64,000 bases of DNA from Planctomycetales bacterium 10988 (lineage in GTDB: Bacteria > Planctomycetota > Planctomycetia > Pirellulales > Pb10988). This document shows, piece after piece, positions 1 to 64,000 of the stretch (position 1 is its first letter; every line of letters starts with the position of its first letter). The DNA lies in contig CP043547.1 of NCBI GenBank assembly GCA_009664345.1, positions 4,120,709 to 4,184,708 of the forward strand, written 5' to 3'. Below the pieces are notes generated by a model that saw only the letters and a list, made by a program, of their open reading frames with translations, was not told where the DNA came from and ran no database searches. The translations under genes and the position numbers were made by a program.

Positions 1-1
1 G

Positions 2-730
2 GCGAACGAGACCATCAATGGACCGGATTACGAGGATGATTGGATCGAAGACCTGACGATCCACTTGTCGCATGAGGAGTCGTCATTTCTTTCTCGGCAG
101 ATCGAGGCTCGTGTCCCGTTGAGTTTGCTGGGACAGATTCTTCTCGACAGCGACGTGCGACGGAAGTTCCTCGATCTGCCAAGCGATTGGAACTTCACGA
201 CGCTTGCCGATGAAGCGGGTTTCATTGCCCAGTTTCCTGAAGAACTTCAGCGGACAATTGCCACGGCACGAGACTTCTGGCAACTCATGAATGGTGCGCA
301 CATTCGCTACAACTGCCTCCTCCAAGAGAAGCACGGGACGAGCGGTTTGCGGGACGAGTTTGAAGGTAAGTGGGATGAATGGCTGGCCGAGTTGCAGTCC
401 TTCCCGTGGCAGCGATGGGATACGGGGCGTCTTTGGGAGCAGACAAAGCTCCACCATCGGCGGGTCAAAGAATACACGATTGACTTTGTGCAGTCGTGGA
501 TCGATGGCGTGTGCGAAAGCGCTGACACTGACCACCTCGACAATCTGGTCACGAAGCAAGAGCGGTTCAACAAGAAAGGACGTGCCCGGCTCCAGCCCAC
601 GGCGGACGAGAGTGTCGGCAAGTGGATTGGCATTGCTGATCTGAATTACCGGCTGACGCAGGCACGGACCATCATCCGTGACATCGACCGAGGACTCGCA
701 GCATCGGAGGGCGACGATGCTGGATATTAA
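2..730 (+). CDS. DUF6361-like protein, 5'-truncated by the window edge
   Basis: The reading frame is open from base 2 with no start of its own, so this is the C-terminal part (about 242 residues) of a longer protein. The TTG at 65 is probably internal. The visible part is mainly helical and soluble, with no membrane segment or catalytic motif I can name. By recall, its segments (for example FLDLPSDW and LLQEKHG) and its place just before a PLD-fold protein and a large helicase resemble the DUF6361 family; this assignment is from pattern memory. The stop overlaps the next gene by 14 bases, so the two are probably translated together. Function unknown; the context suggests a subunit of an anti-phage or nucleic-acid-processing system. 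Confidence 0.6.
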   Translation, partial: ANETINGPDYEDDWIEDLTIHLSHEESSFLSRQIEARVPLSLLGQILLDSDVRRKFLDLPSDWNFTTLADEAGFIAQFPEELQRTIATARDFWQLMNGAHIRYNCLLQEKHGTSGLRDEFEGKWDEWLAELQSFPWQRWDTGRLWEQTKLHHRRVKEYTIDFVQSWIDGVCESADTDHLDNLVTKQERFNKKGRARLQPTADESVGKWIGIADLNYRLTQARTIIRDIDRGLAASEGDDAGY

Positions 731-2555
731 GAAGCACCGGCTCGACTACGGTGCCATGCTGATTCCGCCCTCTGGATATCGACTCGCCAAGGCTGTCGCC
801 GCCACCTACACGCTGGACCTGAACACGCTGCTTTCGATTCCGGTGGCGTTGTTCTTTTCACAAACCTTGGAAGGTAACTTTGAGACCGAACGGGTCCAAT
901 TACTCGAAGCCATCCAGCGCTGCCCGGACGTGCTGCGGATTTACCATCAGAAGGGCAAGATTCATGTTCCTCGCAAGCACAACCGGCTCTATGGGCTGCT
1001 CGAACCATGCGTCGTCGGGATTCTGCCCGAGGACGCCTACACCGCATTTCATCCGAAGGTCTGGGTTCTTCGATACGAGCATGACGAGGAACCGACGATG
1101 TACCGAGTCATCGTCCTCAGTCGCAATCTAACCTACGACCGAAGTTGGGATATTGCCGCACATCTTGACGGCGAAGTCACGGACACACGACAGCGAAAGA
1201 ACCAGCCGCTCGTGTCATTCGTGCAGCACCTCCTCTCACATGAAGGCTTCGACGGGGACCGTAAGTTCGTGTCCGATCTACGAAAAGTCGAGTTTCAGAC
1301 GCCCATTGGATTCAACAACAACTTCGTCTTTCATCCTGTCGGCATCGACGGCCACGAGAACCCCATCGTGACCCAAGAAGGCAGTCGGGCCATCTGCGTC
1401 AGCCCATTTCTTCATGACGAAGCCGTCCACACCGTTTGGGAGAACGTCTCGGATGAGTTGCTGCTGTTCGGCTGTCGGGAAGAACTGAAACGACTCCAGC
1501 CAGAGACGCTCGAAGATGTTCGGGCCTTCTGTATCTCGGATCTGATCGTTGACGGCGAAAGCCTTGAAACGGGCGAGGATGGCGAAGGCGAGCAGTTGGA
1601 GCAAAATCTTCACGCCAAGTTGTATGTCTATCAAGGGGATTCGACTCGAACACTCTGGTTCCTTGGATCGGCCAATGCCACAAAAGCTGCGTTCGAGCGA
1701 AATATCGAATTCATCTTGGAACTTCGAGGACGCAGCGGTGTCGTACAGCTTGATCGACTGAAAGAGGAATTGCTCGGCAAGAATGAACAGGGCGGGATTT
1801 TCCAGCCCTACGAGCCGCCTGATGAGCCGATTGACGACAGTGAGCGCAAGAAGCTGGAAGAAAAGCTCCGTCTGCTTGAGTTCGATCTGCTCCGATACTT
1901 GGACATCAAGCAGGCGGAAGTCACGCCATCCGAAAATGAGGCGAACTTCGACCTGCATCTCATTCTTGATCCCGGCTCCCGCAAGTGGAAGGGCTTCAGC
2001 GTTCGTGTCTCGCCATTTAACTCAGACGGAATTGAGCCAAGAGAGTTGGCCCCCGGACGATTGAGCCAGCTTGTTTTTGAGAACATCAATGAAGGTAATC
2101 TGAGTCGGTTCCTACGATTCGAGATTTGGCAGGAAAAGGAGCAGCTTCGATCTTTCCTGATGAAAGTGGAAATCGACGGGCTTCCCGAGACACGAGTGAG
2201 TCGCATTCTGCGCAGCATCATCAACAGCCGAGATCGGTTTTTTGAGTACCTCCGCTTCCTCCTAGCGGACGACATAGACAAGGAACAAGTCGGCACGGGA
2301 CCAGATGACAACGGCAGGAATGGCAATGGAGAGGGGGCAAGTATTTGGGACTTATCCACGCCCATTTTTGAGCAGTTGTTATTGGCGGCATCCCGATCAC
2401 CTCGTCGTCTGAAGGCTATCGATGACGTGATCCAGCAGCTTCGGAAGGAGGAAGGCGAGGACGCAGAAACGAAGATTGTCCCGCAAGAGTTCGTGGAGTT
2501 CTGGGAGGCATTCAAGCAAGTCGTTCCCACGCAGATAGCGAGGGAACAGAAATGA
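717..2555 (+). CDS. Phospholipase D-fold (HKD) protein, probable nuclease subunit
   Basis: This is a 612-residue protein with two HKD-like half sites. The first is FHPKVWVLR near residue 112, followed by LSRNLT; the second is LHAKLYVYQ near residue 299, followed by GSANAT. That is the layout of PLD-superfamily nucleases, in which two H-x-K motifs build one active site. The long C-terminal part (from about residue 360) is not recognised. I chose the ATG at 717 because GGAGGG precedes it and the upstream in-frame start at 678 lies deep in the previous gene. It overlaps its neighbours on both sides, and the downstream helicase starts four bases before its stop. PLD-helicase pairing is known from DISARM, but no DUF1998 (DrmB) gene is visible here. 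A DNA-cleaving or DNA-binding role is inferred. Confidence 0.85.
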   Translation: MLDIKKHRLDYGAMLIPPSGYRLAKAVAATYTLDLNTLLSIPVALFFSQTLEGNFETERVQLLEAIQRCPDVLRIYHQKGKIHVPRKHNRLYGLLEPCVVGILPEDAYTAFHPKVWVLRYEHDEEPTMYRVIVLSRNLTYDRSWDIAAHLDGEVTDTRQRKNQPLVSFVQHLLSHEGFDGDRKFVSDLRKVEFQTPIGFNNNFVFHPVGIDGHENPIVTQEGSRAICVSPFLHDEAVHTVWENVSDELLLFGCREELKRLQPETLEDVRAFCISDLIVDGESLETGEDGEGEQLEQNLHAKLYVYQGDSTRTLWFLGSANATKAAFERNIEFILELRGRSGVVQLDRLKEELLGKNEQGGIFQPYEPPDEPIDDSERKKLEEKLRLLEFDLLRYLDIKQAEVTPSENEANFDLHLILDPGSRKWKGFSVRVSPFNSDGIEPRELAPGRLSQLVFENINEGNLSRFLRFEIWQEKEQLRSFLMKVEIDGLPETRVSRILRSIINSRDRFFEYLRFLLADDIDKEQVGTGPDDNGRNGNGEGASIWDLSTPIFEQLLLAASRSPRRLKAIDDVIQQLRKEEGEDAETKIVPQEFVEFWEAFKQVVPTQIAREQK

Positions 2556-5500
2556 GCAAGCACCAAGTTGACGAGGATGTCGAACGTAGTCTCGCAGCCC
2601 TCAAGGATTTTCAACGGGCGACGGTGAAGGTCGTCTACGACAATCTGTTCAACAAGGGCCAACAGCGAATGCTCGTGGCTGACGAGGTTGGGCTAGGCAA
2701 AACGATTGTCGCCCGAGGGGTGATCGCTCAGCGGATCAAGGACAAGATTGAGTCTGGCGACAAGTCACCGCTCAAGGTGACGTACATCTGTTCGAATCAG
2801 GTTATTGCGCACGAAAATGTCGGCAAACTCGACATCTACCCGGACCAGCGTTCCTACGACCGCTTTGCGAGCCGTCTCACCTATCTTGCGTGGCAACCCG
2901 AGGGCAGCGACGAAGGCGTGTTGCGTCTCAATACGCTCACCCCAGCGACATCCTTCAACAAGGGCAGCAACACGGGCCAACAGGATGAACGGAAGATTCT
3001 GTATTCGTTGCTGATGCAAGACGAGAATCTGAGCTACTACCCGAAAGCTCTGGCGGTGATGCTCCGTGCGTCGGTCCAGAGGGCTGCCAGCGATTGGTAC
3101 AAGGCACTTTACAAGCAGCGTGACGAGCCGTGCGGATATCCATTGCGATCTGACTGCGCAGGCCGATTCCTCAAGGCCATCAAGAAGAAACGCATCAAAT
3201 ACTCGGACTGTCCACTGTTTGAGTACCTCGGCATCTACAAGTCGATCTCGCTCTACGATGCCGTTTACGAACTCGCTCAACTGCTGACGTTAAAGAACTT
3301 CGGCCAGTACCGAGACGCCTCGAACCATCTTGTTTGTGAACTGAAGGATGTGCTGTCGGAAGTTTGCGTCGAGTACATCGACGCCGACATCTACATTCTC
3401 GACGAGTTCCAGAGGTTCAAAGAACTTGTCAGTCAAGATGGCGAGTCGGAAGCATCCGAGATCGCACGACGCATTTTCGGGAAGCAGGACGCCAGAATCC
3501 TCCTGCTGTCTGCGACACCGTTCAAGGCGTACACCGGCGACTCGCCTTGGGAGAGCGGTGAGGAGCATTACAAAGAGTTTCGCACGATTCTCGGGTTTCT
3601 CTTCGACGACGACGGTGATGCACTGGCGGATTACGAAGACCATCGCCAAGCACTCTTCAAGCAACTACTTGAACTCAACGTGAAGACTGGAGAGATCGAC
3701 TCGTCCCACCGAGATGCCGTACAGAGTATTCTGCGCCGGGTTATGTGCCGCACGGAACGACTAAGCGTTTCGGAAGACTTCAATGCCATGACGGTGGATA
3801 AGTGGCAGTCGGACCCGCTACACGTCTCGGCAGGGGATATCAACAACTTTGTTGCCACCGACAACGTGGTCCGTTACCTGAACGAGACAAATGAAAAGTC
3901 CCATCAACAGCTTCATGCACCTGTCGAGTTCTGCAAATCCGCTCCGTTCCCGTTGTCTTTCTTAGACGGCTACAAGATCAAGGATCGACTTCGTGACCGA
4001 AAGGACGAGTCAGATGTGCGACGGCAGTTGAAATCCAATTCATCGGCGTGGATCAACCACCGCCGAGTGAAGAAGTACGACGTGATTTTGAATGGTGACA
4101 GTGCTTCGGCAAATGCCAAGCTGAATCAGGTGCTAAACGAAGTGCTGGCTAACAATGGCGAGAATCTGCTCTGGATTCCTCCGAGTCTGCCCTGCTATCC
4201 GCTTTCAGGAGCATACGAGGGGACCGAGGGGTTCTCCAAGACGTTGATCTTCTCGGCATGGTTGATGGTTCCTCGAATGTTGTCGTCACTGATTTCCTAC
4301 GAGGTGGAGCGGAGGACCGTTGGCAACACTGCTTCTATTGATCCGCAGGAGAAGGAGGACCGCAAATACTTTCACGCCAAAAACGAACGACGGCACCCGA
4401 TCCCGCAGTTGGTCTTTTCGCAGAAGAAGACTGACGATGGTGAATCGGCGAACAACATGTCGAACTTCGCCTTGCTCTACCCATCGCAAACATTGGCAGA
4501 GTCGTTTGATCCGGTGGATGCGTTGATTCACCAGCGCTCGCTTACGGACGTTCGTGAAGAGTTGGTGGCTCGCCTCAACCGGCTGATCGGTGAGGCCGAA
4601 CTCGATCAGTTTGCAACGTCCAATGGTGAGTCGGATCGCTGGTACTGGGCAGCACCTCTGCTTCTGGATCGCCACACTGAGTTCGTTGACTTGGCCGATT
4701 GGCTGTTCAGTGATGCGCTTCGAGAGGATTCGTGGTATTTCGACGATGAGAACAGGGACGGGAGTTCCAAGGCCAAGCACTTTGCAGAATTCGCTCAGTG
4801 TTTTCGAGAGCCGATGGATGCGAAGCTTGGTCCGCTCCCCAGCGATCTCGCTGAAGTTCTCGCAGACATCGCCATTGCCAGTCCCGCCGTCGTAGCTCTT
4901 CGGGCCGTAGCCCAACAGTTCGAGCCAACCTTCTACGACCGCACCTTCTTTGCTTTCGACATCGCCCACGAGTTTCTCACGCTGTTCAACAAGCCGGAAT
5001 CGATTGCATCCATCCGGTTGAGTACAAGGCGAGCCGCCTACTGGCGACGTGTGCTGCAATACTGTGTCGATGGTTGCCTCCAGTCGGTGATGGACGAGTT
5101 TTTTCACGTCTTGAGTGCCGATTGCCCGTCGATCTGGGAGATGTATGAACGGCTCATTGATTCAATGAACCTGAGAACGGTTCCCGTCAAGGTCGATGAT
5201 CTGAACAGCTTTCTCAATCACAAGACTCGAAACATGCGGTGTCACTACGCTGTCGAGCTTGGCAACCAGAGAATCGAAACCGACGACGGCAAGAAGCGGG
5301 TCAAGGGAATCAGGCTGAACTTCAACTCCCCATTTCGTCCGTTCGTCTTGGCCACCACCTCAATTGGACAGGAGGGACTCGACTTCCACACCTACTGCCG
5401 AAAGATCGTTCACTGGAACCTGCCATCGAATCCAATCGATCTTGAACAGCGTGAAGGGCGGATCAATCGGTTCAAAGGACTGGTCATTCGCCAGCAGATA

Positions 5501-5884
5501 GCGGCAAAATACGGGACGCACCTCTGCGAAGAGAATCTCGGCGACGACGGCGTATGGGAAGCACTGTTCGAGGTGGCGGAACAACAGGAACGGCTTGGGA
5601 CCGGAAAGTGTGAGTTGATCCCGTTTTGGCACGTTGAAGCCGACAGATTTCAGATCGAGCGCATTATTCCTTTCTATCCGTTCAGCCGAGACCGGGCGAG
5701 GCTCTCGACTTTGCTCAAGACGCTGGCCCTTTACCGACTCGCTTTCGGCCAGCCACGGCAGGCGGAACTTGTCGAACATCTCCTCACCAACATCTCGGAG
5801 ACTCGGATCACCGAGATTCGTGACGGGCTGATGATCGATCTGAGTCCGATCAACTTTAGCGGCCAAGAGGAGGGTCACGTATGA
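2552..5884 (+). CDS. Large SNF2/DEAD-type helicase
   Basis: A superfamily 2 helicase of 1110 residues. The Walker A motif is DEVGLGKT (residues about 44-51), in the SNF2 style DExGLGKT. The Walker B box is LDEFQRF (near 283), motif III is LLLSATP (near 319), and the second RecA lobe shows TSIGQEGLDF and QREGRINR (near 965), the motif V/VI pair with its arginine finger. The middle (about 400-900) is an unrecognised insertion. It shares ATGA with the PLD gene upstream, so the two are translationally coupled. By analogy with DISARM and other PLD-helicase pairs it probably moves along or remodels DNA for a nuclease partner. The helicase call is secure; the system it serves is inferred. Confidence 0.92.
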   Translation: MSKHQVDEDVERSLAALKDFQRATVKVVYDNLFNKGQQRMLVADEVGLGKTIVARGVIAQRIKDKIESGDKSPLKVTYICSNQVIAHENVGKLDIYPDQRSYDRFASRLTYLAWQPEGSDEGVLRLNTLTPATSFNKGSNTGQQDERKILYSLLMQDENLSYYPKALAVMLRASVQRAASDWYKALYKQRDEPCGYPLRSDCAGRFLKAIKKKRIKYSDCPLFEYLGIYKSISLYDAVYELAQLLTLKNFGQYRDASNHLVCELKDVLSEVCVEYIDADIYILDEFQRFKELVSQDGESEASEIARRIFGKQDARILLLSATPFKAYTGDSPWESGEEHYKEFRTILGFLFDDDGDALADYEDHRQALFKQLLELNVKTGEIDSSHRDAVQSILRRVMCRTERLSVSEDFNAMTVDKWQSDPLHVSAGDINNFVATDNVVRYLNETNEKSHQQLHAPVEFCKSAPFPLSFLDGYKIKDRLRDRKDESDVRRQLKSNSSAWINHRRVKKYDVILNGDSASANAKLNQVLNEVLANNGENLLWIPPSLPCYPLSGAYEGTEGFSKTLIFSAWLMVPRMLSSLISYEVERRTVGNTASIDPQEKEDRKYFHAKNERRHPIPQLVFSQKKTDDGESANNMSNFALLYPSQTLAESFDPVDALIHQRSLTDVREELVARLNRLIGEAELDQFATSNGESDRWYWAAPLLLDRHTEFVDLADWLFSDALREDSWYFDDENRDGSSKAKHFAEFAQCFREPMDAKLGPLPSDLAEVLADIAIASPAVVALRAVAQQFEPTFYDRTFFAFDIAHEFLTLFNKPESIASIRLSTRRAAYWRRVLQYCVDGCLQSVMDEFFHVLSADCPSIWEMYERLIDSMNLRTVPVKVDDLNSFLNHKTRNMRCHYAVELGNQRIETDDGKKRVKGIRLNFNSPFRPFVLATTSIGQEGLDFHTYCRKIVHWNLPSNPIDLEQREGRINRFKGLVIRQQIAAKYGTHLCEENLGDDGVWEALFEVAEQQERLGTGKCELIPFWHVEADRFQIERIIPFYPFSRDRARLSTLLKTLALYRLAFGQPRQAELVEHLLTNISETRITEIRDGLMIDLSPINFSGQEEGHV

Positions 5885-6090
5885 GATTCGGCCTTCAGAT
5901 TGGCATTGTTTTCAGCGGCGCTCAGATGCCGACATCCCGACTCGGCGAACTTCAGGTCTACACGGCGACCACCGGGCTGCCCAAGCGAGTCACCCCTCCA
6001 GCCGCCCCAGAATCCAAAGGTTGGAATTGGACTCGGCAGGAAACCGCCGTGGCTGATTGCTTGGATCGCCCAAGTTTGGGTGGTCGTTGA
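5881..6090 (+). CDS. Short ORF after the helicase, possibly a truncated gene
   Basis: The ATG overlaps the helicase stop (ATGA) and has GAGGAGG just upstream, so it should be translated as the next cistron. It encodes 69 residues with no recognised domain. The first 25 look like an ordinary folded N-terminus (a hydrophobic strand MRFGLQIGIVF), while the rest is proline-rich and irregular. This fits a gene start cut by deletion or frameshift before the ATPase gene at 6121, where a different module begins. Confidence 0.35.
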   Translation: MRFGLQIGIVFSGAQMPTSRLGELQVYTATTGLPKRVTPPAAPESKGWNWTRQETAVADCLDRPSLGGR

Positions 6091-6120
6091 ATCGAAAACC
6101 TAAATAACCACGAACATGAC

Positions 6121-6966
6121 ATGGATACGAGCGTCTTGACCGTCGAGACTGTTGAACAACTACAACAGGCTGCTTCAAGCGGTAGGGAGACCGTTCCATT
6201 CATCAACGCCCTGAGTTCTGCCACACTGCCCGGCTTGCTCGAATATGGCTGTGCGAAGTGGCACCAAGAATCTCTTCCACCGCTTCCCTCGACGATCACC
6301 CAGTCACCTTTGGGAATCTCACTCCAAGAGGTGAGGTCTGAGCTTGGTCTTCGTAACTCTGGTGAGCAGAAGCGTCCGCCTCGAACTATAGCGGCGCACG
6401 ACCACGAGTTCTTCGTGCTGGAAGGCAACAACCCGACAGTAGAGCAGGGCTGGAAAGAATTCCTTGTTCGGGTGCGCCAATCGGCCAAGAACATTGGATT
6501 CTCGCTTGAGAAGGCAAAGGGAATTGCCGCTTCTCTCGGTGAGATGGCCGACAATGCTGCAATCCACTCGAATTGCCCGGTCGGAATCCTTGTTGGATAT
6601 CAGGCGGTCGATGGAGCGATCACCTGCTGCGTCGTTGATGTCGGCATCGGCGTGCTTGCAAGCCTTCGTACAAACGACTCGTACAGTGATCTGAAGACAC
6701 ACAAGGACGCCATCCGCAAGGCACTGGAAACCGGCGTGACGAGGTTTGAAAACGGGGGCGGACTCGGCTTTTATCGGGTTTTCAAGTCTCTGGCCGCAAT
6801 GTGGGGAACACTCCGCTTTCGAAGTGGCGAGGGCTGCGTCACGATGGATGGAAACGGCCTTGATTCGGACCACGGTGACGACGATTTCGTTCTGAACCGG
6901 GCTGGTTTTCAAGTCTCGATCTGCTGCCGGGTCTCGGAGTCGCCACCGAAAAATCCGCTAGTCTGA
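6121..6966 (+). CDS. GHKL (HATPase_c) ATP-binding protein, anti-sigma/kinase-like
   Basis: A 281-residue soluble protein whose C-terminal half is a Bergerat-fold ATPase. The N-box is EMADNAAIHS (near residue 141), the G1 box is DVGIGV (near 174) and the G2 box is GGGLGFYRV (near 214). This set is typical of small anti-sigma-type kinases (SpoIIAB/RsbW-like) rather than of gyrase or HSP90. The first 110 residues are unrecognised. It precedes a STAS-like protein; ATPase-STAS pairs are classic phosphorylation switches, so a regulatory or sensing role is inferred. No membrane or receiver domain is seen. It starts 31 bases after the short ORF. Confidence 0.8.
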   Translation: MDTSVLTVETVEQLQQAASSGRETVPFINALSSATLPGLLEYGCAKWHQESLPPLPSTITQSPLGISLQEVRSELGLRNSGEQKRPPRTIAAHDHEFFVLEGNNPTVEQGWKEFLVRVRQSAKNIGFSLEKAKGIAASLGEMADNAAIHSNCPVGILVGYQAVDGAITCCVVDVGIGVLASLRTNDSYSDLKTHKDAIRKALETGVTRFENGGGLGFYRVFKSLAAMWGTLRFRSGEGCVTMDGNGLDSDHGDDDFVLNRAGFQVSICCRVSESPPKNPLV

Positions 6967-7051
6967 CGGAATTTCTGCCTCGACCCCTTGCCTGCGGCTC
7001 CGAACGCCCGTAAACTCTCATGTGGGGTTGCTTAACATTTGAGGGTTTGGG

Positions 7052-7624
7052 ATGGTTCATCACGTTTCGGTTGCCAAAGAGCTTGAAACGCCGTTTCTTC
7101 AAGGGCGTCCGTTGGGACGAGCGCACTATCCGCAACTTTGCGGGTTGCTGAAGGACGTGCCGCCCGGAGAAACCGTGCTGCTCGATTTTGGCGAGGCAGA
7201 GGTGGTGACAGGATCGTGGATCAACGAGGCGCTGGTTCCACTCTTCGAGTGGGCCTCGCATCAGAGAAACGACGTTTTTCCCGTCATTGTAAATTTCGAC
7301 GCCGACTGGCTCGACGAACTGAGCCTCGTTGGTGAATTGACTCACAGTTGCTTTCTCGTCTCCAACGGTAATCGCCCTCCCAAGAGAGCATCGTTGATCG
7401 GCAAGCTCGATGTTGGTCAACGAGAAACCCTTGAGGCTGCCACTACCCTCGACGATGTGACTGGCGCAAAGCTGGAACGAAGCGGCATCAACAAGGAGGT
7501 ACGAGCGACTGCATGGAACAATCGGCTTCGGGATTTGTACCAGAAGCGATTGTTGAAGCGAGTAAAGAGAGGGCGTGAGCAGGTGTACTCACCGGTCGTA
7601 CCGGAGGTGACAGTCGATGGGTGA
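7052..7624 (+). CDS. STAS-like domain protein (DUF4325 type)
   Basis: A 190-residue protein. Residues about 40-75 carry the strand-turn pattern VLLDFGEAEVVTGSWINEA, which matches the DUF4325 STAS-like domain often found beside GHKL ATPases. The C-terminal part (about 120-190) is basic and may bind nucleic acid or a partner. It overlaps the next gene by 8 bases and follows the ATPase gene by 85 bases. The pair would fit a partner-switch that senses a signal and controls a neighbouring effector; this is inferred. There is no obvious phosphorylatable serine in the canonical position. Confidence 0.7.
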   Translation: MVHHVSVAKELETPFLQGRPLGRAHYPQLCGLLKDVPPGETVLLDFGEAEVVTGSWINEALVPLFEWASHQRNDVFPVIVNFDADWLDELSLVGELTHSCFLVSNGNRPPKRASLIGKLDVGQRETLEAATTLDDVTGAKLERSGINKEVRATAWNNRLRDLYQKRLLKRVKRGREQVYSPVVPEVTVDG

Positions 7625-7994
7625 AAACGTACTCCGGGGACAGGTGAAGGATTTCGAAAAAGGGCGTGATCGGTCGCTAAAAGACATGGCGGCACCGACG
7701 CTTTTCGACCGGCCTGATGTCATCGCCACCAACTATACCGCCTCCCCCGTCAACGGCAGCGCCGTCCAACCGGGGGACGTGCTGCACGGACATATCTCGG
7801 CAGACGGCCAATGTGTCAATCTCGCTGACGGCCATCGAACAGTCGGAACGATCAGCGGCGACGGAGCAAACACGTTGATCGATGCAATCCGTGGCACACA
7901 AGGACTCGGCTTTGCAGCCATGAAGGTAACTGAGGTTTCAGTCATATCCGGGTTCTTTAAGGCAACCGTAGATGCTGTGAGGGAGAATCAATGA
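7617..7994 (+). CDS. Hypothetical protein, 125 aa
   Basis: I do not recognise this protein. It overlaps the STAS-like gene by 8 bases and the next gene by 4 (ATGA), so it is a true operon member. The N-terminal 35 residues are charged; the rest is Gly/Val/Asn-rich with alternating hydrophobic residues (for example GDVLHGHISADG), suggesting a small beta-rich fold. There is no signal peptide, membrane segment or metal-binding cluster. Confidence 0.7.
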   Translation: MGENVLRGQVKDFEKGRDRSLKDMAAPTLFDRPDVIATNYTASPVNGSAVQPGDVLHGHISADGQCVNLADGHRTVGTISGDGANTLIDAIRGTQGLGFAAMKVTEVSVISGFFKATVDAVRENQ

Positions 7995-9085
7995 GTGACG
8001 ACTCCGCTCTCCGCAAGGAATTGCGCCCCCCCGGTGTCGTTGCGGCATCGTGCCCCGCCTGTGTGTTCTTCGACCGCTGCGGCGGAATTCAAAATTCTCG
8101 TCCGCTGCTCAACTGCTTCGACCAATTCTGTTGCGGCGACGGTAGCTGCGACAACGTGTGCCCATACAAACCTGACTTTGCAGAGCGACTTCGAGAAATC
8201 AACGGACTCAGTTTTGACGACATCCCGCCGCTGGCGCAAGCTGAGCGCACTTTGCCCCGGTATGTGCCTTTGATCCATCACAAGTATTCCCGGTCGAAAC
8301 TTCTCTCTCTGCCCTGCGCATCCGTCGAACTCTACGACTTGTTTCGTCTTGGAAACGGGAAGTACCAATGTGTCGTTGACGGGCCTGATGACCTGCGAAC
8401 GCACTTTCGACTTGGCAGCGAAACACACATTATTCTCCGTGGAACCGCCAAGGATGAGTTGCTGGAGCGGTATTGGTCGTATCGCAAGACCGACAACGTT
8501 GCCAAGCAGATTGCCTGCCTAAATGTGTCCCTCGTCATTGGCCCAAACTTCTCCACGTTTCTGGACGTTCCAAGAACTGATGCTTTGTTCAACCGCAAAC
8601 GGCAGTTAATGTGTCTTGCCGAACTATCCGAGGCTGGTGTGTCGGTGGCTCCGCATTTGAGTGCGACGATGCCTGCCGACTGGAAATTCTGGACGGCTTT
8701 CCTTCGAGACAATCCCACGCTACGTCACGTTGCGCTGAACTGTCAGACCGGCTACAAGTCGCCCAAAGAAGGTCGTAAGGCGATCTCTGAGATTGTTTCC
8801 ATCCAGCAGAATCTTGGGCGGGAACTCGCATTGATCCTCGTGGGCGGTGCCCAATTCATGTCATTCGCTTCAGCAAGTTTCCAGACCGTTACGCTGATCG
8901 ACTCCGAACCATTTGCAAGAACAATGCGACGGAGGCGCATGGCACCATCAAACGGTATACGCCGCTGGAATGAAACATGGACGTTGGAGCGACAACCTCT
9001 TGATGACCTGCTCGCTGAGAACATCGACTCGTATTCGGCGTGGACCCTGCGCCAATCAAATGGACGACGCCCAGTTTTGAAATGA
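7991..9085 (+). CDS. Cys-rich DUF4417-like protein
   Basis: A 364-residue protein with a dense cysteine cluster in residues about 20-60: CPAC, then C, CF, CC, C and VCPYKP, at least eight cysteines, which suggests bound iron-sulfur or zinc. The remainder (about 190-300), with LNVSLVIGPNFS, LAELSEAGVSVAPHLS and HVALNCQTG, looks like an alpha/beta barrel and recalls DUF4417 proteins. No CxxxCxxC radical-SAM triad is evident. It begins inside the previous gene (ATGA) and ends 26 bases before the chosen Argonaute start, so it is the gene most tightly placed beside Argonaute. Its role is unknown; a sensor or maturation factor for the Argonaute system is an inference. Confidence 0.65.
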   Translation: MSDDSALRKELRPPGVVAASCPACVFFDRCGGIQNSRPLLNCFDQFCCGDGSCDNVCPYKPDFAERLREINGLSFDDIPPLAQAERTLPRYVPLIHHKYSRSKLLSLPCASVELYDLFRLGNGKYQCVVDGPDDLRTHFRLGSETHIILRGTAKDELLERYWSYRKTDNVAKQIACLNVSLVIGPNFSTFLDVPRTDALFNRKRQLMCLAELSEAGVSVAPHLSATMPADWKFWTAFLRDNPTLRHVALNCQTGYKSPKEGRKAISEIVSIQQNLGRELALILVGGAQFMSFASASFQTVTLIDSEPFARTMRRRRMAPSNGIRRWNETWTLERQPLDDLLAENIDSYSAWTLRQSNGRRPVLK

Positions 9086-9111
9086 TGCAATTCCGCATGG
9101 AGGTAAAACAC

Positions 9112-11487
9112 GTGTCAACAGCGAGAAACCAAACGAATCAGCAGAGATCACGCAGCCGAAGCAGGACCGGCACGCAATTCGTTCTCAACACCGCCCCGGT
9201 TCTATTTGACGCTGGGATCACAGTCGAAGCGGGATTCTTCCCGTATGACGATCATGACCAACTTCGTATTCTTCGGGACCGGCATCGCTCGACCCACGTT
9301 ATCCGCCGCCACCGACCTCAACAGGCAAAGGCGGGCGAAGCGACGAGTCAGATCGTTGCGATTCCAATTATTGAAAACGCACCCCAAGTTGGCGAGACGT
9401 TCCGAGAACTGAAGCTGGACGACAATCTCGGCCACATGGCGGCGCTCATCCGAGAATCACTCATAAGCTTCTTTTCTGCGTTTCCTCGCAGAGTCTTCAA
9501 CTATCGGCCCGTCACCTTCATGGGCGACGAAGAGAAAGACAATCTCCTCCAAAACTCTCTCCCGAATGGTTTCTCTTGCCCGGACTGGTTGGGGATCAGC
9601 CCGATGTTCGAGATTGAAGTCCGTGTGATGGAAGTCGCACGAGACAAGCCGTTTATCGGCATCAGTTTCAACGTATTCACAAGGCGCAGAATCGACGCCA
9701 CTTGCCAGCAACTCATCGACGAGGGTTTCTCTCCGGTGGGCCACTATGTGGGTCGCAAGATCGAGCGCAGCGATCCTCGCATCGAACCGAAATTCCAACT
9801 TGTTGGACGGGCAGTTTCGATTGACAACGGAGTCATTCATCTCGCCGATCACCGGGATGATGTCGAGCAGATCGCTACAAAGGAAGCCTTCTTGGAAGCG
9901 GCAGCCTTCGATGCTGTCTTGCAGCACGTATTCGGTAACGATTACCGCATGGCGGCATCCCGCCTCGACGTAGCCACCAGCGAGTTCCATCAAGGCAGAC
10001 AGAAGCTCGGTCGAATCGATCGCCTTCGAGCGTACATCGACGATCATCCGTTGGAGTTCCTCAACAACCGGACATGGAAGTGCGGTGATTTCGTCTCTGA
10101 AGGAGGCGAATGTTTCCCAAAGATTCACACTGCGCCTCCCATCACGTATGTCTTCGACGGGCAGAAGACCGACTCATGGCAGGTACGAGGTGTCAACCAG
10201 CACGGTCCCTACTCAACGCCAACATTCACACCGACAGAGCCGACTTTCTGCATCATTTGTCAAAAGGCTCATCGAGGCCGTGTCGAACAATTCATTCGAA
10301 AACTTCTGCATGGTATTCCAAAACACCAGCAGAAGATGAAGCCCTTCGATACAGGATTCATTCGAAAGTACGCAATTCAAAACGTTCAGACCCACTTCTT
10401 CGACGTGGATGGAAAGTCCGCCGAGTCGTACCGCAGAGCGATACACAAAGCGTTGCAGGCGCAGACCCAGCAGGGGCTTCAATTCGACATGGCGCTCGTC
10501 GAAATCGAGGAGAGCTTTCATGCTCTCAGGGCAGAGGCCGACCCGTATCTGGTTGCGAAAGCTGAGTTTCTCAGTCATCAGATTCCCGTTCAGGAGTTTG
10601 AATTCGAAACGACTGAGATTCCTGACAACCGACTGCACTACGTGCTGAACAACATGGCGTTGGCGTCGTATGCGAAACTTGGCGGAACTCCGTGGTTGGT
10701 GCAGGCGAATCAACCGATTGCCCATGAACTCGTGATCGGTCTCGGTAGCGCCAGCGTCGGCGATGGCCGACTTGGTGACAGAGAGCGAGTCGTCGGCATC
10801 ACCACAGTTTTCCGTGGTGACGGCAACTACTGCATATCGAACGTCTCCAATGCAGTTCCGTTCGAGAATTACGAAACGGAACTGCTCAATTCGCTACGTC
10901 AGACGATTTCTCGCATGTCCAAGAGCATGAACTGGCAGGCGAACGATCACGTGCGGCTCGTGTTTCACGCCTTTAAGCCGTTCAAGAATGCGGAGGCCGA
11001 TGCGGTCAAGAAGCTGGTAGGCGAACTTGGCGACTATCAGGCAGAATACGCATTCCTCCACGTGGTTGAACAGCATCCGTTCATATTGTTCGACAAGCAG
11101 CAGGATGGCGTCCCAGCCTTTGACGGGACTGGAAACAACAAAGGCGTTCTGACCCCTGAGCGTGGACGGTTTCTGCGGCTGTCAAACAACGAAATGCTGA
11201 TCGTTTTGACCGGCCCCAAGGAACTGAAGCAGTCAAAGGATGGAATGCCCTGCCCGATCTTGCTGCGGCTGGGACGTGGATCGACATTCAGAGACCTTCC
11301 GTACCTCACAAGACAGGTCAACACGTTTGCTCGCCATTCATGGCGAAGTTTTGACAACTCTCCGCTGCCAGTGACGCTGATGTACTCCGAGTTGATCGCT
11401 CGACTTCTTGGGAAACTCGGAACCGTATCTTTCTGGAATCCGTCGTTAATGATCGGAAAGATCGGGGAGACTCGCTGGTTTCTATGA
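9112..11487 (+). CDS. Prokaryotic Argonaute, probably catalytically inactive
   Basis: About 791 residues, the length of a long pAgo. The MID region shows AEFLSHQIPVQEFEF, matching the guide 5'-end pocket pattern in which a K/Q pair follows 'IPxQ'. The PIWI region follows, ending in SWRSFDNSPLPVTLMYSEL near the C-terminus, a typical pAgo tail. The first catalytic Asp expected in PIWI (G-I-D-x-S) is replaced in VIGLGSAS (near residue 542), and the third (HRDG-type) is HAFKPFKN (near 618), so the DEDX tetrad looks lost. This is the pattern of long-B or short pAgos, which act through partner effectors. I prefer the GTG at 9112, with GGAGG eight bases upstream, over starts inside the preceding gene. 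Its stop overlaps a nuclease gene, so guide-directed sensing with cleavage by the partner is the likely mode. Confidence 0.88.
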   Translation: MSTARNQTNQQRSRSRSRTGTQFVLNTAPVLFDAGITVEAGFFPYDDHDQLRILRDRHRSTHVIRRHRPQQAKAGEATSQIVAIPIIENAPQVGETFRELKLDDNLGHMAALIRESLISFFSAFPRRVFNYRPVTFMGDEEKDNLLQNSLPNGFSCPDWLGISPMFEIEVRVMEVARDKPFIGISFNVFTRRRIDATCQQLIDEGFSPVGHYVGRKIERSDPRIEPKFQLVGRAVSIDNGVIHLADHRDDVEQIATKEAFLEAAAFDAVLQHVFGNDYRMAASRLDVATSEFHQGRQKLGRIDRLRAYIDDHPLEFLNNRTWKCGDFVSEGGECFPKIHTAPPITYVFDGQKTDSWQVRGVNQHGPYSTPTFTPTEPTFCIICQKAHRGRVEQFIRKLLHGIPKHQQKMKPFDTGFIRKYAIQNVQTHFFDVDGKSAESYRRAIHKALQAQTQQGLQFDMALVEIEESFHALRAEADPYLVAKAEFLSHQIPVQEFEFETTEIPDNRLHYVLNNMALASYAKLGGTPWLVQANQPIAHELVIGLGSASVGDGRLGDRERVVGITTVFRGDGNYCISNVSNAVPFENYETELLNSLRQTISRMSKSMNWQANDHVRLVFHAFKPFKNAEADAVKKLVGELGDYQAEYAFLHVVEQHPFILFDKQQDGVPAFDGTGNNKGVLTPERGRFLRLSNNEMLIVLTGPKELKQSKDGMPCPILLRLGRGSTFRDLPYLTRQVNTFARHSWRSFDNSPLPVTLMYSELIARLLGKLGTVSFWNPSLMIGKIGETRWFL

Positions 11488-12695
11488 GCAACGTTCAAAC
11501 ACTTCTACTTGACGACATCCGGGCCTCGCTCATCGAGAAGATTCGATCTGGGCTGAATGATAACGTTCTGGAGCAAGCTCTCGCTCTTTGGTTGGTCCCC
11601 GACAGCAACCTTGGCTTGGATGCCACCGTCCTACTCGGTCAACTGGTGGCTGCTGATCGCACACCCCGTGAGACTGCTGCTCTCGGCTTCCTTGCCAATG
11701 CCGTGTCGCTTGCAGAATCCACAAAGGACGATTTGCAGAACGACCTCCGACAATTGCTGGGACGTGAGCCAGTGGTTGCAGGAACTCCAATGCCTTTCTG
11801 CACGAACGGCCTGACGTTGGGCGGCATTCTCTTGGGCATCAAAGCTTGGTCCGACTCCGACCTGACAGCCGCACGGGAATGGATCACAACTTGCCGAAAT
11901 GCTTCGTCAACCGGTCGTGGTCTTGGTGCATGGCAGGAAGCGTTTCTTTGTCATGTCGGCGAATACACGGGCCTGCCGTGGAAACCGAAAGATCAAAGTG
12001 ACGAAACCGCTTCGGTCGTGACTGTGGCGATGGAATCGGCAGGACTCTACACCCCTGACGACATGGATGCTGCTGAGCGAAAAGAACTAGCGGCCCTGAA
12101 CACAATCAAGGCTGGAACTCCCCCTGACATCGAGTGCGCCGAGTCCATCTTCCGCCTGACCTGCATCGACTGGATACGACGCTCACGTCCGATAGCCAAT
12201 CTGCGACGAATATCGATCCCAGATGTTTGCAATTTGCTGCGGAGGTCCGGCAGCGGTTTGCAGTATTGGACTTGGGAGGACAAGCCTCGAACAAAGACTT
12301 CGCAGGCAAGGAAGTGGCACATTGACCATGAGTACCACGTTCAAAATTTTCTGTGGTCGATCCTTGCCCCGCTGTTTTCTGATCTGACACCAGAAGACTA
12401 TACCGTCAAGATTCACACCAAACAGCCACGTGCAGACCTCGGCGTCCCTTCGCTACGGCTGATCGTCGAGGCAAAGTTCTGGTATTCGCAGCACTCGTCG
12501 AAGAAGATCATCGAAGAGATCGCCGAGGATGCGAGTCTCTACCTCGTGCCGGAAAGCAGATACCAGAGCATCGTTCCATTCATCTGGGACGATGGACGGC
12601 GGACTGAAGAACACGACGGCCTAATCTCTGCCCTACGCAAGTTCGATGGAATTGAAGACGCCATTGTGATCTCCCGTCCGGGGATGATGGGGTAA
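11484..12695 (+). CDS. PD-(D/E)XK nuclease, Argonaute-coupled effector
   Basis: A 403-residue protein coupled to the Argonaute by an ATGA overlap. The C-terminal 110 residues hold the restriction-type fold: EYHVQNFLW (helix with the first acid), RADLGV (Asp near 317), then LIVEAKFW (E-x-K near 329), the three parts of the metal site. The N-terminal 280 residues are helical and unrecognised. Inactive long-B pAgos are known to work with a co-encoded PD-(D/E)XK nuclease that degrades DNA when a target is bound (BPAN/bAgaN type), and this gene fits that place and fold. The effector role is inferred from this parallel. Confidence 0.82.
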   Translation: MSNVQTLLLDDIRASLIEKIRSGLNDNVLEQALALWLVPDSNLGLDATVLLGQLVAADRTPRETAALGFLANAVSLAESTKDDLQNDLRQLLGREPVVAGTPMPFCTNGLTLGGILLGIKAWSDSDLTAAREWITTCRNASSTGRGLGAWQEAFLCHVGEYTGLPWKPKDQSDETASVVTVAMESAGLYTPDDMDAAERKELAALNTIKAGTPPDIECAESIFRLTCIDWIRRSRPIANLRRISIPDVCNLLRRSGSGLQYWTWEDKPRTKTSQARKWHIDHEYHVQNFLWSILAPLFSDLTPEDYTVKIHTKQPRADLGVPSLRLIVEAKFWYSQHSSKKIIEEIAEDASLYLVPESRYQSIVPFIWDDGRRTEEHDGLISALRKFDGIEDAIVISRPGMMG

Positions 12696-12786
12696 CATCG
12701 TCGGCTATTCGTGCCCGATTTGGAAAAACACGACGTAAATGACTGAATGATCGTGTGATCGAGTGAGGAGGAATAATTGCCAAACG

Positions 12787-14580
12787 ATGAGAATATCCCG
12801 ACTACAAATCGAGAACTTCCGCAACTTCAAGGAGCTTGACGTTGAGGTAGGTTCACATCTCGTGATTGTCGGTGAGAACCGAGTCGGAAAATCGAACCTT
12901 CTTCACGCCCTTCGCCTCGTCCTTGACCCGTCGTTACCAGACAGTGCCCGAAGGCTGCGTCTGGAAGATTTCTGGGATGGAGCGAAGCCCCTCCAGCCAG
13001 ACACGCAGATCACGATTTCGGTTGACCTGACTGACTTCGAGGACAACGAAAAGCAGTTTGCGGTACTGAGTGACTACTCTGTCGCCCATTCGCCGATGAT
13101 CGCTCGACTCACCTATGCGTTCTTTCCGAGACCGGATTTGGATGAAGAACCAACGAAAGAGTCAGACTACGATTTTTCGGTCTACGGCGGCGATGACCCA
13201 ACTCGCCTACTCTCGCCGGACGTTCGGCGGCGTCTGCCAATGGATGTGCTTCCCGCCCTTCGGGATGCCGAATCTGATCTTGCGAACTGGCGACGGTCGC
13301 CAATGCGTCCGTTGCTCGATTCGCTATCCGGTGAAATGGACGAAGATGCAAAAGAAGAACTCGCACAGGCAATGACCGAAGCGGCGAACGCCATAGCAAA
13401 CACTAGCGAGGTGAAAGGACTGTCCGATGAGATCAAGGAAGCGTTGAAGACACTTGCCGGTAAGTCGCACTCCGATTCACCATCACTTGCGTTTGCACCA
13501 ACTGACGCAGATCGATTGATACGCACGCTGAGGTTATTCATCGATGACGGAGTGCGAGGAATCTCCGAAGCAAGCTTGGGATCATCAAACTTGATTTACC
13601 TTGCATTGAAGCTGTTGTCGTTGGAACTTGAAATCAGCGAGAAAGTTCGTGACCACGGATTCGTGGCTATTGAAGAACCGGAAGCTCACCTGCATCCTCA
13701 TGTGCAACGTCGAGTGTTCAGGTCATTTCTCCGTCCTCGAAACCATCTCCCGACACAAGAAGAAAGGCACGAGCCTGACAGAACAATACTCTTGACGACC
13801 CATTCTCCCCACGTCGCCAGTGTTAGTCCCTTGACCTCAATCGTTCTGCTGCGTTCGCAGGATGCCCCGTCGCATTCAACCGCACGCTCCGTCATCGGTG
13901 CGGGATTCACCGTAACCGAGACTGATGATCTTGAACGCTACCTCGACGTGACTCGTGGCGAGCTACTGTTCGCAAAGGGAGTCGTCTTGGTTGAAGGGGA
14001 AGCTGAGGAGTATTTGGTGCCCGTCTTGGCGCAGCGTCTCGGCTACGACCTTGACGAACTCGGGGTTTCTGTGTGTTCAGTTGCGGGCACCAACTTCATC
14101 CCCTACGTGAAACTCTTGAGTGACAAAGCTCTCGGAATTCCCTTCGCTGTGATAACCGACGAAGACCCACGCCCTGAGAAAGAGTGCCTCGCTGCCAAAC
14201 GGGTGCGCTCCATCGTGACAACACTTTTTCCAGAATACGACTACTCGGAAGGCACAAGTGACCTCTTTGCCGAAGCGGAGGAGGATGGAGTCTTTGTGAC
14301 AGACCATACGCTTGAGGTTGCATTGTTTCGGTGTGGCAGACACAAGAGCGTCACTTCGACAATCGAGCAGTTGTCGTCGAATTCGAAGGCAACGGAACGA
14401 GCGAAGATGTGGAGGGACGACACAAGTTCCCTTGAAGAGTCTCGACTCTTATCTGACATCGAAGAGATTGGAAAAGGTCGATTCAGCCAAAGGCTATCCT
14501 GCCGCATTCAATGTATGACTTCGACCGCTTGCCCCAGTTCGATCAGGAAGGCCATCGAGCATGTTGTGGGGCAGTTATGA
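12787..14580 (+). CDS. gajA: Gabija-like OLD-family ATPase/TOPRIM nuclease
   Basis: A 597-residue protein with an ABC-type ATPase: Walker A GENRVGKS (residues 29-36), Walker B FVAIEEPEAHLHP and an H-loop TTHSPHVASVS. A TOPRIM domain follows, with VLVEGEAEE and AVITDEDPR supplying the acid and DxD metal ligands. OLD nucleases paired with a UvrD-type helicase are class 2 OLD, the GajA of the Gabija anti-phage system, which nicks DNA when nucleotide is depleted. The ATG at 787 is chosen because it directly precedes the conserved start RISRLQIENFRNF; the GTG at 12763 lies on top of the AGGAGG site. A 91-base gap separates it from the Argonaute operon. The helicase follows within one base. Confidence 0.88.
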   Translation: MRISRLQIENFRNFKELDVEVGSHLVIVGENRVGKSNLLHALRLVLDPSLPDSARRLRLEDFWDGAKPLQPDTQITISVDLTDFEDNEKQFAVLSDYSVAHSPMIARLTYAFFPRPDLDEEPTKESDYDFSVYGGDDPTRLLSPDVRRRLPMDVLPALRDAESDLANWRRSPMRPLLDSLSGEMDEDAKEELAQAMTEAANAIANTSEVKGLSDEIKEALKTLAGKSHSDSPSLAFAPTDADRLIRTLRLFIDDGVRGISEASLGSSNLIYLALKLLSLELEISEKVRDHGFVAIEEPEAHLHPHVQRRVFRSFLRPRNHLPTQEERHEPDRTILLTTHSPHVASVSPLTSIVLLRSQDAPSHSTARSVIGAGFTVTETDDLERYLDVTRGELLFAKGVVLVEGEAEEYLVPVLAQRLGYDLDELGVSVCSVAGTNFIPYVKLLSDKALGIPFAVITDEDPRPEKECLAAKRVRSIVTTLFPEYDYSEGTSDLFAEAEEDGVFVTDHTLEVALFRCGRHKSVTSTIEQLSSNSKATERAKMWRDDTSSLEESRLLSDIEEIGKGRFSQRLSCRIQCMTSTACPSSIRKAIEHVVGQL

Positions 14581-14581
14581 C

Positions 14582-16402
14582 ATGGCAGTGCCACCATACC
14601 AACTTGCCGCCCAGCAGCTTGCCTCCAACGAGGAACAATGGGCTGCGTATGAATCAATAGGCAATTTTGTAGCCCTTGCTGGCCCCGGAAGCGGAAAAAC
14701 CAAGGTTTTGACGACAAAGCTCGCTCGAATTGTGAACGAGGACGTGGAAGAACCTCGTGGTGTAGCCTGCGTCACCTACAGCAATGAATGTGCGAGAGAG
14801 TTAAAGCGGAGACTTGCTGCTCTCGGTGTCCAACCGAGCCGTCGAGTCTTTGTCGGTACGGTTCACTCCTTCTGTTTTCAGCACATTGTTCGCCCTTTTG
14901 CTGGACTCGGCGGTCTCGATGTGAACTCACCGATTCGAGTAGCGACGGATCATGAGCAGGATACGTGCTTCGGCAAGGGAGTGGCGAACGCCATCAGTAT
15001 TGATGAGAACCCGTACAACTGGCGATTTACCTGCTCAAACTATCGCCGCCTTCACCTCGACCGAGAAGCCGAAGACTGGTACGGAAGTGATAAGCGGGCT
15101 GCTCGGATCATCGAGGAGTACGAGAAGCAGCTTCGAACCCTCGGACTGATTGACTATGACGACATGGTGCTGCTGGGGTTACGTCTGATCGAGAAACATG
15201 AATGGGTCCGACGTGCGTTGCGTGCGAAGTTCCCCGTACTGGTAGTTGATGAGTACCAAGACCTCGGCGTTCCGCTGCATAGGCTTGTCATCAGTTTGTG
15301 TTTTCGAGACGGCGAGGCACACTCTCGACTCTTCGCTGTTGGTGATCCAGACCAATCGATCTATGGGTTTACTGGTGCAAGACCGGGGCTGCTCAAGGAA
15401 CTGTCGGCTCGTGCAGATGTTGAAAGCGTCACGCTGCGACTCAACTATCGAAGCCGTCAGGACATCATTTCTGCCTCAGAAATTGCTCTTGGTGAGTCAC
15501 GAGGCTACGAGTCTGCCAACGACGACGTTGGTGTCATCGACTTTCATCATCGCAAGGGTGGTTTGGCGGATCAGGCACAGTTTATTGCTGACACGCTTGT
15601 ACCCGCCGCTCTTGAATCTGGCGCTGCGAGTTCGCTCGGGGAGATCGCCGTCCTGTATCGAACCAAGAACGAAGGAGATGTGATTGCAGAGGCGACTGCA
15701 TCAGCAAGATTGGAATTTGTCCGTATCGACAATAATGCAGCGTACCCCAAAACGCCCCTCACCCGATGGCTTGAGGAGTGCGCTACGTGGTGTTCATTGA
15801 GAGGTCAATCAGGTTCGCCTTCGCTGAGAGCAATCATTTCTGACTACCTTGGCTTCAATCATACGCTTGCGAGCGAACGTCGCCGTTTGGATGCCATGCA
15901 CGAGCTTGTTGCTTGCCTTCGAAATCTTGGCAACGGCGATATTCAGTTCCACTCATGGCTCGCAGCCTTTTCTGATTCGTGCCTTCGCTCTCACCTGTCT
16001 GTCGATCCGACGATGCAGCAGGAGATCAAGACGTTGGATACACTGCTTGCGGCCTGCGAGTCAGATGGAAAGCTGGAAGACTGGACGGTTGCACGTTTCG
16101 GTGGCCAAGGTGGTACGCCAGACCACCTAAACCTCATGACGCTCCATTCTTCAAAGGGTCTTGAATTTGATGTCGTAATCTTGTTCGGCATGGATCAGGG
16201 AATTATTCCCAGCTACCGAGAAACATCGTCCGAGTCTAAGCGAGAACCGAGACGGTTGTTCTATGTGGGACTGACCCGTGCGAGACACGAAGTTCACATG
16301 ACGTTTTCCGGTTGGCGAGATACTCCGTGGGGCAAAAAAAGAGATGGCGTTTCGGAGTTCGTGATCGAGCTAAGGAAAAAGTTTGCTGAGGAGTCCCAAT
16401 GA
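14582..16402 (+). CDS. gajB: Gabija-like UvrD/Rep-type helicase
   Basis: A 606-residue superfamily 1A helicase with the full motif set in order: AGPGSGKTKVL (Walker A), TYSNECARELKRR (Ia), VVDEYQDLG (II), VGDPDQSIYGFTGARP (III), LNYRSRQDI (IV), LMTLHSSKGLEFDVV (V) and FYVGLTRARHEVH (VI). It is larger than the usual GajB because of extra sequence between motifs IV and V. In Gabija the helicase-like subunit acts with the OLD nuclease. ATG 14582 is one base after the gajA stop; an ATG at 14561 inside gajA is the alternative. Its own stop overlaps the start of a 37-aa gene. Confidence 0.9.
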   Translation: MAVPPYQLAAQQLASNEEQWAAYESIGNFVALAGPGSGKTKVLTTKLARIVNEDVEEPRGVACVTYSNECARELKRRLAALGVQPSRRVFVGTVHSFCFQHIVRPFAGLGGLDVNSPIRVATDHEQDTCFGKGVANAISIDENPYNWRFTCSNYRRLHLDREAEDWYGSDKRAARIIEEYEKQLRTLGLIDYDDMVLLGLRLIEKHEWVRRALRAKFPVLVVDEYQDLGVPLHRLVISLCFRDGEAHSRLFAVGDPDQSIYGFTGARPGLLKELSARADVESVTLRLNYRSRQDIISASEIALGESRGYESANDDVGVIDFHHRKGGLADQAQFIADTLVPAALESGAASSLGEIAVLYRTKNEGDVIAEATASARLEFVRIDNNAAYPKTPLTRWLEECATWCSLRGQSGSPSLRAIISDYLGFNHTLASERRRLDAMHELVACLRNLGNGDIQFHSWLAAFSDSCLRSHLSVDPTMQQEIKTLDTLLAACESDGKLEDWTVARFGGQGGTPDHLNLMTLHSSKGLEFDVVILFGMDQGIIPSYRETSSESKREPRRLFYVGLTRARHEVHMTFSGWRDTPWGKKRDGVSEFVIELRKKFAEESQ

Positions 16403-16512
16403 GTCCTACCCTGATTTTATGTTTCCAGTGCCAGTCGAGAGATGGCTGCCGGATTGGAGGCAGCACCGATGACACAGAAGAAATGACCAAGCCGTTGAAG
16501 GAGTCGGTATGA
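16399..16512 (+). CDS. 37-aa Cys-containing microprotein
   Basis: An ATG-to-TGA frame of 37 codons. Its ATG shares ATGA with the helicase stop and its TGA shares ATGA with the ankyrin gene start, so it is translationally coupled on both sides. The product contains CFQCQSRDGC near the N-terminus, a possible zinc knuckle half, then an acidic and a basic tail. No family is recognised. The double ATGA junction makes chance unlikely, but a random frame bridging the gap cannot be excluded; the alternative is that it is only a coupling leader for the next gene. Confidence 0.5.
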   Translation: MSPTLILCFQCQSRDGCRIGGSTDDTEEMTKPLKESV

Positions 16513-17198
16513 GCGTCTCGGAAGTCTATGCCAACCCTGAAGTCCAAGAGGTGATAAGCCTCCACGAAGACTTGTTCACAGACGAGTTCCGGCGACTTTC
16601 GGTCTGCGAGCAACTTGAACGGCAGGCTCAGCGAATCGTTGAGGCGCACATGGCTGGTAACAGTGCAGTCGCCACGCACGTCACATGTTGGCACCCGGAG
16701 TTGGTCGGTTATTCGGTAGATGACATCATGAGCCGTGAACTGACCCTCAACGACGCTCGTGAAACCATCGCACGGGAGTACGGATTCGACGATTGGGCAA
16801 ATGCCGAAGCACAGGGATCAGAACCACCGAATCCTGAGTTTGAAGAAACGGTCGATGCGATTCTTGCCGGTGATGTGGCCAGTCTTCAAACGGTGTTGGA
16901 GCAACGACCATCGTTGGTCCATGAACGGTCGAGTTTCGGTCATCGATCAACGCTGCTGCATTACGTTGGGTGCAACGGCGTCGAGACCTACAGGCAGGTC
17001 GTCCCGCTGAAGCTGGCTCAAGTCGCCCAAACGCTCCTTGATGCGGGGGCCGATGTGAACGCCACCGCCGAGATGTACGGTGGCAACTGCACGACCATCG
17101 CTCTGCTGATTACCAGCGCCTTTCCAGCGGAGGCAGGTGTGGCCGACGAGGTGGTCAAGGTTCTCGTCAATGCTGGCGCAGTGACCGATGGTTCTTGA
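16509..17198 (+). CDS. Ankyrin-repeat protein
   Basis: A 229-residue soluble protein. Residues about 110-229 carry two to three ankyrin-like repeats (VDAILAGDVASLQTVLEQ, STLLHYVGCNG, AQTLLDAGADVNATAE, VVKVLVNAGA), fitting a protein-binding solenoid. The first 100 residues are helical, with an ARETIAREYGFDDWANAE segment seen before ankyrin repeats in many bacterial proteins. GGAG lies just upstream of the ATG. It is the last gene of the coupled run that begins with gajA, so it may be an accessory or regulator of the Gabija-like pair, or simply a neighbour. Confidence 0.75.
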   Translation: MSVSEVYANPEVQEVISLHEDLFTDEFRRLSVCEQLERQAQRIVEAHMAGNSAVATHVTCWHPELVGYSVDDIMSRELTLNDARETIAREYGFDDWANAEAQGSEPPNPEFEETVDAILAGDVASLQTVLEQRPSLVHERSSFGHRSTLLHYVGCNGVETYRQVVPLKLAQVAQTLLDAGADVNATAEMYGGNCTTIALLITSAFPAEAGVADEVVKVLVNAGAVTDGS

Positions 17199-17245
17199 TT
17201 CCCCATCCCGTAATCACACACGATTCTTTTCCACCAGCACTTCAC

Positions 17246-17803
17246 TCATCGATCTTCCGCTGTGTCGCAAGCTCGACAGAATAGGTTTTCCGCAATCATG
17301 CGCAGAAACTGACCGATTGGGGCTAGATGATCTCGGTCGTAAATGTCGAGCAACGTGGCGATGAACTCCTCTGCCTCCGGTGTGCTGAAGGGCACGACGT
17401 TTCGTCCTTCGATCATGAAGGCCACAGGATCAGCCAGTAGTCTCTCTGGGTTGTGAATACACGCATACGCCTTCTGAGACAGCCACACGCTCGCACCGAG
17501 TAGCTCGTCAGCGCTTTCCAAGTTCACGAGGCTGCGAATGAAGGCGTCGGACTCCGGTGTTGAGCGAAGCCGGATTTCCCTTCCATTGATGTTGGCCTTG
17601 GCGTAGATCGCCGGATCGTCCTTGTACGTTGGTAAGAAATCGGTCCACCCTCCAGTCCATGCCGACGCCAACGGATCATGACCCTCGCAGTTGCAGGTGA
17701 TCCGCTGGCCTCCACAGTCCGAGCAGCGTTCAATGTCACATTCGTTGGTGTGCGGTTGGCCCACGACCACACCGCAATCGGGGCAGTTGTTTTGAATTGT
17801 CAT
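17246..17803 (-). CDS. Zinc-ribbon hypothetical protein
   Basis: A 185-residue protein starting at the ATG with GAAAGGA upstream; an in-frame start nine codons earlier is less well placed. The N-terminus has paired cysteines (CPDCG, then C, CSDCGGQ and CNCEGH), a double zinc ribbon. The remaining 140 residues are helical, without known motifs. It is the last gene of a minus-strand cluster that also begins with strong AAAGGA sites and converges on the ankyrin gene. Function unknown. Confidence 0.7.
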
Positions 17804-17819
17804 CTTTGAGTCCTTTCTT

Positions 17820-18260
17820 TCAGTCCACAAGGCTATACTGACCGCTCACATCCTTGAGCTTGCTTTCCACCCACTCGCTGAGTTTCGACTCGGCGTCACA
17901 GGCGGCGTTGTCGAGTCTTCCGTCTTCTTGCCAGTCGTCACCAAATCGCCGACCATAGGCTTCGGTGACAACTTCCTTGGCCATCTCGAACACGACGTGG
18001 CTGTAGTTCGTCCACCCGTAGAGGAAATCTCGTTTTCCAGTCTCCTCGACAAACCAGTCTTCAGGTGTGGGAATCTGGGGACGTTCCACAACAATGGGTC
18101 TGTCTTGGCGATCATTCTCGTTCTCGCTCCAGACGTGATACCATTTGCTCGTGGCCGTCTCCTCGTACAACTTTTGCACTGCAATGAGGAGCGTGTTCTT
18201 CTGTTCTTCTGTCACAGGCGACAACACATCGTCACCGATCACTGATGGTTCATTTGTCAT
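17820..18260 (-). CDS. Hypothetical protein, 146 aa
   Basis: An acidic soluble protein with a clean AGAAAGGA site before its ATG and a 16-base gap to the zinc-ribbon gene. Residues 30-90 are rich in Trp, Tyr and Asp; the C-terminus is predicted helical ([17 protein letters not shown]). No family is recognised. The shared ribosome-binding-site style marks it as part of the island cassette. Confidence 0.65.
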
Positions 18261-18359
18261 GATTTGGCGTCCTTTCTAATTGACTCCTTGATGATCGCCG
18301 AAAGCCCACGTTGACTTGAGCGCTGGCGTGTCGTAATTGGGTTGGTGCGGCGATGGCAC

Positions 18360-18557
18360 CTAATCCCACTCAAGTTCAACGGGCTTGTGCGGTAACAGGA
18401 AGTCGCTGATCGCCACTGAGATCGATTTGCCGTTCTGATTGATCCCGAGCAGTTGACCGGACTTCCGGTCATATCGCTGCGGTGTGAAGATCACCTGCCT
18501 TCGATTCTCGTCGAGGAAGGTGAATTGTTTGTCCGTGGTCGTGGTGTTTTCGTTCAT
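18360..18557 (-). CDS. Small hypothetical protein, 65 aa
   Basis: A 65-residue protein beginning MNENTTTTDKQ and showing beta-like alternation (QVIFTPQRYD, ISVAISDFLL). GGGAGAA precedes the start. It lies 99 bases upstream of the 146-aa gene and 14 bases after the cysteine-rich gene. Its length and place suggest a real small cassette gene of unknown function. Confidence 0.6.
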   Translation of the reverse strand: MNENTTTTDKQFTFLDENRRQVIFTPQRYDRKSGQLLGINQNGKSISVAISDFLLPHKPVELEWD

Positions 18558-18571
18558 TGGATTTTCTCCCG

Positions 18572-19198
18572 CTAGTTGCGGCGTCGTTTTCGTGATGCCT
18601 TCTTCCTCTTGCGTGCGAGGCGTTTCTTCTTCCGTAGGTCTCGACGCCTACTTGCTTTCATTACCGATTGTTCCTTCCGTCGAATTGTTGTCAGCGAGCT
18701 TCTGATCCGCTGGCGGTCCACATCGCCCGTGTCGTAGGTCAGGCCCTTCTCCGATAGATGGACCCACAGTTTCTCGTACAGGCCCTCACGCACCATTTCG
18801 TCCCAGCGAGCTTCACGACCCGCTTCGGATCGGCGTTGCGCTTCTCGGTCGCTCATGTGTTGATCGAGGAAGGCACACCCGTAAGGCGAAACCGCATGAA
18901 CTTCACAGTGCCCGTTTTTGAGCCAATGGCAGTGACCCTCGACACTCTTGGCAGGGACGAGACTGGGAATCCATCGCATCCCAACAGGTGAAGGGACCAA
19001 TGCTCCGAAGCTGGCTCTCAGATGCTCTTCCGCCCACAGGTACGGGTCCGCATCAGGCGGGATCAATCGTGTGAGATCGCTCGGCACGAGAAAGCCGGGC
19101 ATGTGTTTGCAGAAGACGCTGCATTTGTGACAGTCACACGAAGTGCGTGAAAACCCAAACTCAGTGCGTTCAGCGGTAACGTCCGAATGCGTGTCCAT
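18572..19198 (-). CDS. Cys-cluster protein with a basic C-terminal tail
   Basis: 208 residues. The first 40 carry CDCHKCSVFCKH, and a second cluster GHCHWLKNGHCEVH appears near residue 90, a layout recalling YkgJ-like zinc/iron-chelating domains. The last 40 residues are almost all Arg and Lys (RRRDLRKKKRLARKRKK), so the protein probably binds nucleic acid. GGAAGGAA precedes its ATG. It heads the four-gene minus-strand cluster running to 17246. Function unknown. Confidence 0.65.
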   Translation of the reverse strand: MDTHSDVTAERTEFGFSRTSCDCHKCSVFCKHMPGFLVPSDLTRLIPPDADPYLWAEEHLRASFGALVPSPVGMRWIPSLVPAKSVEGHCHWLKNGHCEVHAVSPYGCAFLDQHMSDREAQRRSEAGREARWDEMVREGLYEKLWVHLSEKGLTYDTGDVDRQRIRSSLTTIRRKEQSVMKASRRRDLRKKKRLARKRKKASRKRRRN

Positions 19199-19760
19199 AG
19201 CTTGTTCCTTCCTTTCGACACAAGGTGGCCGAAGTAGCAGGAACCTCTACGGACAAGAAAGCATTCCGTGTCGGTCTTCGACAATAGGGGTTGATAACAG
19301 TGCCGCCGTCTCCTGAGCGGCAGAGTTTTATAGCGCTGAGTTACTAATGGGTCAAGGTGCGCCGATCACGGTGTGTTTTGACCTTCGTAGTCCCGTCATC
19401 TGGGAGCGTTATCGAAAACGAATCGACCACGACCCGATCTTTGAGACTCAAACTCAGGACTTGATTGCTCGATGTGGTTGCGCCATCGGATGCTCGTTGC
19501 CAAGAGTTGATAGCGACTTTGGACTCGAAAGTCTGTCTGGCGTGCTGACTTCTCACATGACAAGTGGCAACTGATAAGAAGTCAAACCTGCTCGGCCATC
19601 TCAGATCACACCATCACATGTCCTGCGCCGAAACGAGAAGAGCCGGGAGTTTCCGGCTCTTCTCTCGAAATCGGCACTGCACACCCAGTAGGTGTTATCA
19701 GTCACATTTCATCTCCTTCTGACATGTAGTAAGGGTTATTAGACAGAACGGAGATAACAG
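19199..19760 (-). other. Intergenic region with a hairpin
   Basis: About 560 bases without a convincing gene. It should hold the promoter for the minus-strand cluster ending at 17246 and the terminator of the methyltransferase gene. A 75-codon plus-strand frame at 19347 has no ribosome binding site and no family match. Confidence 0.5.
19635..19664 (-). terminator. Hairpin after the methyltransferase gene
   Basis: GAGAAGAGCCGG pairs with CCGGCTCTTCTC around a six-base loop, a perfect 12-bp stem. It lies about 100 bases downstream of the methyltransferase stop. No U-run follows, so it may be a weak terminator or an mRNA-stabilising hairpin. Confidence 0.5.
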
Positions 19761-21686
19761 CTACGCAACTTGTGAATCGATCTCATCGAGTCGGCGTCGG
19801 GCGAGATCGACGTACTTTTTCATAACATCAATACCGTAGAAGTTGCGCCCAGCCGATTGTGCAGCTAATAGCGTCGTGCCTGATCCAGCGAAGCAGTCCA
19901 AGACCGTGCCGCCCTCGGGACAGAACGTCTTGATAAGGGCTTCACACAGTGCTTGCGGATACATCGCTGGATGGTCTATTCCGGTGTTGCCACCGACTGG
20001 CACAGAAAACACGTCCGTCGTCCGAGCCGTCCCTTCCTTCTTGGGCTTGTCGCCATTCGTCCAATCAGACTGGCGATAGTTTCCGACTGAGAGATTCTCC
20101 GAATGTGTGCCAATCGCCCACGGGTCACAGAACGGCTTTGTTGTTCTGCTGAACCACAGAATCTCCTCGTAACAATGCCGTGGCCACGAAGTGTGACCAA
20201 GCGGAGGCCCATTCACCTTGAACCACTTCTGCGGCATGTGCTGGTTCCAGCCACTCTCCCGAAGGAAGAGTTGAGTTCGCAGAAGGAAGTCCGAGATCAC
20301 TCCATCCTTGACAACGTGATCGATGACGATGAGGACGTTGCCGTCGTCGTTCAGCTTTGTTTTCAGTTCATCCATCCACCGTGCGGTCCACGCCGGGTAG
20401 TTTCGCTCTGAGACGGTCGGGTACTTGTCGCCTCGCTTTTCAGGGTACGGCGGCGAGCAAAGAACCAAGTTGACCGACTTGTCAGGAACCCGTGGAATCA
20501 CTTTGGCACAGTCGCCCTTTGTGATCGTGTTTATCCTCAGCGGCGGACCAATTCGCTTCGTGCGATCCTGCTTGCTCGATTCGTTCGAGTAGTCTCGATT
20601 CCGAAGGCGCTCCCGAGCGATGTCGATGTACTTCTTGTTCTTTTCGATCCCTCGGACGTGATCCCAACCGGCTATGTTGGCACCGATCATTTCTGAGCCG
20701 CTGCCCGAGAACGGAACAAGTAGGCATCGTGGCGTGTCACGCTTGGGTGGAAGAATCAGCCGAGCAAGATACTTGCACAGTTCGACCGGCTTCAAAGACG
20801 GATGATCGTTGCCATCACGCTCCTTTCCGCTGGCCTTGGCGACGTAGAAAAATCGAGATGCGCCTCCTTCGTCGTCGTATCCACCTTCGCCATCGAGACG
20901 CAAATGGAAGTGCCCCATCGTGCGACCATTGCCCGGCAAGCTGCCAGCCTTCCTTCTCCTCCCCTTGGAAGACTGACTCCAACCGCTCTGTTCATCCAGA
21001 ACTCTCGCAGCCTCATCATCGAGAAGAAGATTTGCAGGCCATCGCCCCTTTCCATTCGGCTCAACAGAATGTCCTGAACGTGCCCACTGCCTGCGGTTTT
21101 CCCGACCGTCTTCAGTTCGTGGATACGGAGCCTGATGGCTGCGATTCGTGCCACCATTTGTCCCGATTCTGCACTCGTCGATATTCAAGCCGCCATTCCC
21201 GAAGACAACAGCATTGTTGGCGTAGCTTCCATGCACAGGCTTCATGGCCAGCACAATTGGCTCCCACGCCGGTTTGAGCGACGTACCATATCCTTGGAAT
21301 CGGCGTGCGGTCTTGCTGTGCCCTCGGTAGCGACGAATCCGCTTCGAGAACCCGTTCGACTTGGGGAATCCTTCGCCGTACAACCAGCAGATCGTTTCCA
21401 TGACTTCCCATCCAGCGTCCTCGATGTGGCACATCAGGCGATGGAAAGTCTTGGGGCTGCCGAATGCCAGCAAGTATGCACCGGGTTTCATCACTCGCAA
21501 CATCTCCCGCCAGACTTCAATGCCGGGGACATTCTCATCCCATTTCTTGCCCATGAACCCGAGGCCATAAGGGGGATCACAGAGTCCACCGTCGTAGACG
21601 TTTGGCGGCATCTTCTTCAGTTCTGAAAGCACGTCGCCTTCAGTCAAATGATATGGTCGGTCAATCATCTTTTTCGGTTTCTTCAT
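19761..21686 (-). CDS. Two-domain DNA methyltransferase
   Basis: 641 residues containing two complete beta-class methyltransferase halves. The first has motif IV CDPPYGLGF (near residue 36) and motif I PFSGSGSEMI, with GIEKNKKYIDIA, near 330-350. The second has motif IV CSPPYP (near 407) and motif I DCFAGSGTT with YGIDVMKKYVDLA (near 594). DPPY is typical of N6-adenine and SPPY of N4-cytosine enzymes, so the two halves may modify different bases; this is inference. ATG 21686 is chosen for the GGAG eight bases upstream. No matching restriction nuclease is seen, so an orphan or protective role in the island is likely. Confidence 0.85.
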   Translation of the reverse strand: MKKPKKMIDRPYHLTEGDVLSELKKMPPNVYDGGLCDPPYGLGFMGKKWDENVPGIEVWREMLRVMKPGAYLLAFGSPKTFHRLMCHIEDAGWEVMETICWLYGEGFPKSNGFSKRIRRYRGHSKTARRFQGYGTSLKPAWEPIVLAMKPVHGSYANNAVVFGNGGLNIDECRIGTNGGTNRSHQAPYPRTEDGRENRRQWARSGHSVEPNGKGRWPANLLLDDEAARVLDEQSGWSQSSKGRRRKAGSLPGNGRTMGHFHLRLDGEGGYDDEGGASRFFYVAKASGKERDGNDHPSLKPVELCKYLARLILPPKRDTPRCLLVPFSGSGSEMIGANIAGWDHVRGIEKNKKYIDIARERLRNRDYSNESSKQDRTKRIGPPLRINTITKGDCAKVIPRVPDKSVNLVLCSPPYPEKRGDKYPTVSERNYPAWTARWMDELKTKLNDDGNVLIVIDHVVKDGVISDFLLRTQLFLRESGWNQHMPQKWFKVNGPPLGHTSWPRHCYEEILWFSRTTKPFCDPWAIGTHSENLSVGNYRQSDWTNGDKPKKEGTARTTDVFSVPVGGNTGIDHPAMYPQALCEALIKTFCPEGGTVLDCFAGSGTTLLAAQSAGRNFYGIDVMKKYVDLARRRLDEIDSQVA

Positions 21687-21796
21687 GAGATGGTTCTCCA
21701 AAGTGCGCACTGGTTTCGGTAACGACCACGCTCAGTGCGCAACGGGAGCGCAGTCGCTTTACAAAAGTTGGATCAGCAGCAGAGAGCTACTGGGCG

Positions 21797-22702
21797 TCAG
21801 GCAGTCTGAGGAAGGGCCTCGACTTCCTTCCGACGTGTGTAGAAGGTGGACTTGCCAAGACCGGAGTGATCGATTTGACGTGCGGTGTCACCGGGAAACA
21901 GTTCCATCGCCTCTCGGACCCGCTCCCGATCCAATTCGATCCTTTCACGCTTGGAGAGGCATTCCTGCTCGACAATGACCGTCTTCTGGAGGCTGGTCCG
22001 TACAAGCTCCTGCCACGAACAGCCCGTCAGTCCGTCCCGATCCTGTCGGAAATCCTGAATCGCTTTGTTGAAGTGTCTCAAGTCGAGCCGTTGGTCATGT
22101 TCCCTCGTCTCAGCGATTACGAATTGAGCAACCTCAATACGCTCTTCCGGTGAAAGGTCGTGGGTTCCTCTTGAGGCGAGTTGAAGCATGAAGTTCGCCA
22201 TCTCTTCGTCGGTCGGTTCGTGTTCAAGCAGGACAACTCGACTTCCGAATGCACGAGCCAGCGGATCATGGCGAAGTGGCACGTTGCTGATGGCGATAAT
22301 GCCACCCGTGAAGTCCACGTCATGCTGCTTATCCTTCGACTTGTATGTCACACGCCGAGGTTCCTTGGGATCACCACCCGTCGCCGCCATGAGAATTTGC
22401 ATTGCTTGGTCGTTCTTGAACAGCGTTCCGATGTCATCCAGTACCAAAACATGCTCTGGGTGATCGGCGATGAAATCGAATAGACCCATCGGCGTCATGC
22501 GTGCGTTTCGGTACGCAAATGGTTCGTCAAGATCGCTGAGTTCATCCATTACCGTGAATGTCTTGGATGTGCCGGGCCGACCGACGAGATAGCAGGCGGT
22601 GTGGTAACCCAGCGCCACGCCTCCCACTCGGCCTCTGATCCTTTGGATGCGATGCTGAAAGTTGTTGATCTGCGATAGATTGTCGGTTTTCAAATTGGTC
22701 AT
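21797..22702 (-). CDS. P-loop ATPase with C-terminal helix-turn-helix
   Basis: 301 residues. Walker A is GRPGTSKT (residues 41-48), Walker B is HVLVLDDIG (near 88), and a sensor strand GGIIAISNVP follows near 140, the order of an AAA+-like ATPase. The C-terminal 50 residues contain an HTH-like stretch (ARQIDHSGLGKSTFYTRR). AAAGGAGAAGG precedes the ATG. The type is common on phages and plasmids, where such ATPases load or move DNA; here it is two genes from a repeat cluster and a regulator. Exact role unknown. Confidence 0.7.
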   Translation of the reverse strand: MTNLKTDNLSQINNFQHRIQRIRGRVGGVALGYHTACYLVGRPGTSKTFTVMDELSDLDEPFAYRNARMTPMGLFDFIADHPEHVLVLDDIGTLFKNDQAMQILMAATGGDPKEPRRVTYKSKDKQHDVDFTGGIIAISNVPLRHDPLARAFGSRVVLLEHEPTDEEMANFMLQLASRGTHDLSPEERIEVAQFVIAETREHDQRLDLRHFNKAIQDFRQDRDGLTGCSWQELVRTSLQKTVIVEQECLSKRERIELDRERVREAMELFPGDTARQIDHSGLGKSTFYTRRKEVEALPQTA

Positions 22703-22861
22703 TTCCTTCTCCTTTCTGCTTGTGGTCTCGTGCTGGAATTACTCTACGGCTGTTTTCTGGCTTGTAAATTTTTGAACCTCAAAGTTTCTGAGGGTCCAAA
22801 TTCCACGTTCTTGGAAATCTGGAATCTGGAAATCAGCATGAGAGATGCGGCGATGAAAAAA

Positions 22862-22881
22862 GCCCAGTGAGATCACCGGGC
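22862..22881 (-). terminator. Terminator after the 90-aa gene
   Basis: On the minus strand GCCCGGTGATCTCACTGGGC folds into a stem and is followed by a run of T (plus-strand A run at 22855-22861). It lies just after the 90-aa gene. Confidence 0.7.
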
Positions 22882-22914
22882 GTTCGGAGTCAGCGATAGA
22901 GGGCAGAATCGCAT

Positions 22915-23187
22915 TCAGCCTTGCCAAACCGTCGCCCATTGGTTTGATAGGTATCTATCAACTCTCCACCAGAGCGACTCCAAGTGCGCTTTGATCTCGG
23001 GAGTCATCTGCTCATCTGGGCGGTAGTAGATCGCTTCTCCGGTCTTTGGATTGATGCGTTTCTTGAGACGACCGTAAAGCCTCAGAGTCCCGTCGTGAGG
23101 TTTCTTGGTCGCTCCGTGAACGCCAAGCTCTTCAAGGATTTCGTTGGCTTCATCAAGGTCCATGAACGATTCGATGTTGTAGGGCAT
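22915..23187 (-). CDS. Hypothetical protein, 90 aa
   Basis: A short protein, MPYNIESFMDLDEAN onward, with AAGGAGT before its ATG. It has an acidic N-terminus and a Trp-rich C-terminus (WWRVDRY). The central KKRINPKTGEAIYYRP is beta-hairpin-like. No family is recognised. It has its own terminator, so it is an independent cassette. Confidence 0.6.
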   Translation of the reverse strand: MPYNIESFMDLDEANEILEELGVHGATKKPHDGTLRLYGRLKKRINPKTGEAIYYRPDEQMTPEIKAHLESLWWRVDRYLSNQWATVWQG

Positions 23188-23271
23188 GTGTGCTACTCCT
23201 TGTGTTAGTAAAAGAGGACAGCCCAACTCGCACAGATTGAGTCCGACTGCCCTCGGAAGTTGTCGGGCAAT

Positions 23272-23297
23272 AAAAAACCCGGCTCGAAGGCCGGGCT
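23272..23297 (-). terminator. Terminator after the 127-aa gene
   Basis: On the minus strand GCCCGGC, a short loop and GCCGGGT are followed by TTTTTTA. It sits directly downstream of the 127-aa gene. Confidence 0.7.
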
Positions 23298-23326
23298 TAC
23301 AAAAGTTGGAATGTGGGCCTGATTCG

Positions 23327-23710
23327 TCAGGCGGCTGTCGTCATGTACTTGGGTTTTGGCAGATCACCAAACTGGAACGACTCGCCGAGGCCCTCGACCA
23401 GTTCCTCGACGCACATGATGTCGTCCTCGACGTTGGCGAGTCGGTAGTCGAAGGTGAGCGGTTCGTCATCGTCGTGGTCGTTGGGATCGCCGAACAACTC
23501 GACGTAATCGAGTCCGAGTCGAAGTTCTTCCCAGCGATCTGCGATTAGGGCGTCACCGTCGAAGCGAGCCATGTCGTATTCCACGACCCGCAGCGTGTGA
23601 AGCAATCCGCCGAGCGTGCGGACCCTGCCGATCTCGTACCAGTAATTGAATTCGTGGCGGATGTGCTGGGCCACGAATTCGAGTTGTTCTGGGATGCGTT
23701 TCTTCTTCAT
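23327..23710 (-). CDS. Acidic hypothetical protein, 127 aa
   Basis: Begins MKKKRIPEQ with AAAGGAG eight bases upstream; longer in-frame starts exist but have poor spacing. The N-terminal 60 residues are helical with conserved-looking His and Trp; the middle is strongly acidic (DPNDHDDDEP). No domain is recognised. It is flanked upstream by the 67-bp repeat cluster and downstream by a terminator. Confidence 0.65.
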   Translation of the reverse strand: MKKKRIPEQLEFVAQHIRHEFNYWYEIGRVRTLGGLLHTLRVVEYDMARFDGDALIADRWEELRLGLDYVELFGDPNDHDDDEPLTFDYRLANVEDDIMCVEELVEGLGESFQFGDLPKPKYMTTAA

Positions 23711-23851
23711 GTTGTGGTCTCCTTTTTTGAGGAAAGTCTCTGCACGAGCGGACCATCCGCCCGAGTTGGGCCGTTCGCTTCTCAATCGAACGGCGTCGGC
23801 GGTTTTCATCTCCTTTCCTTTTTGCGGTGTCGTGAGATTGGGCCGCAAGAT

Positions 23852-24055
23852 GATCCGGCCCTATTACATGGCCGCCAATTTGCAATGTGGCCAAAAAGTG
23901 GTCAAACTGCGAAATGTGGTCCGCCTCTACCAACTGGCAAATATTTGGCCATGTGGTCAAAAAGGGGGCAAACTTGCTTGGTGAGGCGTCCGCCCCCATT
24001 ATTTGGCTGCAAAATCCGCAGGTGGTGAAAAAGTGGGGAAACTTGCGAAAGGCAG
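23852..24055. repeat. Three degenerate ~67-bp tandem repeats (operator or iteron-like)
   Basis: Three units start near 23852, 23921 and 23990. Their best-conserved core is ATGTGGCCAAAAAGTGG, ATGTGGTCAAAAAGGGG and CAGGTGGTGAAAAAGTGG (at about 23885, 23951 and 24019; spacing 66 and 68), each followed by CAAACT-GCG-like sequence and a pyrimidine-rich CCGCC block. The cluster lies between two divergent genes and ends 25 bases before the start of the probable DNA-binding protein at 24080, so it may be its operator, or iterons for replication. Confidence 0.75.
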
Positions 24056-24079
24056 TTTTCCAGCGAAAGGAGAACCGTA

Positions 24080-25108
24080 TTGAATCCGTCCGAAGTTTTC
24101 CGGCATAACCTTCGGCGGCTGGCCACAGCACAGGGCCTTGAGCTTGATGGCCTCGCCAGTTCGCTCGGGTTCATTCGGGACGACAAGAAGTGGTTGCGGC
24201 GAGCGTGGAATGATGGGCTGGCACGCCCCGACAAGCGAGCCATGCCTCGTTTGGAGAAGGTCGCCGAACGACTTGGCCTCAACAACGTTGACGATTTCTG
24301 GAATCCACAAGCTGCCGAGAATCAGTCCACGGTTCTCCGCTCCATGCAAAAAGAGGACGAGGTTTGGCAGAAACTCGTTGGTGAGATCATCAAGTACGTC
24401 GATGCCTTTCGGCTATTCGAGGCAGCCGAGCCAGAGCGATCTAAAGAGATCGAGGCACGATATGGCTCGGATATAGTGAAGATCGTTGCCTCATGGGTGC
24501 GGCAACCGAACGACTCAGAAGAAGCGGAGCGGGATGAAGTAGCCAGCGAGGTACTCGAAGCAACTGCTGCGGTTCGTGAGTACCGAGATCAAAAGCGGCT
24601 CCGAGATCGAGTTCGGAAGATAATCAGGTCGTGCGAAGAATGGACAGACATGAGGGAAGAACTGCAAGGTGAGCTTGGAGCCGAGGGTGTTGAGCCGGAA
24701 ATCGAACGGCGTCTGACGGAGACATTTTCCCGACCGCTAGACGAACATGACATGGCGACTCGTTTCTACGACACTTATCTCGTCCAATACGTTGAGAATG
24801 ACGAACTCGGAGACGACGGTGAGGACGACGACTTAGGCAGTCTCGTTTCAAGCTTGATGGATCACGACCAGTGGCCTGCTTACGTTCAATACAATTTTGA
24901 CGGACACCATGACGAGGCAATTGCAGCACTCGAAGACAAATTCGCAACGTTCAGGAATCGAACAATCAGAATTATGTCGTTGCAAGAGAGCGTTACGGCT
25001 TTCGAGAAGATTTACCTTGATAGGTTCGCCCCTGTTGATGAAGACGACGAGGACGGAATCGTTGGCGAACAGGGAATAAGCATAGACCCGAAAAAACCTT
25101 CCACATGA
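24080..25108 (+). CDS. Probable HTH-type regulator with acidic C-terminus
   Basis: 342 residues beginning at a TTG with AAAGGAG upstream. The first 75 residues (VFRHNLRRLATAQGLELDG onward, then MPRLEKVAERLGL) resemble an XRE-type helix-turn-helix. The middle is helical; the C-terminal 100 residues are acidic with DDGEDDDLGS. It lies just downstream of the 67-bp repeats and points away from them, which suggests self-regulation or replication control. The rare start codon would keep its level low. HTH assignment is moderate. Confidence 0.6.
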   Translation: MNPSEVFRHNLRRLATAQGLELDGLASSLGFIRDDKKWLRRAWNDGLARPDKRAMPRLEKVAERLGLNNVDDFWNPQAAENQSTVLRSMQKEDEVWQKLVGEIIKYVDAFRLFEAAEPERSKEIEARYGSDIVKIVASWVRQPNDSEEAERDEVASEVLEATAAVREYRDQKRLRDRVRKIIRSCEEWTDMREELQGELGAEGVEPEIERRLTETFSRPLDEHDMATRFYDTYLVQYVENDELGDDGEDDDLGSLVSSLMDHDQWPAYVQYNFDGHHDEAIAALEDKFATFRNRTIRIMSLQESVTAFEKIYLDRFAPVDEDDEDGIVGEQGISIDPKKPST

Positions 25109-25584
25109 ACTGGACTTTCCGCAAGCCCAAGAAGTTTTGAGTTCGTAGATTGCAGACATGGCTGACTGAAGTTTTTCAGTCAGCGATTAGTTCGATTGTC
25201 GTTCCTCAACCTGCTGGAGCATTCCTGTCCAAACTCGCTGCCGAGCCACTCAATCGCCTCGTCGAGAGGGGCAAATGGTTCGCCATCGAATGCGTTGTAG
25301 TGCTGGTCAGCGACCGGCCTCAAGAGTGCCCGAGGTACATCGAGTCTGATGCCAGCAACTCTTGGTTGCCTCGCAGTTTCGTGGAGCCGGACTCACCCTA
25401 GCAAATCAAAGCCTCTTCTCAATTAGTGGAGGCGTGGTCGGATGGATCGGATAGAAACGGGCTTTTGGATCGGATAGCAGTCCAAAACCGAGATTTGGAA
25501 GGGACACGAGACTTGTCGTAAGTGACTGACGGGAAAGTAGTTTGGGTACGGTTTCATGTGACTCCCACCAAGTGTCCAGCGATT
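25109..25584. other. Intergenic region at the island end
   Basis: No supported gene; an 83-codon frame from a TTG at 25150 lacks a ribosome binding site and a family match. It contains TTAGTGGAGGCG at 25423-25434, the reverse complement of CGCCTCCACTAA found at the second att copy (30458). Confidence 0.5.
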
Positions 25585-25597
25585 CCCGCCGCCTCCA
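25585..25597. other. att core, left copy (tmRNA 3'-end-like)
   Basis: CCCGCCGCCTCCA, here preceded by CGATT, resembles the last bases of many tmRNA genes. The same 13 bases recur at 30453-30465. No tmRNA body is seen upstream, so this is probably the right end of one element and the left end of the next. Confidence 0.6.
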
Positions 25598-25605
25598 TCA
25601 CACAC

Positions 25606-25638
25606 AGCCACTTGCGAATTTCGCAAGTGGCTGTTTTT
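25606..25638 (+). terminator. Terminator behind the left att core
   Basis: AGCCACTTGCGAA and TTCGCAAGTGGCT form a perfect 13-bp stem followed by GTTTTT, placed nine bases after the att core, as expected for a gene ending at the core. Confidence 0.75.
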
Positions 25639-25702
25639 CTTGGCGTTTACGTCGTTTTCTGAGTCACATTTTCGACTAAAACCATCGAAACACAGACTGT
25701 AT

Positions 25703-25783
25703 TGTTGATTTACGAGGGGTGCATTGTTGATTTTGGGCTTCCACGATTTCCCCAAGAAGGGTAGTCTAGGCTCGAAATCAACA
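25703..25783. promoter_or_regulatory. TGTTGAT repeats, left end of the element
   Basis: TGTTGATTTA at 25703, TGTTGATTTT at 25725 (22 bases apart), and an inverted copy AAATCAACA at 25775. They lie between the att core and the integrase gene and match repeats at the other end of the element, so they may be integrase arm-type sites. Confidence 0.55.
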
Positions 25784-25806
25784 ACCAAGTTCCCAGAGAC
25801 ACCACG

Positions 25807-27549
25807 ATGGCGACCATCTACGACACTGAACTCAAACAGGCGAAGGACGGCACTTTTTACCGCTGGATTGGGGAGGACGAAAAAGGCACGAAGCAGAACT
25901 TCCGGCTCGGACGTGACAAGCCAGAAGCGAAACGACGACTTCGGCTCATCCTTGCCCTCTACGAAACCCAAGCCCAAGCCGCAGAGTTCTACGGCGGTTC
26001 ATGGGTTTCGGAGTTTCTGGCCGCAGCAAAGAAGATCGCAAAGGGTAAAAAAGCTGTTCTGCCTCGGTTGTCACTTCGGGTGAATGAGACCGACTCCGTT
26101 CAGGAGTCCGCAGAGACCTACGCTAAGACGCTGGCGTATCTCAACATGGATGGGGAGGCATTTCAGCCTGAAAGATCGGACGACTTCACAGACGCTCTCA
26201 GAGCCGTAGAAGCCGACCAGCGAAGAAACCGGCTCATCCGGTCGAAGCTCACCGGATCGAACCCAGATAACGACCCCACAGGTCAGACAGTCGGTCAAGC
26301 CGTTGATGCTTTCATGGATTATCTCAAAGCACAAGAAACGCTCCCAGACGGAAGCCTCTCGACTTGGGGACGGACGCAGTTCAACCAAGTGAAATCATGG
26401 CGTCGATACATGTCTGTTTTCACGGGAATGAAGAACGGTGAGCAGGTCTCACTTGGGCTACTTGACACCGATCTTGCCGACCTGACCGTCGCAAAAGCTC
26501 AACAGATGGTTGATACCACACGAAAACGGCCACTGACATTCGAGAGCAAGCAAACCAAGAGAATGACTCCTAAGTCGGCAGGGAGCATCAACAAGAAGAT
26601 CAAACATTTTTTCGATTGGCTCGACTTGTCTGATGAATGGAGTTGGTTTGAGCCGCCACGCTTTCGCAAGGTCGCCTACAAGGTGTCACCACTCACGGCG
26701 GAAGAGAAGCACCAACGGAAGCTCAAAAAAGAGAAGTGGCGTATCACCGACGACGAAATACAACTTTTGTATCGGTATGCGACCCCTGCGGAACGCATTC
26801 TCATTCTGCTCGGTCTCAACTGTGCATTCGGGGCTGGGGAGATTGGAAATCTCCGTATTCCCTATGTGAAGTTCGAGATGAAAGAAATCGACGGCATCCG
26901 CTTCAAGACGGGAAATGACACTCGGCATCATCTGTGGAATGAGACCATTGAGGGATTGCAGTGGGAACTGAGCCGACGTGAACAACTCCCCAAGACCGAC
27001 CGGAGCAAAGACATCGTATTTCTGTCCGAGAAGGGAGGAAACCCATTGTGGTCTCGCACAAAATCTGGCAACTACAACAACGGTGTCGCCAAGCGATGGA
27101 ATGATCTGATGAAGCGAGTGAAGAAAGATCATCCCGACTTCCACGATTATAGTTTCGGAAAGCTCAGGAAGACGGCGGCAATTCGGGTCATCGAACTGGC
27201 AGATATGGAAGCCGCCAGCATGATCCTAGCCCACGGCATTCCATCCGAAGACAAGCTGTTATCCGCCTATGTCAGCATTCCGTGGGAGAAGCTCTATGAG
27301 GCTCAGGAAGCGTATGGTGACACCATTCGTCCGCTTCTCCACACTGAGGGCAATCCTTTCGAGCAACCGCCAAAGGACTACATCGGGAAGAAACGAGCAT
27401 TACAAATTTTGGAACAGTTCAAGGCTGGTGTTCCAGTCGCCCATATTGCTCGAAAAGCAAAGGTCTCGGTGATGACAGTCTATCGTCACGTTGATCGGGC
27501 AGGACTGAGAGACAATGAGCCGCCATCGGGGACAGAACAGGCTACCTAG
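25807..27549 (+). CDS. Tyrosine-recombinase-like integrase
   Basis: 580 residues. The N-terminal half (to about 330) includes a core-binding-like segment (TVGQAVDAFMDYLKAQ). The catalytic half shows LGLNCAFGAGEIGNLR, a GNDTRHH segment, FGKLRKTAA and AHGIPSEDKLL, then Tyr near SAYVSIPWEKLY. This is a phage-integrase layout, but the first Arg and the H of HxxR are not in standard places, as in a divergent planctomycete-type integrase. A helix-turn-helix (VAHIARKAKVSVMTVYRHV) sits at the C-terminus. It is the first gene inside the att core and is read into the element, as integrases usually are. Confidence 0.75.
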   Translation: MATIYDTELKQAKDGTFYRWIGEDEKGTKQNFRLGRDKPEAKRRLRLILALYETQAQAAEFYGGSWVSEFLAAAKKIAKGKKAVLPRLSLRVNETDSVQESAETYAKTLAYLNMDGEAFQPERSDDFTDALRAVEADQRRNRLIRSKLTGSNPDNDPTGQTVGQAVDAFMDYLKAQETLPDGSLSTWGRTQFNQVKSWRRYMSVFTGMKNGEQVSLGLLDTDLADLTVAKAQQMVDTTRKRPLTFESKQTKRMTPKSAGSINKKIKHFFDWLDLSDEWSWFEPPRFRKVAYKVSPLTAEEKHQRKLKKEKWRITDDEIQLLYRYATPAERILILLGLNCAFGAGEIGNLRIPYVKFEMKEIDGIRFKTGNDTRHHLWNETIEGLQWELSRREQLPKTDRSKDIVFLSEKGGNPLWSRTKSGNYNNGVAKRWNDLMKRVKKDHPDFHDYSFGKLRKTAAIRVIELADMEAASMILAHGIPSEDKLLSAYVSIPWEKLYEAQEAYGDTIRPLLHTEGNPFEQPPKDYIGKKRALQILEQFKAGVPVAHIARKAKVSVMTVYRHVDRAGLRDNEPPSGTEQAT

Positions 27550-27679
27550 TAGTATAAGGGAACAACACGACAACAGGAGGAAGAAAAGGACACATCGTCA
27601 CTACCATAAAAAGAGCCGTGATGCCAGATAACACCACGGCTCAGAAATCAGTGTGCCGACCAGTTGAGACCAGACGACG

Positions 27680-28543
27680 ATGAAGACACCTTCACAGTAT
27701 TGTAGTAATGACGATGGAAAATTATTCCAAACGAACCCCACATATCACAAACCCAGCCAGTTCAGGGCGAAGGGGTGGACAGAGACCGTTGAGGGATACA
27801 TCAATGAAGCCAAGCAATGGGCAATGTGCATCAACCGCAACAGGAAACTGATGAAGCGACCCTACACATGGGTCGTGCATCTGAACATGAACGAAGAAGT
27901 CTCACCCGAATATGTCTCACCGATGTGGAGCAAGGTCACTCGGAAGCTGAATGCTTACGGTGTCGTCTGTCTTTGGGTTCGGAAAGTCAATCGGCTCAAC
28001 AAAATCCACTATCACATCATAGTCAAGAACCGCATCTCAGCAGATGATCTGAAAGCTGCCATTGAAGACTCCATGCCCCCTCGCAGTGAAGTGATGTGGC
28101 GAAAGAGAGTCGAGGAAATCGAGTCTCAATGGCACTTGGCTTACTACGTCGTGAAGGCGAAAATCAGGGGGAAGACAAGAACAGGCAAGTATGTCAATGA
28201 CCTGTATCGAAACAAGCGGCTCTTATTCAAGCCGCATTTGGGCTTTCGTAAGGCAGGCACGGTTGGGAGTTTTTGGGAACAGGAAAAGAGCAAGACGAAG
28301 ATGTGGGCGGATATCCAAGCCATTGAAAAGAAGATCGCAGAAGGACTAGAAAATCCTGATGTGGTGAAATTGGTCGATCATGTTTCCGACATGCTGGGGG
28401 AGACTGTGCCACGTTCCAGAATTGAACGATCTTTCGGATATTGGTCAGACGCCCCGTCAGTTCAGGATTGGATCGACCGACTATTAGCCGTTGATTGGGA
28501 CGATGACCCGTGGCTAATAACGCCCGAATCGGGTTCTTCATAA
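27680..28543 (+). CDS. HUH-type replication initiator-like protein
   Basis: 287 residues. KIHYHIIVKN near residue 112 is the His-hydrophobic-His metal site of HUH endonucleases, and WHLAYYVVKAK near 155 supplies a Tyr-x-x-Lys catalytic element. These two motifs in this order are typical of rolling-circle Rep proteins and relaxases. The rest is basic and helical. It lies in the 4.9-kb element between an integrase and a serine recombinase, so it may drive copying of the excised circle; this is inference. Confidence 0.7.
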   Translation: MKTPSQYCSNDDGKLFQTNPTYHKPSQFRAKGWTETVEGYINEAKQWAMCINRNRKLMKRPYTWVVHLNMNEEVSPEYVSPMWSKVTRKLNAYGVVCLWVRKVNRLNKIHYHIIVKNRISADDLKAAIEDSMPPRSEVMWRKRVEEIESQWHLAYYVVKAKIRGKTRTGKYVNDLYRNKRLLFKPHLGFRKAGTVGSFWEQEKSKTKMWADIQAIEKKIAEGLENPDVVKLVDHVSDMLGETVPRSRIERSFGYWSDAPSVQDWIDRLLAVDWDDDPWLITPESGSS

Positions 28544-28746
28544 CCACTTGATACAACGGCAGTTATTGTCGCTTGCTGGAGGTCTGTTGGTGCTTTTTAC
28601 AGGGGCTACCCTAGTCGGTTTGTGTTACAAAAGTTGTATTGGAGAATTTCCCTGCAAATCCTCTCCATTTCAGTTCCGGTCAATGGGGTTCAGTATCGGC
28701 TATGCCAGTTCTTTCTTTTATTGACCTTAGCAGAATAACTACCTCC

Positions 28747-29034
28747 ATGCGGTTCACATCATTCACCGAATACGTTCAATGGCGAGAAGGTCTTCTCGCA
28801 CCAGATAAGCCACGATGGCTTGGGATGCCACGCATGAACACGACCCCATTGACCAATCAGCAACGGCGGAAGCTGTTCCCGAAAAAGCCACAGAAGCCAA
28901 AGCCGCTCAAGCCAACGATACGCAACGTCGCAGATTCGCCCAAGCCAATGGTAGGTTCACACCCCTCCAAGTGTCCGATTGCCACGAGTAAAACTTCGAC
29001 TCCACAAGCATCACCCTCCCTCAAGAAGAATTAG
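28747..29034 (+). CDS. Small Pro/Lys-rich hypothetical protein
   Basis: 95 residues starting at the ATG at 28747; earlier in-frame starts (28639, 28702) lack sequence character. The N-terminus (SFTEYVQWREGLLAPDKPR) and the NTTPLTNQQRRKL block look conserved and recall small planctomycete proteins of the type 'WREGLL-DKP'. The remainder is Pro- and Lys-rich and probably unstructured. Function unknown. Confidence 0.5.
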   Translation: MRFTSFTEYVQWREGLLAPDKPRWLGMPRMNTTPLTNQQRRKLFPKKPQKPKPLKPTIRNVADSPKPMVGSHPSKCPIATSKTSTPQASPSLKKN

Positions 29035-29046
29035 GACATTCCAGAC

Positions 29047-29532
29047 ATGCCAGTCTCACATCCAGAGATTCCAGAACTTCTCGTTGCCCTGTTGGACGAA
29101 GCGTTTGAGAATCCAAATGATGATTGGAGCTACTTTCTTGATCCGTCACCAACATCAGGATACTTCGGTTCACTTAAAGATGTTTCGGCAACAGATGCCA
29201 TGCTTGCCGTTGGAGGATCGTCGATTGCGAGTCAGGTTAAACATGCCACTTTCGTAATGGAGGTGGCTGCCGACCTGCTGAGCGGTGTCAAAGACTCTCC
29301 CAATGCAGAGGAGTGGGAGAAAAGTTGGCAAGTAGAGAAACTCGACCAATCTAAGTGGATGAAGTTGCAAGAGTCCCTTCGCTCGGCTTATCTGGAACTT
29401 CGGAAGAAGATCGCAGAACATTCAACAGATGACGTGAAGGCTTTCAGCAATTCAGTTGCCCCCATCGCTCACCTTGCCTACCACCTGAGTGCAATCAAGC
29501 AGAAGATCGCTTTCCAGAAGAGTGATGGTTGA
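29047..29532 (+). CDS. DinB-like helical protein
   Basis: 161 residues, mostly alpha-helical. His residues sit in VKHATFVMEVA and AHLAYHLSAIKQ, with W-rich stretches between (EEWEKSWQVEKL), a pattern like DinB four-helix proteins that bind a metal through spaced histidines. It ends before a terminator at 29575. The fold is inferred from the pattern, not from a firm match. Confidence 0.55.
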   Translation: MPVSHPEIPELLVALLDEAFENPNDDWSYFLDPSPTSGYFGSLKDVSATDAMLAVGGSSIASQVKHATFVMEVAADLLSGVKDSPNAEEWEKSWQVEKLDQSKWMKLQESLRSAYLELRKKIAEHSTDDVKAFSNSVAPIAHLAYHLSAIKQKIAFQKSDG

Positions 29533-29574
29533 TCTCTGGCTGACAAAAAGGGTGTCGCCAAAGACGATCCATCT

Positions 29575-29599
29575 AACCCCAGTTTTTGCTGGGGTTTTT
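29575..29599 (+). terminator. Terminator after the DinB-like gene
   Basis: AACCCCAG and CTGGGGTT form an 8-bp stem with a TTTTTG loop, followed by TTTC. Confidence 0.75.
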
Positions 29600-29635
29600 C
29601 TTGGCAGTAGATATGCCAAATAGCATTTACCCTAA

Positions 29636-29664
29636 TTGACAGTGCAGGTCAAGTGGTCTATCAT
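29636..29664 (+). promoter_or_regulatory. Promoter of the serine recombinase gene
   Basis: TTGACA (29636-29641), a 17-base spacer and TATCAT (29659-29664), a near-consensus sigma-70 promoter. The -10 box lies 27 bases upstream of the chosen ATG. Confidence 0.65.
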
Positions 29665-29690
29665 GGGTGAAACACTCTTGGGAGACCATC

Positions 29691-30284
29691 ATGACCATCG
29701 CTTGTTACGTTCGAGTTTCCAGCAGCCGCCAGAAAGACGACAGCCAACGTGCCGAAATCCAGAAGTGGCTTGACGCCAACGGGATCGACCCGAACCAAGT
29801 CGAGTGGTATGCCGACAAGGAATCTGGTCGCACCACGAAGCGACCAGAGTTCGACCGGCTTCAAGGAGACATCTTCTCTGGGAAGGTCAAGACGGTCGTT
29901 CTATGGAAACTGGATCGCCTCTCACGTCGTCTTCAAGACGGTGTGACCATCTTGGCTGATTGGGCAGACCGTGGCTTGAAGATCGTGGTTGTGACCCAAC
30001 AGTTGGAGTTCAACGGTGCTATCGGTCGCACCCTTGCCGCCCTTCTCTTGGGGCTGGCTGAAATCGAATGGGAATACCGAAAGGAACGCCAAGCTGCTGG
30101 TATCGAAGTCGCCAAGAAGAAGGGGGTCTACAAAGGTCGCCAGAAGGGAACAACGAAGGGCAAACCCAAGAGAGCAATAGAACTCCGTGACAAGGGCATG
30201 ACCGCCCCCGAAATTGCCAATGCACTCGGCGTGAGTGAAAGAACAGTCTTCCGGTATCTGGGTGGTGAACCAGCGAAGGTGTAA
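29691..30284 (+). CDS. Serine recombinase (resolvase/invertase)
   Basis: 197 residues with the full small serine recombinase layout. The catalytic Ser is in CYVRVSSSRQKDDSQ near the N-terminus, followed by LWKLDRLSRRLQDG (near 69), the long E-helix (LLGLAEIEWEYRKERQAAG) and a C-terminal DNA-binding helix-turn-helix (MTAPEIANALGVSERTVFR). ATG 29691 has GGGAG upstream; the longer GTG start at 29667 would overlap the promoter. It probably resolves dimers or inverts DNA in the integrated element rather than integrating it, since a tyrosine integrase is also present. The cognate site may be the repeats just downstream. Confidence 0.9.
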   Translation: MTIACYVRVSSSRQKDDSQRAEIQKWLDANGIDPNQVEWYADKESGRTTKRPEFDRLQGDIFSGKVKTVVLWKLDRLSRRLQDGVTILADWADRGLKIVVVTQQLEFNGAIGRTLAALLLGLAEIEWEYRKERQAAGIEVAKKKGVYKGRQKGTTKGKPKRAIELRDKGMTAPEIANALGVSERTVFRYLGGEPAKV

Positions 30285-30316
30285 CTTTCCACACCGGCGA
30301 AAATGCCGGTCGGAAG

Positions 30317-30371
30317 TGTTGATTTTCGCCCCCTGAAAATGTTGATCTGAGGGGGTGAAATGTTGATTTTC
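30317..30371. promoter_or_regulatory. TGTTGAT repeats, right end of the element
   Basis: TGTTGATTTTC at 30317, TGTTGATCTGA at 30340 and TGTTGATTTTC at 30361, spaced 23 and 21 bases, with CGCCCCC and GGGGGTG forming an inverted pair between them. The same heptamer occurs beside the left att core. They may be integrase arm sites or resolvase sites. Confidence 0.55.
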
Positions 30372-30452
30372 AGCCTGCACCCCAAACGGTCAAAAACCCG
30401 AAACCCCACTGCTTTCAGCACTTACGACAACCCCATAAATCACGACCAAAGA

Positions 30453-30465
30453 CCCGCCGCCTCCA
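30453..30465. other. att core, right copy
   Basis: CCCGCCGCCTCCA repeats the left core 4,868 bases away and is followed by CTAAGAAGCCG. It is taken as the right border of the integrated element. Confidence 0.6.
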
Positions 30466-30470
30466 CTAAG

Positions 30471-30507
30471 AAGCCGTCTTATGAATCTTCATAAAGGCGG
30501 CTTTTTT
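30471..30507 (+). terminator. Terminator behind the right att core
   Basis: AAGCCGTCTTATGAA and TTCATAAAGGCGGCTT form a long stem with one bulge, followed by TTTTT. The group II intron begins right behind it. Confidence 0.75.
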
Positions 30508-30508
30508 G

Positions 30509-32417
30509 TTTGCCAGACATGTTTTGTTTGTAGGAGGTGGAAGTCCTCTGAGGGCCGTGATGAGCGGAACCTCGCGGTGAAGGCAAGGGTGTCCGTGGTG
30601 ACGCGGAATCTGAAGGAAGCTGGAACCACAACTCGGACTCGACGAACAGAAATCGGATACAAGGCCATTCACGTTGGGCAACCCGGCAATGGACGGGGAC
30701 GCCCGATCCTCATCCGGAAACGGGAGTGGTAGATCCGGCGAGGCCCGAGGGAAACAAGCACGACTTAACCTGGGAGGTCTCTCGCTTTGTTCAGGCGATC
30801 TGAACTAGGGAAGCGGCAACGCTTCGAGAGGAGGGGGGGAGAAGTCAGCAGAGGTCATCGTAGTTGATCGCCGATCAGCGAAGGACCGAATCCTTTGATT
30901 CAGGGAGCAGTTTGACCATTTCGATGAGTGCGAAGCGGCAGCAAAGCGAAGCGTATCGGCAGTTGCTCTTATTCGAGAGCGACGAGTCGAACACTTTGCG
31001 CCACGGCACCGACGGCGACGGCGGAACCGAAGCCACGATGCTCGAGGAGCGGCAACCACTCACGGCAATCGATCAACAACGAGCCTTGACGCAGTATTTG
31101 ATGGAGGAGGTGACGAAACCTGAGAATTTGAACCAAGCGTATCGACGCGTCAAAGCGAACAAGGGAGCTGCGGGTATCGATGGGATGACCGTCGACAAGT
31201 TGCTCGACTGGTTCGCCGAGCACAAGGAGGAATTTCTCGCTGGGCTGCTCGACGGCAGCTACCAACCGCAACGGGTGCGGGGTGTTCAAATCCCCAAGCC
31301 GGGCGGAGGAGTGCGACAATTGGGCATTCCCACGGGGGTGGACCGTCTCGTCTAGCAAGCGATCCTGCAAGTGCTCGAACCGATCGTGGACCCGACCTTC
31401 TCGGACTCCAGTTATGGCTTTCGACCCGGCAAGAGTGCCCATCAGGCGCTCAAGCAGGCGAGCGAGCACGTGGCGGAGGGGCGGACAATCGTGGTGGACA
31501 TGGACCTCGAAAAGTTCTTTGATCGGGTGAACCATGACATCCTGATGTCGCGCCTGGCCCGACGGATTGGTGACAAACGTCTGCTAAAGATCATCCGTCG
31601 CTTTTTGCAAGCGGGGATGATGCAGCATGGCGTCTGCATCGACAGACATGAAGGGACACCGCAAAGAGGGCCATTATCGCCGTTGTTAGCGAATTTGCTA
31701 CTGGATGATTGGGATCAGGAACTGGAAAAGCGCGGCCATAAGTTCTGCCGATACGCGGATGATTGCAGCAGCTATGTGCGGTCGATAGCGGCTGGCGAAC
31801 GGGTGCTCCAATCGCTGACGCAGTTCTTGGAAGGAAAACCTCGTCTGAAGATCAATCAGAAGAAAAGTGCGGTAGCCCTTGTGAGCGAACGCAAGTTCCT
31901 CGGCTACCGTCTTCTTCCCGATGGCCAGTTGACGATTGCTCTGGCCAGTCTCCAGCGAGCCAAAGACCGCATCCGGCAAATCACCCGCAGAAAACGAGGC
32001 ATCAGTTTCGAGCGGATGATGGGTGAAATCAACTCGTTCACGATCGGTTGGGTAACGTACCTCCGTCTGGCGGAAAGTCGTCGCTCCCTTCGGAATCTGG
32101 ACAGTTGGATTCGCCGCAAGTTGCGATGCGTGCGGCTCAAGCAACGCAACGCCAAGTCGATCGCCACCTTCCAACAAACGCTGGGCGTCCCTTGGAGCCA
32201 ATCCTGGACGACGGCGGCCTGTGGGAAAGGCTGGTGGCGCACGTCGGGAACGCCTTCGGCGCACCACGGCATGAACAACCACTGGTTTGAAATTCAAGGC
32301 TTCAAGAGCCTCGAAGCCAGATAGGGGACGTTAAGAAGTTAAAGGAAATCGCCGGATACGATGAGTACGTCCGGTGGTGTGGGAGGACGGCGGGGACAAC
32401 CCCGCCTCCTACCCGAT
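30509..32417 (+). mobile_element. Group II intron, probably of the terminator-targeting type
   Basis: The 5' part contains a typical domain I string, GGTGTCC then GGAATCTGAAGGAAGC (near 30588-30622). The reverse transcriptase gene lies inside, and the 3' end has a domain V-like hairpin (GCCGGATACGATGAGTACGTCCGG near 32350) and a domain VI-like stem ending CCTACCCGAT (near 32408). The 5' boundary cannot be fixed, since no GTGCG start is seen; insertion directly behind the terminator is the site preference of class C introns. Insertion here is consistent with either that class or chance. Confidence 0.75.
30924..32324 (+). pseudogene. ltrA: Group II intron reverse transcriptase/maturase, interrupted by a stop
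   Basis: 467 codons in one frame, from an ATG at 30924. The RT0-RT7 blocks are visible: GAAGIDGMTVD, VQIPKPGG, SYGFRPGKSAHQA, DLEKFFDRVNHD, GTPQRGPLSPLL, YADDC and the maturase end GKGWWR. A TAG at 31353-31355 replaces the Gln expected after GVDRLV; one C-to-T change would explain it. The usual GTPQGGP motif is GTPQRGP here. Both argue that the intron no longer makes active protein and could move only if helped by another maturase. An artefact in sequencing is possible for the stop. Confidence 0.85.
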
Positions 32418-32794
32418 TATTGCGCGTTGGTTTTTTCCTATTTCTCCCTTCTTCGTTCAGGGTAAAAAATTCTCATTCTGGAAAATTTCTGAAAGATCAG
32501 ATCAATATCCTTAATCCACAAGCACTGAATTGGATAGCTTTGACAGCCATGGTAATACTGGCAATTCGCAAAGTTTTTTTCAGGATAATACTTCTTCGAT
32601 AGGAGACATTCGTTCTCCACCCTCCTAAATGGAAAATTCTTTTTTCCAAAAATAGAAAAAGCTTGTGGATTCTGATTTTATCCCTGCGTTTTCAATTTTA
32701 GATTGGAATTATGCTGTTTGATCTTAGGTACCAAATATTAATTTCGATTCATTATCTCTTTTATTTTTTTGCTTTTTATTAGGAGAATCGTGCC
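32418..32794. other. A/T-rich intergenic region
   Basis: About 380 bases with clearly higher A/T than the rest, and long T and A runs. No supported gene. It ends in AGGAG, the ribosome binding site of the next gene, so it should hold that gene's promoter. Confidence 0.6.
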
Positions 32795-33598
32795 GTGCCT
32801 TCGCTTAACTCAAAGAATGTAGTCACCGTATGTAACATCGTTCCCCGTTCCGGCTTTTCCAAGAAGTTTTGGCAAGATTACCGCTCCAGGAAATGTAGTG
32901 GTTCCGGCGTGGTAGGCACGATGGAGAAGCTCGCCAAGTTCGGGATGGACCAAGGCGGCTCACTGGCCAAGGTTTCCGATCAAGATTTGGCGGCGGTGCT
33001 TTCCGCCTATAAAGGTGCTTTGAGGGCTGCGTTTGTGAAAGCTCAAGGGAAAGCGAAAAGCGGGGTGGCGGCGGAATCGGCAGTGCTCTGCCAAGCCTAT
33101 ATCGACACGATTGATGACGAAGCAAAGAGGGCACAGCGACGTCTAGACATTATGAAGCAAAAAGCGGAAACAGAGGCGAAAGAAAGACGAGCAACCGCGG
33201 AGACGCTTCAAGATATGGGTAGGCAATTGATTCAATTAGGGAAAGTGTGCGAAAAAGCTGAAAAAGAGATGAAGAAGTGTCAGGTGAATTTACAAAAGGC
33301 TTTTAAGTCTTCAGCGATGCAGGATGGCGCCAAGCGGAATGTGATGGACGGGGTCTTTGAAGATGCGGAAAAGTCTTTTGAAAAGTTGATGAAGCCGACT
33401 GTAAAAACTATTAATAATATTATAAAGATGGAAAAAAACTTGAAGCCGCCGATTGACAAGAATAGCCCAAAGGAACACCAGGCTATCAAAAAGCAATATT
33501 TAACCATCCTGGACGATGTAAAGACAAAGCGGGGCAAAGCCCAATCCAGCTATGCCGGTACCCAAAGCTATTATACAAAGTCAATAAAAAATTTATGA
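32795..33598 (+). CDS. Coiled-coil hypothetical protein
   Basis: 267 residues from a GTG with AGGAG nine bases upstream. Residues about 95-260 are Lys/Glu/Ala-rich with heptad-like spacing (KRAQRRLDIMKQKAETEAK), consistent with coiled coil. There is no signal peptide. A/T-richer than the flanking genes, which may point to a different origin. A bidirectional hairpin follows. Function unknown. Confidence 0.65.
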   Translation: MPSLNSKNVVTVCNIVPRSGFSKKFWQDYRSRKCSGSGVVGTMEKLAKFGMDQGGSLAKVSDQDLAAVLSAYKGALRAAFVKAQGKAKSGVAAESAVLCQAYIDTIDDEAKRAQRRLDIMKQKAETEAKERRATAETLQDMGRQLIQLGKVCEKAEKEMKKCQVNLQKAFKSSAMQDGAKRNVMDGVFEDAEKSFEKLMKPTVKTINNIIKMEKNLKPPIDKNSPKEHQAIKKQYLTILDDVKTKRGKAQSSYAGTQSYYTKSIKNL

Positions 33599-33626
33599 TC
33601 GTCAATTATCCGCATACTATCAATTT

Positions 33627-33671
33627 AAAAGCTCTGACAAAATCATCCCACACATTTTGTCAGAGCTTTTT
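33627..33671. terminator. Bidirectional terminator
   Basis: AAAAGCTCTGACAAAAT pairs with ATTTTGTCAGAGCTTTTT around a ten-base loop, with A and T runs on both sides. It serves the coiled-coil gene and the converging CbrC-like gene. Confidence 0.8.
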
Positions 33672-33674
33672 CGA

Positions 33675-34232
33675 TTATGTACACTGAAAAGTCCAATATT
33701 TCTTTTCACAAGCGAGACAACGAAAGAGTGAGACGCGATCCTCTCCCCCTATCATTCCTTCAAGTCCATACTCGAGGGCCCCGTCATTTTCAGGTCCCCA
33801 CCATTCAAATTCATGATAAGGCCCAAAAAAAGTTTCTCCGGCATCGCCGATGAATTCCGCAAAGTCACCGCAGCAGTGGGGCCAATCGTCGTGTTGAATA
33901 AAATTCGGCAAACGCGGGGTGCGGCGATATTCATCGCAAATATTTACCATCATCGCGAAACGTTGCGAAGCGCTTTTCGTACCCTTGGGATGATGTTGAT
34001 TGACGAGTTGTTGAATGATTCCTTCGTCGTCTTTAGGACTAAAATATCTCAGAGGTATTTTTCGGATACATTCGGCGCAGGCAGAAAAATATTGTTCCAC
34101 GGAATCTTCAAATTCAATATCAATATAGATCTGATATTGAGGTTTTTCTTGTTCGCAAACCTGACAGTGTTTTTCTTTTTCCACGTAATGCGGCAAAATA
34201 GAATCATCGATATAGCGAAAGATTGTCCCCAT
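33675..34232 (-). CDS. CbrC (UPF0167)-like protein
   Basis: 185 residues. CxxC pairs occur at the N-terminus (HCQVCEQ and CAEC) and at the C-terminus (CLACEKKYW); HDDWPHCCGDFAEFIGDAG near residue 110 matches the conserved W-x-HCGD-x-FLG core of the CbrC family. This family has no firmly known activity. Zinc binding by the cysteines is inferred. It converges on the coiled-coil gene and is read in the same direction as the DUF1080 gene, 34 bases away. Confidence 0.7.
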   Translation of the reverse strand: MGTIFRYIDDSILPHYVEKEKHCQVCEQEKPQYQIYIDIEFEDSVEQYFSACAECIRKIPLRYFSPKDDEGIIQQLVNQHHPKGTKSASQRFAMMVNICDEYRRTPRLPNFIQHDDWPHCCGDFAEFIGDAGETFFGPYHEFEWWGPENDGALEYGLEGMIGGEDRVSLFRCLACEKKYWTFQCT

Positions 34233-34266
34233 GTTTTTTCCTTTTAAAAAATTTTAAATATTTCTA

Positions 34267-35301
34267 TTAATCTTTTATCACGGGGCGGAGGAGGAGGTTG
34301 CGGTAGCTGACGGCGGTGTGATCGCCTTGGAGGTAGATGGGGCCTGGTTTTGTATCGTCGGCCCAAAGTGCTCCATTGGTGCAACCGAGAATGGGTTGGT
34401 TGTCGATCACTTTTTTGCCATTCAAGATCACCGTGATATGACGATCCACAAGTGTAATGTCATAACGATTCCACTTGTCGCCTAGTTTCCCCGCATTTTC
34501 AGCCGGCTCGATCCGGCCAAAGATGGCCCCAACTCCTTGAATCCCTTGCATGCGGCTATCTCGATCGAGGACTTGGGCTTCGTAAACCCCACGTAAGTAA
34601 ATGCCGCTGTTTCCCCCAGGCGGGACTTTGAATTCTATTTTCAAGTTGAAATCCATAAACTCCTGGACGGTGCGGAGATTGCCGTATTGTGAATACGGGG
34701 CGAAGTCCAGCTTCGGAGTGGTGTTGACGAGGACGCCATCGATGGCCTTCCAACCGTTGATTTGCTGGGAATTGGTTAACTTCCAGCCATCAAGATTCTT
34801 GCCATTGAAGAGTTCGATCGGCGGGCCAAATTGGACTTCGCTCAGGTCGGGCTTCGGCGGAAGTGGCGGCAAACGCTTTCCGGTGAAATGGATTTCTTCG
34901 ACTTGATCCTCCGGCAGAGGACGATACATGGTGAGTTGCATGCGGTTGCCTTTGACGGTCGCGGAATACTGGCAAGCCACCCGCGGGCCAGTAGGGGGAC
35001 CGCCGTCATATTCCGGCTCGCCGACTTTAATGTGACGGACGAAGTGCAAGGTTTTCCCGTCGAGGTTGATTTCCGTAAGCTGCTTCCCACCACCAACAGT
35101 CCACAGTTCGCCCTGCGGCTTGCTCTCTTCTGCTGAGAGCGTCAGCCAACCCGCCGCTCCGTCCGGCATCTCCAGCGCCCAATTTCCGAAAAAATCATCT
35201 TGAGAAGTTGAGGTCGATGGCTCCGCCGCTTTGGCCTGGATCGAGAGAAACATGAATAGGAAGGCCGTCAATAAACTTGATCGATAGGGAAAGGTGCTCA
35301 T
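34267..35301 (-). CDS. Secreted DUF1080 (3-keto-disaccharide hydrolase-type) protein
   Basis: 344 residues with a signal peptide (SLLTAFLFMFLSIQAKAA). Residues about 35-140 are a small beta-rich lipocalin-like part. The DUF1080 domain runs from about 160 to the end: FNGKNLDGWK, GVLVNTTPKL, GNSGIYLRG and YEAQVLD are its typical strands, and the fold is a concanavalin-like sandwich. DUF1080 proteins are very numerous in Planctomycetes and some act on keto-sugars. It is divergent from a sulfatase gene, so the pair may work on sulfated polysaccharides; this is inferred. Confidence 0.88.
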   Translation of the reverse strand: MSTFPYRSSLLTAFLFMFLSIQAKAAEPSTSTSQDDFFGNWALEMPDGAAGWLTLSAEESKPQGELWTVGGGKQLTEINLDGKTLHFVRHIKVGEPEYDGGPPTGPRVACQYSATVKGNRMQLTMYRPLPEDQVEEIHFTGKRLPPLPPKPDLSEVQFGPPIELFNGKNLDGWKLTNSQQINGWKAIDGVLVNTTPKLDFAPYSQYGNLRTVQEFMDFNLKIEFKVPPGGNSGIYLRGVYEAQVLDRDSRMQGIQGVGAIFGRIEPAENAGKLGDKWNRYDITLVDRHITVILNGKKVIDNQPILGCTNGALWADDTKPGPIYLQGDHTAVSYRNLLLRPVIKD

Positions 35302-35516
35302 TCTATTTATCTCTCAATGGGGTTTTCGCTTGAGTAAAGTCCTCGTTGCCATCCTTTTAACATTAGCAACAACCACCTTGCAAATGTAGCCCCAAGCGGC
35401 ACGGCGGCACTGGCACGGCTTGGGCGACTTCCTTATTCTGGGGGATGCCGTAGAGTTTGCCCCGATTACAGCCGTCTCAACGATCAACGCCGCTAGTCCC
35501 AGCCCCGGAGAAAACC

Positions 35517-37028
35517 ATGATCGCCCGCTTTCCGCTTTATTTGCTTCTCTTCCTTGGCTCACTGCCGGGAGTGGGAAAGCTCGCCGCTGGAGCCGAACGC
35601 CCGAATGTCTTGTTTATCGCGATCGATGATTTGAATGATTGGATCGGCTGCCTTGATGGGCATCCGCAAGCCTTGACGCCGAACATTGATCGCCTGGCCG
35701 AACGCGGGGTTCTCTTTACGAATGCCCACTGTGCGGCGACGGCGTGCAATCCTTCCAGGGCGGCGATTTTTAGCGGGGTGTTGCCGACGAAGAACGGCGT
35801 CTGGTCGAATGACAGCAAGCGTCTGCTGGTGCAACATCCCGACATGCTCGTCCTGCCGAGGGCGTTTGCGGAGTCGGGCTATCGGACCTTCGGCACCGGA
35901 AAAATGCTGCATTCGTCCTCTTCCAACAAAGCGATGTTCCAAGAGAGCTTCACGACCGAGCAACGCTGGAGCCCCCTGACCCGCGCGGAGGCGAAGTACA
36001 CGCCGGAGGAACTTCCGACGAAAGGAACCGATCATCCTCGACATGAAGCTCGTTTGCCGAGTGGCGAAACGGTCGTCTTGCCGCTAAACGGGATGCCTTC
36101 GGATCGCAACCCCGACAAGCGCGACGGGGAGTCTTTCGACTGGGGGCCGATGGACGTCGAGGACGCGACGATGGGCGATACGCAGATTACCGACTGGGCG
36201 ATCAAGCGGCTGGAAAAATCTTGGAAAAAGCCGTTCTTTCTCGGCGTGGGCTACTATCGCCCTCATATTCCCTTGTGGGCACCGAAAGCTTACTTCGAGC
36301 GTTTTGCAGGGGAAAAGATCATTCTGCCCTCGGTGAACGAGGATGATTTAAATGACCTGAGCGAGCTGGGCAAACGTTGGGCGATCGAGCCGATCACCGC
36401 CGGTAGTCATGCCACGGTCGTCAAGCACGGCGAGTGGGAAGCGGCCGTCGCGGCGTACTTGGCCTGCACGACATACGTCGATCATCAAATCGGTCGGCTG
36501 TTGAAAACCCTAGAGGACCGCGATCTCACCGAGAATACCATGATCGTTTTGTGGACCGATCACGGCTGGCATCTCGGAGAAAAAGAGCACTGGGGAAAGT
36601 GGACCGGCTGGGAACGTTCGACGCGTGTGCCGTTGATCCTCGTGCCTCCGCAAGGGACGAAGCACGCATTCGCCCCAGGCGGAACCCGTTGCGATGCCCC
36701 GGTGAGCCTGCTCGACCTTTATCCTACGTTGACGGAAATCTGCCAGGTCGAGCCCCGATCCGGACTTGATGGCGAGTCGTTACTTCCCCTGTTGCAAAAG
36801 CCCGATCAGTCCAGCGATCGGATTGTCGTTTCCACCTTCGATCGCGGCAATGTTTCACTCCGTTCGGCAAAGTTCCGCTACCTTCGCTATGCCGATGGCA
36901 CGGAGGAACTTTACGATCTCGTCGGCGATCCGCATGAATGGACAAACCTCCTTTCCCAAGATCGTTATGAAGCAGAACTCCAGCATTTCCGCGACTATCT
37001 CGCAACAACCGCTCTCACTTCAGAGTGA
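35517..37028 (+). CDS. Secreted sulfatase, iduronate-2-sulfatase-like
   Basis: 503 residues starting at ATG 35517 (GGAG upstream) with a signal peptide (FPLYLLLFLGSLPGVGKLAAG). RPNVLFIAIDDLNDW gives the metal-binding Asp pair, and CNPSRAAIFSG (near residue 77) is the C-x-P-S-R sulfatase signature whose Cys becomes formylglycine. LWTDHGWHLGEKEHWGKW is the second metal/active-site block. The overall layout matches iduronate-2-sulfatase-type enzymes, which remove sulfate from sugar polymers. The gene is divergent from the DUF1080 gene. Exact substrate cannot be read from the sequence. Confidence 0.93.
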   Translation: MIARFPLYLLLFLGSLPGVGKLAAGAERPNVLFIAIDDLNDWIGCLDGHPQALTPNIDRLAERGVLFTNAHCAATACNPSRAAIFSGVLPTKNGVWSNDSKRLLVQHPDMLVLPRAFAESGYRTFGTGKMLHSSSSNKAMFQESFTTEQRWSPLTRAEAKYTPEELPTKGTDHPRHEARLPSGETVVLPLNGMPSDRNPDKRDGESFDWGPMDVEDATMGDTQITDWAIKRLEKSWKKPFFLGVGYYRPHIPLWAPKAYFERFAGEKIILPSVNEDDLNDLSELGKRWAIEPITAGSHATVVKHGEWEAAVAAYLACTTYVDHQIGRLLKTLEDRDLTENTMIVLWTDHGWHLGEKEHWGKWTGWERSTRVPLILVPPQGTKHAFAPGGTRCDAPVSLLDLYPTLTEICQVEPRSGLDGESLLPLLQKPDQSSDRIVVSTFDRGNVSLRSAKFRYLRYADGTEELYDLVGDPHEWTNLLSQDRYEAELQHFRDYLATTALTSE

Positions 37029-37227
37029 TGATTGAATTTCTCCAGAGGGCTGAATCGTCACATTTGGACCTTCGCCCTAGTGGCTTTGCGGTAAAATTCG
37101 AATAAAAGTAATTTACATTCTGGATTTTCTTGTTACTTTAAAAGGGCTACCAAAACAAAGGATTCCTTGTAACTAGGAAACAAGGAGGCCGCTTACCAAC
37201 CTTCCTTCCCAGGGGCACGCGAAGAGC

Positions 37228-39780
37228 ATGATTGGGCCAACCTCCCTCGAACAAATCAAAAAGTACTTTTTGCAAACAACTTCGAACCCGCAACCCACCT
37301 CCCTTTGGTTGGAACGTCTCGAAGGTCGGCAACTCCTCGCAGGCGATCCACTTTTGATCGACCTCCAGGGCGGAGCGGGAAGCTCGGAGCCGGCGGATTT
37401 TACCGAAGTCAATGGCACCGCTTTCTTCTCGGCGAACGGAGGCAGCGAAGGCCGAGAACTCTGGATCAGCGATGGGACCCCCGACGGGACGATGCTTGTG
37501 AAGGATATTGAACCCGCCGGCGGCTCCGATCCTTCGAGCATGGTGAATATGAATGGGACGCTCTTTTTCACGGCAAATACTGCCAGTTATGGGCGGGAAC
37601 TCTGGATCAGCGATGGCACGTCTACCGGCACGCAACTTGTGAAAGACCTGCAAGCCGGTCCCACTTCGAGCGAAGTAGAGAATCTGATCAATGCGAACGG
37701 AACCCTCTTTTTTACGGCCAACGATGGCAGCACCGGGGTCGAACTTTGGAAGAGCGATGGCACTTCCATCGGCACGGAGCTCGTTGCGAATCTGTTTAAG
37801 GGCATGGGTAGTTCCTCTCCTTCTCAACTGACCGAGATCGATGGCACAGTCTATTTCACTGCGAACGATGGTTGTTTCGGCTTTGAACTTTGGCGAACCG
37901 ACGATAGCTCGGCTGGCGTGCAACTGGTCAAAGACCTCAATCCAAGCTTCAACAGTTCCGCTCCTGAAGAGCTGACCGAGGTGAACGGCACCCTCTTTTT
38001 TACGGCCGATGACGGATCGGTAGGTCGAGAAATTTGGCTCACCGACGGCACTTCAAGCGGAACGGTTTTGCTTTTCAACATTCTTCCTGGCAGCGGAAGT
38101 TCCGACCCTCACGAGCTGACGAATGTGAACGGTACCCTCTTCTTCGTGGCCGATGGGGGGCTGTATGGGCCGGAGTTGAATAAGAGCAATGGCACTTCCG
38201 GCGGCACGCAGATCGTCAAAGATATCTTCCCCTCGGCGACAGGCTCTTACCCGGAATCGCTTACAAATGTAAACGGTACACTCTTTTTCACTGCCGATAA
38301 TGCCACCCAAGGCCAGGAGCTATGGAAGAGTGACGGCACGAACCCTGGCACGGTTTTGGTCAAAGAAATCAATACGAGTGGCGATAGCGATGCGATCGGT
38401 TTGACCAACGTGGATGGTACGTTCTATTTCCTGGCTAACGACGGTAGCGCGGGGTTGGAACTTTGGACAAGTGACGGCACCTCCGGGGGAACGGAGCTGG
38501 TTGAAAATATCAACCCCGGCGATGCCGATGCTTTCGATAGCGGGGATTATCATCTAGCCAATCTCAACGGCACCCTCTTTTTCTCGGCGAGCGATGGGAG
38601 TTCCGGAGTGGAACTTTGGGTGCTGACCACCACGACCCCAACGCCGCTGATTGTCACCGGGACCGGTCCAGGAAGTCCTTCGATCGTCCGAGTCCTCGGT
38701 GCAGGGGGTTCGGAACTGCGGAACTTTGCTCCTTATACGGAAGCTTTCACCGGAGGCGTGCGCGTGGCCACCGGCGATATCAACGGCGACGGCGTGCTCG
38801 ATATCGTGACCGCGGCGGGACCGGGCGGCGGCCCCCATATTCAGGTCTTCGATAGTAGCACCGGCGGCCTGATCGAAGGGAGTCCTAACAATTTTTATGC
38901 CTATGCCCCCAACGTCACCGTCGGGGTTTTCGTCGCGGTGGGCGATGTGAATGACGATGGCTTCGACGATATCATCACGTCTGCCGATGCCGGAGGCGGC
39001 CCGCATATTAAGGTCTTCAGTGGCGAAGATGGTTCGGTTCTCACCGAGTTTTATGCGTATGATCCAAACTTCACTGGTGGCGTTCGCGTCGCGGCTGGGG
39101 ATGTTGATGGCAACGGCACTGCGGAAATCATCACCGCGCCCGGAGCCGGTGGCGGTCCGCATATTCGGGTCTTTGAAGGAACGACTGGCATGCAAATGCC
39201 CGGGGCGGCGACGAACTTTTATGCCTACGCCCCGAATGTTCTCACTGGAGTTTATGTAGCTTCCGGCGATGTGGATGGCGATGGCAAGGACGATATCCTC
39301 ACCGCGCCCGGAGCCGGCGGCGGTCCGCATGTGAAAGTCTTCAGTTCCGAAGATGCTTCGCTGTTGCAAAACTTTTATGCTTACGATCCGGCTTTCACCG
39401 GCGGCGTGCGGATTGCGGCGGCCGATCTCAATCAAGATACGTTCGCCGACATTCTCACCGTGCCTGGTCCCTCGGGCGGCCCACATACTCGGGCTTTCAG
39501 TGGCGTCGACCTGACCGAGCTCGCCAACTTCTATTCCGGCTCGCCTGCTGCTACCGAAGGTCTCTTCATCGCCGGGGGCATCAGTACCGTCCCTGCCGGG
39601 AACTTCGAACCGATGTCCGCCCCGCTTTCCTCATTCTTTACCGCCGAAGCGAGCAACCCCACGGAAACCCTCAACTTCGAAACTTTCAACAAAAAGAAAT
39701 CCTGGTTCGACACCGCCGAAGAATTTTACTCCCAACCCAAAGAAATCGACGACCTCTTCAGCGGCCTCGGCATTTGGTAG
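37228..39780 (+). CDS. Surface protein with ELWxSDGT and FG-GAP repeats
   Basis: 850 residues. The leader ends in LERLEGRQLLAG, the N-terminal motif of many large planctomycete surface proteins, here without a clear classical signal peptide. Nine repeats of about 47 residues follow (NGTLFFTA, then ELWKSDGT and GTxLVKDI), probably blades of a beta-propeller. Residues about 490-800 hold five FG-GAP/VCBS-type repeats (GDVDGDGKDDILTAPGAGG with GPHVKVF), with DxDGxxD calcium sites. The C-terminus is acidic. It is probably an extracellular adhesion or matrix protein. It stands alone between the sulfatase gene and a tRNA. Confidence 0.88.
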   Translation: MIGPTSLEQIKKYFLQTTSNPQPTSLWLERLEGRQLLAGDPLLIDLQGGAGSSEPADFTEVNGTAFFSANGGSEGRELWISDGTPDGTMLVKDIEPAGGSDPSSMVNMNGTLFFTANTASYGRELWISDGTSTGTQLVKDLQAGPTSSEVENLINANGTLFFTANDGSTGVELWKSDGTSIGTELVANLFKGMGSSSPSQLTEIDGTVYFTANDGCFGFELWRTDDSSAGVQLVKDLNPSFNSSAPEELTEVNGTLFFTADDGSVGREIWLTDGTSSGTVLLFNILPGSGSSDPHELTNVNGTLFFVADGGLYGPELNKSNGTSGGTQIVKDIFPSATGSYPESLTNVNGTLFFTADNATQGQELWKSDGTNPGTVLVKEINTSGDSDAIGLTNVDGTFYFLANDGSAGLELWTSDGTSGGTELVENINPGDADAFDSGDYHLANLNGTLFFSASDGSSGVELWVLTTTTPTPLIVTGTGPGSPSIVRVLGAGGSELRNFAPYTEAFTGGVRVATGDINGDGVLDIVTAAGPGGGPHIQVFDSSTGGLIEGSPNNFYAYAPNVTVGVFVAVGDVNDDGFDDIITSADAGGGPHIKVFSGEDGSVLTEFYAYDPNFTGGVRVAAGDVDGNGTAEIITAPGAGGGPHIRVFEGTTGMQMPGAATNFYAYAPNVLTGVYVASGDVDGDGKDDILTAPGAGGGPHVKVFSSEDASLLQNFYAYDPAFTGGVRIAAADLNQDTFADILTVPGPSGGPHTRAFSGVDLTELANFYSGSPAATEGLFIAGGISTVPAGNFEPMSAPLSSFFTAEASNPTETLNFETFNKKKSWFDTAEEFYSQPKEIDDLFSGLGIW

Positions 39781-39871
39781 TGTTTTACTTTTGTAAAGAA
39801 CGCCCGAAGCAAACGGTTTGTTCTCTCGAATACTAAGAAGTGAGAAGACGAGTGAAGCAAAAAAGAAATAA

Positions 39872-39944
39872 TAGGCCTGGAGGGATTCGAACCCCCGACC
39901 AAGGAATTATGAGTTCCCTGCTCTAACCATTGAGCTACAGGCCC
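39872..39944 (-). tRNA. tRNA with anticodon CAU (Met or Ile2)
   Basis: The reverse complement folds as a full tRNA: acceptor GGGCCTG, D arm GCTC-AATGGTTA-GAGC, anticodon stem GGGAA with loop CTCATAA, T arm GGGGG-TTCGAAT-CCCTC (one weak pair), and CAGGCCT closing the acceptor. The anticodon is CAU. CAU can be elongator Met, or Ile2 after lysidine change; the sequence does not settle it. CCA is not encoded. Confidence 0.93.
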
Positions 39945-40074
39945 GATTATTTCTTGGTTCGTAAGGAATGAGTTGGGAATTTTGAGAGGTGAATATGTAG
40001 GAAGGCACGAACAGTCTACCCCATTTTGCCGGGGAACCGCAAGTAGCTTCCTTTGTAAGGGCCGTTGGAGGAGA

Positions 40075-41178
40075 CTACCATTGGCAAAGGTCTTCCAACT
40101 CCTGAATATATTCCAAAGCCTCTTCGATCTCCGGCACCGGAACCCCTCGGCGGCGGCCTTTGCGGTCGCATTCGCCCAGTTGGAGCAAGTCTTCAAAATT
40201 TTCGGAACTCGACAATCGCCGGTGAGCACGCTGCCCCAAAGTCCCGTCGTGCAGGGCATGGACCTCCATATGATGGGCAATCAGCCAGGTCGTCCGATCC
40301 GTGATGTATCCTTCCAAGGCTTCGAGGCCGACATGCACATGATCAAGCGGATCGATCGCCTTGCCGACATCGTGCAACAACGCCGCCAGCAGAAACTCTT
40401 CATCATAAGGGTGCATCTCGCGGGCGAGGTCGAACACCTGCAAGCTATGCGTCAGGGCATCGCCTTCAGGGTGGTACTTCGGCGACTGCCGCACTTCCTC
40501 TAATGGAGCAAGCAAACTCTGATAAACGGCGAACCGATCGACTGATCCTTCTTCCGTATAGATGTCGGAATCCTCGTAGCCAGGGTATTCGCCCTCCAAA
40601 AATTGCTCCAACTCCGCGATACTCTTCCGCTCAATCGCCTTGCCGGTGATCGAACTTTTAAACACGTAATGGGCTTGATTTTCGTCATACAAAGTAAGTT
40701 CAAAAGGAAATTGCTCGCGAACATGAATGTGGCGAAAGATTTGACTTTCCCCTTGTTTGCGGACCTGTTTCCGTTCGGTGTCGTAAACCAAACCGGCCTC
40801 GTCGAGCGTATGCGTAACCGCATGCAGACTATCCGAAAACAGGTGCAAATCGATATCCGACCCATCACGAACATGTCCGGTAAGAACACTTCCGATCAAA
40901 CGAGGACGAAACGCCTGGAGCCGCTTCATCATTCGCAAGGCAGCAAACCGCATCTCGCGGAGTCGCGACGTTCGCTCATCCCCTTCAAAGAGACGCGCAA
41001 ACGAGAGAACTTGTTCGCGAATTTCTCGATTACTGGGCAAATCGTTTGGCTTAAGGGAACCCCGGCAGAGACGCCGACCAGCTTTCAACTTCGCCCTCAG
41101 GTATTCGCTTTCTTCGCGAAAATACATAATCCGGGCGGCTTCAAACGCAATTTGAAGTCGTAATTTATCCTTAGACAT
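40075..41178 (-). CDS. Nucleotidyltransferase-HD domain protein
   Basis: 367 residues. The pol-beta-type nucleotidyltransferase has LIGSVLTGHVRDGSDIDLHLF (near residue 97), with the GS and DxD pattern. The HD hydrolase part has HSLQVF and LLAALLHDVGKAID (near 285) with a further conserved Asp and His (LDHVHVG). This combination occurs in bacterial tRNA CCA-adding enzymes and in GlnD-like regulators, but the protein is too short and differs in the neck region. It lies 130 bases from the tRNA and on the same strand. RNA or nucleotide metabolism is inferred, with no firm substrate. Confidence 0.8.
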   Translation of the reverse strand: MSKDKLRLQIAFEAARIMYFREESEYLRAKLKAGRRLCRGSLKPNDLPSNREIREQVLSFARLFEGDERTSRLREMRFAALRMMKRLQAFRPRLIGSVLTGHVRDGSDIDLHLFSDSLHAVTHTLDEAGLVYDTERKQVRKQGESQIFRHIHVREQFPFELTLYDENQAHYVFKSSITGKAIERKSIAELEQFLEGEYPGYEDSDIYTEEGSVDRFAVYQSLLAPLEEVRQSPKYHPEGDALTHSLQVFDLAREMHPYDEEFLLAALLHDVGKAIDPLDHVHVGLEALEGYITDRTTWLIAHHMEVHALHDGTLGQRAHRRLSSSENFEDLLQLGECDRKGRRRGVPVPEIEEALEYIQELEDLCQW

Positions 41179-41574
41179 GGCAGGCTATCGCATCTCTCGA
41201 TAGCAATGACAGAGTAAAAAAGGAAAGAAAGTTCGTCTCTCTATTATAACAAAAACCCCCGCCCAAAAAAGTGATGAAATTGGACTCGACTGAAAAACAA
41301 TCCTTCTTACCACGCAGGTGTTTTTCAAATGGTTTTACTGACAGTTCCCCAGCACAAAACAACATGCAAGCTGCCCGCAGAGCAACCTACTAAATAATAA
41401 AAGATCTATATTGGCCAATTCGTTTCTGTATAGAGTTTGAATTTAATTTTTCAATGATAGATATACATATAATTAAGGTTAAACTACTCAGTTTAAAATT
41501 CTAATTATTCTATCAAATGAAAAATTTATTGATTAATCAATAAATTGAATCGCTTTAATGAACGGATGGGAAGT
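41179..41574. other. A/T-rich intergenic region
   Basis: About 400 bases with no convincing frame, very A/T-rich from 41390 on. It would hold the promoter of the nucleotidyltransferase-HD gene. Nothing else is seen. Confidence 0.6.
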
Positions 41575-42117
41575 CTATCCTAAAATTAAAACCAAGAGGC
41601 CGCGGTGGATGGCTTTGGCTTCTTGAAGGATGGTGGTCCAAGCATTAATAAAGTCTTTTAGTTCGTCGGCGGATTCGATATCTACTCCGCTTTCTTCGAT
41701 CGATAATTCTACAAGAGGAAGAATCTCGTTAAGGTTGATTTCTTCGCGCAAGTCAAGATATTCAAGGACGGTCGATGGCGATAAAGCAGAGGCAACAAAG
41801 AGTCCTTGGCGATCCCCGAACTCAATCTCTAAAGGAGCCTCAAATTCTTCATCTTCATCCTCTTCACGAAGTGTCAGACTGAAGGCGGTTAAAAATTTCC
41901 CAAACTTATAAAAAGTCTCTTCGTCAAGTCGATCATAAAGCGACCAAAACATTTCTCCAACGGCGGAGTTTATTCTTTCATTTTCAATCTCGTTAGTATT
42001 GGAAGGCGTTGCCAGCCATGTTTCTCCGCGATCGATGCACTCAAACCAAGCCGGTTCCTCACCCGACCAAATTTTTAACATCTCTTCCCAATCTACCAAA
42101 ACAGCACCCATTTCCAC
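41575..42117 (-). CDS. Acidic hypothetical protein, 180 aa
   Basis: An acidic soluble protein (Glu-rich, REEDEDEEFE in the middle) with Trp in the first 40 residues. Starts at 42117 or two codons later. No signal peptide and no known domain. It may be a small immunity- or chaperone-like protein, but nothing in the sequence proves that. It is isolated between A/T-rich spacers. Confidence 0.6.
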   Translation of the reverse strand: MEMGAVLVDWEEMLKIWSGEEPAWFECIDRGETWLATPSNTNEIENERINSAVGEMFWSLYDRLDEETFYKFGKFLTAFSLTLREEDEDEEFEAPLEIEFGDRQGLFVASALSPSTVLEYLDLREEINLNEILPLVELSIEESGVDIESADELKDFINAWTTILQEAKAIHRGLLVLILG

Positions 42118-42415
42118 CGTAAGGTCCTTCTTTAAAAAAAGCTTTTTTGTATGAGGAAGTGAAATCTAACTTTGCCGACAACGAAGCTTATTTCTTCTTG
42201 TTTCTCTACCAGTCATTCTCCTATCCCGCAGCATTCCACTCTGGTTGAATTGCTGTCAAGGCGATTGTCTGCCGGGCATATTTTTAAAACATCAGGGCTA
42301 AAGACAGGGCCTTAGAGACAAAATTATCCACATTTTCAGCGGCACAGTGTTTGCTTACCTATGCCTCCACGTAATTCGAAAATTTCTCTATTTATTATAT
42401 TTTTTGGAGGCACAA
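42118..42415. other. Intergenic region between divergent genes
   Basis: About 300 bases between the acidic protein gene and the alcohol dehydrogenase gene. It should hold both promoters; no clear pair of boxes stands out. Confidence 0.5.
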
Positions 42416-43588
42416 ATGAAAGCGGTAACTTGGCATGGGACAAACGATATCCGGTGTGACAAGGTCAATGATCCCAAAATCGAAGAACCTACGGATGCCA
42501 TTATACGCATCACTTGCAGTGGTATCTGTGGAAGCGATTTGCATTTAATGAGCGGGAATATGGCTGGAATGGAATCCGGAGATGTGATCGGCCATGAACC
42601 GATGGGAATCGTGGAAGAAGTAGGAAAAGAAGTGACTCGGTTGAAGAAGGGGGATCGCGTGGTGGTCCCGTTTACGATTTCCTGCGGACATTGCTTCTTC
42701 TGTGAACGCCAAATGTATTCGCTGTGTGACGAGTCTAATCCGAACGCGGACCAAGCGGCGGAAATTATGGGGCAATCGCCGGCAGGACTCTTCGGCTATT
42801 CGCATCTCTTAGGGGGCTTTGCGGGTGGACAGGCAGAGGCCTTGCGGGTTCCTTACGCTGATGTGGGACCGATTAAGGTCGAAAGTGATCTTGGTGATGA
42901 AGCGGTTGTGTTTCTTAGCGATATTTTCCCCACCGGGTATATGGCGGCGGAAAATGCGGATATCGAATCGGGCGATACCGTGGCGATTTGGGGATGTGGA
43001 CCGGTGGCCCAGTTCTGCATTCAATCCGCTTGGCTGCTGGGGGCAAAACGAGTCATCGCCATTGATCGTGTTCCCGAACGCTTGGCGATGGCCCGAGAGC
43101 ATGGGAAGGCCGAAATCATTGACTACTCAAAACAAGACGTTTACGAGACCTTAATGGAAATGACTTCAGGACGAGGCCCGGATCGCTGCATTGATGCCGT
43201 TGGTGCTGAAGCGCATGCTTCCAACACATGGACCGCGACAGCCGAGCGAGCCAAGGAGATGGTGGGCCTCAACGAAAATGCTCCGCATGCGATCAACGAG
43301 GCCATTAAGTGTTGTCGAAAGGGAGGCACGCTCAGCATTCCCGGAGTTTATACAGACACGATCGACGGACTAGCACTTGGCCCCTTGATGAATAAGGCCC
43401 TAACCGTGAAAACGGGGCAAACACATGTGCAGCGTTATCTCCAGCCTTTGTTGAAACACATTGAGGAAGGAGATATCGACCCGAGTTTTGTCATCACTCA
43501 CCGGGTTTCGTTGGATGAAGCCCCTAAGGCTTACGAAACTTTCCGCGATAAAGAAGATGGCTGCATCAAGGTCGTCATCAAACCTTAA
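42416..43588 (+). CDS. Zinc-dependent alcohol dehydrogenase
   Basis: 390 residues. ATG 42416 has TTGGAGG upstream; an ORF start 23 codons earlier is non-conserved. Catalytic zinc ligands are in [10 protein letters not shown] and [12 protein letters not shown]; the structural zinc has four Cys in [15 protein letters not shown]. The NAD site is WGCGPVAQF (near 200). Length and the long catalytic-site loop resemble the glutathione-independent formaldehyde dehydrogenase subfamily. The enzyme oxidises an alcohol or aldehyde with NAD(P). It has its own terminator. Confidence 0.88.
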
Positions 43589-43620
43589 CTTCTTCTATTG
43601 CAAGAAAGAGACCAAATTTA

Positions 43621-43659
43621 CCTCGCTCTCTAATCCTTTTTGGGAGAGCGAGGTTTTTT
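43621..43659 (+). terminator. Terminator after the alcohol dehydrogenase gene
   Basis: CCTCGCTCTC and GAGAGCGAGG form a 10-bp stem, followed by TTTTTT. Confidence 0.85.
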
Positions 43660-43854
43660 ATTACCTTGATGCTCCTAGACAAAATTCCGAACCGTCTGAC
43701 ATCCAACACGATTGACGGTTGACCAACGCAGAAGTGTATTCATTTATACATGAGGAATTTTGCCTTTTTTTGATTGGAATCCCCCCTCTGGCGCGGGAGT
43801 TGCTTAAGGTCCATCCATTCAATGTTGATCAAAGAACTATCGGAGTGAACGGGA

Positions 43855-44904
43855 ATGGCGACATCGGGGGTGACTGGTTGCGACGGGATTTTAGAGGCGA
43901 TTGGGGAGACCCCGTTGGTGCGATTGCGACGTTTTTTGGATGTGCCGGAGGTTGCCCTCTTTGCAAAGCTTGAAGCCTGCAATCCCGGCGGCAGTGCCAA
44001 AGATCGCCCCGCCCGACAGATGATTGAACATGCCTTGGATTGCGGGGAGATTGAAGAAGGAACGACGGTGATCGAGTCTTCTTCGGGGAATATGGGAATC
44101 GGGTTGGCTCAAGCCTGTCGGTACTACGGGCTTCCTTTTATTTGTGTTGTTGATCCGAATGCCCAGCCGCAAAACATTCAAATCATGAAGGCCCTCGGGG
44201 CTCAGATTGAAATGGTTCAAAAGCCTCTTGATGGGAGCTATCTCTCCGCACGCTGGCACCGGGTCCGGGAATTGCTCCGTAAAATCAAACCTAGCTTTTG
44301 GCCCAATCAATATGCAAATCAACAAAATCCGCTGGCTCATCAACTAGGGACGATTCGCGAAATTGATCATGCCCTCTCCGGCGATTTCGATTATCTTTTC
44401 GTAGCTACCAGCAGCACCGGGACCATTCAGGGATGCCGAGATTACCTACGACAACGAGGGCGGCGAGCCAAGGTCGTCGCGGTCGATGCGGTGGGGAGCA
44501 TGCTCTTTGGCGGAACCGCGGGAACGCGGAAGATTCCCGGCCTAGGTGCCGGGCGGGTTCCCCAACTGGCCGTCGGTCAGGAATTCGACCTTGTTCAGCG
44601 TGTTCGCGACATCGATTGTGTCATCGGCTGTCGCAGAATGGCCGCTCGCGAAGCGATCCTGGTGGGAGGTTCCGCCGGGGGAGTTCTGCAAACGATCCAT
44701 ACCTTATCTTCGCAATTGGCCGGCAAAACCTGCGTCGCGATCCTGCACGATTCGGGAACCCGTTACCTCGATACCGTCTTTTCTGATGAGTGGGTCATCC
44801 GCGAGACGGGTTATCTGCCGCAAGAAATTCAAGAATATATGAACGACCGTCCTCTTTCCTTATCAAATGCTACCTTGAGTCAAGAGGTAGCTGCCTCCCC
44901 TTGA
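43855..44904 (+). CDS. SbnA-like PLP-dependent synthase
   Basis: 349 residues of the cysteine-synthase fold. NPGGSAKDRPA carries the PLP lysine, SSSGNMGIGLA binds substrate and ATSSTGTIQGC holds the PLP phosphate. The layout, with ETPLVRLRRF at the start, fits SbnA, which joins phosphoserine and glutamate to make N-(2-amino-2-carboxyethyl)-glutamate on the way to diaminopropionate, better than a plain cysteine synthase. SbnB, the usual next enzyme, is missing; instead an FAD/NAD(P)-binding gene follows 36 bases away. Substrate assignment is inferred. Confidence 0.85.
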   Translation: MATSGVTGCDGILEAIGETPLVRLRRFLDVPEVALFAKLEACNPGGSAKDRPARQMIEHALDCGEIEEGTTVIESSSGNMGIGLAQACRYYGLPFICVVDPNAQPQNIQIMKALGAQIEMVQKPLDGSYLSARWHRVRELLRKIKPSFWPNQYANQQNPLAHQLGTIREIDHALSGDFDYLFVATSSTGTIQGCRDYLRQRGRRAKVVAVDAVGSMLFGGTAGTRKIPGLGAGRVPQLAVGQEFDLVQRVRDIDCVIGCRRMAAREAILVGGSAGGVLQTIHTLSSQLAGKTCVAILHDSGTRYLDTVFSDEWVIRETGYLPQEIQEYMNDRPLSLSNATLSQEVAASP

Positions 44905-44940
44905 TGTCCTCCATCAATCTACGTGAGACCGAGAACAATC

Positions 44941-46656
44941 ATGGAATCTTACTCAATATCTTCTCCCCTCCGCGTCGCCATCGTCGGTTGCGGTCCGAAA
45001 GGATTTTATTCGCTAGAACGACTTTGCCATGAATTATCCACCCTTTCTAGCAAGCAAAAAGTCGAAATTACCCTCTTTGAACCTACTGGCTATCCAGCGT
45101 CCGGCGCGGTATATGATCCAAAGCAGCCTCATTATCTTCGCATGAATTTTGCCTCGCGTCATGTAGATGCTTGGCTGCGAGAGGAAACGGAGATCGACGC
45201 GGCGTATCCTCAGCCGACATTCGTGCAATGGCTCAAGAAGCAATACCCCTTATTTTCAGACCCAGATGGATTTGCCCCTCGCGCCCTCGTTGGGGAGTAT
45301 CTGTATTGGTGTTATCAGCAAGTCGCCCTCCATCTCCCGGAGCGGGTGACCTTGCGATGGAAGCGAGATAAGGTCATTGACATTGTCCGACAAAAGACAG
45401 CTTGGACGGTACTTTCAGAGAATGGCCAGACGAATGACTTTGACGAGGTACTCATTTCCACTGGACACGGAGGATGGCACGCCGCGGCCAACTCTCGGCA
45501 GTTGCCGACAGCCCTGCATCTGACCTCGATCGATTGTATCTTTCCTACCGAAGAGAAGTTGTCGGAATCGGCAGTGCCCCCAGATGCAAAAACTGCTATT
45601 TGCGGTTTTGGTCTGTCTTGCATGGATGCTATTTTAGCCTTAACCGAAGGAAGAGGCGGGACTTTCCATTGCGAAGACCATCGATGGAGTTATCAGCCAA
45701 ACGGGCAAGAGCCGTCGGTGATTTTGCCTTTTTCAAGAACAGGAAGGCCGATGCTTGCCAAGCCTATTCCGGCCTGTGTTTGTCTTCCAACCACGATCAA
45801 CAGCGTGTGGCAGGCAGGACGAAATCAACTTCGACAAATGGCCACCCAATCGCAGACAACGCAATTCAAAGAGAGCCTTTGGCCTGTGATTCTGCAAACA
45901 GCAAAAAACGCTTTTTGGATTATTGAAGATCGTCCAGAGTCTGCCCAGGACGAATGCAATCCGGTCGCGGACTGGTTTGAGCATTGGATTCAAACAGAAG
46001 CAGACGATCAAGCGAGTCACGCGGCGTTGAAACAATCCTATCGAGTAGCAACCGGCCAAACCCTTCCTGACGAAGCTTGGGCGCTAGGGGAAACTTGGCG
46101 GCAACTCTATCCGGCCTTGATTGAGTGTGTCAATCACGGGAAATTGGCAGAGGCGGAGTGGGAGGAATTTCATCTTATTGCCAGGGAAATGGAACGGATT
46201 GCCTTTGGTCCGCCTGCGGAAAATGTCGGTAGAATCCTGGCCTTGATCGAGCTGGGAATTGTCGATCTAAGCGGACTACGGGGTCACCTTCGGACGACTA
46301 AACACTATGCTACGATCATCACGCAGACGTTTCGTTGCGAGGTGGATTGTCTCATCAACGCGATTATTCCGGCAAGCAATGATCATTCTCCAGACTCTCT
46401 CCTGGGGAAATTATTGGAACGAGGGGCACTCCGCAAGATGCCAGGAGCAGGCGGAATCGAGGTCGATCCGGCAGCTCGTCCACTCAATGCCAAAGGCGAA
46501 ACGATGCAAGGTTTGGCTGTGCTCGGACGACCGACCGAAGGTTGCATTCTCGGGAATGATACTTTGAATCGCCGTTTACATACCTTGCCAAGCGAATGGG
46601 CGAAACAGATTGCTGAAAAGACTGCCAGTCAAAAGGAGCCTTGTGTTGTCCACTAA
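44941..46656 (+). CDS. FAD/NAD(P)-binding protein
   Basis: 571 residues. The N-terminus has a dinucleotide-binding motif (RVAIVGCGPKGFYSLERL, GxGxxG-like) of the NAD_binding_9 type, and a second FAD-contact-like strand (DEVLISTGHGGWHAA) near 160. ATG 44941 is used; a GTG at 44923 is possible. This family often sits beside SbnA-like and Y4yA-like genes. It may oxidise an amino-acid intermediate, taking the place of SbnB; this is inference. The stop overlaps the next gene's start. Confidence 0.75.
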   Translation: MESYSISSPLRVAIVGCGPKGFYSLERLCHELSTLSSKQKVEITLFEPTGYPASGAVYDPKQPHYLRMNFASRHVDAWLREETEIDAAYPQPTFVQWLKKQYPLFSDPDGFAPRALVGEYLYWCYQQVALHLPERVTLRWKRDKVIDIVRQKTAWTVLSENGQTNDFDEVLISTGHGGWHAAANSRQLPTALHLTSIDCIFPTEEKLSESAVPPDAKTAICGFGLSCMDAILALTEGRGGTFHCEDHRWSYQPNGQEPSVILPFSRTGRPMLAKPIPACVCLPTTINSVWQAGRNQLRQMATQSQTTQFKESLWPVILQTAKNAFWIIEDRPESAQDECNPVADWFEHWIQTEADDQASHAALKQSYRVATGQTLPDEAWALGETWRQLYPALIECVNHGKLAEAEWEEFHLIAREMERIAFGPPAENVGRILALIELGIVDLSGLRGHLRTTKHYATIITQTFRCEVDCLINAIIPASNDHSPDSLLGKLLERGALRKMPGAGGIEVDPAARPLNAKGETMQGLAVLGRPTEGCILGNDTLNRRLHTLPSEWAKQIAEKTASQKEPCVVH

Positions 46657-48133
46657 GTTCGCCACTTCCTGCTCGACGGAAAGTTTGCAACGACCTCGCG
46701 TTCACCGCCTCCGTCAAAATTGCCTCGGGTTAACTCCATTGGGGGCACGACTTGAGTCTTGGATGGAAGAACTTTGCAAGCACGAGACTCTCAGCAACCT
46801 GCTCGATCAGTACGGATCGCCATTGAACGTGCTTGCAACGGAGCCTTTCCGAAGAAACATCGATCGACTTTATCAACTCGCCGAAAAGATGCAGATTGAT
46901 TTCGATGTGTATTTCGCCCGCAAGGCGAACAAATGCCTGGGTTTTGTTAAGGCAGCAAAGTCCATCGGCTGCGGAATCGACACGGCAAGCGAGCAGGAGT
47001 TGGAGCAGGTTCTTCGAGCAGGAATTTCTCCCGCGAAGATCATTTGCACGGCGGCGATCAAGAACCAGTCGTTGTTGATGTTGTGTATTAATCGAGGAAT
47101 AACGATCGCCATCGACAATCAAGACGAACTCGGCCAAGTTCAAAAGCTTGCGGGAGCAGTCCAACAACAGCCATTGATCGCCTTGCGTGTCAGCGGATTC
47201 GAACATCGGGGAGAAAAATTATTCTCGCGATTCGGGGTAGATATCGATAAAGTTCTGCCCTTCGTCCGGGAAAATGGGAAGACGGGCTCTTCCGCATATC
47301 ATCCCAAGTTGGTAGGAATCCATTTCCATCTAGATGGGTATGTGGCCGAACAACGGGTCGCTGCCATCCGCCAGTTGCTTCCAATCATCGATCAACTACG
47401 GGCGATAGGACACCCAATCCGGTTCCTCGACCTCGGCGGCGGTTTTCCCATGAGCTATCTTGAGTCGAAAACAGAATGGGATCATTTTTGGAAAGAACAT
47501 CAAAAAGCACTTTTAGGAAGTCGAGAGCCGCTGACTTACCGGAATCACGGCCTTGGGCTATTGGCGGTAGAGGGAAAGATTGCGGGCAAGCGAAAATCCT
47601 ATCCTTATTTTCAAAGCCCAGTTCAAGCGGATTGGCTCGCGATAATCCTTGAAGCTGAGTATGAAGCCGGGACAATCGCCACGGCATTTCAAAAGCGTGA
47701 TTTGCAATTACGCTGTGAACCTGGCCGAAGCATTTTGGATGGTTGCGGATTGACGGCAGCTCGGGTGGAATTTTGCAAACAGCATCCAGAAGGATTTTGG
47801 CTTATCGGGCTTGCCATGAATCACACGCAATGCCGCACCAGCAGCGATGATTTTTTGGTCGATCCTCTCCTTGTTCGACAAAAAGAACCTAAATTTTCCA
47901 CGGAAATAGAAGGCTTTGTAGTAGGAGCTTACTGTACCGAATCCGAGTTACTTTGCCTTCGACGTCTTCGATTTCCGCATGGAATTACACCTGGAGACAT
48001 TATTATTTTCCCAAATACAGCCGGTTATTTGATGCATTTTTTGGAAAGTCGCTCGCACCAATTTCCTTTGGCGAAGAATTTAATTGCTCTTGAAGATAGC
48101 AAAAACTTCGAACTTGACGAAATCGATCGATAG
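46646..48133 (+). CDS. Y4yA-like PLP-dependent decarboxylase-fold enzyme
   Basis: 495 residues. VYFARKANKCLGFVKAA (near 84) carries the PLP lysine of the diaminopimelate/ornithine decarboxylase-type barrel, DLGGGFPMSY and RCEPGRSILDG bind the cofactor phosphate, and NHTQCRTSSDDFLVDPLL lies near the end. The Y4yA subfamily has this layout. AAAAGGAG at 46631 points to the TTG at 46646 (or GTG 46643), not the in-frame ATG at 46610. Overlaps the upstream gene by 11 bases and is followed by a terminator. It may decarboxylate the amino-acid product of the operon. Confidence 0.82.
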   Translation: MSTKFATSCSTESLQRPRVHRLRQNCLGLTPLGARLESWMEELCKHETLSNLLDQYGSPLNVLATEPFRRNIDRLYQLAEKMQIDFDVYFARKANKCLGFVKAAKSIGCGIDTASEQELEQVLRAGISPAKIICTAAIKNQSLLMLCINRGITIAIDNQDELGQVQKLAGAVQQQPLIALRVSGFEHRGEKLFSRFGVDIDKVLPFVRENGKTGSSAYHPKLVGIHFHLDGYVAEQRVAAIRQLLPIIDQLRAIGHPIRFLDLGGGFPMSYLESKTEWDHFWKEHQKALLGSREPLTYRNHGLGLLAVEGKIAGKRKSYPYFQSPVQADWLAIILEAEYEAGTIATAFQKRDLQLRCEPGRSILDGCGLTAARVEFCKQHPEGFWLIGLAMNHTQCRTSSDDFLVDPLLVRQKEPKFSTEIEGFVVGAYCTESELLCLRRLRFPHGITPGDIIIFPNTAGYLMHFLESRSHQFPLAKNLIALEDSKNFELDEIDR

Positions 48134-48152
48134 ATTTGGTAAAGATAAAAGC

Positions 48153-48193
48153 AGAAAAGCACTTTTTAGGTTCAATCTAAAAAGTGCTTTTCT
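48153..48193 (+). terminator. Terminator of the SbnA-Y4yA operon
   Basis: AGAAAAGCACTTTTTAG and CTAAAAAGTGCTTTTCT form a 17-bp perfect stem around GTTCAAT. The U-rich right arm favours termination. Confidence 0.8.
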
Positions 48194-48233
48194 GGTTATT
48201 GGGGGATTGTCAGGGAGACGTTGCTCCTTGTAA

Positions 48234-48275
48234 ACGCAAAAACCCCGCTGGTTTTTGGCTCATTCCAGCGGGGTT
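48234..48275 (-). terminator. Terminator of the 16S rRNA gene
   Basis: Read on the minus strand, AAACCCCGCTGG and CCAGCGGGGTTT form a 12-bp stem, followed by TTTGCG. It lies about 150 bases past the 16S 3' end. Confidence 0.75.
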
Positions 48276-48417
48276 TCTGTGGTCGGTGATAACTTTTTTT
48301 GGCGTGTCTGCGAGAAGGTTGTTCTCGGAGGGCCTTGTATTCTAGTCTTGTAGGGAGATGCCCAAGGTGCGGTGGTAAGTTTCTTCGTGAGAGAAGAAGC
48401 TTGAACCGTACCTGTTT

Positions 48418-49946
<1,529 letters not shown>

Positions 49947-50264
49947 GGTTATTTTGATGCGAATGAAATCTCAACTTCTCAGTGACAAGCACCAAAAAGT
50001 TAACACCCCCTCGCCTTAGAGCCAACAGAGTTTGTTAAAGTTAGTTTGACGGTAACATCTTTAGTAGCAGAACCCTGGAGAAGACCCTACTTCACTCAAA
50101 CAAGCCCAACCTTACTATCAATACAGCGAACCATATCCATAGAAAAGCGAACTGTCCAAGCTCCGCAGAACCCAACCTCGCAAAGCTCTTTGTCGCCACC
50201 AAAAATGCGACCTCATCTCCAAGCTACAATTTTGTCTTAGAGTACAAAAAGCTATCAACCAACA

Positions 50265-50279
50265 TGTCAAAGATCAAAA
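50265..50279 (-). promoter_or_regulatory. Shared rRNA leader element, 16S copy
   Basis: TGTCAAAGATCAAAA on the plus strand reads TTTTGATCTTTGACA in the 16S direction, identical over 15 bases to 51507-51521 in the 23S leader. It may be an antitermination or processing signal. Confidence 0.6.
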
Positions 50280-50458
50280 ACTCGGGGCTTCACCCCAAGC
50301 CACTCCAGGACTCTCGCCCCAGAAAACCCAAGGCCGAAACCTCAGGTAAATGTCTGTTTTATGAATCCACTTCGGACCTTCTTGAGCCGACTCAGCCTGA
50401 TGGTTACTACCCCATCTCCTGAATCCAGCTTGCGAAAGCCACTCAGCGGACCACTGAA

Positions 50459-50487
50459 AATATATTCAGTTCATAAACACTTGTCAA
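50459..50487 (-). promoter_or_regulatory. Promoter of the 16S rRNA gene
   Basis: On the minus strand TTGACA (50487-50482), a 17-base spacer and TATATT (50464-50459), a strong sigma-70-type promoter. It would give a leader of about 500 bases before the mature 16S end. Confidence 0.75.
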
Positions 50488-51268
50488 GTTGCAAAGTAAA
50501 GAAAATTTGAAAATTTCCTCTAACCCGCAAATCCGGCGAAATCTTAACCATCCATTGATAATGAAGGTCACTCTCACCAGCCAAGAACATCGAGAAATGT
50601 ACTTGGGTTCCACTGAGTTCTCGCTCAGCGGGAAAGGAATATTAAGGCATTGCGAAGAAAGAATCAAGGGGTTGGAAACAAATTTTTTAAAAACATTTCA
50701 TAACCAGTTTTCTACTTTGTGAAGTTGAGAACGAAGTGTTTATAAAAACTTATTCTATTTATTAATGTGTGTAATAATACAAGTACCCCTCAAAGAGATG
50801 GAACTCCCAAAAGTATCTGACACATTGGGTAATCTATAAACAAGACCGACTCGTAACTGGCTGTGCTGTTAACAAAGTGCCTCCTACTTTTAGACAGCCG
50901 GTTGAGATGGACTTACCGTGGGTAAATTTACGTTTCTGACAGACTGTTATATAGTAACCTTCTGTAGGCTTCAGGCAGAAAAGCGGAACTTTTCCGGTCA
51001 TTCACGTGAGTTTTCCTGAACTCAAGATGAAAGAACGACGAAAACTTATCATCTCAAGCGAAGCGTTTAATCAAAGAAGTTAATGGGCAGAATCGAATCA
51101 TGAATCGTCTTCTATGAAAGCAATGAGCGGCATCGTGGCGGTTCTATTCGCGGAGTTCTTCTTGATTCAAAATTGAACTTCGAAGTTCAAGTCGTGATAG
51201 GAAAAGAAGTTATTGAAGGTGAAGAGATGAAACTCGATTCATTTTCAAAATTATTTCTTCCCAGGCCT

Positions 51269-51297
51269 TTGACAAACTTTTTACTTTGAGATAATCT
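51269..51297 (+). promoter_or_regulatory. Upstream promoter of the 23S-5S transcript
   Basis: TTGACA (51269-51274), 17 bases, then TAATCT (51292-51297). Confidence 0.55.
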
Positions 51298-51387
51298 AGC
51301 TCTTCCGCCACTGAGAGCGGCGGACGCAAGCGAGTTTTCACAAGCTTTGTTGGAAACAAAAAAACTTAAAAAACTTCTTGCTGATTC

Positions 51388-51417
51388 TTGACAATTCCTT
51401 CACGGTTTCGATAGAAT
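51388..51417 (+). promoter_or_regulatory. Downstream promoter of the 23S-5S transcript
   Basis: TTGACA (51388-51393), an 18-base spacer and TAGAAT (51412-51417). Together with the box pair at 51269 it looks like a tandem promoter. Confidence 0.65.
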
Positions 51418-51506
51418 CGACTCTCCCGATTCAAACAGCTTTAAGGCTTCTACCTAGGGCTATTTGAAACGGAAATTTCGATGAGATGGCGGGTGAATGC
51501 CCGTGG

Positions 51507-51521
51507 TTTTGATCTTTGACA
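51507..51521 (+). promoter_or_regulatory. Shared rRNA leader element, 23S copy
   Basis: TTTTGATCTTTGACA, the same 15 bases as in the 16S leader, here about 90 bases after the downstream promoter and followed by ATTGAGAAG. Confidence 0.6.
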
Positions 51522-52075
51522 ATTGAGAAGAGATTGTAGTGGCATCTGGTGAACTTCAGGTGGTTGTTGCAAATGCTGGTGTTGCTGAGGTCTTTGGATT
51601 TCAGTGGCTGGTAGAAAAAGGCCTTCGGGCTTGGCTCTATTTATAAGGTGATCAGGTCTTCGGGCTTGGTTCTATATAACAGTGTAAGTAGCGGCTAACT
51701 GAAGAACACGATAAATAAAAATTTCACAAGAATTTTTTGCGAGCGCGAACTTCTTGGGTTTTATACCTGGGAAGAATCGTTACCTGAAGTTGGTTTTTTT
51801 GCTTCGCTTTTGGATGTAACTGCTAACGAGAGCGGGTTGGTCTTCGGGCTGGCTTGGTGCTTGGAAGTGGTGACTCCTGAAGTGAGTGAGAATTCAATCA
51901 ACAATAGCGAATTGATTCTGTCGAATCGTTTTAAGTTCGGTTATGCAAACGGCTTAAAGTGATTCAGGCTTGTGGATCAGATGACTTTCTGCTGAAAGCT
52001 TCTTTTGCTGACTTTGGTTGGTGAAAGGGTTTTGAGGTGAAAGTTATGATGAGGAAGCAGGGGTAGAATCGATGT

Positions 52076-54972
<2,897 letters not shown>

Positions 54973-55255
54973 ATTGATTGTATCCCTTCTTCCAAACGAA
55001 GGTAATTCAACCCAATGTTCAAGCTCGCAAAATACGAAATTTTTAACCACTACAATCTCTCTTTTCAATTCCCCGCTGAGTTCTCAATGCCTTCGCACGA
55101 AGGATCAACAGAACCAACCCGGTGGAATACACAAAAGACTCAAAAAAATGTCAGATGATACAAGCCGCGTTTGACTTGCAAGGATGCCGATTTCGGTCTC
55201 CAAGCAAGAAACAACGCCTCAGGAAAAGGCACGGTTGAGCCCGACCTTTTCCTTT
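54973..55255 (+). other. 23S-5S spacer
   Basis: About 280 bases, longer than usual, without a tRNA or recognised gene. Confidence 0.7.
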
Positions 55256-55365
<110 letters not shown>

Positions 55366-55378
55366 TTATTTACACAAC

Positions 55379-55418
55379 AAAAAAGCCGTGAGGTCCAAAA
55401 ACCCCACGGCTTTTTTTA
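55379..55418 (+). terminator. Terminator of the 23S-5S transcript
   Basis: AAAAAGCCGTG and CACGGCTTTTT form the stem, followed by TT; placed 14 bases after the 5S end. Confidence 0.85.
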
Positions 55419-55627
55419 CGCGCCCCAATCCAGCTGACTTCTTTACCATTTCTCCCAAGATCCAAACCTTCTAGGCGCTTAGTAGAAACGCCTGAGACTA
55501 TCGGCGGAGCAGGCATCTATCTCCACCACTATTAATATACATATTTATTGATCATCTTCTCCGTATCAGGTTCCTGTGAGCGCAACGTCATTGACCTTTG
55601 CCATCTTCATTCCATGCGCGCATTTAG

Positions 55628-55831
55628 ATGATTGAACGGAAGAAATTGCCGATAAAAGCTTACAAGGAATTCCTTGCCTTTTCATACTTCTACAGAATAG
55701 AACAAGGATTGCTTCGAAGAGAGAAATTCAGAGAGCTGCTGAAGCCTATTAGAGCAAAGGAAGGGAAGGATGGCTCTTGGATTAGAAAATGGCTTCGCGG
55801 AAGAAGAGAGGCTCGTTTCCTTTCAGGGTAA
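55628..55831 (+). CDS. Small basic hypothetical protein
   Basis: 67 residues, strongly basic at the end (WIRKWLRGRREARF). No ribosome binding site stands out and no family is recognised. It may be a chance frame. Confidence 0.25.
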   Translation: MIERKKLPIKAYKEFLAFSYFYRIEQGLLRREKFRELLKPIRAKEGKDGSWIRKWLRGRREARFLSG

Positions 55832-55900
55832 CGCGAAAGTGCGGCTACCCTGAAAAGAACAAGTTCGTGTGGCTGGCTCTAGAAGAGATCGAGATAATGT

Positions 55901-56170
55901 CTACCAGCTCGATTTTTTCAGGCCGGGGATCATCCCTTGGGCGGCCAGTTCGCGAATCATGATCCGCGAGAGACCGAATTTGCGGTAGTAGCCGCGGGTG
56001 CGTCCGGTCAATTTGCAATAGTTGCGGTAACGGGTGGGGCTGGAGTTGCGGGGCAACTTGGCCAAGGCTTCATAGTCACCAGCTTCTTTGAGTTCTTTTC
56101 GCTTGTCAGCGTATTTGTCAACGAGCTTTTGGATATGCTTCATTTTGTTGACAGTCGATTTTGATGCCAT
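55901..56170 (-). CDS. rpsN: 30S ribosomal protein S14
   Basis: 89 residues. The C-terminal core [20 protein letters not shown] and [19 protein letters not shown] is the S14 signature, and the zinc-binding CxxC pairs of short S14 are missing, so this is the zinc-independent form. ATG 56170 is chosen because the protein begins [13 protein letters not shown] with GGAAAAG just upstream; an in-frame start 28 codons earlier is not conserved. S14 binds 16S rRNA in the head of the small subunit. It is alone here rather than in the usual ribosomal protein operon. Confidence 0.93.
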
Positions 56171-57121
56171 CTTTTCCAAACTTTCCCAAGTGTGTGTTTT
56201 GTATAAAGACCGTGGCTGGCAACTTCCAACGGAACGGAAGCCCCATCCAGGCAAGATATCCCCTTAAAATGAAGGATTTTTCGCAATTGGTCAAGGGATA
56301 GAGGGTCGGATTTCTCTTAAAATAACGAGATTTCGCATTCTCTGCTCTCTTCATTTATCGGATGCCGGCACCTTCGGATTGTATCAATCACAAAAAGAAG
56401 AAGGATTACCAGTGACCTCTCTGAGAAAATGATCTGAAAGAGATGAACGATTAATCTATAGCTACGTACTAAAAAGGTATCCTTAAACAGTGTGGGCACC
56501 TGTTTTTCTTCGGATTCTGACCTTTTATTCTGATTTTTGGAATTTCCCGGAGATCCAAACCCCCTAGCTAACCCATTATTAGATAACGGCATTTTCGATT
56601 TTGGGTACAATGTCGGGTAAATCCCACTTTTTTTCTTTTGGCAAGGCTTCTTGGGAAAATATGCGAAGTTCGCCTTGCTGAGGTTCGATGCTATCAAAGA
56701 AAGTGTTTTTGACGCTTTCGCAAGAAAAGAGGGAAGAAAAGCGGAAAATATTCGCAACTGTGTTGAATTTTGGTAGGATAGTAAGATCAAATAAATTGAA
56801 ATTCCTTCGGATAAATCCCCCAAGACGGGGGGCCTTTTTAGTGGCTCGGACAAAACTTCCTGATTCGTAGCAAGAACACTCGCGTTCGATTGCTTTGAGA
56901 ATCTTCAATCTGTTTTGGCCGCTGGCTTTAAGAGCAGGGAAACGTAAAGGTTTGTTTTCAACCTAGAGGCCTCGCATCGCTATCATTGCAAGTCTCACTT
57001 GTTACGGAACTTTTCACCTTATTCTTCTCTTGATTCGCTTTAACAAGATCGTGATGCCGGGAACCTCACACTCAGGTTCACACCCTTAATCTTGTTGGTT
57101 GTCTTCCTTGACGGATCTATA
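56171..57121. other. Intergenic region
   Basis: About 950 bases. Minus-strand frames at 56317 and 56579 are of moderate length but overlap in different frames, with no family match. It should contain promoters for rpsN and the giant surface protein gene. Confidence 0.5.
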
Positions 57122-60100
57122 ATGTTCAATCCTCGACGGAAAACTTGGTTGTCAAATTTTGACCTGCGATCGCGGCTGAAGAAACGCCGTCGCAAGGCAA
57201 AGTCCCGAGAGAAAGCCCTGCTTCAAGTAGAGTCGCTTGAAGAACGTTGCGTCCTGACGGATTTCTTTGGGTTCGCTTACTACGATTTCAATGGGGATGG
57301 GAGCTTTAGTGCTTCTGAAGATTTGCCCTTGGCGAACCTTGATATCAACCTGACCTCCGGTGGAACGGATGGTCTGTTGGCAACGACCGGTGATAACTTT
57401 ACGGTCTCTGTCGGGGTGGACGTCAATGGTTCCTATGGTTTGGCTGGTTTGCCGAATACAGGAGAGTTTGAACTCTTCATCGATCCCGGCGATGTCACCG
57501 CATTAGATGGCGGAACACGTAGCTACACTTTCCTCGGCACTCCGGGAACCATTGTTCAAGATTTCGCCCTGCAAGGAACTGCCTCGATCAGCGGAAATGT
57601 TTATCGGGATTTGGATGGCGATACCAATCTTAATGGGAAGGATTTTGGGATTGATGGGGTAGTTCTTGATCATGAGTTCACAATCGGCGGAACAACACTC
57701 ACCAAGTCAGTAACCACGGATGCCAATGGCGATTACACCATCGATGGGCTGGTCGCCGAATATATTGACCCGCTAGGCATTATCGATACCACCGGGGAAC
57801 ACACGCTGACGGTCGATCCCGGGACCCTTCCGTTAACCGTCGGTTCTCGTCTCTCTGCTTCCACCACTCAGATCACAACCGATGGAGTGATGGTTACCGG
57901 TCGGAACTTCTATAACCTCGGCGATGGTTCGCTGGGGGGAACTATCTTTCTTGATTCCAATAACGATGGCGTTTTCGATGCCGAGGAAGATGGCCTTGCC
58001 GGGGTTCCAATCCTACTCTTTTGGGATGTGGACGAGGATGGAAACTTCGGTGGCCTAAATGATATCGTCTACAGCTCGACAACAACCGATGCGAACGGGC
58101 AATACATTTTTGACCTCTTGTGGGATGGAGATTATCGCGTCGAAATCCCAACCGGGTATCTGCTTGGCGCCGGGCTTTCGGGCACTCCGACGACCGATGA
58201 TTTCACGCTTACCGGTGGCGATGACAATGTGCAGAATTTCGCCCTGATTGGAAACAATACGATCACCGGAACGGTTTATGCCGACTTGGATGGAGATCGA
58301 CTGCAAGGCTTTTCCACACCTTCGGATGAACCGGCGTTAGCCGGCGTCGATGTGATCGTTCAGGGGGATTTCGATGGAATCCCTGGCTATGGCACCAGCT
58401 CAGGCGACTTCTATTATGTCGTAACGACGGATAGCAACGGAGATTACTCATTTGATTTTCTGCCCGCTGGGGATTATCTCGTCGAAGTCGATACGGCAAC
58501 GCTTCCGGATGGTTATAGCGTCGGGAGTCTGACTCCGCTGACGAGGACGATCCTCGGCCCCAGCGAAACCGTCTTCTGGGATTTTGGCATCTTTGGAACC
58601 GCTACGCAAAGCGGCATCATCTTCTACGATCAAAACGGCAATGGCACGTACGAACCCGAAGAGCTCCCCTACGAGAACGCCGATATCACCCTGATCTGGG
58701 ATGGGGGCGACAATATCTTCGGAAATGGGAATGATGGCACGTACACCATTTCCACCTTGCCCGATGGGACTTATGGGTTTGAGCTGTTGCTGGATGGTGT
58801 TTACGAATTAGCGGTTGATTTCGGCACCTTACCTACTTATGCCAATCTCGGCACCTATAGCAAGTTCTTTGTTGTGAACAGCGGAACGACCGCGCCGGCA
58901 CCGACCGATTTCCCCTTCTATGGGAATAACGAAATCGATGTAAGTGTCTTCTATGATCTCATCGATAACGATATCCAAGACTTTAACGAAGCCGGTCTCG
59001 GTGGCTATACGGTCGATATTCTCTGGGATGGAAATGATGGCATATTTTTCAATCCAGGAGGTACTTCCTTTAGCATGACCACGGATACCAGCGGCCATGC
59101 CTTGCTCAGCGGGTTGGCCGATGGGATGTACCGCATTACAGTCAATAGTGAATCGATCGACATCAGCGTCAGCGGTGGAAGCCTTGAACTCGCTGATTTT
59201 GATATCGAGGGCACCCTGACCATCAATGGGTTAGCCTTTTACGATGAAGACAACAACGGAACCTTCGATGGAAGTGATTACGAGTTGGAAGGTATTCCGG
59301 TCTCCCTGGTCTGGGGCGGTGTCGATGGCGACCTTTCCACGACTGCTGACAACATTATCCTTTCATCCACAACCGGGACAGGCTCCAATGCCGGTGAATA
59401 TTCCTTCGAGAGTTTGATGCCCGGCGCTTACCGCGTCACGGTGGAACCTCCTGCGGCCCTTTCGAATCCCGTCTCGGTTGACTTTGATCCTTTGAGTGCT
59501 TCGACAACGCAAGATTTTGCGATCGCCGGGTCTGCCTCGGTCTCCGGCAATGTGTTTTATGATTTTGATCAGAACGGCTCTCAAAATGGAGCTGAGCCGA
59601 ACCTTCCTGCTTTTACAGTAACCTTGGAATGGGCGGGCTTGGATGACGATTTCGGGAACACGGCCGACAATCAAACCTATAATTTGGCGACCGACCCAAC
59701 CGGCAATTATCTTTTCGAAAACCTTGCCGCAGGTGATTATCAAATTTACGTCGAAGGGGTGTTGGAAGATAGCTTCACCCTCACGACCTCGACCGCTTCC
59801 CTCACGGGCCTGTCGCTTGCTTTTGTCGGAGGCGGCTCGGTCTCTGGACATCTTTTCTATGATCTCTCCGGCGATGGCAGCCAAAATTTCAATGAGCCAA
59901 GTCTAACGAACACCACTTTCCATCTTATTTGGGCAGGGCTGGATGATACGTTCGGTACGACCGATGATCTCACGCGTTTGGTGACTTCCGATTCCTTGGG
60001 AGATTACTTCGCTGACGGATTGCTGCTTGATACAAATAATCATTATCGGGTTGAATTGGTTCCGTCCTTCTTGCCCAGCGACCTGCAAAATATTGGTCCC

Positions 60101-63100
60101 GCCAGTGACTTCTCGCCGACTTCTGGAACCCCGGTGATTACGGGACAAGACCTTTATACCCGTGGCGGAGGCGATATCACCGGGACGGTCTTTTACGATT
60201 TCAATAACGATTCCATTCACAACAACAATGAACCGCTGCTCGACGGCGTTCGCGTTGTGCTGACTTGGTTCGGCTTCGACGGAGTGATCTCCAGCGATGA
60301 TGTCGCCATCGAAACTTATACCGATAGCCTTGGTGCTTACGGTTTTGATTTCTTGGCCGATGGAAACTATGAAGTAGCCATCGATAACACGACCTTGCCG
60401 TCGGATTTGCAAGGGGGAACGCTGCTCTACAATCTGACGCTTGGCGGAACGATGCAGAGCCAAGTTCAAGACTTTACGCCCTTTGGCCTGGGCAGCATCG
60501 ATGGTTCGCTGTGGCATGACTTCTTTCAAAATGGAAGCTATGACCTTGGTGAACAGCTCCTCGATGGTGTCACGATTCAACTGACTTGGGCAGGCCCCGA
60601 TGATAGTCTTGCCACGACTGGCGACAATCAAGTGATCACCACGACGACAGGCTCGGTCTTAGGGAATTATTTCTTCGGCGGCCTGGCTGATGGCAATTAT
60701 GAAGTGCAAGTCATCGCGGCGACCTTGCCGACGGTCTTTACAGGAACTACCATCGTCAATCCAACTTTGAGCTTGGGTGATCGTAATCAAACGGAAGATT
60801 TCTTCTATGTCGGATTGTCCTCGATCGGGGATACCGTCTTCTATGACATCAATGGCAATGGTACTCAAGATACCGGCGAGCCGGGTTTGGAGAATGTCAC
60901 CGTTGAGTTGATTTGGTCGGTCGATGGCATCTTCGGCAATGGCGACGATCTTTCCTACACCACGACCACCGATGCCAATGGAAACTATCTCTTTGAAAAT
61001 CAACGCGATGGCCTTTACCGCGTCGTCGTCGATACCGGGACGCTGCCGACAGACATTAGCTCTGGGACTCCTTCCCAAGATGTGAACTTGCCCAGTCTCG
61101 CCGATGACCTTGCGATCGACTTCGCTTTCCGCGGAACGAATACCGTCGACGGCATCGTCTTCTATGATTTCATTGATAATGACGTTTTAGATACCAACGA
61201 AATCGGCATCGCTTCGGAATCGGTCACCATCGAATGGGATGGCGGCGATGGCACTTTCGGCGATGGTGATGAGCCTCCGGCTTGGACCTTAGTCACCGAT
61301 GGCAACGGACAAGTCTCCGCGACAGGCTTGGCCGATGGGCAATATCGTCTGACCGCCAACGGGGTAAGCCGTATTGTGACGGTGACCGGCGGGGCGACCG
61401 AAACGGCCTTCATTCCGTATTCCGGAACGCTTTCAATCGACGGCCTCGTCTTCTACGATGCGGACCGCGATGATACCTTTACCGCTGGGGATTACGGGCT
61501 TGAGTCGCAGGCCATCTATCTCGTCTGGGGTGGTGCCGATGGGATGATTTCAACCACCAGCGATAACATCACCATCAGCACGTTTACCGGAAGTGGCGCG
61601 ACTGCTGGCGAATACGCCTTCGATAATCTGCTGCCTGACACTTATCAAATCTATCTGCAACCCCCTCCGGCACTCTCGAACCTGATTCTTGTCGACTTCG
61701 ATCCATTGACGGCTTCGACAACGGAAGACTTTCCCATCTCCGGACAAGGGGTTGTCTCGGGCAATGTCTTTTATGATTTTGACCTGGATACCAGCCAAAC
61801 GGGGCTAGAACCCGCCCTGGCGAACTATTCGGTCGCGTTGGTTTGGGCGGGGCTGGATGATACCTTCGGCTCAGGCGGAGACGACGAAACTTATAATCTG
61901 CTTACCGATGGAAGTGGAAATTTCTCCTTTGCCGACCTCGCCGCAGGAGATTATGAGCTGTATGTCGAAGGGGAGTTGCAACGCACTTTCTCGCTTTCCT
62001 CGCCGACGGATACGTTGACCGGACTTTCAATCGACTATACCGGGCCAGGCTCGATTCTGGGGAATGTCTTTTATGATCTCTCCGGCGATGCTACGAAAAA
62101 TGTGAATGAACCGGGTTTGGGCGGAGCACAAGTCCTGCTTACTTGGGCCGGTTTGGATGAGATGTTCGGCACCGCCGACGATATTTCTCGCACGGTAACC
62201 GCGGATGCGGCTGGCGATTATTTGGCCGATGGTCTGCTGGTCGATGATGCAAATCTCTATCGCGTCGAGATCATCGCTGCCAGCCTGCCGACGGACCTGC
62301 AATCGATTGGCCCGGCAGCCACCGCCAGTCCGACTTCCGGAGCCCCGGTGATTACGGGACAAGACCTTTATACCCGTGGCGGAGGCGATATCACCGGGAC
62401 GGTCTTTTATGATTTCAATAACGATTCCATTCACAACAATAATGAACCGCTGCTCGACGGCGTTCGCGTTGTGCTGACTTGGTTCGGCTTCGACGGAGTG
62501 ATCTCCAGCGATGATGTCACCATCGAGACTTATACCGATAGCCTTGGTGCTTACGGTTTTGATTTCTTGGCCGATGGAAACTATGAAGTAGCCATCGACA
62601 ACACGACCTTGCCGTCGGATTTGCAAGGGGGAACGCTGCTCTACAACCTGACGCTTGGCGGAACGATGCAGAGCCAAGTTCAAGACTTTACGCCCTTTGG
62701 CCTGGGCAGCATTGACGGCTCGCTGTGGCATGACTTCTTTCAAAATGGAAGCTACGACCTTGGCGAACAGCTCCTCGGTGGTGTCACGATTCAACTGACT
62801 TGGGCAGGCCCCGATGATAGCCTTGCCACGACTGGCGACAATCAAGTGATCACCACGACGACAGGCTCGGTCTTAGGGAATTATTTCTTTAGTGGCCTGG
62901 CTGATGGCAATTATGAAGTGCAAGTCATCGCGGCGACCTTGCCGACGGTCTTTACAGGAACTACCATCGTCAATCCAACTTTGAGCTTGGGTGATCGTAA
63001 TCAAACGGAAGATTTCTTCTATGTCGGATTGTCCTCGATCGGGGATACCGTCTTCTATGACATCAATGGCAATGGTACGCAAGATACCGGCGAGCCGGGC

Positions 63101-64000
63101 TTAGAGAATGTCACCGTTGAGTTGATTTGGTCAGTCGATGGCATCTTCGGCAACGGCGATGATCTTTCCTACACCACGACTACCGATGCCAATGGAAACT
63201 ATCTCTTTGAAAATCAACGCGATGGCCTTTACCGCGTCGTCGTCGATACCGGGACGCTGCCGACAGACATTAGCTCTGGGACTCCTTCCCAAGATGTGAA
63301 CCTGCCTAGTGCCGCCAGTGACCTCACGATCGACTTCGCTTTCCGCGGAACGAATACCGTCGACGGCCTCGTCTTCTATGATTTCATCGATAATGACGTT
63401 TTAGATACCAACGAAATCGGCATCGCTTCGGAATCGGTCACCATCGAATGGGATGGCGGCGATGGCACTTTCGGTGATGGTGATGAGCCTCCGGCTTGGA
63501 CCTTGGTCACCGATAGCAACGGACAAGTCTCCGCGACAGGCTTGGCCGATGGGCAATATCGTCTGACCGCCAACGGGGTAAGCCGCATTGTGACGGTGAC
63601 CGGCGGGGCAACGGAAACGGCCTTCATTCCGTATTCCGGAACGCTGACCATTGATGGATTGGCCTTCCACGACCATGACAACAACGGCCTGTTCGGGACA
63701 GGCGACGATCCCCTTCCTTCGTTGACCACTCGCCTGATCTGGGGCGGGGCGGATAACGACGTCAGCACCGTTGGGGACAATATTGTGCTGGTAACGCAAA
63801 CCGGCGTCGGAGCCAATGAGGGAGAATACAGCTTCTCCGGCTTGCTCAGCGGTCAATATCGTATCGAAGTCGATCCTCCGACCCAACTGGCTGGCCCGGA
63901 TGGATTCACGTTCAACTTGACCGGCGATGTCACGCAAGATTTCCCCTTCGGCGGACAGGGGGAAGTTTCCGGCTCGGTCTATTATGACTTCGATCAAAAC
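57122..64000 (+). CDS. Giant SdrD-B-repeat surface protein, 3'-open
   Basis: The frame is open from the ATG at 57122 to the window end (2,293 codons). A basic leader (SRLKKRRRKAKSREKALLQ) is followed by VESLEERCVLTD, the planctomycete LExLExR motif. The rest is about 22 copies of a roughly 105-residue SdrD-B-type unit, each opening with a VFYDxDxDG-like calcium loop and carrying WxGxDDxFGT and TDANGNY-type turns. Units lie at about 57.3, 57.6, 57.9, 58.3, 58.6 and 58.95 kb and so on. From 58.9 kb seven units form a higher-order repeat of about 2.2 kb. The weak ribosome binding site (GACGGA) leaves the start slightly uncertain. Probably a long calcium-stiffened stalk or adhesin at the cell surface. 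Confidence 0.9.
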   Translation, partial: MFNPRRKTWLSNFDLRSRLKKRRRKAKSREKALLQVESLEERCVLTDFFGFAYYDFNGDGSFSASEDLPLANLDINLTSGGTDGLLATTGDNFTVSVGVDVNGSYGLAGLPNTGEFELFIDPGDVTALDGGTRSYTFLGTPGTIVQDFALQGTASISGNVYRDLDGDTNLNGKDFGIDGVVLDHEFTIGGTTLTKSVTTDANGDYTIDGLVAEYIDPLGIIDTTGEHTLTVDPGTLPLTVGSRLSASTTQITTDGVMVTGRNFYNLGDGSLGGTIFLDSNNDGVFDAEEDGLAGVPILLFWDVDEDGNFGGLNDIVYSSTTTDANGQYIFDLLWDGDYRVEIPTGYLLGAGLSGTPTTDDFTLTGGDDNVQNFALIGNNTITGTVYADLDGDRLQGFSTPSDEPALAGVDVIVQGDFDGIPGYGTSSGDFYYVVTTDSNGDYSFDFLPAGDYLVEVDTATLPDGYSVGSLTPLTRTILGPSETVFWDFGIFGTATQSGIIFYDQNGNGTYEPEELPYENADITLIWDGGDNIFGNGNDGTYTISTLPDGTYGFELLLDGVYELAVDFGTLPTYANLGTYSKFFVVNSGTTAPAPTDFPFYGNNEIDVSVFYDLIDNDIQDFNEAGLGGYTVDILWDGNDGIFFNPGGTSFSMTTDTSGHALLSGLADGMYRITVNSESIDISVSGGSLELADFDIEGTLTINGLAFYDEDNNGTFDGSDYELEGIPVSLVWGGVDGDLSTTADNIILSSTTGTGSNAGEYSFESLMPGAYRVTVEPPAALSNPVSVDFDPLSASTTQDFAIAGSASVSGNVFYDFDQNGSQNGAEPNLPAFTVTLEWAGLDDDFGNTADNQTYNLATDPTGNYLFENLAAGDYQIYVEGVLEDSFTLTTSTASLTGLSLAFVGGGSVSGHLFYDLSGDGSQNFNEPSLTNTTFHLIWAGLDDTFGTTDDLTRLVTSDSLGDYFADGLLLDTNNHYRVELVPSFLPSDLQNIGPASDFSPTSGTPVITGQDLYTRGGGDITGTVFYDFNNDSIHNNNEPLLDGVRVVLTWFGFDGVISSDDVAIETYTDSLGAYGFDFLADGNYEVAIDNTTLPSDLQGGTLLYNLTLGGTMQSQVQDFTPFGLGSIDGSLWHDFFQNGSYDLGEQLLDGVTIQLTWAGPDDSLATTGDNQVITTTTGSVLGNYFFGGLADGNYEVQVIAATLPTVFTGTTIVNPTLSLGDRNQTEDFFYVGLSSIGDTVFYDINGNGTQDTGEPGLENVTVELIWSVDGIFGNGDDLSYTTTTDANGNYLFENQRDGLYRVVVDTGTLPTDISSGTPSQDVNLPSLADDLAIDFAFRGTNTVDGIVFYDFIDNDVLDTNEIGIASESVTIEWDGGDGTFGDGDEPPAWTLVTDGNGQVSATGLADGQYRLTANGVSRIVTVTGGATETAFIPYSGTLSIDGLVFYDADRDDTFTAGDYGLESQAIYLVWGGADGMISTTSDNITISTFTGSGATAGEYAFDNLLPDTYQIYLQPPPALSNLILVDFDPLTASTTEDFPISGQGVVSGNVFYDFDLDTSQTGLEPALANYSVALVWAGLDDTFGSGGDDETYNLLTDGSGNFSFADLAAGDYELYVEGELQRTFSLSSPTDTLTGLSIDYTGPGSILGNVFYDLSGDATKNVNEPGLGGAQVLLTWAGLDEMFGTADDISRTVTADAAGDYLADGLLVDDANLYRVEIIAASLPTDLQSIGPAATASPTSGAPVITGQDLYTRGGGDITGTVFYDFNNDSIHNNNEPLLDGVRVVLTWFGFDGVISSDDVTIETYTDSLGAYGFDFLADGNYEVAIDNTTLPSDLQGGTLLYNLTLGGTMQSQVQDFTPFGLGSIDGSLWHDFFQNGSYDLGEQLLGGVTIQLTWAGPDDSLATTGDNQVITTTTGSVLGNYFFSGLADGNYEVQVIAATLPTVFTGTTIVNPTLSLGDRNQTEDFFYVGLSSIGDTVFYDINGNGTQDTGEPGLENVTVELIWSVDGIFGNGDDLSYTTTTDANGNYLFENQRDGLYRVVVDTGTLPTDISSGTPSQDVNLPSAASDLTIDFAFRGTNTVDGLVFYDFIDNDVLDTNEIGIASESVTIEWDGGDGTFGDGDEPPAWTLVTDSNGQVSATGLADGQYRLTANGVSRIVTVTGGATETAFIPYSGTLTIDGLAFHDHDNNGLFGTGDDPLPSLTTRLIWGGADNDVSTVGDNIVLVTQTGVGANEGEYSFSGLLSGQYRIEVDPPTQLAGPDGFTFNLTGDVTQDFPFGGQGEVSGSVYYDFDQN
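60129..61433 (+). repeat. Higher-order repeat, near-identical block, copy 1
   Basis: This 1,305-base stretch recurs at 62343-63647 (offset 2,214, a whole number of codons) with only scattered differences. It covers four SdrD-B units, three preceding the IDND unit. Confidence 0.9.
62343..63647 (+). repeat. Higher-order repeat, near-identical block, copy 2
   Basis: Second copy of the block at 60129-61433. The sequence before and after it in the two copies is much more diverged, so the copies are recent or have been homogenised. Confidence 0.9.

What the first reader, a model, noticed from the sequence alone, without database searches (positions are those of the whole stretch)
25585..30465. A 4.9-kb integrated element bounded by tmRNA-end-like att cores
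A 13-bp core occurs at both ends, each with its own terminator, and TGTTGAT repeats lie inside both ends. The element holds an integrase, an HUH protein and a serine recombinase, and could be a very small integrative element not described before.
Basis: partly seen in the sequence, partly recalled or inferred. Interest (0 to 1): 0.7.

Follow-up and report, generated by a model that had tools for sequence, protein, structure and literature searches.

The report
Tiny mobile element at tmRNA gene
A planctomycete chromosome carries a very small (4.9 kb) piece of mobile DNA stacked behind a larger one at the end of the tmRNA gene, and comparison with relatives suggests that such elements share one landing site but each mark their own ends with a private repeated DNA motif set at fixed distances.

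Summary
The chromosome's tmRNA gene lies 62.6 kb upstream. Its 3' end recurs exactly at 25581-25597 (17 bp) and 30453-30465 (13 bp); these three are the only exact copies of the 13-mer in 6.65 Mb. So tmRNA is followed by two tandem elements, each with its own tyrosine integrase: A (62.65 kb) and the finding, B (4.87 kb). B also encodes a probable HUH replication protein (motifs present, homology weak), a serine resolvase and two orphan ORFs.

Related integrases occur in 73 of 397 genomes of the class; 27 of 30 loci inspected sit behind the tmRNA-end core. They lack the usual first catalytic arginine but share an invariant R-x-K, and carry a C-terminal helix-turn-helix. B is the smallest of 19 delimited elements.

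Unexpected: elements carry their own short repeat inside both ends. Its sequence differs between elements, yet its copies keep common distances from the core and helical spacing; four of five extra ends, one at tRNA-Ser, fit.

Excision, replication, transfer, and insulation between stacked elements are inferred. No circle or empty site was available.

The parts
25444..25475 (+). Right-end repeats of the upstream sister element A (GGATCGGAT at 25444-25452 and 25467-25475)
   Evidence: Same motif three times direct plus once inverted at A's left end just after tmRNA
25581..25597 (+). Attachment core between A and B, 17 bp identical to the tmRNA 3' end (last 13 bp = CCCGCCGCCTCCA)
25604..25639 (+). 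Intrinsic terminator after the core (replacement tmRNA terminator)
   Evidence: z -8.5; similar hairpins follow the tmRNA end in relatives, seen by eye
25703..25783 (+). Left arm-type repeats TGTTGATTT: 25703-25711 (+), 25725-25733 (+), 25775-25783 (-)
25807..27549 (+). Tyrosine integrase, 580 aa: arm-binding-like N domain, core-binding and catalytic domains, C-terminal helix-turn-helix; G342 at the Arg I position, R365-x-K367, R454, H476, Y488
27613..27642 (+). Hairpin GAGCCGTG...CACGGCTC between integrase and HUH gene (terminator without T run, or candidate replication origin; unresolved)
   Evidence: z -4.1
27680..28543 (+). Probable HUH replication initiator, 287 aa (H110-Y-H112; candidate catalytic Y155/Y156 followed by K159)
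   Evidence: PF23343 REP_ORF2-G2P E 0.0026, below gathering; motif positions checked; no homologue found where searched
28639..29034 (+). Orphan ORF, 131 aa (start codon uncertain)
   Evidence: no Pfam, PHROGs, NCBIfam or PADLOC match at the limits used
29047..29532 (+). Orphan ORF, 161 aa
   Evidence: no Pfam, PHROGs, NCBIfam or PADLOC match at the limits used
29575..29600 (+). Intrinsic terminator
   Evidence: z -3.6
29691..30284 (+). Small serine recombinase of resolvase/invertase type, 197 aa, with C-terminal helix-turn-helix
   Evidence: PF00239 E 5.5e-32; phrog_125 DNA invertase E 5e-46
30317..30369 (+). Right arm-type repeats TGTTGAT at 30317, 30340 and 30361
30453..30465 (+). Distal attachment core CCCGCCGCCTCCA
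30468..30507 (+). Terminator after the distal core, presumably the ancestral tmRNA terminator displaced by both insertions
   Evidence: z -5.3; identity as ancestral terminator is inferred

Best explanation
The 4.87-kb segment is a site-specific integrative element (element B) that entered the 3' end of the tmRNA gene through its own tyrosine integrase and is now the distal of two tandem elements there. It belongs to a planctomycete family defined by a divergent integrase. Proposed working: the integrase binds the core shared with tmRNA and, with another part of the protein (more likely the N-terminal domain than the C-terminal helix-turn-helix, on weak evidence), element-specific repeats at both ends; synapsis excises a circle and restores the neighbouring core. 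The circle is copied by the HUH protein by rolling-circle replication and multimers are split by the serine resolvase. Shown by sequence: target, ends, genes, family, end repeats and their geometry. Inferred: integrase activity, which domain reads the repeats, replication, resolution, spread, and that the different repeat motifs keep stacked elements from excising each other.
For: Exact core copies confined to this locus and tmRNA. Integrase beside the left core; among 30 family loci inspected (A's included), the tmRNA-end core lies upstream of the integrase in 27, two are at tRNA-Ser and one lies behind a variant core. Next same-strand core copies in relatives delimit 17 further elements of 8.0-88.2 kb besides A and B. 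B's repeats at both ends. For 22 intervals, the left end shares most 8-mers with its own right end in 10, ranks 2-4 in 10 and fails in 2 (the alternatives that outrank are listed). Motif-free spacing test: 7-mer self-matches at 12 and 22 bp in 20 left ends, 42 and 52 against shuffle means 0.18 and 0.10. At least two copies near common positions in 37 of 37 left ends, and in four of five further ends. R-x-K, R, H and Y present in 33 of 33 integrases aligned. The five genes of B are on one strand and cover 84% of it.
Against: No empty site, circle or strain without B: the closest held genomes are of the same order only and do not share the flanking gene order. The HUH protein has no significant homologue where searched, a below-threshold Pfam match and a poor model (pLDDT 47). 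No recognisable excisionase. B could be immobile now. The motifs counted were chosen by me from the same regions, with up to 2 mismatches in 9, and the six position windows cover 42 of the 140 positions scanned, so the 37 of 37 says less than the spacing test. One extra end (L157) is displaced by about 15 bp. Seven of seven tandem neighbours have different motifs, but only 35 of 666 random pairs (5.3%) share one, so this does not support insulation.
Confidence: 0.87

Rival explanations
1. B is an integrative mobilizable element: the HUH protein acts as a relaxase on the excised circle and B is transferred by a co-resident conjugative element.
For: Proteins related to rolling-circle Rep initiators are putative relaxases in many small mobilizable elements (PMC5704250, passages read); Tn5520 also holds just an integrase and a mobilization gene (title of its paper, seen in that review's reference list).
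Against: No relaxase family match; no origin of transfer was recognised, though none was searched for by a dedicated method; the weak match is to a replication-protein family.
Confidence: 0.25
2. B is a satellite of a temperate phage that uses the same integrase clade, packaged by the helper.
For: The highest-identity integrase found (53%, L182) and another (42%, L183) lie in IMG/VR virus contigs; L183 encodes what I read as a terminase small subunit.
Against: No phage structural or packaging match in B by PHROGs; the HUH protein was not found in either virus record, which may be fragments; 4.9 kb is below the sizes I recall for such satellites (recalled, not searched).
Confidence: 0.12
3. B is a decayed remnant of a larger island that kept both ends.
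For: Its sister A and 16 of the 17 delimited elements of relatives are 23-88 kb; core intervals without a family integrase and broken integrases occur in relatives (G121, G257, G238, G527).
Against: Integrase and recombinase frames are intact, both repeat sets and both cores are intact, coding density is 84%.
Confidence: 0.12
4. The end repeats are integrase operators or replication iterons, not recombination arm sites.
For: The left set lies just upstream of the integrase start codon, so it could also control that gene.
Against: The same motif recurs at the other end, mostly 70-140 bp inside the distal core, far from the integrase gene, with helical spacing.
Confidence: 0.15

Closest known systems
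tRNA/tmRNA-gene genomic islands (Islander database, PMC4383910, passages read)
   Same: Tyrosine integrase, integration at a tRNA or tmRNA gene, displaced target fragment marking the far end, tandem arrays with one integrase and one fragment per island
   Different: 4.87 kb is far below the two size peaks given there (13.6 and 39.9 kbp); divergent integrase that Pfam's Phage_integrase model finds in only 2 of 10 aligned members at E 1
Dehalococcoides ssrA islands (PMC3146451, passages read)
   Same: Tandem islands behind ssrA with short ssrA-end repeats; a second small serine recombinase in the module
   Different: Their integrase is a CcrB-like serine recombinase; here it is a tyrosine integrase, with element-specific repeats at common distances from the core
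IntCTnDOT integrases, including CTnDOT and Tn5520 (PMC8138268, passages read)
   Same: First catalytic arginine missing, another arginine downstream available; arm-binding N-terminal domain described there and suggested here by the model
   Different: Planctomycete family with a C-terminal helix-turn-helix; target is mostly tmRNA; place in that subgroup not tested by tree
Small integrative mobilizable elements such as Tn5520 (PMC5704250, passages read)
   Same: Few genes: an integrase plus a mobilization-type protein (Tn5520's size of about 5 kb and the HUH nature of its protein are recalled)
   Different: Tn5520 prefers AT-rich sites according to that review; B has a specific site and a resolvase. 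The review names a still smaller element, MTnSag1, 1.7 kb

Membership tests
tmRNA-gene integrative island | Displaced 3' fragment of the tmRNA gene marks the far end, same orientation | tested here: met
tmRNA-gene integrative island | Integrase gene inside the element next to the target end | tested here: met
   family adjacency in 27 of 30 loci
tmRNA-gene integrative island | Excision restores the target; empty site exists | not testable with these tools
   no close relative held; needs PCR or reads
IntCTnDOT subgroup of tyrosine recombinases | Arg I replaced by an arginine elsewhere | tested here: met
   G or D at the Arg I position and R-x-K in 33 of 33; that this arginine is catalytic is inferred
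IntCTnDOT subgroup of tyrosine recombinases | Arm-binding N-terminal domain | tested here: inconclusive
   strand-strand-helix at residues 17-58 in the model; no Pfam arm-domain among the 25 of 54 families shown
IntCTnDOT subgroup of tyrosine recombinases | Clusters with CTnDOT/NBU integrases in a tree | not tested
   no such sequences were compared
Integrative mobilizable element | Relaxase and origin of transfer | tested here: inconclusive
   HUH motifs only; no relaxase model match
Rolling-circle replicon | HUH initiator with catalytic tyrosine | tested here: inconclusive
   H110-Y-H112 and Y155/Y156..K159 in sequence; PF23343 E 0.0026 below cut-off
Phage satellite | Packaging or helper-interference genes | tested here: inconclusive
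   no such PHROGs match in B, but two ORFs are orphans

The most novel reading that the evidence does not exclude
Planctomycete tmRNA elements share one integration core and one protein-DNA geometry, but each carries a private arm motif read by its own integrase. The motif acts as an address code that lets several elements stack at one gene and be excised one by one. The 4.9-kb element shows how little DNA such a system needs: core, coded arms, integrase, replication initiator and resolvase.
Probability: 0.45. Interest if true: 0.75.

Novelty: new variant of a known kind. Interest (0 to 1): 0.6.

Why it matters
Integrases with an arm-binding domain bind core and arm sites separately. A family in which the core stays nearly the same, the arm positions stay the same and only the arm sequence changes is a natural series for learning how arm-binding domains read DNA and how stacked elements avoid excising one another. 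It also gives a sequence rule (core, then repeats about 90, 102, 113, 125, 136 and 148 bp on) that may find and delimit mobile elements in planctomycetes, where Pfam's general integrase model found 2 of 10 aligned members.

Tried and rejected
Empty site: 28 of 39 same-order genomes (own included) gave a tmRNA over the family's cut-off. I fetched 10.3-20 kb around 20 of the 27 relatives' tmRNAs and used the short loci of the other 7. Of 14 flanking proteins only two gave hits, both weak and in different loci (28% in L087, 25% in L073; members of protein families that I recall as large in planctomycetes), so no empty-site comparison is possible; 3 of 27 carry the integrase behind tmRNA.

HUH relatives: none but itself in 294 phylum genomes, none in viral contigs, phages, plasmids, solved structures at E up to 10 (73) or two virus records (85). 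The collections genome contigs and metagenome contigs were not searched with it. Single-sequence model too poor to search (58).

C-terminal helix-turn-helix as reader of the repeats: not supported. Similarity of motifs follows the integrase as a whole (Spearman 0.48 catalytic, 0.42 core-binding, 0.39 N-terminal, 0.18 helix-turn-helix). Partial correlation is 0.15 for the N-terminal domain (5 of 400 permutations as high) and -0.05 for the helix-turn-helix (322 of 400); the partials for the catalytic (0.23) and core-binding (0.22) domains are higher still (0 of 400 each), so the evidence for the N-terminal domain is weak. 33 of 37 integrases were used; 4 broken or cut ones were dropped; 435 of 528 pairs had all domains.

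Insulation from tandem neighbours: 7 of 7 pairs differ in motif (motifs of second elements read by eye), but so do about 95% of random pairs: no evidence either way.

Intervals left out of the 19 sizes: those whose left core is not followed by a family integrase that I checked (G121 second and third, G345 second and third, G349). Only exact 13-mers were sought, so a diverged core inside an interval would be missed; G361 looks like two fused elements.

Literature on planctomycete tmRNA islands: four listings held the three terms and none looked to be about this from title and start of abstract (listing only); some searches gave the precedents cited.
Full report
What was checked. The window is part of a 6.65-Mb single-contig chromosome (genome 4120709-4184708). 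The organism is a planctomycete by inference: a genome that the tool calls same phylum (G199) holds a contig identical to one titled Planctomycetota. The exact 13-bp core occurs three times in the chromosome, always on the + strand: at the 3' end of the tmRNA gene (4083640), at window 25585 and at window 30453. The middle copy matches tmRNA over 17 bp. So tmRNA is followed by element A (62.65 kb) and element B (4.87 kb, the finding), then by the distal core, a terminator and a group II intron.

Anatomy of B. From left: core, terminator, three TGTTGATTT repeats (the third inverted), integrase (25807-27549), a hairpin, the probable HUH protein (27680-28543), two orphan ORFs, a terminator, a serine recombinase (29691-30284), three TGTTGAT repeats, core. 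The serine recombinase is clear (PF00239 E 5.5e-32). The HUH call is weaker: PF23343 at E 0.0026, below its gathering score, with H110-Y-H112 and Y155/Y156..K159 in the right order by my reading.

Element A. A's integrase (583 aa, L004:8853-10604) is 28% identical to B's and starts 200 bp after the tmRNA core. Its repeat is TGGATCGGAT, three direct copies and one inverted at the left end and two at the right end.

The integrase family. B's integrase found relatives in 14 of 294 phylum genomes, own included. A ten-member alignment found 73 of 397 genomes of the class at E 1e-20; at most three candidates per genome were scored, so this is a lower bound. I examined the 30 loci that the call delivered, A's included: 27 have the tmRNA-end core upstream of the integrase, one of them with a one-base variant; two lie at tRNA-Ser; the last (L151) has the same variant core just upstream. 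The 33 integrases aligned all lack arginine at the usual Arg I position (glycine or aspartate instead) and all have R-x-K, R, H and Y. A published survey describes the same loss in CTnDOT and Tn5520 integrases, with another arginine further downstream doing the work in CTnDOT (PMC8138268, passages; the exact CTnDOT residue numbers I recalled only). The AlphaFold model (pLDDT 75.6) shows an N-terminal strand-strand-helix unit, core-binding and catalytic parts and a C-terminal helix-turn-helix; its best PDB matches are Tn1549, Xer and lambda integrases, at modest scores (TM by query length up to 0.33). Only 2 of 10 members match Pfam's Phage_integrase at E 1, whereas 10 of 10 match HTH_23.

Sizes. 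In relatives, further same-strand copies of the core lie downstream. Taking the distance from the core beside a family integrase to the next same-strand exact copy, 19 elements can be delimited: B 4.87 kb and 18 others (A and 17 in relatives) from 8.0 to 88.2 kb. Some integrases are broken or cut, among them that of the 8.0-kb element G257. Intervals without a checked family integrase at the left core were not counted; one of them, 6.47 kb in G345, holds a different integrase.

Private repeats at common distances. Elements carry their own repeat near both ends. Among 22 intervals, the left end shares most 8-mers with its own right end in 10, ranks 2-4 in 10 and fails in 2. Of the ten in between, six are outranked only by ends with the same motif (G069, G449, G345 third, G385, G595, G527); in G361 the ends that outrank carry its left-end motif, because its right end has another; G364, G345 first and G312 are outranked by one or more unrelated ends. 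In 37 left ends the motif differs widely (for example TGTTGATTT, TGGATCGGAT, GTGTCAGGTTAG, GGTCCAATTAG, GTGGCCAATTAG, TTCCGATAAG, TGTCTGATTT), yet all 37 have at least two copies within 3 bp of positions 90, 102, 113, 125, 136 or 148 after the core. I chose the motifs from these regions, allowed 2 mismatches in 9, and these windows cover 42 of 140 positions scanned, so this count alone is soft. Without choosing motifs, 20 left ends, picked to limit shared motifs, show 7-mer self-matches at spacings 12 (42) and 22 (52) against shuffle means of 0.18 and 0.10; in total 195 against a mean of 9.0 and a maximum of 22 in 60 shuffles. Fifteen right ends give 69 against 11.8, maximum 24. Five left ends not used for the rule: L149 (91, 114, 136, inverted 166), L153 at tRNA-Ser (103, 126, 148, inverted 173), the second element of G527 (102, 114; only 130 bp held) and L151 (93, 105, 126) fit; L157 at tRNA-Ser has the spacing but starts at 118. 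This is the anatomy of arm sites of a lambda-type integrase with the spacing held and the letters free.

What it most likely does. Established knowledge of such integrases says that core and arm sites are bound by different domains of one protein. The simplest account is that each integrase recognises its own arms, so that elements sharing one core remain separate units. The motif follows the integrase, but I cannot tell which domain reads it, and the difference between tandem neighbours is what chance would give. Rolling-circle replication by the HUH protein and multimer resolution by the serine recombinase are inferred from gene content.

Relation to what is known. Islands at tmRNA and tandem arrays are known (PMC4383910; PMC3146451 for Dehalococcoides, with a serine integrase; passages read). 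Elements with little more than an integrase and a mobilization protein are known from Bacteroides (Tn5520), and the same review names one of 1.7 kb (PMC5704250, passages read). Two relatives of B's integrase lie in virus contigs (53% and 42%), so the clade also serves what look like prophages. I found no description of the planctomycete family, of the lattice or of an element like B in the listings; most subscription papers are not in that library.

Verdict. By anatomy a real, very small, tmRNA-targeted integrative element; a new variant of a known kind. The more surprising point, same core and geometry with private arm motifs, goes beyond the finding as given and is directly testable.

Noticed in passing
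genome 4083640-4146305 (window 1-25597 is its right part): A 62.65-kb sister element in tandem, with its own integrase next to tmRNA and its own end repeat TGGATCGGAT.
   Followed up: partly
window 30592-32324: A group II intron lies just after the terminator behind the distal core; its reverse transcriptase frame is split by an in-frame stop at 31353-31355.
   Followed up: no
window 26757-26771 and 28626-28640: A perfect 15-nt inverted repeat (AATACAACTTTTGTA), itself nearly palindromic, one copy inside the integrase gene; 1 of 300 shuffles of the element had a repeat that long. Could be a regulator or recombinase site.
   Followed up: partly
L125 (G199:C583), cores at 1439, 1544, 1651 of the reverse complement: Three cores about 105 bp apart, each followed by a hairpin-like stretch with no room for a gene between: an array of apparently empty attachment sites behind a tmRNA end.
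   Followed up: no
L166 578-7043 (G345): A 6.47-kb interval between two cores with a different tyrosine integrase on the opposite strand whose frame runs across the core (named by my reading).
   Followed up: partly
G361, G390, G437 behind tmRNA: A second, shorter integrase homologue (matching from about profile position 150) follows the first within about 0.3-0.6 kb.
   Followed up: no
G361 right end (L169): Right-end repeats GTGGCCAA belong to another motif class than the left end GTGTCAGG, suggesting two elements fused with a core lost between them.
   Followed up: no
L182, L183: Virus contigs whose integrases are 53% and 42% identical to B's; what look like an excisionase and a helicase-like replication protein (L182) and a terminase small subunit (L183) follow, so the clade may also serve prophages (gene names by my reading).
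   Followed up: partly
window 48425-49947 (-) and 52076-55365 (+): 16S and 23S-5S rRNA genes are about 2 kb apart and divergent.
   Followed up: no
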